In this document: positions 1-64,000 of the stretch, in pieces
How the letters are laid out: each line of letters begins with the position of its first letter
Numbering within the stretch: the first letter of the stretch is position 1
DNA from: Telopea speciosissima
Taxonomy: Eukaryota > Streptophyta > Magnoliopsida > Proteales > Proteaceae
Length of the DNA stretch: 64,000 nt
Direction: 5' to 3'
Assembly: GCF_018873765.1 (NCBI RefSeq)
Contig: NC_057920.1
Location: forward strand, 8,569,307 to 8,633,306
Notes under the pieces: model-generated
Seen by the model: the letters and a program-made list of their open reading frames with translations, nothing else
The model's database searches: none
What the model was told of the DNA's origin: nothing
Made by a program: the position numbers and the translations under genes

Positions 1-1231
1 TCTTTTTTTTGTTGCAAATTATCTTTTGATTAGTTTTAGATCTTAATGCTCTGGCTCTTGGATCGTAAAGAGTTTGGCTCTTAGTGATGTTGCATTTTGG
101 TTTGCCCCCAAATTGGTTCCATGTTGGAATCTAGCCATGGATCAAATTTCATATAAATCTGACGTGCCCACGTGTCAATTGTAATGCTTTTGAAAATTGC
201 ATGAAAAATAGGGGAACTTAGTTAAATAGATGCTGTTGAAAAACCAAGATGACCCCATATATGGTGGGCCATACGTTTGAGATAGGCCATCAAACTTGAC
301 AAGTGGCATATCAAGTGTTCCTCCATTTATTCGACAGTCAGCTTGCCAATTATCAGTCCACATGACTGAAAAGTTGGGGTATGAGGGGAAGGATTCTGGG
401 TATTGGTGCGACCGAGTCATTTTCCCTTAAAATACTGTCGTTAGAAAGCACTGTTCTGTTTAATGTCTTTACTGGATAATTAGACTGAGACTTTAAGTCA
501 GGGTAACATTTTGTGCATCTTCTCTTGACAATGTTTTGGTTGTGCAGGAAATAGGGAAAAAGTTGTTAATTCTTGAAAATTGAACTAGGAAATTCCTTAT
601 TTATGTGAAATTTTTGTACTGTCACATAAAGCACTATACTCTTTGATCTCTCTCTCTCTCTTTCGGGGGGGGGGGGGTTTAAAAGGTATTCCGATGATTA
701 ATCAATAAAATTGTCTCCCTTCCCTCCTCTTCATTTTTCTCTTGATTTGATGCATGATGGGTAACAAAGTGGTTCTTTAGGTAGAAGATAATTGGGGAAG
801 TAAGGGATACTTCTGAAGTAAAGTATCTTTTTTAATTTTTCAATCGAGTTTTTCCATGCCCTACCTGCAAGATCTATTACCCTATATTTCAACTGCATCC
901 CATTTCTAACCATTTGATAAATTGCATCATCTTCCGTCATACTGGTTGTTAGATAGATAGAGCTTAGGACGGTCTTATGCTTGACTTTGAGCCATCTGAT
1001 CTTTTTGGCTGTGGGCAGCCATAAGCTGATGTGTCATTTTAGCATTTCATGTTCCATCTTCCATTTATATGATGTTTGCTTCAATCGGTGGGTGGCTATT
1101 CAGTTCTTGGTTAACCTTATCTGGACTATGGCATTGTGGATTATTCCTGATTACATTGATAATTATCAGGCTTATGTTTCTGTGCTGAAATACTTAACAT
1201 TTTTGTTGTTGATTTTCCCATGCCTTTGTAG
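1..1231 (+). other. Intron or upstream sequence of the AE7-like gene; no exon seen
   Basis: This stretch precedes the first recognisable AE7-like exon. I looked for the expected acidic N-terminal exons of the family and found none, so it is probably one long intron. It holds a short CT run followed by a 12-G homopolymer near 665-676 and a G-box core (CACGTG) at 169-174. Nothing else could be supported. Confidence 0.5.
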
Positions 1232-4200
1232 GATAACTTTCACCCCCACTATACAGCACTGTAGTATGGCACCGGTCATTGGTTTATGTCTTCGTGTTAA
1301 ACTGATGGGATGTTTCCCTCCGCATTACAAGGTGAACTTCTGTAAAACATTCTAACATAGATTTAAACATTCTCGATATTGTATCTGATTGTCAAGATGA
1401 GTTTCAGTGTATCTTTGTGGATATATACATCAAAAACTGCCATCTGTTCTGTAGCTTTGCTTCCACTTTAGAGAATTTTTAAGTTTTTCTTCTCTTTTCA
1501 AAAACGTGTATTTCTTTTTATGGTTCTTCCTCTTGATTTTCAAGATCTTCTCCTATTCTACAAAGACAGGTATAATTTATGTATGTGTTAAGTGTCAAAG
1601 AAAGGAGACATGTCCACTTATTAAATTGATGTGTCAATAACTCTCTTTACGCTGTCAATTTTGCCTGGCTGTGAATCTGCCTTCTTCTGGGATTTACATA
1701 TTTCTGAGGCATGTACCCATTGAATCAGGAGCCAACTTGAGCTTGCGATGGAGCTGACCTGGACTGACCTGTATGGTCTTACTGCTTTGATTTGGGGACC
1801 CAGGGTTATATTTGGTTCGGTCGAATTATTGATCCTAGGTAGCTTAAAACCCAGAGGAAATGTCTCAATCATAACAATTGGATACTTGCTAAATAAAATT
1901 TTACTACATTGAGGTTATCTCCTTTACAATGGGGAAAGTGATATGTCTGGTTCCTTCAAGTTTCTCAGTTGCAGTATAGAAAATTGGGTTTAGGATGTGT
2001 TGTAGTACAGAAAATTGGATGAGAGAGAAGTGGGGTTGGGTTTTCCCATCATTATTGTTTCCATTGGGTGACTGTTGTCCGACCTGCTATGATGTATGGG
2101 GCGAAATGTTGGGAAGTTAAGAAGTGCCATATAGCGAAGCTATGTGTTGCTGAGATGAGGATGTTAAGATGGATTTGCAGCAAAACTAGGAAGGATAAAG
2201 TGAGGAACGAACGTATTGAGCTGATGTGGGAGTTGTCCAGATCAGCGACAAGCTTCGAGAATGTCGTCTGAGTTGGTTTGGCTATGTGCAACAGAGTTTT
2301 GGGGATGCCCGAGTAGGGAGGAGTGATCTGATTCCGATTGAAGGAGCTAAAAGAGCTAGGGGAGGCCTAAAATGACCATAGGTGAGGTTGTGATGAATGA
2401 CATGCATAGTCTGGGTCTTGTGCCCAGTATGACCTCAGATAGAGCCTATTGGAGGGCAAGGATCCATGTTGTCGACACCATGTAGTTGGTATTTTACTGA
2501 TTTCCTAGGCTATCCTTTTTCCTCTTACTTTCATTTTTCACTTCTTACTTTTCTTATCCCATTTCTTCATTCTTTTTACTTTCTTTTCCCTTGGTGAAGA
2601 CTTCAATTTTCCCTACTTTGTTTTGAAAGGATCCATGTAGCCGATCCCATTTAGTTGGGATAAGGTCTTGTTGTTGTTGTTGTTGTTGCATTGTTTCCAT
2701 TTCACAGTGGTCATTGCTGTTGCTGCTCTTACACCAAAGTTAAGGAGTTGGAAAAACAGGAGATCAGACATGGATTTAAGCAAGATTTGTGGGAGGGGGG
2801 GGGGATTAAATTTGGAGTTAGGGTTTGCAACATAGGATGAATTTCTAAATGTTTGTTACTAAATGCATCGGCACAATGGTAAGGATGCCCCATTGTGACC
2901 TAGTGGTCACGGGTTCAAGTTGGGAAACAGCCTCTCCGCGAAGCGGGGGGGGGGGTTTAAGGCTGCATACATTATGATCCTCCCCAGGCCCTGCAGTGGC
3001 GGGAGCCTCGTGCACTGGATACCCCCTTTTTTCACTGAATGCATTTATGCATATACAGGAATATAATACCCAAATGTTATACTTATTGATGGCAATGGTG
3101 GGTAGATAGTACTGGGCTCAGTCAAGTTTACCCCTTTACAGTTTGAATTGTGTAGCATTTTAAGACATTGAACTGAACAAGCTCTGCCATCTTTCTTAAT
3201 AATCAGATTTGGGCATTTACTGTGTTGTGGGACAAGCTGATGTGTCCTTCGCCATATTAGTTTTTTTTTTGGGTGAATAATTCGCCATATTAGTTACTGT
3301 GAGAGAAATCAGATGTTTAAGTTTGGGCCTCTTGTATTTATTAATTTTTACTGGAATTCTTGCTGCCTTTATCTAAAATGTTACCCACAAATTAGTGCAA
3401 CTTTTCAATCCAGTTGCAACCTACCTTCTTGTATTGCTGTTGGTTGTCTGGTTATGTGCTTTGTCCCTGTGGTTTTTCTTCATAAACTTAATTGTATAAT
3501 TTTTCTGAACTTTCTGTTGGTTCCTCTTGTTTTTTATTTATGTGGTTAGTTAGTGTTATGGTATCTCTCATCTATCCCAAAACATTAAAAAGTTTTAAGA
3601 GATTCGAGCAGTAATTTTCCTCATTTTCTTTCTTTGGAATGTTGTAATAACAAGTTGGAGGAGATCGAGGTGGGAAGCACATAAAGTATTTTTGTATAGA
3701 AGCTTGGAAATTATTCACTGTATTGATTGTTTTCTTCTTCACCCTATGGAATCAATAATTTTGGAAGATGTGCAGTTTTCTGTTGCTACCTGAAAATCTG
3801 CTTACTATCCAGTAGCTTTCTTATCCTCGTAATCTTACATTTGAACAGGTTGATATTAAAGTCTCCCCTGGCTCTCATGCAAATGAAGAATCAGGTACAT
3901 TGAAAAAAAGCCTGATGACGAATTCGTTTTGGATGTAAATCATGTAGCGACTCTTTTTTTTGTGCATATTTGTAGAATGGTATTAAATTTGAAAATTTTT
4001 GGGGAGTATAGCCCCAACCTTATCTTAGCCCGTACAATTTGCACTTGTCTATGGGGTTGTGAAATGCCATTGAGATTTCCAAGGAATCGCCTGAACCATT
4101 TTGGATTCTGCTACCCATTTTCTATTTCTAGTATCATAACAAACGGGCAAATTTTCCACAAGTCATTTAAGATTTCACCATTCTTGTGAAAGATTCATGG

Positions 4201-4480
4201 GTTTCAAACCACCTGGTTAAGTGTACAGAAGAGAGGGAGGTTAGCTTCTTTCCATCCTCATTGAGAGCATTCTTCTTCATATGCAACAACAGATTTCCAG
4301 ATTCCTCTTTTCCTTTCTCCATCGTTGTTCACATCTGCCAGGCCCAAAGTAATGAAGTTGTGTTTTCACACTTTTGCAGTTAATAAGCAGCTGAATGATA
4401 AAGAAAGAGTTGCTGCTGCACTGGAGAATCCCAACCTTCGCCAACTTGTAGATGAATGCCTCTACTCAAATGAACTCTAG
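1232..4480 (+). CDS. AE7/MIP18-family (DUF59) protein, 3' half of gene
   Basis: AE7/MIP18 (CIA2) proteins belong to the cytosolic iron-sulfur targeting complex that loads Fe-S clusters onto nuclear and cytosolic enzymes. Three coding exons are visible: 1232-1331, 3849-3894 and 4380-4480 (stop TAG 4478-4480). All have GT/AG borders and the frame stays open across both joins. The first encodes [18 protein letters not shown], the DUF59 core with the conserved HCSM cysteine. The second encodes [15 protein letters not shown]. The third encodes [19 protein letters not shown] and ends in DECLYSNEL. This tail is characteristic of plant AE7 and AE7-like proteins. The first visible exon opens mid-codon and no upstream exon was found in 1-1231, so the N-terminal exons lie left of the window. 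The 2.5-kb intron 1332-3848 holds a LINE and a SINE. AE7 and AE7-like paralogues cannot be told apart from this half. Confidence 0.9.
2066..2689 (+). mobile_element. 5'-truncated RTE-like LINE with (TTG)n tail
   Basis: About 620 bp with a non-LTR retrotransposon signature. The opening codons read [15 protein letters not shown] and then [16 protein letters not shown], the region after reverse transcriptase that is typical of plant RTE-type LINEs. The 3' end carries the phrase for 'CCCATTTAGTTGGGATAAGG' and then a (TTG)n run, as in plant RTE elements. A perfect 12-bp target-site duplication (ATTGTTTCCATT) lies at 2054-2065 and 2690-2701 and fixes both boundaries. The copy is dead on arrival: only the last part of the ORF is present. 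It sits in sense orientation inside the large intron of the AE7-like gene. Confidence 0.85.
2869..3033 (+). mobile_element. Au-type SINE
   Basis: A tRNA-derived head (box B-like GGTTCAAGT near 2932) is followed by the diagnostic Au SINE body: GGCTGCATACATTATGATCC, CCCCAGGCCCTGCAGTGGCG, GGGAGCCTCGTGCACTGGAT, then a short T run. An 11-bp near-perfect target-site duplication flanks it (ACTAAATGCAT at 2858-2868, ACTGAATGCAT at 3034-3044). An 11-G run near 2946 replaces the usual short G tract. It lies in the same AE7-like intron as the LINE. A second, inverted copy is at 21055-21217. Confidence 0.88.
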
Positions 4481-5195
4481 GGGAGCTTGTGAGTTTGTTG
4501 TAGAGCATTTTGTACAGTAAATATGCTGTTAATTGGTGTATGCTGCCATACATGACTTCTATTTTGTATCAATGTGTTGGATCCCATTCTGCTTTCATTT
4601 AGCAGTATGAAATCACTGTCCTCCTTTGCAGTCACTCCCTGTTGTGTCCTGAACATGTAGCTGACATTGGTACACTAGTTCAATTACAACTCTATTTTTG
4701 CAAATCATCTCATCTCTGCAGACTAATATTATTGTGAGCTAGAAGATACTGTTGTAGTCTTGGTGTTCACTTTTGATTATAATCTTGCAAAAGGGTCTCC
4801 TGATATCATATCACATTTCAATTATGTTTCTATACAATCCATCATTTTCTACCCTTTTTTAATCAGATCCACACACATTGTTTCATTTCCATAACTCAGT
4901 ACCATTTCATTTGGGAAATTCTTTGATCCTATATGTTGGCAAAATTATATTTCCTTTTCGCTTTACATATCTGGTGTATCCTTTTAGTTTTTTGTGACCC
5001 TTTCTCTGTGTAACATTTTCTGTGTCACTTTTTTATTTTATTTTTTTAAATCTCGGACTTTCTTTTGTGATGTTTTGAACTCTAATTTGGTGTTTTAGGA
5101 AGATCTTCAGAAAAATAAAGAACCCTTATTGGTTAGGGTCATAGTCCACTAAATTTTTCCAACAATAAAAAGAAATAGAATTTATCATCCACATT
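4481..5195 (+). other. 3' flank of the AE7-like gene
   Basis: AT-rich sequence following the AE7-like stop codon, with several possible polyadenylation contexts. Its first few hundred bases are probably 3' UTR. No other coding or structured feature was found. Confidence 0.5.
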
Positions 5196-5199
5196 GATT

Positions 5200-5390
5200 G
5201 AAATATTAAAAAGATGGGAGAAAGAATGCCACCTGGGCGCATGCGGTGCGCTCTCTGCACCTAGACACAGGGGCGGACAAAATGACCGCCGTGCCCACAT
5301 AAAAAGACAGAATTTTCTGGGGTTGCGGTGGTCATTTTGCTCACCCCTGTGTCTAGGTGCAAGGGCAACATACCTCACGTGTCCAAGAAC
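5200..5390. repeat. Fold-back repeat, family 1 (AGACACAGG), copy a
   Basis: Imperfect palindrome of about 190 bp. The left arm contains GCACCTAGACACAGGGG (near 5258) and the right arm its exact reverse complement CCCCTGTGTCTAGGTGC (near 5345). An inner pair (ATGACCGCC against GGTGGTCAT) flanks the centre. The outer left arm reads GAATGCCACCTGGGCGCATG, the same start as the copies at 35.7 kb and at the right edge of the window. No coding capacity. It looks like a non-autonomous fold-back or MITE-like element, but I found no convincing target-site duplication. Confidence 0.65.
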
Positions 5391-5837
5391 TATAGATGTG
5401 TCACTCAGAAAATACCAATATATATACATGGTCGAATTGGGTTAGGATGGGCTATGGACCAACCCTATGGACCCAGCCCTGGAAAGCTTAGCCTTGACCC
5501 AGCCCACAAGATTATGCTCAGACCTGACTGGGATGGGCTTGGGCTCATCGGGTCAAATTTGCACCACTAGCTGGAAGTTTCCTAAGCAAAAGCTATCACA
5601 ATCCAACTCTTGATAGTGTCGTGATAGAGATGAGGCTCAAATGTTATGGACACACAAGATTTAAGGTTCTTTGTTCACAAGTAAAATTTCAGCTCAAACA
5701 AAGTTGGTGCACAATTTTGAGTTTTGCAAATTCAAGACCATGGGATAGTGATAGTGAACAATAGTGCTGGGATTATTGTAGGCGTATCTACACATACATG
5801 GGGATGCATACCAATGGATAAGAAGACATTTAATTGA

Positions 5838-5976
5838 AGGGGCACTGTTCTCTGTGCTGCAGCGCAGGCTGCACCCAGGCACATGGGGGTGGGCGCAATG
5901 ACCAGTCTGCCCCCCGGAGTGGTAGGCCCATGTGCCTGGGCGTAGCCTGCGCTGTGCCACATAGAATATTCTCCCT
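5838..5976. repeat. Fold-back repeat, family 1, copy b
   Basis: A stem-loop of about 139 bp. The left arm (GCAGCGCAGGCTGCACCCAG, then GCACATGGG) pairs with the right arm (CCCATGTGCCTGGGCGTAGC, then CTGCGCTG). Between the arms is the GC-rich GCGCAATGACCAGTCTGCCC spacer, the equivalent of the ATGACCGCC core of the other copies. The outer ends read GGGGCACTGTTCTCTGTGC and, inverted, GGGAGAATATTCTATGTGGC. It is most like the copy at 21.7 kb. Confidence 0.65.
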
Positions 5977-6237
5977 TAATTGAATGAGACAATGAAATTT
6001 GACATGTGACCAATCTAGATCATGAACCATTCATCTATCCAATAGTAAAAGTTGTCACTTTACAATTCCATATGACACAATATTGAAGATGGTCTGCTTT
6101 GATAAGCTTAACAACATTGGATTTGTTTACACAACCTTTATAATAAGTTTATCATAATGGTCCACTATTCTGAGTCACATAGCAAGACGATGTGGTGGTC
6201 CCAACCAACGATTGGATAGATAGGTTTAGGTTTAAGC
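5977..6237. other. No feature seen
   Basis: AT-rich intergenic sequence between a fold-back repeat and the left end of the large TIR element. No coding sequence or repeat could be supported. Confidence 0.4.
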
Positions 6238-7038
6238 CATGAATTACACTGTGACCCCCTGAGGTTTGTCCTAAATATAGTCAGACCCTGTGTTTCTAAA
6301 TTATACAGCTGGCACCTTTAAGTGGACGGTGTTAATAATAAAATGTAAAATACCAACTTTGCCCCTCTAACATTTATTACCAAAAACCCTATTCAAACCC
6401 TCTTTACCTTCTTTACCGTTGCCTTCTTTCCTCACAACCGAAGCTGCTCTTATCTTCTCCGAATTCGCAGGACCTGCAACTTCACCACACAGGTATGCCC
6501 TTCTCCACCTGCCATTATCTCTCTCTTCTCTCCCTCATCTCAAGTACTCCTCTCTTCTCCCTCTCTTCTCTTGTCTGTCGTAAGCTTCCGTTTTTGCATT
6601 TCACAGAATCAAAATATCAACAAAATCACCCATCACTCACTGAGGAAAAAATGATGAAATCTTTCACTTGTCAATGAGCCCACCGCTATGATGAGATTTC
6701 AAGAGAAACCCATATCAAAAGGAACCTCATTTAGCAATCCCACCTAGATAAAAACAAAATATTCAGCAAAAAAGGCAGGAAATCAAACATTCTCATAGAC
6801 TTAAGAGATCAAAGCAAATGTTGAAATAGGAAAATGTCGTCAGATTTCCACATTACCCAAACTTCAAAAGATTAATTATTCGACAACTCAAATCACCAAG
6901 CTTCATATTTTATAGGGATTTCATTGGCTTAACCACCACGAACGTGGAATCTAGCAAATTTCAGCATGAGATTCAGTGAACAAACAGAGAACTGATGAAA
7001 TCACCAAAGATTGGTAAGTTCCTACCTTGCATATAGGA

Positions 7039-10000
7039 TGTTATACAAGGCATATACTGTGAGACTAATCAGGTATATAGAAATAGAAAAATACCTATTA
7101 TCTCACAACAGTTGTAGAGAGAAACGAACCAGAAAGGAAGAAGCTCGAACAAACCAAGTTGAGTCGTATCTGAAAGATACTTTCCTTAAGGATTTAGATG
7201 CCCCCTCTTCTGCAATGGGGTTGACCTTGCACCCCACCTTCCAAGATAAATACAACTCCTAAACGTATAGGTTGCAGAACCTGATACGAGTACTGTGGAT
7301 ACCAAACGGCTATACTAGCTCTCTTATTATTTAAACAAAAATACAGTAAGTACTTGTCTCTGGAACGGACTGTTGCAGAGACAATACGGAAAAGTAAAAG
7401 GTAAAAGAAAGCTACTTTTTCGGATGGTGATTGGGTTGTCTATCTTTTAGACAAGGATCCTTTATCGTATAAAGAAGCGGTCACATCTTTAGATGCCGTG
7501 TTCTGGAAAGAGGCCATCAAAAGTGAACTAGATTCCATTCTAGCCAATCACACATGGATATTAGTTGACTTACCTAAAGGTTCCAAAGTATTGGACACTA
7601 AGTGGATATTTCGAAAGAAATTGAAACCAGATGGATCACTAGATAAGTTTAAAGCCCGTTTAGTAGTAAAAGGCTTTAGACAAAAGAAGAACATAGATTA
7701 CTTTGACACATTTGCTCTGGTAGCAAGAATAATTACTATACGAGTAATGATGACTGTTGCGTTTATGTATAATTTGGTTATACACCAAATGAACGTGAAA
7801 ACAGCGTTTCTAATTGGCGATTTGGCAGAAGAAATATACATCAAGCAACCGGAAGGTTATGTTGTGCTTGGACAAGAACACAAGGTGTGTAAGTTGGTTA
7901 GATCACTTTATGGACTAAAACAAGCTCCAAAACAGTGGCATGAAAAACTTGATTCGGTACTTATATCGAATGATTTTGTCATAAATGATGCTAATAGGTG
8001 CTAGTATAGCAAGTTCTATAAAGGCAAATGTGTGTTCATCGTACTTTATGTAGATGACATGTTGATAATGGGAATAAGTTTAGACATTGTAAAGCAAACT
8101 AAAGGTTTCTTAATGTCTAAGTTTGATACAAAGGACATGGGAGAGGCTGATGTAATTCTTAGAATTAAGATCATCAGAAAAGAGAAGGAGATTATATTAT
8201 CCCAATCCCATTATGTCGAAAACATACTAAAGAAGTATGATTATTATGATTTATCAGCGGTTAAAACACCTTTGGACATTAATTGTTTTTAACAAAAGAA
8301 TTTGGGGGAACTTGTCTCCCAAAAGAGATATTTACAAAATGTTGGTTCAGTTACATATCTAATGAACTGCATCAGACCAGATATCGCTTTAGCAGTTGAA
8401 AAATTGAGTCAATACACTCATAATCTAAGTATAGAGCATTGGCATGCCATGACAAGACTATTACGATATTTAAAGAGAACGATAGGCTATGGTCTTCACT
8501 ATAGCGGAAAACCAGCCGTATTAGAGGGCTATTGTGATGCTAACTGGATTTCGGATACCAAAGAAACGTTAGCAACTAGTAGATATGTTTTCACACTAGG
8601 AGGTGGAGCAATTTCGTGAAAATCGGTAAAGCAATCCTATGGAACAGGATCCACCATGGAAGCTGAGTTTATAGCTTTGGAAAAGGCAGGAACTGAAGCA
8701 GAGTGGCTCAGAACTTTGATGGCAGATATTCCATTGTGGCCAATACCATTGCCTTTGATATCACTTCATTTTGATAATCAAGCGGCAATAGCTAAAGCTA
8801 AGAATAAAATGTACAATGGAAAGAGGCGCCACATCCGCCTAAGGCATAATTTTGTAAGGCAGTATATTAATGAAGGAACAATAGCTATTGACTTTGTGAA
8901 ATCTGAAAGTAATTTAGCTGACGTTTTCACAAAACTGTTGCAAACAAAATTAATTCATGATTCATCTAAGGGAATGAGCTTAAGGCCTGTGACATAGGTC
9001 ATGTGACGGACACCCAACCTATGTGAAGAGGTAAATTCCTAAATTAGGTTCAAAGGGTACAAACGAAATCACTAGATGACCTACCTAGTATTACTACATT
9101 TTAGCTCATTCTAGATAGATAGGAAAAGTAGTATCACCACAAAGAAAGGAGGATGAGTTTTATAGACTCTTAATCAAGTCGGATCTCATGTAATGTGGGG
9201 GTGTGTTAACTGTGGTGCACACTATGGACTGACCTAAATAGATGTAGGATGTGAGGCCGCCTGTCGATGAGAGTTTTATAGGCGAATTCTCTAAACATCT
9301 ATGAGACTAAGATAGGGGACAATGCCAGTTAAAAAATGTCTATCTTTATAAAGGGATGTCACAAACGGTCGACTAGTGGGATGTGGCTGGTGAACTAGTC
9401 GGCTACACCGATGAGGAAAGGTTTAAGAAGTCTGACTTCACCCGTACTCCGTAGCGTAGCTCATCAGACCTAGTGTAGGTTCAAGTCCTGAAGATACCTG
9501 CAACGATGTGTCCTACTATGTCTAATATACTTATCACTCGTTATGTATCAATATTTTGGAACTTGTGGGGGAATTGTTGTATTATTATTTTATAAAAGTA
9601 TTTTTTTTTGTCATTGTACTATTTCAAAAAAGTACTTTTAGAGTCATGTGGTACAAAGTTTTAAAATATGTGTCTTTTGATCATTCCTTCCTTTTTATTT
9701 CCCTCTAATATTTTGTTTGAATTTGTTGTGCTCTTTTGTATGCAAGAGACAATAATTGAGCTCAAGAATAATCCCATATTGGTTGTGGGAGAGTTACTTG
9801 AGGGGTATATATATAGGATTGTTTCCTTAAGGAGTGAGCCTTTTGGAGAGGTGATCACCCTACTCTCTAGTGTGTGGGGGGTCCTTGGGGTGCTTTTGAA
9901 TTGCACACCGAGCCAAGCAGGGCCGGGCCGTGGCCGAGGCCGAGGTCGTGGTGTGGGTGTGGGTGTGGGCAAAACCTTATTTTTTAATAAGTAGAAGTTT

Positions 10001-10596
10001 TGCATTTTGGTTCACCCGTGGTTCATCTATACGGTTAAACCATACGTGTCTATTCGTACATGTATATGAATAGATACACCCCCTCCCTGTACGTGGAGGG
10101 TATACATATGGTCACACCTCCCTTGTAAAAGTTACACCCCTGTACATATATCATCTGTATTCATACAGGTGTATCCCTTCATGAAAGGGTACTCCAGCAT
10201 TATATATACACCATGTCATGCCTGCATTTCATATACACAACAGAAACGTGTTGTCTCTGCAACAGTCCGTTTCAGAGACAAGTACTTACTGTATTTTCAT
10301 TTAAATAATAAGAGGGCTAGTATAGCCGTTTGGTAACCACAGTACTCGTATCAGGTTCTGCAACCTATACGTTTAGGAGTTGTATTTATCTTGGAGGGTG
10401 AGGTGCAAGGTCAACCCCGTTGGAGAAGAGGGGGCATCTAAATCCTTAAGGAAAGTATCTTTCAGATACGACTCAACTCTGTTTGTTCGAGCTTCTTCCT
10501 TTCTGGTTCGTTTATCTCTGCAACTGTTGTGCGATAATAGGTATTTTTCTATTTCTGTATACCTGATTAGTCTTATAGCATATGCCTTGTATAACA
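7039..10596 (+). mobile_element. Ty1/Copia LTR retrotransposon fossil (RT and RNase H region, 3' LTR, inverted LTR piece)
   Basis: Copia-type polyprotein similarity runs from about 7.5 to 9.0 kb. It includes reverse transcriptase (KWIFRKKLKPDG, SLYGLKQAPKQWHEKL, LYVDDMLI with the YVDD active site) and RNase H ([11 protein letters not shown], then the tail ADVFTK). The strand is plus. A purine-rich tract (CTTGTGGGGGAAT) precedes a 3' LTR of about 1.0 kb at 9575-10596, which begins TGTTG and ends TAACA. At the left edge (7039-7384) lies an inverted copy of the last 346 bp of that LTR, so the element is bracketed by inverted rather than direct LTR sequence. By eye the two copies are about 94% alike, suggesting moderate age. 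Flanking pentamers TAGGA and TTGGA differ at one base. The element is broken, with several breaks. It was inserted into the larger TIR element. Confidence 0.85.
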
Positions 10597-10791
10597 TTGG
10601 AAGAAATCCACGTTTCTGGATTTATGAAACTTGTCACTGAAGGCTTCTAGCAACCCATCAAATTGATTAACCTAGGTTTCTGCGCAAGCTATTCTAGTTT
10701 AACCTAAAAGCGTTAAAGCAGGTTTCTCTTGCAAAAGGTTCAAATCTGCAAGAGTCCAAAGAAGACATGATTTTCAGCCAAACAAAAAAAG

Positions 10792-12512
10792 AAGTAAACA
10801 TCTAGTAGACCCCTGAGATTTGTTGACCTATCTTGTAGCCCCCAGGAACTAAAACCTTACTTACGGACCCATGTAACGAACGGAATACTCGTTCCGTTAT
10901 AGTCAACGAGTCAATTGATGATGTCAGCAAGCCATAAAAAAGTAAAAGTCCAAATTACCCTTCTCATCCCTAATCCATCATCTTTCCTCTTTACTCTTCT
11001 TCCTCTTCTTCTTCCTCTGCCACGTTTGAAAGAGAAGAACAACACCATTTTCACCATTGCAGCCATCATCTTCTTCATTTCTTTGCCATACCTAAATTTC
11101 TCTGTTCGAAATCAGTCGTCACAGTCGCAACTAGTATTGGTTCTTCTTTGTGCTGAACTGGAAGTGCTCTCTGCAAATTCCGTAGGAGCAGAACGGTATA
11201 GAACAGAACAGTCAAACACCCCTTTAGGCTGAAGGGATAATTGTTTGGAGCCGAGTTTTTGTCTACGTGGAATCAATTTTAATGGTAAGGAATATTAGTA
11301 TTTTATAAATTCGTCAAGTGGATTTAACGAGGATTGGGATCCGGTAGGGGAAGAGAAAGAGAGGAGGGAAGGATCTGATCTATGTTGGCAAGGGAAATGT
11401 TTAGTTAAATTAGTTTCTGAGTTTCTTATCTTTTTGTTATGATCTGGTTTTTTGGCTTGAAGATCTCAGCTTGTATGGGGGTTTTGAAATGGAGGTTTGT
11501 CTTGTTTACCGTGTTGGTTTGAGGTATAGTCGTGTAGATCTCTTGTTTTTAGTTCGTTTTTTTTGTTTTTGTCGTGCGGGGGACTGAAATCTGTGAAGAT
11601 TTTTAGAAAATTTTTTTTGGGGGGGGTGGGTGAATAGTTTTCAGAAATTTGAAGTAGTTTGCATAAATTCGATGTAGTTATGGGAGATTTCTCAACTTTG
11701 ACGCAAGAATGAGTTCGGTAGGTAGCTTGAATGTTAAATTCTCTTCAAAGGTTTTGGCATTTTCAGCTTTATTTCTTCGTTTTTGAAAGTATTTCACATC
11801 AATGGTGTTCTCTGAGATTCTTGTGGTTTTCTGACTGGTAAGGGTTGGGGTTTCCTATGTTTACTTCTCAAATGCGGGTTGACAGAAACCATTTTTTTCC
11901 CACCAAAGGTACCATTTTCTTTGTTTTCGAATAGTGACGGTGGAGAAATGTCTTGAGTTTGTTTCATTATTCATCTCTTCCTCATAATCCGTTAGTTACC
12001 ATGGACCAAAGATTGAACTTTGCTCTGTTTAACAGAAGTTGTTAGCCTTTTCTCCCATCCTCTTCTGTCATCAGAATTTTGGTGATCGGAATTTCAGTGA
12101 ACAGAGAGAGAAGTTGGAGCTTCAGATTTCACATGGGGATGAAGTTAACATAGAGGAGCTCCAGATTTCACATGGACAGATGCTATTAAATAGAGATTGA
12201 GCTTCATCGCATCGCCTGCAACTCCTCCAACGGTCTTCTTTGCAACGGTCGGGTGTACATGGATTGATTTCTAAGGTTAAAGATGATATAAGGATATAAC
12301 TATAAATTCCACTTTGTAATTTTTCATTAAACATGTACAAGGATATTTTTGGGACATAAAATGCTGGCATCATCACTTAACTGTGGCCTATGACGGAACG
12401 AGTATTCCATCCATTATATGGGTCCGTAAGTAAGGTTTTAGTTCCTTTGGGGGGGGGGGGGGGCGCTACAAGATAGGTCAACAAACCTCAGGGGGTCTAC
12501 TAGATATTTACT
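10792..12512. mobile_element. Mutator-like TIR element with perfect 9-bp target-site duplication
   Basis: A 1.72-kb element with inverted repeats of about 150 bp. The left end reads AGTAAACATCTAGTAGACCC and then TTGTTGACCTATCTTGTAG. The right end read inverted gives AGTAAATATCTAGTAGACCC and the same continuation. Both then share GGAACTAAAACCTTACTTAC and ATACTCGTTCCGT. A perfect 9-bp target-site duplication, CAAAAAAAG, lies at 10783-10791 and 12513-12521, the length expected for Mutator-like elements. The right arm has a homopolymer of about 16 G near 12450. The interior is T-rich with no recognisable transposase. A CT-rich, leader-like stretch near 10980-11100 could be a captured gene fragment, but I cannot name a donor. 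It is nested in the larger 6.2-13.0 kb element. Confidence 0.85.
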
Positions 12513-13021
12513 CAAAAAAAGAAAGAAAAAGAGAAGACATGATGATCTAGTCAATTATAGAAGCAAATCTACCCTCATTGTAAGGTTCTCAGAACCAAGA
12601 AAATGACAGACCCTAATTCCCTAAGAACAACAAGGATCTCCAATCATAGCAGATCGCCATCTTGAGAACCCTAAAATAAATATTCCTTATCATGCCTTCG
12701 AGTAGCAGAGAGGGAATTGAAGATGGCTTGAGGCAAATCGTCAAAACCCTAAACCTGCGACTGATTCGAGTAGCAGGGGAAGGGGGTGTAAAGTTACGGA
12801 TGCCTTATGGGCAAACTGTAAGCTCACATCCCATTAGGGGTATATTTGTCATTTTAAAGCATCAATGGCCAACACATCAACAACTAACGGAAATGTTCTA
12901 ACGGATTGGGGTGACTGTAACAACTAACCTAAACTCAGGGGGTCAAGGTGTATAATTTAGAAATATAGGGGGTCGCATTATATTTAGGCCAAACCTCAGG
13001 GGGTTGCAATGTAATTTACCC

Positions 13022-14093
13022 TATTCAAAATCAATCAAATACTTTCTTTTACATATTTAATCCAAACCTCCTCTTGGGCATGACTCTTCTCTCTTCAAAT
13101 AGTAATAAATGGTTGGGTCCTCTTAGGCATCACTAAGCTTGGTAAAGTATAATGTTTCACTATTTGTCACTTGACAATACATGAGTGAATCCATTTGATA
13201 AGAGGACCGCACATATATTTCAATGGCCAAATTTTAATCCAAAGTAAGCAAAGAAAGTTGTTCAAACTCTCAGTCAAAGTTTTAGTAAACTTACCTAAAT
13301 GCTGTCAAATGAAGATGAATATAAAATACAAAATGACTTCTTTTGTAGTTTTACTTTTAATTACTTCTTCTACTCATTTTGAAGTGAAATTGTATTAATG
13401 ATATTCTTGTCTGATACTCTATGACATGGACAAACACTGTCCCGTTGAAAATAGTGAATTGTTATACAAGAAAACCTTACTATAATTGTTTGACGAAGAA
13501 AAGTGAAAAAAGTAAAAGGGGTGGGAAACATGTACTTGTTTCTCACAAACTACCACAAATGTGACTATTTGATTAGATAGGATGGAAAACTTTGGACAAA
13601 CTCATTAAATACATTTATTCTTTTCTGGTGAGGTGGCACCCACTTTTTTTCCACTCTATTTATTTTCAAATAGAAATGCATTTATACTTTGGTACTATTC
13701 ATAGAAAAGTTACTTGTGAGTCTCTCTCTCCTTTTCGTGTTTCCTTTCTTTCTTATGGAATCTTACCTTATGTCCATTTCTTATCTCTCCCATTAAATCT
13801 CACCCTACTACAAAATACATATTTCATTATTTCCTTTTTTTTTGTTTTCTTGTCAACCCAACTCACAATATATGGGACCTATCCTCATAAGTTTCTTATC
13901 CCATTTTATCCGTCAACTAAATGAAATCTAAAATATTTTTTTATTGACTATGCTCAAAAAATGACCACTGCACCTACATGGAAAGGCGGAAATCCTGCCA
14001 CATGGGACCAGCTAATGTTGTCAATCCCCCCTCTCCCCCCAGAAAAAAATAGTTTAGCCCCTTTAAACGTTTGCAGATAAGAGAAAAAAAAAA
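13022..14093. other. AT-rich stretch, possible family-1 repeat at its end
   Basis: No gene was found. The only structure is at 13953-14045, where ATGACCACTGCACCTACATG and GGCGGAAATCC resemble the core of the family-1 fold-back repeats. No matching second arm could be drawn, so it is at best a degraded copy. Confidence 0.4.
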
Positions 14094-14352
14094 GGGTAAA
14101 GAATAAATGCTAAAAAATCCTCGTACCACCCCTACTTTACCCCCCTAAGCTTCTGATAAATCCACGTACCACCCCTACTTTACCCCCCTAATGCCATTTA
14201 AGTCTACATCAGGTATTAATGCTAAAAAATTACCAAATTACCCTTTCTTCTATCTGTTCTAAATTTTGAAAAGACCTAATTGCCCTGATCTATTTGCTAA
14301 ATTTTGAAAAGACCAAAATGCCCTCATCTTCCCCAAATCATCATGTTCCCCG

Positions 14353-14520
14353 TTGGTAAACGATTTCCACAACAATGGTCTTCCCTCCAATCTCTCCGGT
14401 GGCCGGAACCCTAGCTTGGACTACGGGTTCAAGGGTGCCGAGATCGCCATGGCTTCTTACTGCTCAGAGCTTCAATTCCTGTCCAACCCAGTAACCAACC
14501 ATGTCCAGAGCGCAGAGCAG
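14353..14520 (+). pseudogene. PAL: Captured phenylalanine ammonia-lyase fragment 1
   Basis: Encodes [20 protein letters not shown], then [20 protein letters not shown] and [15 protein letters not shown], which is near-identical to the central part of plant phenylalanine ammonia-lyase, including NPS and [11 protein letters not shown]. Similarity stops abruptly at SAEQ, where PAL normally continues HNQDVNSLGL. The frame is intact over this 55-codon piece. It has no start of its own from PAL and lies inside Pack-MULE arms, so it is a captured gene piece and not a functional enzyme. Confidence 0.9.
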
Positions 14521-14564
14521 CAGATCAAAGATGAGTTCTCTCCTGTACCTGTAGCCAGATTCTC

Positions 14565-14735
14565 ATGAAATTTCAGCCGAGGAATCCTACTCCAAATCCC
14601 CTTCACACCTTCTCCGAATCCATGATGGAAGAGAACCTGGAACAGGCCAAATCCATCATCACCAAGTGGGATCCTAACTCCTCCACCTTCGCCAAAGTCA
14701 CTTATCTCTTCCACGGAGCCGATTCGAAGATCTAG
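14565..14735 (+). pseudogene. Captured EXO70 exocyst subunit N-terminal fragment
   Basis: An open frame of 56 codons reads [20 protein letters not shown], then MEENLEQAKSIITKWDPNSS and TFAKVTYLFHGADSKI. The pattern 'HTFS-x-S-x-MEEN-(x)-A-x-IITKWD-x(4)-FAKVT-LF' is the N-terminal signature of plant EXO70 exocyst subunits (the G/H-like group by feel). In EXO70 this is followed by REAKEFL; here it ends in a stop. The piece is sandwiched between two PAL fragments, so it was acquired separately from them. Confidence 0.72.
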
Positions 14736-15030
14736 AATATAGAGAAGAATGATACAATTAATGGGAATTAAAAATTCTAGATGTTAAGTTCGCGAGTGCT
14801 TCTCTAGCTGGTTTGTGCTTTGGAAGTTGGGGAAACAGGGTTAGATCCCCTTCTATATTTGCTTTGCTGTTCCCCACCAAGGAAATCAATAGAAAGATCC
14901 CGAATGTCAGAAGATGTAAAATAGCCTATGCAAAGTTTGCAAAAGCTTACAAAATTAAAATGTTCCCTTGTTCAATGTGTTGAATGCATGATTTATGCCA
15001 CAATCTGTTGAAGCACTCCAGACGGTGAGA

Positions 15031-15035
15031 CAGAG

Positions 15036-15085
<50 letters not shown>

Positions 15086-15094
15086 TGTGTGTGT
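15031..15094. repeat. (GA)n(GT)n microsatellite
   Basis: An uninterrupted GA run of more than 20 units followed by a short GT run, between the captured EXO70 and second PAL pieces inside the Pack-MULE. Confidence 0.9.
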
Positions 15095-15146
15095 AAGATG
15101 GGAGAGGGTAAATTGAAAAAAAGAAAAGAAGAAGAAAGGTTCTGTG

Positions 15147-15505
15147 AAGCTCATGTCCTACACATTCTTGGTTGCGTTATGCCAAGCCATAGATCTGAGG
15201 CACTTGGAGGAGAACTTGAGGCATACAGTGAAGAACACGGTGAGTCAAGCAGCGAAGAGGGTTTTAACCATGGGACTAAACGGAGACCTTCACCCTTCAA
15301 GGTTCTGTGAGAAGGATCTACTCAAGGTGGTAGATCGGGAATATGTGTTCGCTTACATCGACGATCCTTGCAGTGCCACTTACCCCTTAATGCAGAAGCT
15401 GAGACAGGTACTAGTGGAGCAAGCACTAAGCACGGCGAGAATGAGGAATTGAAGACGATTCTGCCAAAAGAAGTGGAAGCGGATAGAAGCACGGTGGAGA
15501 GCGGT
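15147..15505 (+). pseudogene. PAL: Captured phenylalanine ammonia-lyase fragment 2
   Basis: Encodes [40 protein letters not shown], then [20 protein letters not shown] and [20 protein letters not shown]. This is the PAL segment that normally follows fragment 1 after about 22 residues. Near 15430 the reading frame shifts: [20 protein letters not shown] continues in another frame, matching the next PAL segment (ELK-x-LLPKEVEAAR). So the PAL donor was captured in order, with about 65 bp replaced by the roughly 630-bp EXO70 and microsatellite segment. Not functional. Confidence 0.9.
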
Positions 15506-15829
15506 GGTGGTGGTGGTGATAGTAGTATTAAGTATCTACATTGTAAAAGAAGATGAGGGTATTTTGGGTTTTTTCAAAATTTAGCAAATGGGTTGAGGCA
15601 ATTAGGTCTTTTTCAAATTTAGAAAAGATAAAAAAAAAAAAGGTAATTTAATTATTTTATAGCATTTAACACTTGATGTGGACTTAAATGACATTAAGGG
15701 ACAAAACGGAAATGGTACGTGGATTTATCGGAAACTTAAGCGGTACAAAGAATATTAGATGCATTAAAGGGTACGTGTACTTGACCCAAAAAAAGAAAAA
15801 CAACAAATGAGGGTTGCTAACTCAGTTAC

Positions 15830-15835
15830 CACGTG
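15830..15835. promoter_or_regulatory. G-box core CACGTG
   Basis: A palindromic CACGTG with ACGTGTC context lies just right of the Pack-MULE and upstream of the 16.2-17.5 kb gene starts. Such sites bind bZIP/bHLH factors in plants. Whether it serves either neighbouring gene is inference. Confidence 0.3.
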
Positions 15836-16223
15836 TCATGTGTCCAGTGACTCATAGCCGTTGGGATGTATGGAAGATGATGATCTCGTGCCGTAAGCTG
15901 TTTTTGTTGCAAACCTCGAAAAAGTCTTTTCAGATGCAGAAACCCAGCAGCGAAACCGGTGGGGTTGGGCGTCAGACAGTTTGAATAGAGAGAGAATGTG
16001 AGAGAGAGAGAGAGTGTAGTAGTAGAGAAGTACACAACTAACTACTTACACAACTTCAGCAAAATTATAGGGAATTTCTGTTAATTATAGCTCACTTTTT
16101 GACATAATAAACACTACCCAATTCGGCAATACCCTTCTTCCCCATTTCTCTCTCCTTCTCCTTCTTCCTTCTTTACTGTGTCGTTTATTTGTTAATTCGA
16201 AATGGGGAGAAGCAGGTTCTTTA

Positions 16224-16535
16224 TTACTGTTCCTGTTTATGGAGAGATGGAATCATGGAAGAAAGAAAACTAATTCCTGGGTCTAGATACAGTATCTTGT
16301 CCTGTGCTTCTCCACTAAGGCAAATATCTTTCTCCTCAAAAGCTTTGGGGTCCCTTTCAAAGACATCCACCTCGTGAACGTGAACTCTCTGTCTGTGGAT
16401 AAGACCCCTCACAAGTAGGTTAGCAACAGTCTTCACAGCTTTCTTCGCAGCGATAGAAAGAGGGAGAGGCCGCCCAGCCATGGACCCCCATCCACGGATG
16501 TAAGAATTTAGGCTATAAGTTTTGGCTTCATCCAT
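16224..16535 (-). CDS. Small uncharacterised protein (103 aa), divergent to the At1g01500-like gene
   Basis: Single-exon minus-strand ORF: MDEAKTYSLNSYIRGWGSMA, GRPLPLSIAAKKAVKTVANL and LVRGLIHRQRVHVHEVDVFE, ending HKQEQ. The ATG follows a CT-rich, leader-like tract (inverted 16536-16620), and an AATAAA overlaps the stop region. The protein is basic in its middle part, with no signal peptide or membrane segment. I do not recognise the family. Codon use looks coding-like, but it could also be one exon of a larger gene or a captured piece. Its 5' end faces the transcription unit of the plus-strand gene that follows, so a shared bidirectional promoter around 16.6 kb is possible. Confidence 0.45.
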   Translation of the reverse strand: MDEAKTYSLNSYIRGWGSMAGRPLPLSIAAKKAVKTVANLLVRGLIHRQRVHVHEVDVFERDPKAFEEKDICLSGEAQDKILYLDPGISFLSSMIPSLHKQEQ

Positions 16536-17513
16536 CTGTTCTTCAAGTTCAAAAGGAGAGGTGGAGAGAAGAAGAGAAGTTGTGGGCTTTGATCGCCTTT
16601 ACATTTTTCTCTCTTGAGAATCTCGGTTCATGAGTTTTGAGGACAGGAGCAATTTGGGTAATACCTCATTTTTGTCTGATTTTAATTTGCTTGGTCACCA
16701 TTGCTCCGAAATCACAATCCCTTCTTCCTGCGTTTCAAACCCGTCAATGATGATATTGGTAGTAGGTATTTAAAAAATTAATTTATAGATGGTTATAAAA
16801 AGAGATGCTTTTAATTTTGTATGCTTCGACATGATTCCCAATCAAAAGAAGTGTGCGAGTGTGTGTGCTTTTTGTCTGCTTCTGTGACTCTGTGCTATCG
16901 TCCCGCTATTTGTTGGTATCTGCAGGGTTTTTTACTTTCATTTTGGCATTAAAATTGTATCAGAAAGAGATAAAAATAAGCTTTTTTCTTTTCTTCCATT
17001 CTGAGCTCGCTGGAGGTGCTGCTTGGTTTCTTCAATTCAAAACCAAAATTCATTGTATGTTTATAGGATTTTTCTCTCCCCCTTTCCCTCTCTGTCTCTT
17101 TATTTGGTCTTGTTTATGTTTATCTGCACTCTGTTTCATTTGTTTTCAGCATCATATGTAACTCAGAAATCCTTCTGTTAACTTTGCTTCCTTGTAGTTG
17201 ATGGATTGCATAATGCATACCCTTTGATTTGGGATTCCTCTTTTATTTCTCTTTTCTTTTTTGGGGAGCACTTTTTCTTTTTGGGTATTGAATTTGTGTT
17301 TGACATTTTGCTTCTGGGTTTATTCTCTTTTGGGTTTTTTCCCTTCCATATCAAAATGCTATCTATAGATTTACTAGTATTTCTTACATGTTGTCTGTGA
17401 TTGTACAGGTTTCATCCACCCTTCTAATTGTTTGTTAGATGGTTTTACCCAAGTAAGAATCCCTGTAGGTGTAGAAAGATTTCAGTGACGTCGAGGACTA
17501 AAACTTCAAGGCC

Positions 17514-20344
17514 ATGGATTGTTCTTATGAGACAGTGAACGATGATGAACAGGCCGATCCTGGTCGCAAGATCATCAGACAGTCCCTTTACCAAACCTGC
17601 AGTAAGCTATCGACGCCTTGGTTTGATCTGAGGGTCTTCTACGTGAGGATTAGCAATTGTCAAGTTGATGATTCGACCCCTGAGTATCTGAAACTCAATC
17701 ATATCACACTGAACCCAGACACCCTCCTTGAAGTTAACAATGTGAAAAGCAGCATCTATACAGAAAGTGTCTCCTCCCTAAGAAGGGATCGAGTCGATAA
17801 GAAATCTGAGGAAGTTACATTTGTGAGCACAGATAGTATAAGGATGACTGGGAGTGTGCAGTTTGATGTCTACGACACAGATGATCTCATACTCTCTGGG
17901 GTCTTGGAGATGTCTAATGGCAATGGCTTTACTGGGGGAGAATCAAAAAACCATTGCAAGCGATGGAGCATGAGTTGTCAATCTCATGTGGTTTCAGGCA
18001 CAAGCTTCTTGAAAGGAAAACAACACATGGGTCTTGAATTACCCTCTCCAACCATTGAGGTTTATGTGGCTGGTTGCTTCTCAGGAACTCCAATCATCTT
18101 GACAAAAACTCTGCAACTATGTATTCGAAAGAAGCACACTAGGAAGGGGATGTTGGATTCAATCCCTGAGTATGAGACAACTGAAGGCAAGAAAGATGAT
18201 CCATCTGAACTTGACTACCAGGTACTTGCTAAGTAACCCCAAATGTTTTGTCTTTAGATTCATTTTTTGGTTTCATTTTTCCTTTCTTGTATTGTGTTGT
18301 TAGGTACTACTCTTTTCCTGCCTGGTTGCTTGAGAAGTTAAATTGATGAAGTTGGGGATTGTAAAATTAAAATGAGATTTTCTCTTTTAAGAAAGGTGGT
18401 TGCCTGAAAATGAGATAGAGAGCGGGTTTTTCTTTCCTTCTTCTTCTAATGGTAGAAGGTGATAGAAACTGTCTTTTGGAAAATCACTTTTCAGGCACTA
18501 GATTCCTAGATGCCACCTTCCAATTGAAGATAATTACCTTGTGCCAATTTCCCAGCAATCAGAGGAGCTGCATTTTTCATTTTTGAATTGAGGGTAGTGG
18601 GTTCATGTATTGCTTCAGTGCCACATTAACACCTTTGTTAAATCCAACTTCTTGCTATGAATATCAGTAAGTGTCTCTTCTTTCTCTGCTTTTGGTTGGG
18701 GGATGTTTCTTGCTAGAAATTGAATTGGATAGACTTAGGATAGAATACATCCCAAATCTTTCTAGATAAGTAGTACCAGTAAAATTATCATAATCAGCTA
18801 CTCATTCAACATACATTGAACTTTATGTTCTATATAAGGACAAATAAATGGATATATCCTCTTTGATAGAAGAAAAGAGCAAACTTATCTTTTGGATTGG
18901 TCAGAGATCAGAAGGGTATGGGCAGGGTACATATTTTAACTTATGGAACAATACAACCTTACCCTTCCCTCCTGTGGCACCTTGCTTCAATGATGATCCA
19001 CTACACTCGGACAGAACTGTCTTATTGAACTATTTTGCTTTTCCCTTTTCTTTTTGGTTTAAATCCCTATCTTTCATTCATTTGCAATTAGCCTAGAGTA
19101 TTTTGCTTTCATCTCATCCCTGCATAACATTAATCTCTGTGCAAGGAAAGTAGTATATACCCTACTAAACTTTTGGAAGAATTCAATGAAAGAGATAAGG
19201 ATTCACCTTGTTTTTGCCGTGAGTTACCTCCACTTCCCTGAAGGACTTTAATGGAGAGATGTGGCTTTTTGAAAGATACCTCAAGTTACCCTTTTCAGCC
19301 TTTTAATCTTCTTCCAGTTGTTTTCAACTCGTTCTTTGGCATGGTACCACTAAACTCCAAGCTTGTTGAAAGAAAATTACAGAAAAGATCAAGTGAGCTG
19401 GCTTTTTGTTTTCATTTTTTAATTTTTTTTTTGTCTCCTTGCTGTTGTGGTGATTAAAACATATGGTTTAGTCCAGTCCTTTTCAGAGTGCTGTGTTCCC
19501 TGGTTCTGGTTCTCCAATTATTCTCATGCACACTGTGGCCAATACTTACTGCCTTTATCACATCGTTTACATCTCCTTGACACCACTCTTGCTGAATTTT
19601 GGCCATCTGATAGAACATAAATAAATAAATCCTGTACAAGCCGGGCAATACAGTATAATTAACCAAAATTTTGTGAACCTACATTGATGCTAAAAAATGA
19701 TCAAATTATATTGTTGGTTAATATGTTCATTAAACTTGTCCCAATGAGTTTACAATTTAGTATTCTCTCACATATTAGTTTCTAGGCCCATTTCAAATTA
19801 CTCAACCAGGACTTCATACTTACACAATTTAATTCAAACTCTTTTATCCATAGTTGAAGATGTACTTCGCGGTGTGTGATGGTTTCTATAGCCATTTCTC
19901 ATATGATGGAAATTAATAATGCTAAACCTAAGAACCTCTATCTTGCAAGATGGGTTTATCCAAATCACTGATTTTGGTGTCCTACCTCTATAGCTCAAGG
20001 CCAGTAATATTTTATCTTGAACCTGCTAAATTTTCTGTTTGAGAATTGATATAAATTAGTTACAGAACCTGCTTTAACTTTCATCCTACTTGCCATTCCC
20101 TTTCCTTTGTTTGCAGATGGTAGAATATCATTACAAGCCAGAAAGCTTAGAAGATTATAACCATCCATACTCAAGGGCGGAATACATGGAAAGTGATGAA
20201 GGTGAACTCTCATGGTTCAATGCTGGTGTCAGGGTAGGTGTAGGGATCGGCCTCGGCATGTGTCTGGGACTTGGAATAGGAGTAGGTTTGCTGGTTCGCA
20301 CATATCAAGCAACCACCAGAAACTTCAAAAGGCGGCTAGTGTAG
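17514..20344 (+). CDS. At1g01500-like conserved plant protein
   Basis: Two coding exons, 17514-18221 and 20117-20344, join in phase 0 (CAG/gtactt ... ttgcag/ATG) to give 311 aa. The sequence matches the plant At1g01500 family, sometimes labelled erythronate-4-phosphate dehydrogenase family although no dehydrogenase fold is evident. Landmarks are PWFDLRVFYVRISNCQVDDS, LKLNHITLNPDTLLEVN, SSLRRDRVDKKSEE, FDVYDTDDLILSGVLEMSNG, PTIEVYVAGCFSGTPIILTK and LDSIPEYETTEGKKDD. The C-terminus has WFNAGVRVGVGIGLGMCLGL and then a VRTYQATTRNFKRR tail, a glycine-zipper hydrophobic segment that could span or anchor to a membrane. An in-frame TAA just upstream supports the start. The 1.9-kb intron holds no other gene. 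A 5'-UTR intron ending near 17409 (tgtacag) is likely. Function unknown. Confidence 0.9.
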
Positions 20345-21039
20345 TTTTAGGCTTACCCAATTGTTCATTCAATTTCATTCTACTCCCTCCCCCCCACCCC
20401 TCCCCCCTCACCCCCAACCCAAAAAAAAATAAATGAAAAAGGCTCCCAGGAAGCTAACTTAATTATGATTACTAAGTACTTGATTCAGTCCTTTGTTGCT
20501 CTGTATGTTTTTGTGAACTGATGTATTTACCAAACAAGACTATGACAATGAAGAAATTTTTTTGATGGAACCTCCCCCCAAAAAAGCTAATCTCCTGAGC
20601 ATGCATGTTTTAGTCTTTGACTCCCTTGTATGTAGTGAGATTTGTTAAGCATAACCACCATGAACCCACCATAAGGAAGTCAAAAAGTGGAAGGATCAAG
20701 GTGTGAGGGAGGACTCAAGGATTGAAAAGCAGGTGCCTAGTTTCTTCTGCTGATCTCGCAATAATGATAAGGGAGGCTGTAACAAGTTTCTGCTGTGGTA
20801 AGAGGTCTCAAACTACATATCTAAAATGTTCAGTGCAATCCCCCCTACCTCCCAAAAAATGGGTCTAGAGGTTGATAGGTCTGTTATCTTAATGCACCAG
20901 AGCTAGTATTTATACTCATAAATAAGTTAAGCATATTATCATGGACATTTTATGTTCGACTAATGACTAGCCAAGGTCAGCCTTACCCATTCGGAGCAAC
21001 ATATGCATTCATCCAAACATGCTTCCAATATGCGCAATG
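20345..21039 (+). other. 3' UTR and intergenic sequence
   Basis: Follows the At1g01500-like stop. It holds a C-rich run near 20385-20415 and an AATAAA-like site at 20430. No further gene or repeat was seen before the SINE target-site duplication. Confidence 0.4.
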
Positions 21040-21054
21040 GAACATTAGCTTAAT

Positions 21055-21217
21055 AAGAACGTACCCAATGCATGAGGCTCCCGCCACTGCGTTGTCTGGA
21101 GAGGGTCATAATGTACACAGTCTTACCCCTACTTCACGGAGAGGCTGTTTCAAAGACTCAAACCCATGACCATTTGGTCACAATGGAGTAACCATACCGT
21201 TGCACCAAGGTTCACTT
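21055..21217 (-). mobile_element. Au-type SINE, inverted
   Basis: Reverse-complement Au SINE. On the plus strand it reads AATGCATGAGGCTCCCGCCA, GAGAGGGTCATAATGTACAC and CACGGAGAGGCTGTTTC, then the inverted box B region. A perfect 15-bp target-site duplication (GAACATTAGCTTAAT) lies at 21040-21054 and 21218-21232. It is more diverged in sequence from the Au body than a recent copy would be, yet the duplication is intact. Confidence 0.88.
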
Positions 21218-21743
21218 GAACATTAGCTTAATGCAAGTCACAATTCACTCTGAGGCTTACTTAACTCAGTCCACGATTGTATGGAAGGGGATCAACATCG
21301 ACACCATCTTCACCCGAGCGGCGTGGCTCCATAGCACCTCCAACTTCAAGGGACTCTTTGCCCCTTCGCTTCCCGGTGTTGGGATTGGCCGCCCTTCCTT
21401 GAGTCTGCTTGCTTACCATCACGTCTTGTACCTTTGAGCTTGACATGATTGTCTTGATTCCACAAGCATATCTCCCTCATAACTGAAGCTCTAAAACTTC
21501 GTTTACACACTTTTAGTCTTTGCTAAGTCAACTGTGCCACCATTTAGCATTGTTGTAGCGCTAAGTCAGCCTTACTACTCTTGAGGGACTAAGGAAGAGA
21601 TCTTGAGTGAATACATATACAAGTGTTCTCCAGAGCCTTTGCTCCTGGAAGTTTCTCCACAAATATCTAGACTTTCTGCACAATGGAAGTTGGCCCATGG
21701 CCTTTGTTGGCGGGCCTGTGACACTTATGACAATAAAGAAAGG

Positions 21744-21857
21744 GGCGCTGTTCTCTGTGCCGAAGCTCAGCCTGAACCCAACCACATGGGGTGAGACACA
21801 ATGACCACCCTGCCCCCCTGCACAGGCTGCGCTGCAGCACAGAAAACATTCTCCCAT
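21744..21857. repeat. Fold-back repeat, family 1, copy c
   Basis: Starts GGGGCGCTGTTCTCTGTGCC, has the GACACAATGACCACCCTGCC core, and ends with the inverted partner of its start (CTGCGCTGCAGCACAGAAAA, then ATTCTCCC). It closely parallels the copy at 5838-5976. Non-coding. Confidence 0.6.
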
Positions 21858-22158
21858 AAAGAAATTAACTTCGTTATGCTCATGTAGCTACTATAATTTT
21901 TCATCTTTAAGAGCTAACAAATAAATGGACATATCCGTTCCCAACAATACAATTGTTTATGACCAGGAAATGGAACATTCTCTTCCAGCTTCTGTTAGTA
22001 AGATGGTTACATGATTCGTATATGATTCGTATAGCAATTAACTCGGGATCATCAGGAGTCCACCCAAGCCTTTAAAAAAGGTGGCTAGTACATATAGGAT
22101 AATACTGTAGTTTCAGACATAACGTCATAACTGTATTCCAAGGTTGGGATGGGCTCCC

Positions 22159-22838
22159 TCAGCTGGCTGGCGGGGCAAGAGGCACGGGCTCTGGAGCCAC
22201 GTCTGCTGCTCCCAAACACCCATTGTTGATTTTGGGAACTCCATTGCCTAATCCCCACTTGGTAGCAGTTTTTATATCATCTTGGGTCATCAGTCTTGAG
22301 AAATCCTCGTGGTCGTATTGCAAGTCGACTTTCCCCCCAAGTTCTGTTGGAAGATTATCCACATCAAAATATGATTTCATGAGTTCCATACTCTCATTGT
22401 TATTGGGGTAGACGAATTTCACCTTCTGGAATGTTTTTTGATCCAGAAAGTACTTTACAACCTGCATGGACAGAAGTTGAGCATAGTTAATTCATTGCAT
22501 TAGAACAGCAAGCCGAAAATGATGACACAACTCATAAGCACATTAAGGAGTTGGTGATTTCACCTTCCTAGCTACGCCATGCGTTAAAAAAAAGCCTATG
22601 GAAAGCTATAGGGATGACAAAAATAGAATTCTTTTCCGTGTTGCACTAAAAAAAAGGGACCTACGATAAGGGAGTCTTCTCTTTTCCAAGTCCAACATAC
22701 TACAGGATTATCTAGTCAGAGAGACTTGCATTGCAGTACAAAGAAATTAAGTAAACCAATCTACAGCTCGAGTCATTAGAATACAGGTCATATTCATTGT
22801 TGGCCTTGAGTGTTAATTATCGTGTGTGTGTGTGTGTA

Positions 22839-22884
<46 letters not shown>

Positions 22885-25800
22885 AAACAAGTGATGCTTG
22901 GACCAATCGTGTCCTGCTTCTCAATAGAAGGTAAAAACAAGTTCATTTCAGGTTTATGAAATGAAGCCATTTCTTTTTAATACCTGACGAGAACGGAAAA
23001 CGAGTTCCATTTTTATGAAGACCACATGCATGAAAAAAATTCATCCCATGTGACAACCTAGGGCATGATTACATGCGAAGTGAAGAAAAATAAAATTTTC
23101 AGAAGTACAGAGAAATAAAGTAGAAGGTCAATAAAGGTAAAAGAAACTCTTAATTGGGGTGTTTGGTTGGAATGATGTGAGGTGATAGGAAACATGTGAG
23201 ACCCACAACATAGAGAAGATAGGAGGCTAAAGATATTTTTTCAAAGATGTTTTGGTTGAAAGCGAAGTAAAATTTAGTTACTATATTCAATATGTTATTG
23301 AGTTAGTTAGAAATACATATTCATTGAATTGATTAAAAATCTTCGGTCATTACCACAAAAAATAAAAAATCTTTGGTATTGTTATAATTTCAATTCTACT
23401 TCACTTCTAACCAAATGGATCATTAATCTAATCTTCAGTTTAAAAAGTAACATAAGGATATGTGTTTTTCAAGATTTCTGTTCACATTCACCAAAGAAAC
23501 AAGAGGCACTCAGGGATGAATTGAGTTAAAAGTTCATACCTTCCAAAATGCTTCAAAAATTCTTGGGGGATTGTAGAGAAATGCCATGGCAAGCCGCTCA
23601 GGATAGTGATTCTGTAGAATATTGGTAGTCTCTCGGGCAGTTTTTATGGGCACACTGTTGTTCAATGACCAGCCAGTGAAGTCTATTAACCAACACGTCT
23701 GTTCTTGATCATCCGGAAGATTAAGGATAGCATTCTCGATCAAGTACACTAGATGCCTCATCTGGTTGTCATGTGATTGTGTGTTCTGCCCCAAAGCAAG
23801 AAAAGGGAAAGAACAGATCATACCGAAAGGGCTAATTTCCAGAATGAAACACAATTGCATTCATGCTTCATAAACAATAATCAAATTATGCCAGAGAGAG
23901 AGAGAGAGAGAGAGCAACCTGCATTCCCGGTCTCAATATAAGAACGGTCCTCCCAACCCGATCATGAAAATTTGCCCTGTATACTTTGCCAGTCTCACCC
24001 TCAATTGCTACTTCATGCTGACAATGAATTTCAAATTCAGGACAAGTGCAAATGTGCAATATTTCATTAATTGAATTCAAATGGGAAGTACAAACAAGTT
24101 CTGATACAGAATATATCCAGCAGAATATCGAATACTACCAGGAGAGAGGGGTATCAAATACTACAAGAGGTAGGATGCTTTTCTAACAGAAGGATGCACT
24201 TGAAAGACACCTGGCAAGGAGTGGGCCCTAAATTAATGAGTCCCATTCATGAGCTCTATAAGAAAAAACAACTAGGGTAGATGAACTTGGCCATCCTTAC
24301 GGGAAATGAATCTACAGGATATGAGGATCTTAGGGAGAAAAAGGATGCTCAAAATTGATCTAGGCTCAAAGCCTATATGTCCAGGCCTAGTAGGTGTTCT
24401 TAGATTTTTTTTGTAGAAGGACACTTTAGGATCTAGATGGGAAAGATGGATAGCACCATGCATCTCATATGCTCACTTATCTGCAAGGCTTCTCCAAGCT
24501 AAGAATGTTTAGAGGCAAGGCAGACCCTGCCTGCAGACTGTGGTTGCCGAACATTCCAAGTAGGTTCATCACTAAAGCAAAACCTATCAAACTAGTCAGG
24601 GGTGGCTCTTGGCTGCATTTTCAGTTCACCGGCAACATTGTCTTGTCCTACGAAGCATAAGAATCAGAAATCTTGGAGGCCAAGTGCTTTGAGATAATAC
24701 AAATCCTAGGCTTCCTAGCAATGAGTAAATAGAAAAGTAGCATTGCAGGCATAACACAGACACACCAACAGTAGAAACTATCTCTTTGTCAAATAAGGTT
24801 GAAGGTCAGCCACCAAATAATTCGAGACTGCATCTCAGGCCTATAGTGCTAGGTCAGCTGATTTTTGGGATCTTCTGATTGAAAGCTAAGGAAACATACC
24901 TTGTGCAAGGAAAAAGGGGAGAGGGAGGAGTGACATTGCATATCGTTACAAGGTAGGATAAACCTCATCAAAGTTTAAGACTAGCTAGTTTATTACATGC
25001 CACTCTTCAAAACTCCAGTGACTATCAGAATGAATCCAAAGAATCTTGGAGGCAAGGGATAGTAGAAAGGACAAGTTTATCCAATAGAATGTAGTTTGTC
25101 TACCATATGATGAAGGAGTTCAGGCCTGGATAGAGCAACAGAAAGAAACAACTCCTTCCTATCAAAGTGGATATGGAGATTCCCAACTGAGCCCAACAGG
25201 CAGTGATACTAAGTGATGAAAGCAATAAATAGCATGACAATTGGAGAAACTATTACCCAGCCAGAAGAATCACTCTTTGGTGTTTTAGTAGAATGAATCT
25301 GGTCAATATGTGAAGCATAATTTCAAACTTTTCCAGGACTGCCAAGATTGTCATCACAATTGTTCACTGGCCAGTTGAATAGGGATGTTCTAAAATTCCA
25401 TTGGGAGACTAGCCCATTATTGTTCCTCTCCTTGTGCCCCCAAAGGTGCCTCTTTTTTCTCCAATTCTAAGGGACAGTTTGACTTTAATTTCAAAAGTTG
25501 CTCCATGCGGAATCTTGGGCCAACAGGGATAAGCAATGTTTCCAGGTATAGTTCTCTGTATTATCAATGCACTTAAGCCCCAGGTGGTAACTCTGATCAA
25601 TTGAGATTGCCAACTCTTCTGGCATCTCGTGCAAGCTACACCCTGCAGCTTCAAGAGGCTGTGGTGATTAAGTAGTTTAATCAAGGTAGAAGCAAGCAGT
25701 ATGGAAACTCTCTCATCAGATTGAACAGAACCATCTACCTTGAACATCTCATCTGAGTGCATCTGTAGCATCTGGTCTATAAACAATAGTGATTTGTCCC

Positions 25801-28079
25801 CTTTAGATCTACTCCTGATAACCACATCAAGGATCAAGGGATCAGAGCTTTCTGACTGATCCCTAACTGAAACGATATGATCAGCTAGGATTGGCTAATC
25901 ATACCGTTTCAGTTAATGGCCACATCACCATGCATGCTCATTTATTGACCAACTATGCTTTTTCCACCATGGAGGTAGATGGGGAAGAACTACATAAGTG
26001 GCCGTATCTCCACACACAACCATTACAAGGGTAGAAATACTACGACCAATGCACCTAATGATTTCCTACACAATATGTAAAAGTGCATTGCGAACAACAT
26101 GGAGACCTTAGCAAAATAGAGTGCTAACAATGCCCTAATGCTACGTAAACTATGAGTTCCAAAGAGAAGGAATGAAATTTTAGTTTAAAAATTAGAAGAA
26201 AAAAAACAGATCCATTCAAATAGAAAGCAGTATCTACCCCCAACCCCCCGGAAAAAAAAAAGCAAAAATATATAGTAAAAGCAGCAACTAGAACAACCAA
26301 AACAGCAGCAGTATAACTAGTGATCAAATGATTGCTGACTAAAGAAATAAGCTCAAAATAAAGTTCCAACTCAATTAAATGACTTCCCCAGTACAAATCT
26401 CGTCACAGAGTAACACCCTCTCCATAAATTGGTCAACACTTTCTCAATCCAGATTAAAATTCAAAAGACCAGTCTTATCAAATGGTACAAATTCACCCTG
26501 AACAAGCAAGTTTTGATCTTTCAAAAGCAGCTCCAAAGAAAAGTAAAGTAGATATATTATGTAATGGCTTAAAATTAAAAAAAATTAAAAATAAAAACTG
26601 GCCATTTTGTTCAACGCATGAACTCCCTCGAATTTATTGTAGACTTTTTGATGGGGAGGGGGATTGTTTGAAGCTTGAGATGCTCTGGCATCATTTCAAA
26701 TAAATGTAGGCACCTCGACAAAGTACTGACAAACTTCAGAGAAAAAAATTGTACAGAGTGTCCTTGTTGGCATACGCATCTGAGCTACATGCTAACAAAT
26801 AGACAGTTGCACCTAGATTTTATTGATACACATCCGTGGCTTCAAAATTTTAACTACGGTAGAGCTGTTCTTGTTTTCTGATTGTTAAATTGAGAGGCAT
26901 GATTCTCTTTCCTTTTAAAGAACAGATTTTTTTTCAGATAATTGGGGTCGGTGGTCGGCAAGGATAAAGATACTTTACTGTAAGAAATGCACTTTACAAC
27001 CCCCCCGGGCAAGCTACTTGCAACATATCCAATAAGAGTTCTTCCAATTCTACCTATAAATGCATTTATACGATGCTTGTAAAGCCTTCGCACCACATGA
27101 AACCATTGAAAATTGTAGAAGAAAATGAATCAAATCAATTACTAAGCTGTTGTAAAAACAAGACATTTCATGTTCATCTGTATGAAGTAAGGTTCTTAAA
27201 AAGGGCTGGGCCTCGGACTGCTTGGACCAAGTAGTCTGACATGATCCAACTTTTGTGAAACAATGCTAAAGAGTCATGTTATAGACTAGGAAGAGAAATT
27301 AAACAATTAAGAACATAGAAAAGGAAAGAAAACTATAGGATCAAAACAATTAGTTAAGCTTTGAATATTTCCAAAAAATATCAGGGCAAGGGCCAATCTT
27401 CTTTACCCAACGGATCTCCTCAGGCTTAAAGGATGACCTCCACTTGAGAGTTTCTTCCAACATTTTCTTTGACTTGTCAACATTCCAATTCCGAGCCTCC
27501 AAATATCTCTTTAGGCATGCATCAGTACAGAACTGTAAACAACGTCCTGATAGTGGCCCGATAGCAGTCCTTAGTTCATTGACCTGTCAGCAGAATCAGG
27601 ATAAGGTGGCATTTATTTACAGGAGTCTTGATAGTTTATCTTAAGAAAAATGTGATACAGTTTTGTTTACATAAGAAATAAAATAAGGCTTTGAAAAGTG
27701 CAACTGAGTACACGTGGCTTCAGCCACCATGCGCCAAAAACTACAGAGGTGGGATATATGCAGTGTTCCATTATCATGTGGAGGATAGTTCGGCTATTCC
27801 CTAAGGCCTGCAAGCCAATTGATGGACAGTCTCATATTCATTTATAATGAATGAGCATCATAAAAAAATGCCCGGACCAATGATGTATTAACCTCTTTAA
27901 GTTTTTATCAACAAAAAGACAATTTAACCTTCTTCAATCATACCACAGAGTCATATAATAGCCAAACAATTAAAGAGTTCTGTGATCTTATCTTTTCTAT
28001 CTGAATTTCTGATTACCTTCACATCCTGCTGCACAGAATCATTCTCCTCAGAATTATGAGAAGACATCCACCGAAACAT
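22159..28079 (-). CDS. SEC14-like (CRAL-TRIO) phosphatidylinositol-transfer protein
   Basis: Five coding exons on the minus strand, all in phase 0: 28017-28079, 27407-27583, 23919-24017, 23540-23785 and 22159-22461 (stop TGA 22159-22161). They give 21+59+33+82+100 = 295 aa. The start exon reads MFRWMSSHNSEENDSVQQDV. The CRAL-TRIO N domain follows (NELRTAIGPLSGRCLQFC, CLKRYLEARNWNVDKSKKML, KWRSSFKPEEIRW). The lipid-binding domain follows in turn (IEGETGKVYRANFHDRVGRT, QTCWLIDFTGWSLNN, NHYPERLAMAFLYNPPRIFE, FVYPNNNESMELMKSYFD, LPTELGGKVDLQYDHEDFSR). The tail is proline-rich and ends APPAS. Length and domain order fit small plant SEC14 proteins, which exchange phospholipids between membranes. 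The reading frame is uninterrupted throughout. The 3.4-kb third-position intron (24018-27406) is unusually long. Confidence 0.93.
22822..22880. repeat. (GT)n(GA)n microsatellite
   Basis: A GT run interrupted once, then a GA run, in the last intron of the SEC14-like gene. A shorter GA run is at 23892-23914 in the preceding intron. Confidence 0.9.
25860..25916. repeat. Short hairpin in SEC14-like intron
   Basis: Arms of about 22 bp (AACTGAAACGATATGATCAG and, inverted, AACTGAAACGGTATGATTAG) around an 8-base loop. This is a small palindrome without coding content. It could be a decayed MITE core or a structured intronic RNA. Confidence 0.55.
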
Positions 28080-29685
28080 GGTGACTACTTTCTCAATCTG
28101 CAATATTATCTGACCTGTGACAGTGGATCTTGTATAAGACCATTAAATATTCATGATCATGAGAGAATTACAAGCAATTTGTAAGAAAGAAACTGAGACA
28201 CAATAGACAAACAAATACAGGCCTAAAAACACCTATTAATCCAAGTTGACAAGCTGAAGAATTTTCTACAGCCTGTATGCATTTATAAGTTTCAAGTTTC
28301 TTTTGTCAAATTAGAAAAAACCTAAATCCCTGCTCTGAAAGATCAGAAGAAAACTATCTGGTATGGTTTAAAGTACAAAGTTCTCTTGATGTGTCTTATC
28401 TCCTAACTAAACAAATACATTTCACACAGATTATATTTGTTATCACAAAAAAGTCCACCAGCAGGTTGCACTGAATGTGATTTGTGTTGAATCTGGAATT
28501 GTCTTCAGTAGCAAGTGCCCTCACCTCAAGAAACTAACTATGTCTACCTACTCAGCGAAGCTATCCCATTGCAAAAGTAATTGATAATGCTATAAGAACT
28601 GCGCGCAGAGATAAAGAGCTAATACCTGCCAAGTCTAGCCTTAGGCATACGCAATTTTTCATTTAAACTCCCTTATTGGCCCATGTAACAGGGAGTGGTC
28701 AAATAGATACATGGTGAAGTCAGTTGGAAATGTGAGATACTTATTTCCCCCAATACAACGGATGAAAAGCAAAGTTCATCAAAAGTGAATCAGAGAGAAG
28801 ATTTCTTAACACACCAAGTCAAATATTCACTACAAAGGACCCCTCCACCTACAACAGGGCATGTTCAGTTTCTTTCAATTTATACCTGGCTGCCCCTTTC
28901 TGACCAAAACTTAGACATTTTATTTTAGGGCAAGAGATCTCTACTTGGTCACATGGTCTCTACACAAGCGTCTGGGCCAATGGGTGAGCATGCCTGAGTA
29001 TCTACCAAGGGGGCAGAGGCGTCATCTCACGGTGCCCTGTGAGAGGGCGTAGGAAACACCACCAAGTAGCCCTTTATTTTATTTTGCATTTGCCACCAAC
29101 AAACAAGGTGTATTTAAATCAATTTAGCACAATGGCATCAAAACCACATGGCCTAACCCAGTACTAAGGGAAACATTGGATTCTTGTGAACAAAGCTATC
29201 ATTATTCCCATCCATTCATATCATTAAACAATTTGCAATTCATGATACCGCAACACACAGACTCCTAACTCTTATTTCACTGCTATAGAGTTACAGGAAA
29301 GCTCGCCGAGAACCTCTCAGCGGGAAATCAATAGAGAGTCCATTAGAGAAGAACAAGTAAACTAAGAGTCAATTGGACCAGAACAGGTAATCAAATAGAG
29401 TCAAACATGAGGTGGAAAAGAAGAATAAAAAAAATAAAAATAAAAAGCCAAATAAACAAATTAGGAAAACAAGATCGGAGAAGATCCGCATGAACGTTAA
29501 ATCAACACTAGCTTGCAGATTAAGATCTGCAAATAAATAATAGATGAAGAGGAATGTAATGATAATTAAACTTTGAACTATAAAAGGATCTACAAAATTT
29601 CCACCGCAATTCACAGGAATTACAGAAAAAAAAAATAGTTAAGAGTTGAAAACTAGTTTCATTTTTCCCTACACACACAAACATA

Positions 29686-29716
<31 letters not shown>

Positions 29717-29950
29717 CCTCTGGAATTACCTGGGGAGCAGAAGAGAGTGTTAGAAAGATGGCGAGCCCTCAGGTCTTCTCCAATCGTTTAGGGCAGAAAT
29801 GAAAGTCTTCTTCTTCTACAATGAAGACTTTGCTGACTTCACCGTTTTGTTCTATCCAGTTCCCATTTCTCCCACTCACAAGACTTCCATTTAGAATCTC
29901 TCTGATGAACCCACAACGACAGCGAGCGAGAACGAGAGAGCCATGCGGTC
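28080..29950 (-). other. 5' UTR exons and promoter of the SEC14-like gene
   Basis: Upstream of the start codon (inverted) there is an acceptor-like CTGTCACAG near 28114 and a donor-like CCCCAG/GTAATTCC near 29731, preceded by a leader-like CT-rich and GA-rich tract to about 29940. I infer at least one 5'-UTR intron of about 1.6 kb and a transcription start around 29.8-29.95 kb. A (GA)n run at 29689-29716 lies just inside that intron. A family-1 fold-back repeat is also inside it. Confidence 0.45.
28926..29085. repeat. Fold-back repeat, family 1, copy d
   Basis: Left arm GGGCAAGAGATCTCTACTTG and GTCACATGGTCTC match the left arm of the copies at 35.7 kb and 63.96 kb. The right arm, inverted, reads GGGCTACTTGGTGGTGTTTC. 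Diverged and weaker than the other copies. Located in the inferred 5'-UTR intron of the SEC14-like gene. Confidence 0.5.
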
Positions 29951-31015
29951 CCCGTGTCTGTGCTTGGAAGTTGGAACTTGCTTTTTTATTGGGACTTTTT
30001 TTTTGTTTTTTCTTTTTGGAATCAATTTTTCGTTGACAGATAGCGAATTACTCACGGTTGGCAAAATCATCCAAGAAGCCAATGGGATAGCACGCACAGG
30101 TTGTTGGACGAAATTTTGCTGCTACCACAGTCATTCCTGCTACCTACTGGCGACCAAGGAAATGGGATCTTAAAAGGTATTTTTCAAAATACAAAATACC
30201 TAAGAGGGTATTAATGAACCCAAAGGGGAAGTGAATTATTCGATTTCTTTGGCTGTCCGTATTCTCTCGCTTGCATAAGGGTGGATTCCAAAGGGCTATT
30301 AACAAACGCTAGGGTCCGAATGCTTTGGTTATATGGGAATTTAGGTAAATTGTCTGTATAGGGAGTGGTTGTATACTTGTAATCCTTTTTTTTCCCCGAT
30401 AATTCTTCTCTATTGATAGTGAAACAGAACTTATCTAATCGTGGATTTGGCCAATCGTGCCAAACAATGTAAATCTTTGTGTGCGATTGTATGATTGTTG
30501 TTTGTGAGTCATTCGTTTTCTACATCATATTAGGTTCCCCACTTTCTCATGTGAGAGAGCACATGGGGACAATGCTGGGACACCATTCTTTTTCTCATAA
30601 TTTATTAAAAAAAAACAAGGTAAAATTATACGATACAAGCTAATCTATCGATCCAAATCAACTGAGACCAATACAAATATCGATATGTAAAACCATGCTT
30701 AGATCGATTTTTTTATTTAATGAGAAAATAATAAATAAGAAAACAATGTGATGGTTTTTGCTCTCATGTATTATGGACTAGGGCATTAGTCTGTATCGAG
30801 CTAGTACTAGACAAAACTTAAAAATAAAAATAAAAAGAGTGGGTGGTAGCAGCGTTATGGGTATTTTTGTTAAACGCAACACTAGACTTAATCTGAGTTG
30901 TTTATTTTTTTTATCTTTTAATTGTAACTATTGAATAAAAAGAGCCATCAACCTGTTCACCGTGACAGCAGGTTTCTTCTTTTTCCTATTCTTCTTCGTT
31001 GCATCTTCTTCGTTG
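29951..31015. other. Intergenic, no gene seen
   Basis: AT-rich sequence upstream of the SEC14-like gene. Near 30630-30740 there is a degenerate block rich in CGATA and CGATCC words of the kind repeated near 36430, 51230 and 63240, probably a decayed dispersed repeat. Nothing else could be supported. Confidence 0.4.
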
Positions 31016-31079
31016 CAGGGAGTGCTTCAGGTTTCTCCAGCTTCTTCTTCTTCTCCGTTCACAGGTTTTTCTTGAATCT

Positions 31080-32200
31080 CTAGGATCTGGAACAACTGCC
31101 TTCTTGGTTCTCCTCTCTACAGCCATTACATAGGGAAGACGGAGGTAGGAGTAGACAATACACAGTGGCTTCTTCTTCTTCAGCTTTCTTAAAAAAATAA
31201 AAAAGAAGGATTTGACAAAAAAAAATCAAAACAGAGAGAATCAATTTACAGAAGAGTGCTTCAAGGAGATGGGTTTTGGGTTGCAAGGGGTGGTTCTTTA
31301 TTTATTTATTTATTTTTTGTAAATTGATTCTCTCTGGGTTTGTAAAGAATAGGTTTACAGGGGAAGAGAGAGATTTACAGGGGATTGCTTCAAGGAGATG
31401 GGTTTTGGGTTGCAGGTGGTGGTTCCTTGGTTGTCTCTAAGGATGGAAAAAATTAGGACTTGAAATATCCCTAAGATCAACCATCTGGTAGGGACTCCAC
31501 CACTGCCGCCCTTCGGGTGTCTGGTCGTGGGCATTAGACCCATTTGAAAGCTCCGGGTCTTCGCAATGCAGCTGATGCTGCTTCTGTTTCTTTTTTTTTT
31601 TTTCTGAATATCAGTCACTTACTATGCTTCTTCTCTGTTCTAATCTCCTCCTTCATTCCTTTTTTTATTTTTTTTTTCTGAATATCAGTCACTTACTATG
31701 CTTCTTCTCTGTTCTAATCTCCTCCTTCCTTCCTTTTTTTAATGTTTTAAGGCGAAGGAAAAGAAAAGCGTTGGAAAGTGGTCAGAAATACGAAAAGAGG
31801 GAATAAGTGTAGCAGCACGAATTTGCCATTTGCTAAAAAGAAAACTAGCAAAATCCGAAGCAGAGACGATAGTAGAGAGAGAGAGCCTGGACTACATATT
31901 TCCTTCAAATAATATTATCGATTGGATCTAACGTCTTCTCTGTTTGATGTTCTTAGATTTTAGGAGTTAAGCTTCTTGCAATGGCGGTCATTACTCGTGA
32001 ATTTGGGTTCAGTGTTCCCTTTTTCTTTTTTATCCTGTAAATTGATTCTCTCTGATTTTGTAGAGAATAGGGGAAGAGAGAGATTTACAGGAGAGTGCTT
32101 CAAGGAGATGGGTTTTGGGTTCCAGGGGGTCGTTCCTTTTTTTTAAAATTGATTCTCTCTGGATTTGCAGAGATAGGTTTACAGGGGAAGAGAGACTTGA
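31080..32200. repeat. Cluster of degenerate direct repeats, including a 74-bp tandem duplication
   Basis: The phrase GCTTCAAGGAGATGGGTTTT followed by GGGTT occurs at about 31257, 31387 and 32097. TTGATTCTCTCTG recurs with it, separated by GGTTTACAGGGGAAGAGAGA blocks. A separate near-perfect 74-bp tandem duplication starts at 31604 and 31678 (CTGAATATCAGTCACTTACT). The flanking bases near 30878 (GTTAAACGCAAC) and 32290 (inverted match) suggest the cluster may lie inside an old TIR element, but the arms are too weak to delimit. Confidence 0.6.
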
Positions 32201-32756
32201 AGAAGACGATGTGGGAGAGCCGGTTGCAGGTTGAAAACTCAACAGTTAAGATCGACTGATTAAATCTCAATGATTGGGATTTAACCGTTGCGTTTAACGC
32301 TTATCCAACTTTATCGGTCGCACTGTGACTTTTTTCCCACAAAAAAAAAAACCATTTTCTAGGTGCTACTTCCGATATGTGTCGGTATTGTATTGGTATC
32401 AACAATTGCATATTGATAGGTATAGGAACATTGACTCTTTGATGGTTTGATTATCCCCTCCAGATCTCTGTCTGGCCCAATTCCTCAGCCCCCCTAACAA
32501 GGGGGCGCAATGACCACCCTACCCCTGCCTAAACACTTTGCTCAAATGGGGGCCACCCCCCAATTTTATTAGAGGGACTAGGGAACTGAGCCGGGTATAG
32601 GGAAATGGAAGAGATAATTTTCTTGGCTTGACGTGGATCACTTTCGTATTCCATACCTATTACAATAACGTTTAGATTTTTTGCGTTCTAAGGGACGAGA
32701 CACCCCCTCCCCCTATTTTGCAATTCAAAAGTCGTGTTGATTTTATTCATGAAAAC

Positions 32757-32930
32757 CCCGTTTGTTTTGGCATAAAATTTTACTTTGAAATATTTTATAT
32801 GTAAAATTTTAGATGTTGCATAAAATTTTACTTTGAAATATTTCATATGTAAAATTTTAGATGTTAAAAAGTTTTCCAATGTTTGTAAATTTTACATGAA
32901 AATTTTTACACCAAAACAAATGGAGATGAA
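32757..32930. repeat. Fold-back repeat with internal 48-bp duplication
   Basis: Outer arms TTTGTTTTGGCATAAAATTT and, inverted, TTTGTTTTGGTGTAAAAATT bracket two tandem copies of a 48-bp AT-rich unit (from 32770 and 32818). A diverged relative without duplication is near 46290-46410. Looks like a small MITE. Confidence 0.6.
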
Positions 32931-33002
32931 AGAAAATAAAACGACTGATAATTTGATAAAACACCCTCTCGATTGTTTGCATATCAAATTTTATTGTACG
33001 AT

Positions 33003-33190
33003 TCAATAATAAGGGGATGCCTTCTCTGTTCGGGAGCATGATCCTGCACCAGCACAATACCAATGAAAGTGCACAAGCAAGTATTAACTGGGGCGGAATT
33101 TTCGTCTTTCATGGAGGGTGTGCAGTCATTTCGCCCCATACTGTGTCTAGGTGAAGGAGCCCTGCTCCTGGACAAAAACCTTTTTCCCAA
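33003..33190. repeat. Fold-back repeat, family 1, copy e
   Basis: Left arm TTCGGGAGCATGATCCTGCA pairs with the right arm, which reads inverted GTCCAGGAGCAGGGCTCC and TTCACCTAGACACAG. The middle holds GGGGCGGAATTTTCGTC and AGTCATTTCGCCCC, the family core in inverted order. Adjacent to the 32.76-kb fold-back. Non-coding. Confidence 0.6.
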
Positions 33191-33368
33191 AATTTAAACA
33201 CCAAATAAATTGAACATAGCAATTTATATTCTGCTTGTGTAGCTTGCCTCGATTGAATAGGCGTTCAGCCACCCCCTTCTTATATATTAATTTGGGAAAC
33301 AAATCTACTACGAAAAATATGAAGCAATGGGTATATATCCGGCCAAACCAAACCCTAGGTGCAATCAG

Positions 33369-33550
33369 ATCATTATCGTCTCCGGTTTCTTATCCGGTAC
33401 AGTTGTTCGATTCCTCTCATAGGGGGCCGGAAATGAAGACCTAACCCCCTATCCAAACACACTGCCCGAGTGAGGTTAAGTCATCATTTCCGCCTTCCTA
33501 TGAGAGGAATTGGACAACCATACCAGGTAGGGAACCGAACAGGAAAAAAA
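33369..33550. repeat. Fold-back repeat, family 2, copy a
   Basis: Arms of about 55 bp. The left arm reads TATCCGGTACAGTTGTTCGA and TTCCTCTCATAGG; the right arm is its inverted match. The centre carries CCAAACACACTGCCCGAGTG between two GTTAA-type words. The left flank begins ATCATTATCGTCTC, which also occurs inverted at the end of the copy near 38.0-38.2 kb. Non-coding. Confidence 0.6.
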
Positions 33551-33783
33551 TTCAGGTGTAATCTATCAATCCATATGTAGAGGAAGGGCAAATAAGGCGT
33601 ATTCTTTCTACCCAAAAAAAAATAAGGCTTTTTCTTAGTAATTGGGCTGTTGAATAAAAAAAATGGGAAAAAGATCCCTGCCAGGCATAAGATCGTGCTT
33701 AATTAGCGCTCCAACCCCCTTGAAATCAAAGATCTCATCAACATTGAGATCCTCAAACCCTTCTTTATTTCACCCGGAGTCAG

Positions 33784-33847
33784 GATCCTCTCCAATGACA
33801 TTTAACCACACACCATGAATGGTGGTTAAATATCATTGGAGAGGATC
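33784..33847. repeat. Near-perfect 26-bp hairpin
   Basis: Left arm 33784-33809 and right arm 33822-33847 are reverse complements at 25 of 26 positions (a G:U pair in RNA at the mismatch), with a 12-base loop. The arms contain CTCTCCAATGACATTTAACC. It lies just 5' of the decayed aspartic-protease gene. A MITE core or a small-RNA hairpin are both possible. Confidence 0.75.
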
Positions 33848-34235
33848 TGAATTCATGTCACCTGTATCGATCAAGGCACTCCAACTGTGCCATTAAAGTA
33901 CGTTGTGGATCTTGGAGGAACCCACATATGGGTAGGCAGCGACACCACCTACGTCGATCTCCTCCACCTACAACCCACTTCACTGCCGATCACCACCATG
34001 TGTCATGGCCAAAGGCCCTGGTTGCTCCCTCTGTTATTCTTCAGCTCCTCGCCCTGGCTGCCACAACCAAACTTGCACCTAACATTGCAATTCAGCTCTC
34101 CTCCAGCCGTGGTAGGAGCTTGCTCAGCAAAACAAGGGGTGATTGGGTCATTTCACAAGGATCCAAAATCGGTAAAATCCTCATAAAGGAATCGTCGATG
34201 TCGATAGATGAAAATGGGTTTGGAGGGATTACGTC

Positions 34236-34755
34236 TAGGGCTGCAAGTTTGGCCCTGTCAGCCCGAACCCGCCCTGAGCCCGAACAGGGCCTGGGCTAAG
34301 ATTTCTGGCCCTGAGGGTGGGTTAGGGCCAGAAATTCCTGGCCCTGAGTCAGGGTCGGGTTGGGTCAGGGTTGAGACCTCAGGTCAGCCCGCCCCTGATT
34401 TTGACCCTGAAGAAATTTCTTTATTTATCAAAAAATAGAAGCTATCATTCATATGTCAAGTGCTTAGTGCACTTGGTAGTTTATGCTGTGTAAATTTCAA
34501 TTGCTATCAAAATGTCTTGGGTTCAAGCCTCCTCTCTCACATCTTTCATAGTCTTATGCTTTTAATTTAAATATTGCAGGGTCAAGGCCAATCAAGGCGG
34601 GCTTGGGCTGGGCTTGGGCTGTCAGTGTCAAGGTTAGGGTCAAGATATTTAGGTCCTGAATCAGGGTCAGGGCGGGCCTGGGCCCAGCTAAGGGGACTCA
34701 GGATTGGGCTAGGATTTTAAAAAGCCCAGCCCAACCCGACCCTGTTGCAGCCCTA
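34236..34755. mobile_element. hAT-type non-autonomous element with perfect 8-bp TSD
   Basis: 520 bp. The ends are TAGGGCTGCAA and its inverse TTGCAGCCCTA. An 8-bp target-site duplication, ATTACGTC, lies at 34228-34235 and 34756-34763. TIR sequence and duplication length are those of hAT elements. The interior is dominated by short GGCCCTGA, CAGGGTC and GGGCTGGG words in both orientations. It inserted into the aspartic-protease pseudogene, whose sequence flanks it. No transposase. Confidence 0.9.
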
Positions 34756-35049
34756 ATTACGTCCACTGAGTGCACCCAGTGGCACTTTTCGGTAAGGGTG
34801 TCAAAATCAAACCGAAATTGAATCAAATCGTTTAAACTGAAACCGTGATATTTAGGTCCTGAATCAGGGTCAGGGCGGGCCTGGGCCTAGCTAAGGGGAC
34901 TCAGGGTTGGGCTAGGATTTTAAAAAGCCCAGCCCAACCCGACCCTGTTGCAGCCCTAATTACGTCCACTGAGTGCACCCAGTGGCACTTTTCGGTAAGG
35001 GTGTCAAAATCAAACCGAAATTGAATCAAATCGTTTAAACTGAAACCGT
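34644..35049. repeat. 203-bp tandem duplication (two copies)
   Basis: Copies 34644-34846 and 34847-35049 differ at only two positions by eye. The unit runs from inside the right end of the hAT element, through the short host segment, into the left end of the next hAT element. As a result both transposon termini are duplicated. The near identity makes it the youngest event at this locus. Confidence 0.93.
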
Positions 35050-35323
35050 GAAACTGTTAACAAATAGTTCGGTTATGCTTTCAAATTTGAGGTTGTTTAG
35101 TTAAACAATTTAAATTGAACCGCACCGTTTAATACTCTTAAATGTACATAAATGTGTCAAAATCAAACAAAAACCATTTATCGAACTAAGCCGAATCATT
35201 TAAAACCAAACCATGAAACCATTTAATAAATGGTCTAGTTATGGTTTCAAAATTGAGAGTTTAATAAAATGATTTAAATCAAATCGAACCGTTTAATCGA
35301 AACCAGACCATTCAACACCCTTA
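34996..35323. mobile_element. Second hAT-like MITE
   Basis: 328 bp. The ends are TAAGGGTGTCAAAATC and, inverted, TAAGGGTGTTGAATGG. Flanking octamers CTTTTCGG (34988-34995) and CCTTTCGG (35324-35331) differ at one base, consistent with an 8-bp hAT target-site duplication. The body is AT-rich with AAACCGT and AAATGGTTT words in both orientations. A duplicate of its left end is at 34793-34846 because of the tandem duplication. No coding capacity. Confidence 0.8.
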
Positions 35324-35707
35324 CCTTTCGGGGTGTGTTTTAGTTCAAAGATCATTGGTGGCTCGAGGGCTGGGCCTGTGGTGCCAGTTGTTAGTCTTGT
35401 GTTGCAAAAGGAAGCAGTGGTTTGGAGGATTTTTGGGGCCAACTCGATGGTGCAGGTCGATGAAGATGTATTGTGTCTAGGATTTTTGGATGGAGGGTGG
35501 AACCCTAGAAAATCGATCTTCATTGGAAGTCACCAGTTAGAAGACAATCTTTTGGAGTTTGATCTTTCTAATTCCAAGGTAGGGTTCAAATCTTCTCTCC
35601 TTTGGGCCCAAACTAGTAGTAGTTTCTGGCATTCAAGATCGATCTAAGAATGCTAACCTCAGTTATTATGTGAGCATTATCAACCAATCCCTTTTTTTTT
35701 TTTTTTT

Positions 35708-35875
35708 TTTTTGGGCAAGAGATCGTTGTCTGGTTGCTTAGGGTCTGCATCAACACGGGCAATGGCATAGATGTAATTTTTTTATTTCATAGAGATAGGG
35801 TGGTATTTTTGCACATTCTTGTGTCTAGGCATAGGAACCACACGATAAGTAGCGTTCTTTTTTCCAATTTAAAGT
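35708..35875. repeat. Fold-back repeat, family 1, copy f
   Basis: Left arm GGGCAAGAGATCGTTGTCTG; right arm inverted GAACGCTACTTATCGTGTGG, then CTATGCCTAGACACAAG. It follows a run of about 20 T and lies just 3' of the aspartic-protease pseudogene. Confidence 0.6.
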
Positions 35876-37214
35876 GAGTTGGGCTCACGTTGTTCACGTA
35901 CATGAACATACGAGAATGGCTCACAGCCATTCAGATGGAATCCACTCCATTTGGGTCCCAAAGAGTGGACTCCATTATATGAACTTTCTAATGGTGCAGT
36001 GGTGAGGATTCCTTGGTTCAACATGGCCCTTTCTCAGTTTAACATTTTGCAAGTGGCTGAGGCAGGCCCAGATCCAGATAGACCCATACCAACAAGATGA
36101 TTTTTTTTTCCCTATTCCGCTTCAGGAGTTTTTCTCATCAGTTGAGCCCTCAGACCATCATCTTTGAGACTCCACTTTTCCTTAAAAATTATAAGGAAAG
36201 CAAAAACCCCAATTATGGTGGCTTTCTTCTCTTGGGTTGTGGCAGAAAAAGATTCAAAGTACTTGTCGTCAACCAAAAGGGTGGTTGTGTGCTTTGCTAT
36301 AAGATATGGCTTATGTTTCAGGAGCTCTTTCATTTCTCTACCCACTTTGCTGGTAGAATGAATTACTACTCTCAACTTGGAAAGCTAGTTGTCTGAACAA
36401 GAGTAGGGAAAGAAAATATTGAATATTATTATCTAGCAAAACCGGTATGTATCGTTCGATATGGGCAATATGATACTGATACTTAGAACCATGATTAATC
36501 CTCCATTTTTTGTTGTTTAACTTCACTATATGTGGGGCCCACACTTTAACTTTCCTACTCGTTTTTGTACGGCAAACAAACTGGGCCTTAGGGAAAAGGT
36601 TTTCTAAGGCCACAGGGGCAAGGTACTCTAGTGTCACTGTTATTGTCTCTCTCTTCCTCGCATGAAATGACCTCGCTACCACCAATGAATGATACTATTT
36701 TGTCAAACCTCATTGGTGTACTCCCTTGTGCCGCTTACTTAGAGAACCCTCTCTCGAACGCTTATTATGATGCCCTCATTATTTTTTAGGGCGAGTGATT
36801 TACACACCATCTTTGTGTATAGGAATTTTCCACACCAAGTCAATGGGCACACCAGGGAGAGTGCTTCATGATTCTTATAAAAGAGGTCTCACATGGACAA
36901 AGAGGAGAGAGAATATTTGAGAATGTCAAGGACGAGGGAAAGTGTGAGAGTATGTGCTACGATATTATATACATCATTATTGCAAATTTTTGGATGCTAA
37001 TATAAGTACTGGCATTTCTTAACTACGAACATCAAAAGGTAGAAAGGTTGATTGCGTAATCTATCATGAACCCATAGTGGCATACAATTTCCATGAATGT
37101 CTAATGACATAACATTTGTTGGAATCTAATGCCCGCAAAATGATACATTTCTTTCTTTCTCTCTTTATTTTTAATGTATCTGAATTTATACGAAAGGTTC
37201 AATGGTACACAAAA
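35876..37214. other. Intergenic; overlapping anonymous ORFs only
   Basis: A minus-strand reading frame at 36112-36375 (GREMKELLKHKPYLIAKHTT) looks mildly coding-like but matches nothing I know, and the opposite strand is also open. No gene is claimed. CGATA-rich repeat words occur at 36430-36490. Confidence 0.35.
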
Positions 37215-37415
37215 CCTGTGAAGTTTGGATCCTCTCCTCATGTGGTGTCCTCCCCACCCTATCTTAATTCCACCATCCATGGGTTATTAGACCATGAGTC
37301 AATGATGCATTTAATGATCTAACTCGTGATCTGGATAACGTTTGGATGGTGGGAGATGGGTTAGGGAGGGCAACTATCCTTCCCCCATGTGGGGAGCTGA
37401 TCCGGACTCAAAAGT
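37215..37415. repeat. Fold-back repeat, family 3, copy a
   Basis: Arms of about 55-60 bp. The left arm reads AGTTTGGATCCTCTCCTCAT; the right arm inverted reads AGTCCGGATCAGCTCCCCAC, followed by ATGGGGGAAGGATAG. Related palindromes lie within each unit of the 46.7-47.4 kb tandem repeat. Confidence 0.5.
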
Positions 37416-37634
37416 TGTGTGCCATAGGTGGTTTTAGGTTGGATAACCCTCCAAAAGAGTCAATCCACAACTTAATGCATGAGAGTGGAGGACCATTTTG
37501 CACTATTATGGGTAGGTTTATTGTGAGCTTTGGAATTGTAAAAAGGATACATAAATTCATCATCATTTTTGTTTTATTATGTTTTTTCTTTTCTTTTTAT
37601 TATGCTTTTGTTAGGTTCAAAATACGCGTTGCAT

Positions 37635-37705
37635 TGACCCCCCCTCTGTGTCTGGACATGGACTGTCTTTACACTCCCCTACAAAGAACTTTTCTCCAAA
37701 TTTAA
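37635..37705. repeat. Half copy of fold-back family 1
   Basis: Inverted, it reads GAGAAAAGTTCTTTGTAGGG, then CCATGTCCAGACACAGAGGG, matching one arm of the family-1 repeats. No second arm is present. Confidence 0.45.
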
Positions 37706-38039
37706 AATATACAAAGTTGAATATTCAACAAGTCCCGATGCTAAGTCAGCCGTGATCACTTTGGGTCGGACCTACGATATGTAAGTCCAAGCTAAGCCTA
37801 GGTCAAACCCATCAAAGAAATATATTTTTTTTTTGTAGAACTCCTTATTTAATGATCCAACAACGTACCCTACGCCGAAGAGACATTGAGTTTTTTATTC
37901 ATTTTTTTAAAAGCAAAATAGGGAATAGAAAACTCAAATGTCTTTTTTTTTTTCTTTTTGGTAGAAAAACACTCAATGTCCCTTGGGCTTAGCAACGTTG
38001 ATTCAAAGAGATCTTTCACTTTGAGGCGGGGTCTATTGT

Positions 38040-38222
38040 AAAATTTTTTCAATCCTATTCTTTGTCCAGTATTGTGGTTTAGTTCCATTTGTACGGAGGC
38101 GTAAATGACGTTTTAACCTCCCTCGGATAGTGTGTTCGGACAAGAGGTTAAATTGTCATTTTTGATCCTTATGAGTGGAACTAGACCACTGTAGCAGACA
38201 AGGAACAAGAGACGATAATGAT
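38040..38222. repeat. Fold-back repeat, family 2, copy b
   Basis: Arms of about 65 bp. The left arm reads AGTATTGTGGTTTAGTTCCA and the right arm its inverted match near 38170-38195. The centre contains TCGGATAGTGTGTTCGGACA, the inverted form of the centre at 33.45 kb. It is followed by an inverted ATTATCGTCTC. Same family as 33369-33550. Confidence 0.6.
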
Positions 38223-39000
38223 CCTTGTATCGTGCCCATTTTAGGAACCTTAGTATATATAGTATAATTTTAACTTTGTTGTGGCATTGAATACGTTAAT
38301 AAACATGTTCTCATCATCACCTACTCATCTATTTTATTAAATCTCTAACAAAAAAAAATCAATTTTATTAAATCTTACTCCAATTTGATATAAAAGAAAG
38401 TCCAGTAGTTTCACGTCTCTCCAGTGATTGAAAGGCCAAATCAACTTGTTCACATGGCAACTTGTCTTTGGCATATAAGACAACTTAGCCACTCTCCACT
38501 CTTTGGATTTTGAAACTTGTAACCAAGATGCTTTGTGTTATTATGCTCCTTTCAATAAGATTATCTCTTAATTAAAAAAAAAAAAAAAAAAAACTATTGA
38601 AACATGTCAATAGGGTTCTTACAACCGGCATATATAAACTCTCTTTTCTCTCTTTTCTCTCTCTCTCTCTCTCTATAGAAAAGAGACCATCAAACGCTAG
38701 TACCCGCCCTATCTATCTGCGCACTTGCAGGTAGGCAACTCTATGTGATTCGCTATGTTTGTTTGCATCTATTGGCTGTCTCTATTGCCTATTGGTTAGC
38801 GACAATTTTTTCTAGTAGTATGAATCTCTACACGTCACTTGTTCATGATGAGGGGAAAATCTTTTCAAATAAGGCGATTTGACATTATGATTAGAAACCT
38901 AAAATAGTAACTATCATCATTAATACTCGTCTCTATTTTGAAGATCCAAACTACTTTTTATGATGAGGCAAATTCATATCTCGTGGATTACATGTTATAA

Positions 39001-39073
39001 GTACCCGTGGCCTAATGGATAAGGCGTCTGACTTCTAATCAGGCGATTGTGGGTTCGAGTCCCACCGGGTATG
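39001..39073 (+). tRNA. tRNA-Arg(UCU): tRNA-Arg (UCU)
   Basis: A complete cloverleaf of 73 bases. The acceptor stem GTACCCG/CGGGTAT has one G:U pair. Box A lies in TGGCCTAATGGATAAGGC. The anticodon loop CTTCTAA gives anticodon TCT. The T arm GTGGGTTCGAGTCCCAC matches box B. There is no intron and CCA is not encoded, as expected for a nuclear gene. A short T run follows about 15 bases downstream and may serve as terminator. Confidence 0.95.
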
Positions 39074-39169
39074 ATTTTAATTGAATTATTTTTTTATGAA
39101 CAAGTGCGTTTGGCACTTGGTAGCATGTGATGTGTGAACTACAATGCACCGCCAAATTAGGGCACGGAT

Positions 39170-39332
39170 TTTTTCCCAGACAAGAGATCTTGTCCTGTCA
39201 ACAAGAATAGGTTCCGCACTATGATACAAAATGGCTGCACCACCCTCATGAAAGATAGAAATCCCTTCCCTATTAATGCTATCTTGTGCGAACCTATCAT
39301 CTCCAGGACAGAAAACTCTTCCCCAAATAAAT
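39170..39332. repeat. Fold-back repeat, family 1, copy g
   Basis: Left arm ATCTTGTCCTGTCAACAAGA and ATAGGTTCCGCAC pair with the right arm, which reads inverted TTTTCTGTCCTGGAGATGAT and AGGTTCGCACAAG. The core CAAAATGGCTGCACCACCCT equals the ATGACCGCC core of the family. Confidence 0.6.
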
Positions 39333-39666
39333 ACTACCATATTATAAACACTAGAAGGACGATTATATTCAGGCCAGCCTGGAGGTGTGGTCCTGGAGTA
39401 GCGCGAGTTCCACTTTTCAACTGTTTCTTTGCAACATCAGTGAACTTGTCTTCGACTCTCGACCGGACACAGTGGATTTGGCGCACGCAGATGCGATACT
39501 ATGCCCTTCCGTCAAACCTCGGTGGGGATCACGTCGAACACATTAATGGAGAAACCCCCCAAGTCAATTGAGACAACTCTACACATAGGGCAATAAAAAG
39601 CCCTCAATTTTCTCGTTCTTCAATGAATGTCCAAAAAAGGCTCAGAAGAAAGAGGATATATGCCAT

Positions 39667-40044
39667 ATGGGGGGGAAGAGCGGAAGCTTTAGACTGCAAA
39701 TAATGGATTCATTTATGGTGCTGGGCAGATGCAACAGTTCTATACTCCTATCAGAAACTATCTCTGATGACTGCAATAAAATCGCAACTTATGAGAGGCT
39801 CTCCCAATCCACGAGATTGAACGATATTGAATTGAGCCCTGAAAACCCAAGGAAGACGAAGAAGAAGCAAGGGTGGGATTGTGTAAGTTGGATCTTCTCC
39901 AAGAATAGAAATGGTGGCCGGAACGAGAAGACCAAAGAAGATCCTACCACCACCGTCGATTCTTTGAAGTTGGGGGAGAAGAAGAAATGGCGTCCGTCAT
40001 GGCTACCTGATCCAGATCGCAGATGGCCTGTACAAGGATGGTGA
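39667..40044 (+). CDS. Possible small plant protein ending in a WPVQGW motif (hypothetical)
   Basis: Open frame of 125 codons, or 113 if translation starts at the inner ATG (MDSFMVLGRCNSSILLSETI). The middle is lysine-rich (ENPRKTKKKQGWDCVSWIFS). The C-terminus reads KWRPSWLPDPDRRWPVQGW. I associate that tryptophan-rich ending with small uncharacterised plant proteins but cannot verify the family from memory. The frame is coding-like and followed directly by a stop. It could be the last exon of a longer gene. No signal peptide or membrane segment. Confidence 0.5.
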   Translation: MGGKSGSFRLQIMDSFMVLGRCNSSILLSETISDDCNKIATYERLSQSTRLNDIELSPENPRKTKKKQGWDCVSWIFSKNRNGGRNEKTKEDPTTTVDSLKLGEKKKWRPSWLPDPDRRWPVQGW

Positions 40045-41170
40045 TATATATCCAACTCAGACAAAGAGACAAGTAAGAATAGATACTAAAAGAAAAGAGC
40101 TAGAACCCCTTTCAGCTTTTGTGGGATTGCCAGTTTTTCCCAAATCCTAACAAAGGAAGGTGATATCAGAATTTCTGTATGTATGAATTTTCTAATAATA
40201 TTCAGTATGTATATTTGTTTTTGTTCTGACACCAGAAGCAAATAATGGACATTAGTGCTCAGGTTCTTCAATTTCATGCTTGCTCCATAACAGAAACAGA
40301 GTAATAGTTAATAACAAGGTTTCAGTGTCCAAGAGCAAAGAGAAAAGCTCCCAAGGCCAATGGAATTGTTCTTCTACTTGCTCTGCTAGCTGAATCCATT
40401 GCCCGATTCCTCGTGCCTTCCTGCTTATTGTGCACTACCTACAAAACTGTAGTTCAAAAGCCTTCTGTGCCCTCTTTTTTAACTTTCTTGAAAGTATCCC
40501 ATTACCAGATTCAATTGAACCTGATGTGCTTTCCGTCAAAAAAGAAAATTTTTGAATCTGATGTGCTCAATTAGCAGTTCACATAATCTGAACTACGGAA
40601 ATGTAACAAATAGTGTCATTAGTCCTACCAACAGTCACATTGAAAGAACAGAGACGGTTGCTACAGAACCCTCAAATGATTAGAACTCTATACCCAAAGT
40701 ATGCAATTATCAGTAGAGTTCAAGTATAGTAATTGTGAAACTCATAGCACATTTGAATCCGAGAGGTGACTCGGATTGGGTCTCATTGCATCTACATACA
40801 CCTTAAATCCATGGAGGGTGACTGAAATTTGGGCCATTACATCTAATTCACCAACATTAATCCGTCAACAACACATGACCCAAAATTGTGCTATCAACCA
40901 ATTAAGGCAATCAATACTCAGCAAGAAGGGAAACCTGTTTCAGATCATCTGTTAATCAGGAGGAAGAAAAAAAAAAGTGACAATAGAACTTCAACTAAAA
41001 TTGTCCTATGTCCTATGAAAACAAACAAAAGCCTATATGCGCAATTTCTTATGAGGTAGTTTTCTACTAAAAATGCTAAGTTATGCACAATATTTCCAAT
41101 TTAATTCTGTCCTGGATCATATTGTTGTTGTGAGTTATTGCTCGCAAGCAACATGGGCATCCCATCGCTT
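40045..41170. other. Intergenic, no gene seen
   Basis: AT-rich sequence between the small ORF and the 3' end of the BTB gene. No repeat with clear borders was found. Confidence 0.4.
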
Positions 41171-43512
41171 TCAATCAAGGATGTCACCCTGTGGTGGTTG
41201 AGTTGCCCTACGGAACCAGGTATTCAAGGCTGAGACCAAATGTGGGCAGTCCACAACATTTCGGGTGGAAAAACTGAGAAATTGTGGCAGTAACTCCAGT
41301 GCATCTGACATTGGAAGTGTGGAGATGATTGTCAATAATTCCTCTTCCAACTGCTGGTACAGTGATTTGTATCGTGACATGGGCAAGCCTTTGTCTTTGT
41401 AAAGAATAAGCACTGGTAACCAATCCTTCACAAGCTTCATCCTAACCTGCAATATGTTAAAAGTTTAGAAGCCATCCAATTGAAAAATAATGACTTGATA
41501 AAAAAGAACCACCATTTCTCCAGAGTAGAACAAGTCTTTGGCATCCAAATTAGATGTTTTGATATCCTAAATGAGTTGTTTTCCATTCATCATGCCACAT
41601 TTCAGCAGGTTTGAGCACAAGATATCTAAATGCCAAGTGAAGGTCGCTTTCAAGATGCTTCTAACGTACCAAATTAATGGTAAATTCTACTCACCATGAT
41701 GCTAGCTCCCCCCCCCCCCCCCCCAAGGCAAAGCAAAAAGATAATATATAATTAAGGGGAAAAGAAGGATGCCAGGTCACGCACAGGCATATACAACAAA
41801 TCTATATCTACATCTACCTTATAAGTATCTTTAAGTTTGTTAGACTTTGATTTATTAGCCAGTCTATGCAAAACAGAGATAACATTCCTATCCCTTTCTT
41901 AATACAAACAATATCAACATCAAGCATTAAAGAAGAAACATCATGAAATAAATGAAAGAGCTCTCATGGCCAGCAGTGTAAGGCCAAAATTGACTTTGTT
42001 TATTCTACCTCCTTGGAGATTATAGTCTACCACTAATTGTGATTATTCTTTCCAAGTATTTTTGCCAAACTAGTATGAATGTCCTATGAATACACCAATC
42101 CAAAATCCAGAACAAGAAACAATTGCTAGAGAAAACTGAAAAAGCTACGATGAACTCAATGACTAATGTTTTCTTTCCCCAACTAAGAATTCAAGGCTAA
42201 AGCTTTCTCCCATAATAACTAGCATTGAACCCAATAATCATCTTGGTGAATCAGAATTTTGTATATGAAGGTAGAAATTCAATTGCTAGCTCCTGATGTA
42301 GCATTTCATAACCCACAGGTGTTAATGAGGCAAAAATAGTACAATTAGGAAAGCAAATAAAATAATCACACAGATAACACTATGATCCAATTACAATACC
42401 TGCCTAGGCACTAAAATCGAACCACCAACAATTGCATTAGTAAGTCTGCAAGTGCATCGGAGAATGGCAGTTGAGAGCTCCCACGAAATATTCTTGCATA
42501 CATTATAGCATAATGCCCTTTGCAAAGAAGAGGCATGGTCACTCCACTCTTTTACAGCAGTATCAGCCACTCTCAACTCAATCATCAGCTCAACCAGCCA
42601 CAGAAGATTCTTCCAATACATCATTGAGGTTTGGGAATTCAGCTGCTGAATTGCAGCTGGATTATTGTGAAAGACCCTAAAATTAAGACTCAGATACATC
42701 TTCAATGACTCCTTCACAATGTTAAAGGTTTCATCGAACGCCTGATCCAAGGCACACTTAACAGAATACCTTGACGAACAACCCCTCAAAAACTTCACCA
42801 CAAATGCTTTCACAAACGCCATATTGGAGTGGTTAGGAATGGCAGCGACAATCAAACCATGAAGCATGTCCTCAGACGAAGCACTGACAGGCAAAACCCT
42901 AGCAAGAAGCTCTTGAGATTCCTCAGGTCAAAAAAGGGGGACAAAATCTATAACCCTCTTTTCTTCTTCTTCACTCCATGGAACAACCTCGAGGAAAAGA
43001 ACACAAGCCTTCACACAATCCTCGAAAAGAAGCTCAAAAGCAATGGGAAGGATGGAAAGCGCATTGGATGCACTGTAGAATGTGGAGGAGAGATCAATGG
43101 TGTAAAAGAGCTGAAGGACAGTCACATAAGTGTTGAAAGATGCAATTGTTGATGAGACCTTTAAATTGAGATGGTAAACCCTCCTGGAATTCTCCAAATC
43201 CTTAACAGAGCTCGAATTCTTTTGCCATCTGTCGGATAGAAGAACTGCAAAGTATTTGGATCTCCGAAGAACATTGGAGTGGAGGTAAAGTAGGGCATCG
43301 CCCTGATTGATGGAATCAATGGAACCGTCTGAGAGGGAGGTGATGAGGGGTTCAGTGTATAGATGGAGGATGACATCCGCAGTAGAAGGATCGTTGAAAA
43401 CAAAGGATGGGTGGGTTGGTTTCTGGGAGGATTCCATTAGGGTTCTGAAGGAATCAATATTGACGGAGGAGGAAACGCTATTGCTACTTCCCACTCTTTC
43501 TTTTCTTTGCAC
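41171..43512 (-). CDS. BTB/POZ domain protein (At1g63850-like), one in-frame stop
   Basis: Two coding exons on the minus strand: 42400-43512 (371 codons) and 41171-41446 (91 codons plus stop), joined in phase 0. The N-terminal part holds the BTB fold (STADVILHLYTEPLITSLSD, LYLHSNVLRRSKYFAVLLSD). The rest matches the plant At1g63850/At5g60050 group: FVVKFLRGCSSRYSVKCALD, NLLWLVELMIELRVADTAVK, CRLTNAIVGGSILVPRQVRM, KLVKDWLPVL, LLTIISTLPMSDALELLPQF and LVSALNTWFRRATQPP. Such proteins are thought to serve as CUL3 ubiquitin-ligase substrate adaptors. Codon 195 (42928-42930) is TGA, in a place where DFVPLF-x-PEESQELLARV reads straight through in the same frame. It looks like a single nonsense change (for example CGA to TGA) or a base-call error, since the rest is intact. 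Confidence 0.85.
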
Positions 43513-45079
43513 CTCTTAGTTTCATCTTGTTATAGAAGGAAAACCCAGAGAAAACAGAATTCTATATTGAGTAGATTACAATGTATGTTGGATCCTTATT
43601 AAAAATCCCTTAATAGAAAGGATATAGATCGGAAGATAAGAAAGAAACCGCGCGCAGGTGGTATGTTGCTGGCACAGTCCGAGAGAAATTGGAATACTGG
43701 ATTCAATATAGTTACTAAAACACATATAAATCGGTTTATAAAACGAATGTTTATTTGATATTTAAAAATCTTATACAGTACCTTACCTGCAACTCTTCGT
43801 CTCCTCCATCGCCTTCGCCCTCAGGCAATTCTTAAGATCACCGATAGCTTGTCAATGATATCCTCCTCCTCTGCTTTTGCATTCTCGATGGAGGGTCACG
43901 AATGAGAGTCTGCAGGAATGGGGGAATGAACGCCTTACAGCATAAGAATGTGCCATTATTCTGAGATCGAAGAGTACAGTTCGAAGCAGGGTAGAAATTA
44001 GAATAATTATTGGCCTTATCCACACACACACACAAAAAAAAAAGGGGGAAAAGAAAAAGAAATCAACTGAAATTCCCAATTCCCAAATCTGAATCTCCTT
44101 TCTGCTTAAATTCCCGCAGATCGATCGTAGTTCCATCTTCACCATTGTTACTACCACCAAAGTGAACTCCTCCACCATGCATGATGTCGTCGTCTTCTTC
44201 ATACTTCGTCTGCAATCTGATCTCGGGTATGATGGTATGTGGAATTCCATTCTTCGTCCAGAAGAATCCTGTCTCCTTCTCCAATCTCCCTCCTCGCCAT
44301 AGTCCTTGAACAGCAGTTCTTATGTCTGGTGATGTGTTGGGAACTGGCACTTGGTAGTGAGCAAGACAGCAGACAAGTGGCCAAGACAACTCAGTGACAA
44401 ACTAAAGCAGCGCTGGTTCAGGGGCCACGAAGCCTGACAGCTATCTTTTGCAAATTTTATTTTTGAGAAAAAAATGTTGTAAAACCGTAGAAATCATAGA
44501 ACATGGCGCATACCCAAACATAGAGGGGGGGATATGAAATGTGATATTGACACCCCACATGACACTGCACTCTCAATCTCTCATTGAACCGTGTTCTCCC
44601 ACAAGAAACACTTTCCTTTTTTAATTACTATCCTTAATAAGCATACACATGCTACCCATACTCGAATCCTATTCCTCTTCAGCGCATCCTTGAGTTGGAC
44701 AACAACCGCGGCAGCAATGTCAACATGTTTCAGGGTGCCATTTGAATGGTGAGGACAGATGAAGCACATCTAAGCATGGTGCACATGCGATGGAGAGAAG
44801 GATTTTTTTTATTTATTTTTGAAATCCTCATTTCCAGATCGAGGGAGTCATTCGATTACTCCTAAATCCATTTGTATGTTATCGACATCTAAATCCAGAA
44901 GCCATTGATTATGGAAATGGATGCCCAGAAAGAGGGACCCAGATCATCTCTAAAGCATCTGTGCATCCGACAACTGGGCTCATCGCGCATTCATCCCAAC
45001 ACGCTACGCAGCCATCACAAGTTTGTAATTTGATGAGCAAAATTCCGAAACATGAAAATTCTCACACATCCTTGTAGAG
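43513..45079. other. BTB upstream region; unassigned minus-strand ORF
   Basis: Contains the likely 5' UTR of the BTB gene. A minus-strand frame at 44063-44389 (DIRTAVQGLWRGGRLEKETG, EDDDIMHGGGVHFGG) ends in a stop and has coding-like composition, but I know no match and a second frame is also open there. It may be an orphan exon. A CA run lies near 44021. Confidence 0.35.
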
Positions 45080-45255
45080 TTCAATTCCTCTCCATGTACG
45101 TGTAAGTACATGTACATGTGAGAGGTACACCTGTTTGATTTTTGTCATTTACAAGGAAAGGAGGGGTATTTATGAAAACAAACTAGACAAGTGGTTACCT
45201 CTCAGATGTACATTCACCTACACATACGTACAGATGATCCATTCTCATCCTTGTG
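45080..45255. repeat. Fold-back repeat rich in GTAC/ACGTAC words
   Basis: Left arm TCCATGTACGTGTAAGTACA, then TGTACATGTGAGAGGT. The right arm inverted reads ATCTGTACGTATGTGTAGGT and GTACATCTGAGAGGT. A central TACCCCTCCTTTCC-like spacer separates them. Similar words occur inside the 10.02-10.16 kb part of the Copia LTR, but no border is shared. Confidence 0.5.
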
Positions 45256-46610
45256 GATCTTGTGATTCTTGCTAATCATTCCATAAGTCTTTTTTTTTCT
45301 CCCCTTAATATTAAGGGGCAATCAAGTATTTTCCATTTCTGCATGTATGAAAATATACCTCACAAACTCTTGTGTCTTATTACTAGGACAACAAACTACC
45401 TTTGTTCTAATGTACACATGTATTATCTGCTCTGTTTGTTTTTATTAGTGTACTTTGAGAGGATACTTCAACTAGTGTTTATATAATGTGATAATATATA
45501 CTACCGATCAACTAATGTCAATTATTTAGGGTTAATGTCTTGTATTTTAGGGAACTTGTATATGTTTGTTTTCTCTATTAATTGATAGTGATGGGGTTAT
45601 TAGGATTATCGAGAATTCTTTGTAAACATAAAGAGCCATGAGGAAGAGAGATTGTTACCCTTTTTTCATGCTATTGATATTGTTCTCTTCTTTGCGGATA
45701 TGGGCATTTTATCGAATGACATTCTTATGTTGTGTGATTAATTGATTTTCATTTCTGTTTCCTTGTGTTTTCCGCTTCTTGTATAGATTTCAGTTTCTAT
45801 AATAAGGTCATGCTTTGTTTGGTTGTGTCAACCGTCACTTACATCATGAAAAAGAATCTACTCCCTATATGTTGAAGTTGTTCAAATAATTGGAAATACG
45901 ATATGGGTAAAAGTTGTGCATAACACCATCTCATGTGAAAAGGTTGCCCCGCATGTATAATACTCTCTCTTCTCCAATTGAAAAATACCCCTTTTCCTTC
46001 TGTGTCTAGTATTTTGATTGATGTATGCTGTTAATTTATCAAAAACTAACGATATATTCAACCTCCTCCCTAAATAAATAGACAATAAAACTGGCCAAAA
46101 TTTTGATTTGAGGATTTATTTTTTTTCTCTAATAAAAAGAAGAAAGCCTCAACGATTGATCTCTATCATTTATGTATTCAATCATTAGATTCTTATAAAT
46201 TAGAGTCATTGTAAATGGGGAATGGTTTTCTGAGCCATCGGCTTATCCCACGTTTCCTTGTAGAGTAAATAATTCATTTTTTTTAGGCTCCGTTTTTTTT
46301 GTATTTTACATCAAAACTAACTGTTCATCAACTCCGATTGTTTCTTTGTAAAATTTTACTACTGATAAATGTAAAATTTTATATATTGAAAAGTTTTTTA
46401 ATGTCAGTTTCCGTAACAGAATTGGCATTCGAAAACTATTATTATACATGTATTCTTTTTTTTTGTTTAGTTCAAAACAAAAAAAAACAAAAAAACAATC
46501 AAAAATTTTGAAAATTAAACGGGAGACATAAATTAATCTTTGCTTTCATCATAAATTTTGCTCTATTATAATTTTCTATTTCTTTCCTTTACTCCATGTC
46601 TAAACAACTT
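45256..46610. other. Intergenic, no gene seen
   Basis: AT-rich. It includes an 18-bp perfect palindrome CCCCTTAATATTAAGGGG near 45302 and a diverged relative of the 32.76-kb fold-back at 46290-46410. No coding sequence could be supported. Confidence 0.4.
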
Positions 46611-46710
46611 GTAAATGAGCAGAGTTTTCAAGACTGTTATGCACATCATCTAAGTGGGCAAAAACATAAAAACAAGATGCAACTTGTCAATGAGCAGAGT
46701 TTTCATGACA

Positions 46711-47430
46711 GTTTACACATCATCTAAGTGGGCAAAAACATAAAAACAAAATTTTAGTATAAAAATAAACTATTATCCCACTCTGGGTTGCAATTTTCTT
46801 AATCTTTGCCTCTCCTCCAGGAGATGGTTGCCCTCCTTGACGAGTTTGGATCTAATACCCACATGGGGATGGGGTGAGAACAGATCTGAACCTTCCAAGG
46901 ATGTGGGACCCACTTGTATGGTGTGAATTCCACTACCCATGGAAAGATCCGATCTCTCAGTGCCTACCCGTCCCCATGTGGGTAACTGATCCAGATTCAA
47001 ACAACAGCACCTGCAACAACTTCGAAAAAAATTGCAGACATTTGAGCATTGTAATTACTTTAATTCCCGGATTAGTTTACACATCATCTAAGTGGGCAAA
47101 AACATAAAAACAAGATTTTAGTATAAAAATAAATTATTATTCTACTCTGGGTTGCAATTTTCTTAATCTTTGCCTCCAGAGATGGTTGCCCTCCTTGATG
47201 AGTTTGGATCTGCTACCCACATGGGAACGGATGGAAACAGATCTGAACCCTCCAAGGGTATGAGACTCACCTCCAGGGTGTGAGACCCACTATCCATGGA
47301 AGGATCCGATCTGTCGGTCCCTACCTGTCCCCATGTAGGTAACTGATCCAGATTCACGCAGCAGCACCTGCAACACCTTCGAGAAAAATCGCAGACATTT
47401 GAGCATTGTAATTACTTTAATTCCCGGATT
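46711..47430. repeat. Tandem duplication of a 364-bp unit
   Basis: Copies 46711-47074 and 47075-47430. Each begins GTTTACACATCATCTAAGTG and ends ACTTTAATTCCCGGATT. Each unit contains a family-3 palindrome (TACCCACATGGG and, inverted, ATGTGGGTAACTGATCC). By eye they are about 88-90% alike, so this is older than the 34.6-kb duplication. A shorter partial repeat of the unit start (GCACATCATCTAAGTGGGCA) precedes it at 46640. Confidence 0.85.
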
Positions 47431-49789
47431 TGAGTTGTTCCAAGGCTTTCTGATTTGCTTAATAAATTGTGGATTGTTGCAGTTGGGAGAGTAGGCAATC
47501 TCTTATTGTACATCGTCAATGACTGCTGAGCTTGGATAAGAAAGCCATATAAAAGGTGATGTGTGTATTAGTGTGTATTCCTGCCGTAGCTCCCATGAGA
47601 ACCTCCTCCCCCATTCAAACAACCGACTATTTTTTCAGAGACAACACAACTTTCCCCACCCTCCATAAAAAATTTAAAAAAAAAAAAAAACATTAAAAGA
47701 ATAAAACAGATGTCAACCGAATAGATGAAAATATTACCCAAAAAAATCTGTAAAGCTTGGATTGCTTCATGCACATAGAAATCCTACTCAAACCGAAATA
47801 AATCATGACATACATGTTTATTGGATCCTAGTGGATTCGAACCACCATCCTCTCTCACCAATACTAGTTAGGTTTGAGCGCTCTTGCCTGTTTTGAGCTT
47901 AAGGATCCACTAAAGTTGGCTTTCAGATGATCCACTAAAGTTAGCTTTCAAATAGTGAACACGCAGAGAGCAAGGATCAACACCAAAATTATTGAGCTCA
48001 TGTTAGATTCAAAGTTAAAATACATAAGTGAACGAATACAATCATTTTCAATTAAACAAATAATTTGCTTGTAAAACATTAAATCTAGAACACGAGGGGG
48101 GAAATTTCACGACCAGAATCTTTGGGAAAATTAGTTGACAACACCCAATTGTTTCATTGAAGGGTGCCGAGTAGCGCAAACAAATTTCTACAAGATCACA
48201 CAACTACCAAAAAGAATTCATGACAGAGGGTTATTCTCGCCCTCAACAAGTGTAGGCCATCTAAATTTCCAGGCACAAAACTTGATAGACAGAAATCCAA
48301 CTTTCTAAATTCAAAAATTGTAAGGTCAAGTGAAGGAAAAGAGTCGAAGAAGACCCGTCGGGATTAGGAAATATTTATTTCCATTTTAGAGACATTATGA
48401 AATAATCAACAAATAGTTCCTACAAAGATTGAAGGAACAGGAGTAGTGGAGGTGGGCACATTAGGTGGAAGAGGTGTTGTATTTTATTTTCAAAAAGAAA
48501 TTACTAACTTACAAAGCTCAAGCTATTTTAGAAGTATTCTATTTCACTGTTACAAGTCGTAAAAACCTAAACAAACAATTTCAGGAATAAAAATTAACCG
48601 TACATTTAAAGAAAACCATGCCAACTCAGGAAAACCTTAACTAATACATTTCGGACGGTATTATTGATTGAAATGCAATAATATAACAAAAGAACCTACG
48701 AGATTTACTATTCATAACTTCAATTAGGCCTAGATTAGGCCTAGAGTGTCACATTCTGGACCGACTTGAGTTGAGCATTTAAATAATAATATAACAAAAC
48801 TACTACAAATAATCATAATCAATTCTTCCCAGTTCTATAATCTCCAACAAAACAAGGCCGTGAACAATTCAAATATATAGCGAGAGAAAAATAATAATAA
48901 AATTCAAGTTCAAAACAAGGAGACAAGCAATGGATGGATGCTAGATAATTACTTGAAAAAGAACAATGGAAGCTCATATCTTGATTAGTAATGCTTCCCC
49001 AAGAAATTCACCTATATTCACGGACCTAAAGAGTAAATTGTAAGTGCAGACACCACTCCCCATCAGCAACATCAGAATTCCGCTCCGCTGTTACCAACTC
49101 CGTCATGTTCAATCCAGTAGCGAAACATCACCCACAGTAGAAGACCTTGGTCTTGCGCCCCAAAAAGATCTCTCCATAAATAAACAGTAAACAAGCAATA
49201 CATAAAAATCCTCTCATGGTCTGATTCCTTCCCGTCCAAGCTGAGTGTTGCAGGAGTCATATGGTACAACTTATGGACAATTCGCTACCGATAAATCTCT
49301 AGTATTAAGAAAGGATACACTGTTTCAAATTTTCCATTATATACAATAGCTCCCTTTACAAATCAGACCAAGAGAATTGCTGAATTTTTCCAAGATAAGA
49401 AGTATAAAGAAACGAAAAAAACGATGATGAAATTTTATACTCAAAATCACATATTATGCCCTTCTTATGGTAATTATTAAAGCAGGGATGCAATAATAAT
49501 TGAATTCTAATATTTTTTTTAGTGCTAGGCCGTAAATAAAATATGCAATTGATAGGATGAATCCCATAGTTGAGGCAAGGAATCTGCGTATTTGGCAGAA
49601 TTGGAATTTGAAATATTAAATAAAAGAGGAGCTATGATTTTTATGATAACATAAAGATGATCAAATAAATTGAACTGAAAGATGGGAATAATTTACCATA
49701 TTTACCTCTAGAATAATCATAGATCGGCCCCTCTTTGACATCACAGGTTACGATCTGGTGCTTCCGTATCATCACCGAGTTACGAGTAT
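47431..49789. other. Intergenic or transcript body of the 50.7-kb locus; no coding exon found
   Basis: AT-rich. It lies downstream (minus sense) of the locus that seems to start near 50.73 kb. I found no convincing exon. A minus-strand frame at 49072-49269 is too short and unlike anything I know. Confidence 0.35.
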
Positions 49790-50065
49790 ATCGACCAAAG
49801 AGCTACGAAGTGACGGGGTGTAATGGGAGAAGGAAAAAATAGGAAAAGGAATAGAGAAGACGGCACACCAAAGGAGAGACCCCGGGCTAGAACCCCGTGC
49901 GATCTCCCCAACAAACAAAAGAGACTTTTTATTATTTTTTTTCTTGACCTGCCAAGCAAGCGCACCTGACATGGCAAAGGTCCGATGACAAAGAAGATTC
50001 GACACATACCCTTGGCTATGCCCCGATCTCTTCTACATCTTTCAGCAACCTCACACGACTCACCC
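49790..50065 (-). repeat. Dispersed duplicated segment, copy 1
   Basis: Shares about 250 bp with 61580-61850 in the same orientation. The inverted landmarks AATCTTCTTTGTCATCGGAC, CTTTGCCATGTCAGGTGCGC and GGGGAGATCGCACGGGGTT have near-identical partners there. One shared frame would read CHRTFAMSGALAWQV, but no longer protein can be assembled. It could be an exon of paralogous non-coding loci or a dispersed element. Confidence 0.6.
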
Positions 50066-50760
50066 CTCAATCATCTCTCTCTACCTATTTCCTGGACAAA
50101 CTGTAACATCGCTGTGCCATGAATTACAAAATTTCACAACCTATCAACATATACCTTGCAAAACATCGTACCAGCGCCAATGCTCACGGTAGTCCAACGT
50201 CGAACGATTCAGTATAACAGCGAGAGTCTCACACGAGAAGGCACCATCAAATCTTCTACGGACTTCGAAATCCAGAAATCGCTCCAAAACCATGAAGTGA
50301 TTAGCCATTGGATAGATCCTGCAAAAGAAAAATCACAAAGGAAAAAAAATCCAACCTCTAAATTAAATAAAGGGGAGAACCATCACCAAAAGAAAACCAC
50401 CGCTCCCCCCACAGATCGACCTTGATCCGCATAACCTCCAATTCAGAAACTACTACCTAACTTCCGCAACCTACTAACCGATAGGTTCAGAAATCAGAGA
50501 AGATTGACAAAGGGGTAAAGAGATTTAAAAAGACCGACAAGAAAAGGAACCAAAACTTAAATCAACAGAACAAAAATTGAGAGATCTGAATGAATATCAA
50601 GAAATAAATCCAAGAACAACAACGAACAGAAGCAGATCTACAATCCACACAGAAAACCGTTGCAAGAGAACCGATGGCAGAGAGATGAATAAAAAGAAAT
50701 GGGACTGAACCCTAATTTATAGACACCCAAGCACGGATGAACGGATACTGATGGAAGAAG
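50066..50760 (-). promoter_or_regulatory. Putative promoter and leader of a minus-strand transcript
   Basis: Inverted, the sequence reads TCTATAAATTAGGGTTC near 50712-50728, a TATA box joined to a telo-box-like AACCCTA. A T-rich, leader-like stretch and a possible 3' splice site (CTTTTGCAG) near 50322 follow. The segment downstream of that site (50160-50320) is open for 51 codons (MANHFMVLERFLDFEVRRRF) up to a GT donor. The same TATA/AACCCTA arrangement is found near 62565. No known gene could be matched. Confidence 0.35.
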
Positions 50761-52067
50761 CAGTTTAAGATCGACGGCTAAGAATACACAAACGTGGAGA
50801 AGACGTTGCCAAGTTTTCCTTGTTAAGAGATCGACGATAGTTATCTTCGTACATACCTATCTACTTTTACAAACCGATGGATTCTCGACACGTGTTAACA
50901 ATAACGGCTACTGTCAGATATGTATTTAAGGCCTACTATTTTTGACGCGTAATAATGACACGAACGGCTGTCATGTGAATCACGCCATTGACGAAATCAC
51001 ATGCAAAGACGCCGTGTAATACCTAACTTCCATAACTTTGAATCGTATTCCCGAAGAAACCTCAGGCCTACGGCATCCCGGTAATCCTTAATCTAGAAAC
51101 CTCTCATCCATTTTAACAAAGTTTATTGGCCCTGATTGCTAATACCTCCTCGCAAGTGGACCGCATAAACTAACAAATACAAAGCCAGCTCAAAAATTAA
51201 ATTGCACACCCAACACATAATTCTTGTATCGGTGATATGTCATAAATGCCCCTCACCCAAAACGATATTGGCAAGGTATACAGCAATACGATACCGATAC
51301 CACAAATAAACGGGTTCTCATTCTTCAACCCAACAATCTAAATGTTTTTACTTTCATCAACATTAAAAAAAAATGTTTTACATCTACAATCTACTACACT
51401 TTCATGTTAGGATCAAATCACTAAGAACACACTGCTTTCAACCATCAACTAAAATCCGAAGTAGCAACAATCCTAGTAGAGATACCATTAACGAAAGTTG
51501 GAATTGGTCACTAGTATGATCGCGTTTTTCATTAAATATTTAGTCTGAACAAAGAACACTTATTCTTAACTAGAAACGTTCTTTGGCATTTCAGGTCTGG
51601 AACGGCGTTTTGAGACCAAAAATGACCGTTTGATAAGAGTCTCAAAAACTCCGTTCAGAACGAAAACCATGTTTGAAATAATTTCTTCTTCCCTATTTGA
51701 TATTAATAACAATGCCCATCATATCTCCCATCAATCCAATCTCCCTCATACCTTCCAATTCACAAAATAGTAATAAACACCACTCCCATTAGACCTCCCT
51801 TTGTGAAATTCACCATCATAGAAATCACCATTGATGTAGTACCCCACACCTTCTCTGATAATCTTCTCACCTTTCCTTTCTTTCTTGAAAGAAGACGAGC
51901 ATCCATTGCGTAGATATAATGAGCATATATTTCAGTTTCTGACCTTCATTTCATTCAATCCAGCATAGTCTCTTATACCTTTAGTTAGAAAACAATCAAC
52001 TTGTGCAATCAAAATGAACAAAACAAATAATTAATCAAAGAGAAGTTATGCAAGGTGAAATACGCAC
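50761..52067. other. Intergenic, no gene seen
   Basis: Contains a G-box CACGTG at 50889-50894 upstream of the putative minus-strand promoter, and a CGATAC-rich degenerate repeat near 51230-51300. GGAACGGCGTT at 51600 recurs in the same orientation at 53171, bracketing the MRS2 fragment. Confidence 0.4.
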
Positions 52068-52520
52068 CTCTGCTTCGAGGCTCCTACAAGCAGATTCAAG
52101 AACTCGGAACTCGAAAGGTAATGCCTTGGGACCTCCCGTCAATTGCTTGTCCCCTGAAGCCATGGGACTACCACTCTCGTTCGTTTCAACTATCCCTATT
52201 TCAAGGCTCTGAGAGAACTGACGGAGCAAAGGAGAATCCTGATCAGGCTCAGGAGATTTGGGTCTCCAACCCCCATTAGCCTTTTTTGCAGAATCTCCGT
52301 CCCTTCCCTCACTTGCCTTCTCATTGAAATTGCAGAGGCGAGATTCAAGATCGCAAACGAAGGGAGCAACCCAAGGATCCTTGGAGTTCAACACCAAAAC
52401 ATCAAAAGCAGTGATGATCGTCGATGGATACGATAGCCCAGGATCAAGAATCCTCACATCACAAGCTGGAAGCCCAATTCGACGCATGAACGAGTGCTTC
52501 CCAACCTCTTCCACAGTATT
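52068..52520 (-). pseudogene. MRS2/CorA-type magnesium transporter fragment
   Basis: The minus strand encodes VEEVGKHSFMRRIGLPACDV, RILDPGLSYPST, then IITAFDVLVLNSKDPWVAPF, SPEPDQDSPLLRQFSQSLEI and ALPFEFRVLESACRSLEAE, ending at a GT donor. This is the soluble N-domain of plant MRS2 proteins (MRS2-3-like), which carry Mg2+ across membranes. Two conserved blocks are missing: the LGRERAIVVNLEHIKA segment after YPST, and part of the ALEACLEAAC helix. No start exon upstream, and no helical or GMN-bearing membrane exons downstream, were found in the window. It is a decayed gene fragment, perhaps moved by a transposon. Confidence 0.82.
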
Positions 52521-52571
52521 TGCATAAAACAAATGGCTAAAATCTAAAAAACACACAATATAATAGGTCAA

Positions 52572-53879
52572 GGTCTCACTAACCCTAAATTTCCTTAAGA
52601 CACGAACGAGAAAATAAGTCTCTAACCCAATCAGGCAAACAAGAAGGGGAATTTCATCAACTAGAGAGCAGACATCAATTGTGGGAGAAGACGATACATC
52701 AAACAGAAGAATTTAAAACTATAACAAATTTAGAGAAAATCAATATATCTAGATCTGATTCGAAGATGATACCAAACGCAGAAAGTTAGGGCACTAAAGT
52801 GAAAAGCTAAAAAGTAGAGACACAGAGGTCGAAGGCGAGCTTGATGATGGAGTCGAATTGCAGAGGGGTTCTATTGATCTGCTCCAAACTTGGTGAGGTA
52901 GTAGGGTGACGATTGGGGTTTAGAGAAATGTCATAGAAAACAAACAGAGAAAGAGAGAGAGAGAGCACTCAATCGATTTGCGGGTCTTCTCTTTCCCACG
53001 AGTCCACGACAGAGAAGCCCTTCTCAACGTTTTGCTCAAATCACAGGATCTGTAAAGAACATTCATTGATGGATAGATTCTTTTGATTCGTTCTAAAAGA
53101 ACAATAAAACGACCAGACAAACCAAACATAATTTGATGTTTTTTGTTCTCAAAGAACGAAAAAACAGTTCGGAACGGCGTTCAAAAATTTACCAAACATA
53201 GCCTTAGTAAAGTTTGATCTTTAAAAATATTCTATGCATGTAGTTTCTCCCTCATAGAATTGATTTTTTATGATGGTCGAGGTCCTGACCCTATCCCTAC
53301 ACTATCAAGTGACACTCTTATTTTGTCCTTTTCTTGTATGATTATACAAGATTTTACAATACAGTCCTCTTCAACGATCTAAAGTCTATTCAAAATTTTA
53401 CAAATTTCAAACCCTAAATGAAAGGTAATTTTCTTGCAAAATAAAGTCGATTCGAACTACCATCCCAAATCTACCGTGTACAATTCCCAAAATTTTTGTT
53501 CGCCTTTGTTTTCCATTTTCGCAAACCCAAAAAAAATATGTTATGGCACTTTGTCTTTGTTTCCAATTTCTCGAAGCAAATAAATTTGGTTTGATGAGTG
53601 CTCCAATCCCTCCTATAGTCCAACCAATTTTGGCAAACCTCTCGAACCTTCCCTCTCATAAAATGGCCTTTCGATCCTCTACATGTATCGTCTTATGGCG
53701 TAGTCCCTCTCACCCTCTCATATAGAAAACTGATACTGTGATACATGAACAACATTTCCAAGCACATTACAAAGCGCAACACATTCATTTGAAGCATATG
53801 CTATACTATCCCTTTTCTACTCCGTCCGTCCCTATGATCTCGTCCTCCGACACTGGGCTTCAACTCCCATGTCCCACTA
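52572..53879. other. Intergenic, no gene seen
   Basis: AT-rich. Near 53120-53205 there is a MITE-like end (GGAACGGCGTTCAAAAATTT, then ACCAAACATAGCC), with a related AACCAAACATAA word 70 bp before it. The remainder holds short anonymous reading frames only. Confidence 0.4.
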
Positions 53880-54440
53880 CCCTTGCTTCTCCAGCTCAGT
53901 AAAATAAACCCCAACACCACATTAACCCAACCATTAAGACATACATCAATTAGCGTTGTCACTTGCTGCCTAACATTATTTCAACACTTGAGATCCTCAT
54001 CCTCTGAAGTTGCATATTCATCATCCCCATCTTCCATTTATCAAACACTTGCCCATCTCTTTTGCAAGAATCTCAATCATCCACCTAATTTCTATAGCCT
54101 CACAACCTCACAAACCTCTACACCCAACTCATTCGCCAGTCCAACCATGTTAACTATTCCCGTCAAGTTCTCCCAAAGTACATTACAAACAATGCCACAT
54201 TTGTTCGTACCCATCACATGATCCGGGAAGAAAGACCTAAGCTTCATTCCATAACCCACCTTTTCCTTAAGCCCACCTCACCCATCAAACCGAACTCCTC
54301 CCCCACAAGATACACCCGAACCCACAGAGTATTCCAAGCCAAACAACTCCCTGAATGGCGCCAATCTGTCTCTTGTTGGTTTAATGCAATGCTGCACCAT
54401 GGGATCTGGTCGCCTGTTCCATTATAAGAATTGTATCCCA
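53880..54440 (+). mobile_element. Ty1/Copia fossil fragment
   Basis: A proline- and serine-rich frame leads into AKQLPEWRQSV and FNAMLHHGIWSPVPL, the sequence that precedes the Copia reverse-transcriptase domain. No reverse transcriptase follows and no LTRs were found. The fragment is broken and looks old. Confidence 0.45.
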
Positions 54441-54789
54441 AAGTTGACCCATCAGCCAATAGATGTACACAATGATTATTCTAAAAGAGGTTCTAAAATA
54501 GGGTCCACGAGACCCAACGTGAAGGTTTTGAACCAACGTCTCATCCCAATCATGTTTGTAGATTACATAGTTAGCTATATAGAATTAATCAACGCACTGT
54601 GCATGATTTCACTAATAATCTCAGTTTCTCTCCTCCAATGTGTTTTGTGACTCGAAAGACAAATCCCTTATCATTTACAAACCAGATCAACATGTGACAA
54701 TTTATGTGGGGATATTCTTGTTACAAGTAACATAGGATCCTGTTCGTCCACTAATCATGGAGTTGAGGACTAAATTTTCATTTTAGGAA

Positions 54790-56395
54790 GGGTAAAGTAC
54801 ACGTAACCCCCCTAGAATGCACCCAATATTCCTCGTACCCCCGCATACCACCCCTCAATATTCCAGGTACCACCCCTTCTCTACACCCCAAATGCCACAT
54901 AGGTCCAATCCGTTAAATACCACCGTTAGATGACAATTTTTTAACCGTTTTACCCTTTGCTTCAATTTCTTAAATCTTAATAGACTTAAATACCTTCACT
55001 TATTTGTTGCCCTAAACTAACTGAAAATGACCAATTTAACCTTTGCTTTATTTTCATAAATGAAAAGACCTAATTGCCCTCACTTATATATTAACTTAAC
55101 CTAATATGAAAAGACTATTTTACCCCTAAATAATTTATTCCTAGAAACCCCAAAATGCCCTCATCTTTCCCAAATCATCATTTTTTACACCCACCACCAC
55201 CATGCTTCGATTTTCCCAACCATAAACCTTTGTACACTTCGGTGATGGAGACGAAAATCTCCTCCACCTCCACCAAGGACTTTCTTCCTTCACCTCCGCC
55301 TTCAATGATCAAAACAAACAATGCCTTCGATGCCCTTCAATCCAAACCATAGTCCAAATCTGAAATTTTTGAAAACCGTCCAACTTCCTAAACCCTCTTA
55401 CCCCTCTCTGGTACAACTCGAGAAGAAAACGCGAGAGAAGAACGATAACCTTCGACGTCGGGCAAACAATTCACGCCGAGCAAACAAATTGGCAGGATTT
55501 CTTCATCCATAGTTACCAGTAGGTACGGATTTCTCTCTCTCTCTCTCACAGTTTGTTGTCTATGAGAATTGATTTTATTGATTTTTCTCACCAATGTCCG
55601 CTTATTTCTTGATTTCTATATTCTATTTATGCTAATCAACTTCACTATTCGCTTTGAAAATGCAAAATCTACATACGTAGCAAGTTAAGCTTTCTTTCTT
55701 CCTAACGTTTTCATGTCCTCATTTTCCCTCATGACACTACTTCTTGCTGAGATGGTTAGGGTTTGAATTTCTACCTTAAACATCCCTACATTTGCAGACT
55801 TTCTTTACCTTTCTTATGTGGGTTAGAAAAGGGTTTTCTCCACAAAGAGAGCAGTCTCTAGGTGGAGGTGGAGGAGATTTTCTTCTCCATCACCAAAGTG
55901 TACAAAGCTTTACAATTGGGAAAATCAATGCGTGGTGGTGGTGGCAGTGGTGGTGTTGGGTATGTAAAATAAGATGATGATTTGGGAAAGATGTCATTTT
56001 AGGATTTTTAGAAACAAATTATTTAAGGATAAAATAGTCTTTTCGAGTTAGGTTAAGGTAATATATAAGTGAAGGCAAGTAGGTCTTTTCATTTATGAAA
56101 ATCAAACAAAGATTACACTGGTCATTTTCAATTATTTTAAGGCAACAAATGAAGATATTTAAATCTTTTTAGATTTAAGAAATTAAAACAAAGGGTAAAA
56201 CAGTCAAAAAATTATCATCGAACCGTGGTATTTAACGGAGGTATTTAACGGATTGGACCTATATGGCATTTGAGGTGTAAAGCAGGGGTGGTACCTGAAA
56301 TATTGAGGGCTGATACACAGAATATTGAGCCGCTTGGGGGGGGGGGGGTACAAGGAATATTGGGTGCACTCTAAGGGGGTACATGTACTTTACCC
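54790..56395. mobile_element. Long-TIR Mutator-like element
   Basis: 1.61 kb with inverted arms of about 490-540 bp. The left end reads GGGTAAAGTACACGTAACCC; the right end inverted reads GGGTAAAGTACATGTACCCC. Matches continue through TAATTGCCCTCACTTATATA and ATGCCCTCATC, and on to the GATTTTCCC and CCACCTCCACC words near 55270 and 55865. Flanking 9-mers TTTTAGGAA and TTTAAAGAA agree at 7 of 9, as expected for an old MULE duplication. The right arm has a 12-14 G run near 56340. The interior of about 570 bp shows short frames only, with no captured gene I can name and no transposase. Termini resemble those of the Pack-MULE at 14.1 kb. Confidence 0.85.
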
Positions 56396-59300
56396 TTTAA
56401 AGAATTGGGCCGTTGAGGCTTTTTTGGGTGTTCCGTATGTCCTACATAAGGCTGCTATTATACTCCCTAAGCAGCGTCAACAATCAAGGATAGCAAACTG
56501 AAAAGTTGTTCGGGACAAGGTGTTCCACTTTCAGATCCTACTACAGTACTAAATATCACTCGGTTGTTGGGCCAAACGTGTTTCTATACCAGACAATTTA
56601 AACATCCTATTTCAAGACCACTAGACTCTCTTCAAGCATCCCTCTAGCTATTTAAAACACATGGTCTCATCAAGTGAATCACCTATTTCAGTCACATTCC
56701 CATCAAAGTTTTACTCCAATGAAGGTTTAGGATCAGAATTTGGGTTCAATTACAATCCCTATCCAAGGATATGTCGAGAATAAATTGAACTCAGTTGGAA
56801 TCAGTGAGATTACATAAACCATCAGAGAGAACCATGTCAACAGAAAAATAGAGATAAAAATGAAGACAGACCCATCGTTCTTGGGCCAACCTAACAGAAT
56901 TTACACAAACCTACACTAAAACAAGCAGTCTAGCTGAACCCACAGAATCCTACACTGAATATGGCATTCGCATCCATCTTTCTTGCTAGTTAAAAGAATC
57001 GATCTGATGGCCTGAACAATGATTTCATCCAAATCTGCAATTATACTGATTGAAAACATGACTGCCAAAATTTGATGACATGCCTTCCTTAAGTCATCTT
57101 CTCGTCTTAAAGCCAGCAAAGGCCACAAAAACTAACCAAGCAATAATCTCAGTAACCCAGTGGAGTAACTATCCTCTAACAATTTAATTTGAGTGCTCTT
57201 ACCATTTTGAGCTCAGGGATCCCATATACACCAAATTGTGGCCCAAAACCAGAGTCCACCCAAAGAACTACAACCTCACAGCGGGAAGGGCAAAAAAGAT
57301 CAGTCTCAACTCCCAAAGTGATCAACACCCAGCCCCCTAAGGTTCACGTCTCTATGACCCTAACCTGGACATACACTGCAACAAATAATTATAAGAAAAT
57401 CAAACACTCAACTCAAAAGGTAACCAAACACTCAAACTATAACAACCCATAACCCATTTCATATTCAAGTTTTCAGAACCTCAATTCTAAATTCTACGAG
57501 ACAATTCTAAATCCAATCTTTCTAGTTACAACCAATTATTGACGAGACTTTGTTGCCCTCTACCAAATATAGAGATGCCTTCTTACCCCAAGCCTGCAGG
57601 ATAAGCGTAAAAAATCATCAACGATTTAGTAGGTAAAGCGCCATTTAAGAGCATACCAGCTTACAAAATGTTCAATCACCACAACACACCAGCTCAGAAG
57701 AGACTGCTTCGCCATCAACAGATATTGATCTCACATTGAAATGAGGTTTAACAAGAAGAAGTCAACAACTAGCTCCACTAAACCAGAGCTGCAATTGCTA
57801 CAAGTCTATGGCAAGAGGGCAAGAATAACAGCATACAGAAAAGTTTTCAACTAAAACGAATATCTAACCAACATAACATACCAGTATATGTCAAACGACT
57901 TAGTTAGGCAGATCAACTGAACTTCTAGATTTGACAGTACCTGCAATAAAATGAGAATAAGAGAGGGAAATATTTCCCACTGCATTCGCTACATCACCAA
58001 TACAAGAGCCAAAGGACACTAGCATAGTCGAGCCCATTCAAAAGTAAAAATAGTTTGCAAAGCAAATGGATAAAAAATCAAACATAATTGCAAAACACAT
58101 TAACCATTACTAATATGACAAAGTGACAAACTTGGTTTTTGCTAACAACTGAAACTAATACGTTTCATTAACCCCACCCCGACAAAAAAAAACCAATAGG
58201 TTTGGTAGAGCTATTGCATTAAAAGAAGAATAACAAATGCAATTGTCACCACTGCAGCCAAGAGACTCCACATACCAAAAAGAGAGCCACAGGAAAATAA
58301 TTGCAAAAAAAAAAAAAACAAACCATATACATCACAATAAATTAGACTCACACCCTTATTGCAAATACCAAATTGATCTACCAAGGACAAATAAAAAAGA
58401 ACTAAAGTAGGTTATAATACGAAACCTCTTGCAAACTTCATACAAGAAGCCTGATGGATTTATCAAGGTTACATAAATTACAAGTTTCAGCTAGTGGAAT
58501 TCCAGCATACCACTAGTATTTTCTAAAGTCTGGTAAGAAAGTAAGGGAAGGGTAGTGTGATTGATTTTTAAATAATATTGTGATAATTACCTATTATAAT
58601 TGTGTAATCAAACACGTTGGATTGCAAGGGAAATTAATGGGAAAGTAACTTTTCCAAACTTAAAAATTTTAAAATAATAAGTAACTCAGTCATAAAAATT
58701 CACCTCACTTTGCATCTGAATCCCTTGTATTCGATAAGTAAAATAAAAATTACATGTTAAAAGTAGTAGCTCATATATCCATGATGGATAACAATTACCG
58801 AAGCTTTTTTATAAGATTAAAATACTTTTACACTTCTTTATCCTTTAATTTCCCTGCAATCAAAGGGAGACTGTAAATAAAATAAGGTTGAAAACACTGC
58901 CAACTCTCTCTCTCTCACAAAATGACTCCCCTGCCCCTCTTGTGTGAGGCCCGGTCCCACACCCCTATTGGTGTGGCCCTTACCACACAGGTGTCCCATA
59001 AAATAATTACTCCATCCAACCCACTAGTATTAAATGTCCACAATACACTCTACCTTGTAATTGTGACCATCCAAAACTCAGAGAGGTTTTGAATGAAATA
59101 TAAAAAGCTCCAGTAACCTTAATAATAATACTCGAGGGTAATTTAAAGCTCGGGTTATCTGATGTCATCCACCAACTTTATGGGAGTTTGAAGAACACTT
59201 AAGCAAGCTAAGGGGATTTAAAACACTTAACTATAAAAGGACGAATTATGCAATTTACATTTTACACAAGTAATATTACTCCAGACCATATTCAATAACA

Positions 59301-59475
59301 TTTATGAGGATATAAGAATTGAATGAAACAGGTACGAAGATATTTCACACACTTCCTACAATATTAAATGGGAGTAATTAATCATATTTTTATCGGACCA
59401 CATTATTAGCTGAGCAAAATTTTAAATTAATTATACAATCATGTAAGGTAATGATAAAACCAAAATTATATTTAA
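56396..59475. other. Intergenic, no gene seen
   Basis: AT-rich sequence downstream (minus sense) of the locus starting near 62.5 kb. No coding exon, RNA gene or bordered repeat could be supported. Confidence 0.4.
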
Positions 59476-59600
59476 TTTTTGGGAAGAGAACGATAGCTAG
59501 GAACATGTGGTGTGCTGCCCCGTGTCCAGACATGGGCACGAGTGAAAACAGCAAAAAACACAGGAATTTCCATCTTCCCATGGGGGAGCAAGGGTAACTT
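59476..59600. repeat. Family-1 repeat, diverged copy h
   Basis: GGGAAGAGAACGATAGCTAG, then GCTGCCCCGTGTCCAGACAT and GGAATTTCCATC, match the left arm and core of family 1. The right arm is absent. Confidence 0.45.
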
Positions 59601-59969
59601 CGTACGCCTCGAGTCTAGGAAACCGGGCAGAGCACCGAATGCATTCTCTATCGATATTATTTCACTTCCCCTCCCTTGACATAATTTCACATCCCCTCCC
59701 GCCCTTTCTACCTCCCATTTGAACAAAATGCAGAAAATATTCGTCTGACAAACTGGTAAATCCTAGTTGACTTGCATCATAACAACCAATGTGCATACTG
59801 CAAAAGATCATTCTGATGACCATTTAGTTTCAAACCCATCTAAACTGAGCCTGACTATTCATGCTTGACTTCCATTTTTTTGTCATTGTTCCCTTTTCAG
59901 TCAATAAACAGGAAAGGGAAAAAAATCTGCAACACCCTGTCTACTTCAGCAGGATTCCCAAGTTAATCA

Positions 59970-60410
59970 AATAACAAAAACAACAAAAAAATGATATATT
60001 TGAAAAAAATCTTAGGTTATTGCAGAAGCAAATTTCTATGTTCCAGCTGGTTGTTATTGAATTTTCATGATTTCAAATAGCCTATCCAGTGATAGGATCT
60101 TAATCATAACACAGATTGCCAGAAAAACTATGTTATTTCCCAAGGGTTGCAATAAATTTTGAAATTAATTGTCCAAACTTTAGCTACTAATCAGAATAAC
60201 AAAAACTACAAAAAAATTATATATTTGAAAAAAAACCTTAGGTTATTGCAGAAGCAAATTTCTATGTTCCAGCCAGTTGTTTATTGAATTTTGATGATTT
60301 CAAATAGCCTATCTAGTGATAGGATCTTAATCACAACACAGATTGTGTTGTTTCTCAAGGGTTGCAATAAATTTTGAAATTGATTGTCCAAACTTTAGCT
60401 ACTAATCTGG
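59970..60410. repeat. Tandem duplication of a 225-bp unit
   Basis: Copies starting at 59970 and 60195 share CTTAGGTTATTGCAGAAGCA, AATTTCTATGTTCCAGC, GATTTCAAATAGCCTATC and TCCAAACTTTAGCTACTAAT. By eye about 90% alike, with small indels. No coding content. Confidence 0.9.
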
Positions 60411-61579
60411 GGTTCTAACTTCAAAAAATTACTAAGCATAAAAGTCCAATACAGGCAAACTAATCATGAATGAAAATTTCTGAATTAATATAAGCCAAAG
60501 AATTGAACAAATAACAATAAACTTCGAGAACAAAGAGCTGCACAAATTCGGCTGAATAACATGAGAACCAGTAGAACAATTCAACAATGGCCTAGCTTGG
60601 AGTAGCTCAAAATCTTGTAAATATGAGCAAAGACATCCTTAGCTTAGCTTGTATATATATGAACATAAATTCATAGCTTGAAAGAAGAATTAAGAGCTTC
60701 CCACTATTTCACCTGTTGACTTCCGCTTGAACTGGGACCAGTAGAAACAACTTCATCCCCAAAAAATGGCACCAGAACGCTAAATTCGTTAGGAATTCCA
60801 GCTGAACCAACGAACACAAATAGGCAATTGATGACTTTGACGGAGCAAAACCAGAGAGCCAGTTACAGCAATGGATGAGCTTTGTACAATTGCAAATTCT
60901 GACTGGAGAACTGCATACAAGATCATTCACATACACAAAGGACTCCACAGTCCAACCAAATTCTTACATCATTCAATAACTTCCTTACATAGGAACGGGA
61001 AGAAGCAAAACCAACAATTCATAAGGTATACATAGTAAATGGACGAGCAGGGAAATAATCACAATGTCATATGTAATAGCATAGCTACTCCTACCGAGGT
61101 GTTTCTTTAATTGAGATTATGTATGCTTATTTTCATATATTAAATGGAGAAAACTAGGGGTTGCAAGAGGGAATACAATTGCTAGAGATGCTTTACGTTC
61201 AGAATATACCATCTTTCAACCATTTTTTTTTAAGTGTTCGGGCATTTTTAATCATCCGAGAGGGAGTATTGCAATTTAGCAGGGCAGTCCGTGCAAAGAT
61301 GAGGAAGAAACCATTTCGTGTTATGTCATTCATTTTTAGAGTTGCCTTGATTCCATGTTTAATTCTAATCTACGATGACAAGAGTAGGTGAATTTAATGA
61401 CAAATATGATGCAGAATAGAAGACTAGTACGAGTGGGATTTATGATTCACGAATGTACCTTTGGGATTTCAACTGCATCAAGTAGATTCCTTCCTCGTCT
61501 CTGTTGGTAGATGGACTCCTGGGATTTCGAATTCATAAATAGGATGAAAGAGCCTTTCGAGTTTGCAGGTAACATCAGA
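60411..61579. other. Intergenic or transcript body; no coding exon confirmed
   Basis: A short minus-strand segment ending near 61460 (ESIYQQRRGRNLLDAVEIPK, then GT) has an exon-like look and could belong to the 62.5-kb locus, but it matches nothing known to me. Confidence 0.35.
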
Positions 61580-61850
61580 AACCCAATGGAAGGTGCACCG
61601 AGAGGAAAGGTCAAAACACACACACACACACAAAAGAGGCGACGCAACAGTGGAGAAACCCCAGGCAAAAAACCCTGTGCGGTCTCCCCACAAAACCCAA
61701 AAAGATGAATTTTTATTAACTTTTGTGACCTGCCATGCAAGCGCACCTGACATGGCAAAGGTCTGATGACAAAGAAGATTCAACACATGCCCCTGCATCA
61801 CTCAGGGCCTTGTACCGATCTCTTTTACATCCTTCACTACCTCTCACCAA
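61580..61850 (-). repeat. Dispersed duplicated segment, copy 2
   Basis: Partner of 49790-50065 in the same orientation. Inverted it reads AATCTTCTTTGTCATCAGAC, CTTTGCCATGTCAGGTGCGC and GGGGAGACCGCACAGGGTT. It has an internal (GT)n run absent from copy 1. About 80-85% alike by eye. Confidence 0.6.
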
Positions 61851-62099
61851 TCTCTCACCTTTCTCGTCTCTTCTTCTTCGAAGATCGGGCTCATTAATCT
61901 TCGACGAGTTACAACTACTCGCAATATAATAGACAATCAGTTGAAAGAGATTCGTCAATCACCGAGACCGTCTTTGTCCCCCAACATTCGCAGAGATGAA
62001 AACGAACCTTCGCCCGCCTCTGTAAGGAATAAATCTCTCGATGGCTGAGATTTTCTGGAAACCGCCGCCCTTGCAAAAGGAAAAAGGGGGGGGGGGGGG

Positions 62100-62590
62100 G
62101 GAACAAGATTACTCAGTAAAATGGAATTGGAGATTTATTACCTCATCAGGCTGTTGCCGATGACAATTCTTGAAGATGATGAGAACATCAGCAACATCAG
62201 AAGAGATGAAACATCTTCCAAGCTTCACCCAGCAGAGAGACAATCGTGAGGAGAACCAAAGCAGAAGAGCAGAAAAAAACCAAATAGACTCGCCGGAAAA
62301 AGAATACAAGGTGATGATATTCTCAATCGTACCAAGACCAGAGGAGAGAAAGACCCATAAATCATAGCCATGATGAGAAACAACCGGGAGGAATAAAGGA
62401 ATCAGAAGAATACCAGCGGCGATAGAGAGCATAAGAAACGATCTACATGGCTCATGAGGAAAACATCGGAGACAGTGAAGAAATAGGAGCAGATCCAAAG
62501 AGAACTTCGGTACAATCGATAAAGAACGCAGAGAAGATACGAAGAGAGGGGAGGAACCCTAATTTATGGAAAACCTTGGAAGGAATTGAC
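62100..62590 (-). promoter_or_regulatory. Putative promoter and leader of a second minus-strand transcript
   Basis: Inverted, CCATAAATTAGGGTTCC near 62556-62572 repeats the TATA/AACCCTA arrangement of the 50.7-kb locus. A CT-rich leader follows and ends at a donor-like GATGAG/GTAATAA near 62141. A frame of 129 codons runs through this segment (MDLLLFLHCLRCFPHEPCRS) and is hydrophobic, but may be fortuitous. A run of about 15 G lies just beyond, near 62087. Confidence 0.3.
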
Positions 62591-63437
62591 GGCTTCTAGA
62601 GAATAGACTGTTACAGATCGACGGTCCATATTTCAACTACTAGGGCGGTAGCTTGGAACCAAGGGTTCTGATAGACTCTTACATTGAGAATGACTCTAAC
62701 CAAACAATAATTTCACCGTCATTACTTATTCAGATTTCAGAGGCAGTAGCTGCCCCCCTCACGCATCCTGTGGGGAAAATTATCGCCCCCAGCACTGGGG
62801 GCTGTCCTTCTGGGATACGCCAAACTATTACGTATTCAATTTTATTTCTTTTGGTAAACTATTACGTATTCAATAAAAATACATATTTTTATTGAATACA
62901 TATATTTTGTTTTTTTTCATAAAAAAAATTAAAAATACATATTCGCTGTGGGCATAATTTTGTATCGTTTTGCATAACTATCGCTGCCGTAGGGGACGAG
63001 ATTGCACCGTAGCTGAACGGAAACCATGTTTTTATGCAATTACTAAGGCGGTGCACCGCCATGCACCTTATTTTTAAGCATGCACCCAACATTTGTGAGG
63101 ATAAAATAACACAACTACCCATGTTTTGACGGTTGGATTCTTAAGTGTGATGCATTACCCAATGCACCGCACTTGAGAGGATAAATTTCCACTTCAAGCC
63201 ACTTGAGTACATGGTTTAAGTAATCAATATCCGTTCTGTTAATTCGTATCGATAGTCGGTAGAGACCGATATCAATTCTTAGTTGATCCCATATTGGAGG
63301 ATTGATACAAACAAGGGTAAAAATGTACAAAAATCAAGTTTTTTTAAGAAAATACGACCGATCCAAACCAATACAAACTAATCCTGATGTTGCTAAGTTA
63401 AATTGTTTGTTTGGAGCCTAGAAGTTTGAAGAAACAA
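62591..63437. other. Intergenic, no gene seen
   Basis: AT-rich, with a direct repeat of AAACTATTACGTATTCAAT near 62821 and 62856 and an adjacent AATAAAAATACATATTTTTA palindrome. CGATA-rich repeat words are near 63240-63370. Nothing coding was supported. Confidence 0.4.
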
Positions 63438-63562
63438 AAAAAAAATAAAGAGAACAGTTCTCCGTGGGGGAGTGTTCCGCCCACGTCCAGACACAAAGGG
63501 AGCGAAATGACTATCCTACCCCCCCATGAAAGGAAGAAATCCAGCCCCCAATGTGCCAACTT
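63438..63562. repeat. Family-1 repeat, copy i
   Basis: AAGAGAACAGTTCTCCGTGG, then CCACGTCCAGACACAAAGGG and AGCGAAATGACTATCCTACC, match the left arm and core of the family. The right arm is not recognisable. Confidence 0.5.
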
Positions 63563-63961
63563 GTGTACTCTCATTGACCTCGCAAGCACTAGGGGTCACA
63601 ATCCCCCTTATGTTTAGACATTGGAGCATTGAAAAAGACCGTTCAATCCCTAGTGAAATCGAAAATCCCATCCAAATCAATGCCTATGTGCACACTTTCT
63701 TTGGCCCTTGCACGGGTGCATGGGCTACACGACCGATTAGCATTTTCTTTCCCAAAATGCTAACATACATAAATTATAAGGAAGAGAGATAGACACATCA
63801 CCAATGGGGATGCAGGACAGATGTTATACATGAGGGGCAAGTTATCATTTCGAAGAGGGGACGAGAGAGATAACTATAGCGGATGTTAGCTTGTGGTGTG
63901 CGGGTGGTGACCTTTTTATTAAACAAGACAAAAATAAAGTTTTTATTGTGCTAATTAATTT

Positions 63962-64000
63962 ATGGGCAAGAGAATGCTACCTGGTTGCATGGCCCCTGCG
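63962..64000. repeat. Family-1 repeat, copy j, cut by the window edge
   Basis: GGGCAAGAGAATGCTACCTG, then GTTGCATGGCCCCTGCG, is the best-preserved left arm of the family. The rest lies outside the window. Confidence 0.5.

What the first reader, a model, noticed from the sequence alone, without database searches (positions are those of the whole stretch)
14094..15787. Pack-MULE that captured two unrelated host genes, PAL and EXO70
One non-autonomous element with arms of about 245 bp carries, in one orientation, PAL, then an EXO70 N-terminal piece, then the following part of PAL. The PAL pieces are in native order and would be contiguous but for about 22 residues, so the EXO70 and microsatellite block replaced or interrupted an already captured PAL segment. 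That gives an order of events. The EXO70 frame has its own ATG and stop, and the PAL pieces are still highly conserved, so a chimeric or regulatory (antisense, small-RNA) transcript against the lignin and phenylpropanoid entry enzyme is conceivable.
Basis: partly seen in the sequence, partly recalled or inferred. Interest (0 to 1): 0.82.

Follow-up and report, generated by a model that had tools for sequence, protein, structure and literature searches.

The report
Chimeric Pack-MULE carrying PAL and EXO70
This is a small "jumping gene" of a plant (probably the waratah) that has stitched together scraps of several unrelated plant genes, including the enzyme that starts lignin making, and carried the patchwork to several places; the kind is known, but the copies let one read how such patchworks are built.

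Summary
Window 14094-15787 is a non-autonomous Mutator-like element with about 240-bp inverted arms, carrying PAL, EXO70 and PAL pieces in one orientation. The home genome (823 Mb, fitting Telopea speciosissima) yielded 7 copies of the cargo, two of them a local duplication. Donors lie elsewhere: one PAL gene (C51, 95-96% for both pieces) and an EXO70 cluster (C1, 91%). So it is a capture. The arms belong to a family with 1,075 terminus hits and 9-bp target duplications; other members carry PUB, AOX and PPR-like scraps.

Corrections: about 70 bp of a dispersed repeat precedes EXO70 and supplies its ATG. The microsatellite lies in EXO70's own 3'UTR, joined after a 1.5-kb skip. In the window's sublineage, part of EXO70 was later replaced by 286 bp from C3, which supplies the stop. 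PAL-first order is possible but not shown; two-ended gap filling on one donor explains the sandwich in one event, and a PUB element is built similarly. The PAL2 frame is interrupted in 6 of 7 copies and changes fit neutrality overall, so a chimeric protein is unlikely; regulatory RNA is untested. A well-resolved member of a known kind.

The parts
14085..14093 (.). presumed left target-site duplication AAAAAAAAA (partner AAAAAAAGA, 8 of 9; low complexity)
   Evidence: sequence, read by eye; the script mis-set this copy's left end and there gave 5 of 9
14094..14331 (+). left terminal inverted repeat (MULE arm), begins GGGTAAAG; about 17 bp lost near its tip relative to sister copies
14352..14533 (+). 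PAL piece 1, from the C51 PAL gene, 96.2% identical
14529..14600 (+). piece of a dispersed repeat (best match outside the copies C1:26944551-26944622, 89%); supplies the ATG at 14565-14567
14597..14729 (+). EXO70 N-terminal piece, 91% identical to C1:12688417-12688550
14722..15007 (+). 286-bp filler from C3:7205969-7206258 (95%); replaces part of EXO70 in 3 of 7 copies; holds the stop TAG (14733-14735) of the EXO70 frame
15010..15143 (+). last codons, stop (15026-15028) and 3'UTR of EXO70, including the GA microsatellite 15027-15083
15145..15504 (+). PAL piece 2, from the same C51 PAL gene; 95.3% of ungapped sites; 49 bp lost (1 + 48), where the six other copies share a 27-bp deletion
15549..15787 (-). 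right terminal inverted repeat (MULE arm), ends ...GACCC; 15505-15548 looks like the inner end of this arm
15788..15796 (.). presumed right target-site duplication AAAAAAAGA
   Evidence: sequence

Best explanation
A non-autonomous Mutator-like element (Pack-MULE) whose inside was filled with copies of host DNA. Shown: inverted arms shared with a large family; family-level 9-bp target duplications; one PAL donor for both outer pieces; an EXO70 gene of which a near-start piece and the end were taken with a 1.5-kb skip; a repeat scrap; the cargo at 7 loci; and one later replacement (C3 filler) whose before and after states both survive. Inferred: filling happened by gap repair. Broken ends inside an element copied host templates, jumped, sometimes at short matches, and were rejoined. 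For PAL, both ends used the same gene from opposite sides, with jumps to the repeat and EXO70 in between. The result was then moved by a transposase supplied in trans. No protein function is likely; it behaves as decaying cargo.
For: Copies, donors and pieces: 21 of 21 candidates scored; 19 of 19 scored. TSDs: 9 of 16 two-ended elements perfect at 9 bp (one of them an A-run), 3 at 8/9, 3 at 7/9; the window by eye 8/9. Termini: 539 forward and 536 reverse hits, control 0. Polarity of the C3 event: 4 copies keep donor-like EXO70 there; the 3 with C3 form one clade (support 0.999 and 0.981). Junctions: 5-bp shared words at 2 of 6 ancestral junctions (AGATG, CAATC; chance 3e-4 to 7e-4). A second element of the family, in 3 copies, is arm|PUB inverted|C2 locus|PUB|arm; in 2 of the 3 (L068, L069) about 65 bp of PUB are present twice in opposite orientations (the third, L025, lacks that stretch of the forward piece), which simple insertion into a captured PUB would not give.
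Against: The other four junctions share only 0-3 bp by my reading of the printed alignments, and donors have drifted since. A third dissected element (L026) is arm|C5 locus|C8 locus|arm, not a sandwich (40 of 714 candidates scored). The window's own TSD lies in an A-run and is 8/9 only; C4a, C4b and C2 reach only 7/9. No autonomous partner with these arms was found: MULE transposases exist in the genome (150 scored of 827 candidates) but were not tied to these arms. The PAL2 piece alone shows slightly more third-position and synonymous changes than expected (one-sided P 0.036 and 0.050; PAL1 goes the other way, P 0.97).
Confidence: 0.77

Rival explanations
1. Stepwise nesting: PAL alone was captured first, then a break inside PAL was patched with the repeat, EXO70 and its 3'UTR, losing 54 bp of PAL.
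For: PAL touches both arms and is collinear; a later patch of the same type (C3 filler in EXO70) did happen.
Against: No PAL-only element found. The 19 lyase hits are 10 hits at five gene-like loci (two of them with stops), 6 of these 7 copies, two weak hits and one diverged fragment (C8:7208744); but that profile does not see PAL piece 2 and one search scored 40 of 1,537 candidates, so absence is not proven. The PUB element shows that a sandwich can form with inverted re-copying, which nesting does not predict.
Confidence: 0.35
2. A functional chimera: a transcript of the element acts as antisense or small RNA on PAL or EXO70, or encodes a short protein.
For: 235 of the window element's 1,674 21-mers match the C51 PAL exon exactly, longest run 85 nt; C4a keeps a 145-aa frame including PAL2, C4c a 210-aa EXO70-PAL frame; PAL2 piece alone P about 0.04 for constraint.
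Against: PAL2 frame interrupted in 6 of 7 copies (TAG in C8, C2, C1; indels in C8, C4c, window, C4b); both pieces together fit neutrality (P 0.18 and 0.23); 47 of 70 polarised changes are C>T/G>A, a pattern often seen in methylated DNA (recalled).
Confidence: 0.08
3. A decayed PAL gene or retrocopy that happens to lie between inverted repeats.
For: PAL pieces in native order.
Against: The same internal breakpoints recur at six separate sites plus a local duplicate, between the same arms, with a PAL donor gene elsewhere; EXO70 3'UTR and repeat DNA are included.
Confidence: 0.01

Closest known systems
Pack-MULEs of rice (Jiang 2004: not seen, recalled and as cited in passages of PMC13317346, and PMC8903248)
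   Same: Mutator-like arms, no transposase, host gene fragments, several loci in one element, multiple copies
   Different: Seen here in a probable Proteaceae genome; includes a gene's end plus 3'UTR after an internal skip, and a later replacement placed on the copy tree. These are details, not a different kind.
Pack-TIRs of animals and the gap-filling / FoSTeST models (PMC8277862, passages seen)
   Same: Captured filler between TIRs, short shared words at breakpoints (median 2 bp there)
   Different: Here several loci in one element, the outer donor present on both sides, multicopy, and a plant MULE
Pack-TYPE elements, tandem-insertion and re-mobilisation model (PMC8903248, passages seen)
   Same: Non-autonomous TIR elements with coding DNA, sometimes from more than one locus
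   Different: As I understand that model, DNA lying between neighbouring insertions is taken; 54-bp and 1.5-kb skips and dispersed donors fit it poorly (inference)

Membership tests
Mutator-like element (MULE) | Long terminal inverted repeats | tested here: met
   about 240 bp, 80% in the window; 77-93% over 186-319 columns in the 15 others examined
Mutator-like element (MULE) | 9-bp target-site duplication (8-11 bp, recalled) | tested here: met
   family level: 9 of 16 perfect at 9 bp (one an A-run), 3 at 8/9, 3 at 7/9; the window 8/9 by eye in an A-run (script 5/9 with a misplaced end), so weak there
Pack-MULE | Carries fragments of host genes with donors elsewhere in the genome | tested here: met
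Pack-MULE | No transposase of its own | tested here: met
   the inside is accounted for by PAL, repeat, EXO70, C3 and arm ends; 4 ORFs scanned against Pfam, only Lyase_aromatic found
Pack-MULE | Moved as a unit (same cargo at several sites) | tested here: met
   7 copies; C4c with perfect 9-bp TSD
Pack-MULE | Autonomous MULE with matching arms in the genome | tested here: inconclusive
   PF10551 matches, 150 scored of 827 candidates, not linked to these arms
CACTA / Pack-CACTA | CACTA termini and 3-bp TSD (recalled) | tested here: not met
   termini GGGTTAAATACG; 9-bp TSD
Helitron | No terminal inverted repeats and no target duplication (recalled) | tested here: not met
   arms and TSDs present

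The most novel reading that the evidence does not exclude
This MULE family builds its cargo by two-ended ectopic gap repair: both broken ends of an element often use the same host gene, and unrelated loci are copied in where the two tracts fail to meet. With over a thousand termini in one genome and surviving before/after copies, it would be a readable record of plant double-strand-break repair and template switching.
Probability: 0.35. Interest if true: 0.58.

Novelty: new member of a known kind. Interest (0 to 1): 0.42.

Why it matters
Chimeric Pack-MULEs are known, but how they gain cargo is still debated (PMC8277862 and PMC8903248, passages, favour different models). Here one genome offers donors, seven copies with shared breakpoints, a later replacement with before and after states, and a second element with an inverted re-copy. 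That makes gap filling testable against the tandem-insertion model. It also shows a gene-shuffling MULE family in a probable early-branching eudicot (Proteaceae).

Tried and rejected
Pfam and PDB searches for the EXO70 piece found no EXO70; the donor was found through DNA. The idea that the dispersed piece is a protein gene was dropped: its loci show stops in all three forward frames (reverse frames were not checked), it recurs as a repeat, and no Rfam family matches L054 or L058. Codon-position counts first looked like constraint in PAL2 (P 0.012); after matching base and context the two pieces together fit neutrality, PAL2 alone staying borderline. The extra 1.8 kb in C4a/C4b is not cargo: TG...CA ends, a 5-bp duplication CTCAT and no long internal repeat fit a solo LTR. 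Linking an autonomous MULE to these arms was tried only through lists of transposase hits and termini and led nowhere. The idea that multi-locus elements always have the same donor at both arms failed in 1 of 3. Literature: no paper found on PAL or EXO70 in a Pack-MULE (one paper, listing only; two papers, passages, neither about such a capture) nor on MULEs in Proteaceae (one paper each, listings only, on lotus and arthropods); most subscription journals are not held, so absence is weak.

Full report
Where it is. The window lies in an assembly of 822,943,500 bases in 1,287 contigs; contigs C1-C11 are 57-88 Mb long. A published table gives Telopea speciosissima 823 Mb in 11 scaffolds (PMC13080361, passage). 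The species is therefore an inference, not read from a record.

The element. Window 14094-15787 has inverted arms of about 240 bp (80% over about 190 bp). The termini (about GGGTTAAATACGCGTACCCC in better copies) give 539 forward and 536 reverse hits genome-wide, one mismatch allowed, with no control hits. Of 16 two-ended elements examined, 9 have a perfect 9-bp target duplication (one of them an A-run), 3 have 8/9 and 3 have 7/9; for the window the script misplaced the worn left end (5/9), and by eye the flanks are AAAAAAAAA / AAAAAAAGA, 8/9. This is a Mutator-like family; 14 of the 16 are 1.3-1.9 kb long, the two others (C4a, C4b) being swollen by an insert.

Cargo and donors. PAL piece 1 (14352-14533) and piece 2 (15145-15504) both come from the PAL gene on contig C51 (96.2% and 95.3% of ungapped sites; two other PAL genes give 81-88%). 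Between them 54 bp of PAL are missing in 6 of 7 copies; in the decayed seventh, C4b, the end of piece 1 cannot be placed. Next to PAL1 is a 72-bp scrap of a dispersed repeat (14529-14600). Then comes an EXO70 N-terminal piece (91% to C1:12688417-12688550; donor confirmed as Exo70_N plus Exo70_C). In four copies EXO70 goes on for another 70-85 bp and then skips about 1.5 kb to its last codons, stop and 3'UTR.

History. Seven copies of the cargo were found: window C5, C4:57.70, C4:57.73, C4:51.01, C8:11.29, C2:53.22 and C1:81.62 Mb (40 of 1,537 candidates scored, 21 of 21). C4:57.70 and C4:57.73 share flanks and are a local duplication; both also hold a 1.8-kb insertion that looks like a solo LTR. 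In the window and these two, part of EXO70 is replaced by 286 bp from C3:7205969-7206258. The four other copies keep donor-like EXO70 sequence there, so the replacement is derived; the three form one clade (FastTree support 0.999 left, 0.981 right). This is an acquisition inside an existing element with both states still visible.

Mechanism. At the six ancestral junctions two have a 5-bp shared word (AGATG at PAL|repeat, CAATC at EXO70 N|EXO70 C); the others have 0-3 bp by my reading. Two or more such words in six are expected with probability 3e-4 to 7e-4, with the caveat that donors have drifted. The later C3|EXO70 junction is ambiguous. Gap filling with template switching, as described for animal Pack-TIRs (PMC8277862, passages), fits. 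A second element of the same family (L025, with sisters L068 and L069) is arm | U-box/ARM gene inverted | C2:49.638 Mb locus (about 350 bp; 101 bp left in L025) | the same gene forward | arm; in L068 and L069 about 65 bp of the gene are present twice in opposite directions, in L025 that stretch of the forward piece is missing. A third (L026) has a C5 locus towards one arm and a C8 locus, lying under the PPR-like frame, towards the other (the C8 locus itself was not fetched). So the same donor lies at both arms in 2 of 3 elements dissected.

Other cargo. Of nine further two-ended elements, three carry recognisable gene scraps: ARM_PUB in L025 (E 1.2e-41), PPR-like in L026 (1.1e-10 to a designer PPR protein), and alternative oxidase exon 1 in L024 (77-84% amino-acid identity to the four best frames on C11, one of them, L066, with an AOX domain downstream, 7.5e-77). 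One ORF from each of the other six was scanned and matched no Pfam family at E 0.01.

Function. In the PAL pieces 13 differences are fixed between six copies (C4b left out) and the C51 gene, 11 at third codon positions, as expected for a gene lineage under constraint. Among the six copies, 74 derived changes split 23/18/33 by codon position (third positions 33 against 29.0 expected, P 0.18; synonymous 29 against 25.7, P 0.23), so neutral as a whole; PAL2 alone is borderline (P 0.036 and 0.050) and PAL1 leans the other way (P 0.97). 47 of 70 polarised changes are C>T or G>A. The PAL2 frame has a TAG in C8, C2 and C1 and frame-shifting indels in C8, C4c, the window and C4b; it is whole only in C4a. 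In C4c the 7-bp deletion lies near the start of the piece, and a 210-aa EXO70-PAL frame is open there. The window's EXO70 frame of 56 codons takes its ATG from the repeat scrap and its stop from the C3 filler. A protein function is unlikely. The window shares 235 of its 1,674 21-mers with C51 PAL, so small-RNA effects are possible but untested.

Verdict. The kind is known; the value lies in the clarity of the record.

Noticed in passing
L010 (C4:57722500-57730500), copy C4b: This copy differs from its sister C4a by very many scattered indels (terminal branch 0.18 against 0 on the left, 0.12 against 0.004 on the right); it may be strongly decayed or a poorly polished stretch of the assembly.
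   Followed up: partly
L025, L068, L069 (C7:52551, C11:4391, C2:2453 kb): Three copies of a Pack-MULE with pieces of a U-box/ARM gene in opposite orientations around a C2 locus; 65 bp of the gene are duplicated inverted in two of the three.
   Followed up: partly
L024 (C4:54888669-54890376): Element with the same arms carrying what is probably exon 1 of an alternative oxidase gene.
   Followed up: partly
window 16165-16900: About 380 bp right of the element begins sequence conserved in pieces with C4:32457205 and C4:14048998; the element may lie just upstream of a gene of unknown function.
   Followed up: partly
window 7405-8004: Copia-type reverse transcriptase fragment (RVT_2, E 1.8e-46).
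   Followed up: no
window 39001-39073 and around to 40044: tRNA gene (Rfam) next to compact ORFs that look, from memory only, like plastid DNA inserted in the nucleus.
   Followed up: no
window 34644-35051 and 46710-47430: Two-copy tandem duplications, unit 203 bp at 99% and 357 bp at 87%.
   Followed up: no
L015 (C51 PAL gene): The donor PAL reads VVDGEY where the window copy and the plant PAL shown read VVDREY; C51 is a 168-kb contig and may hold an alternative allele.
   Followed up: no
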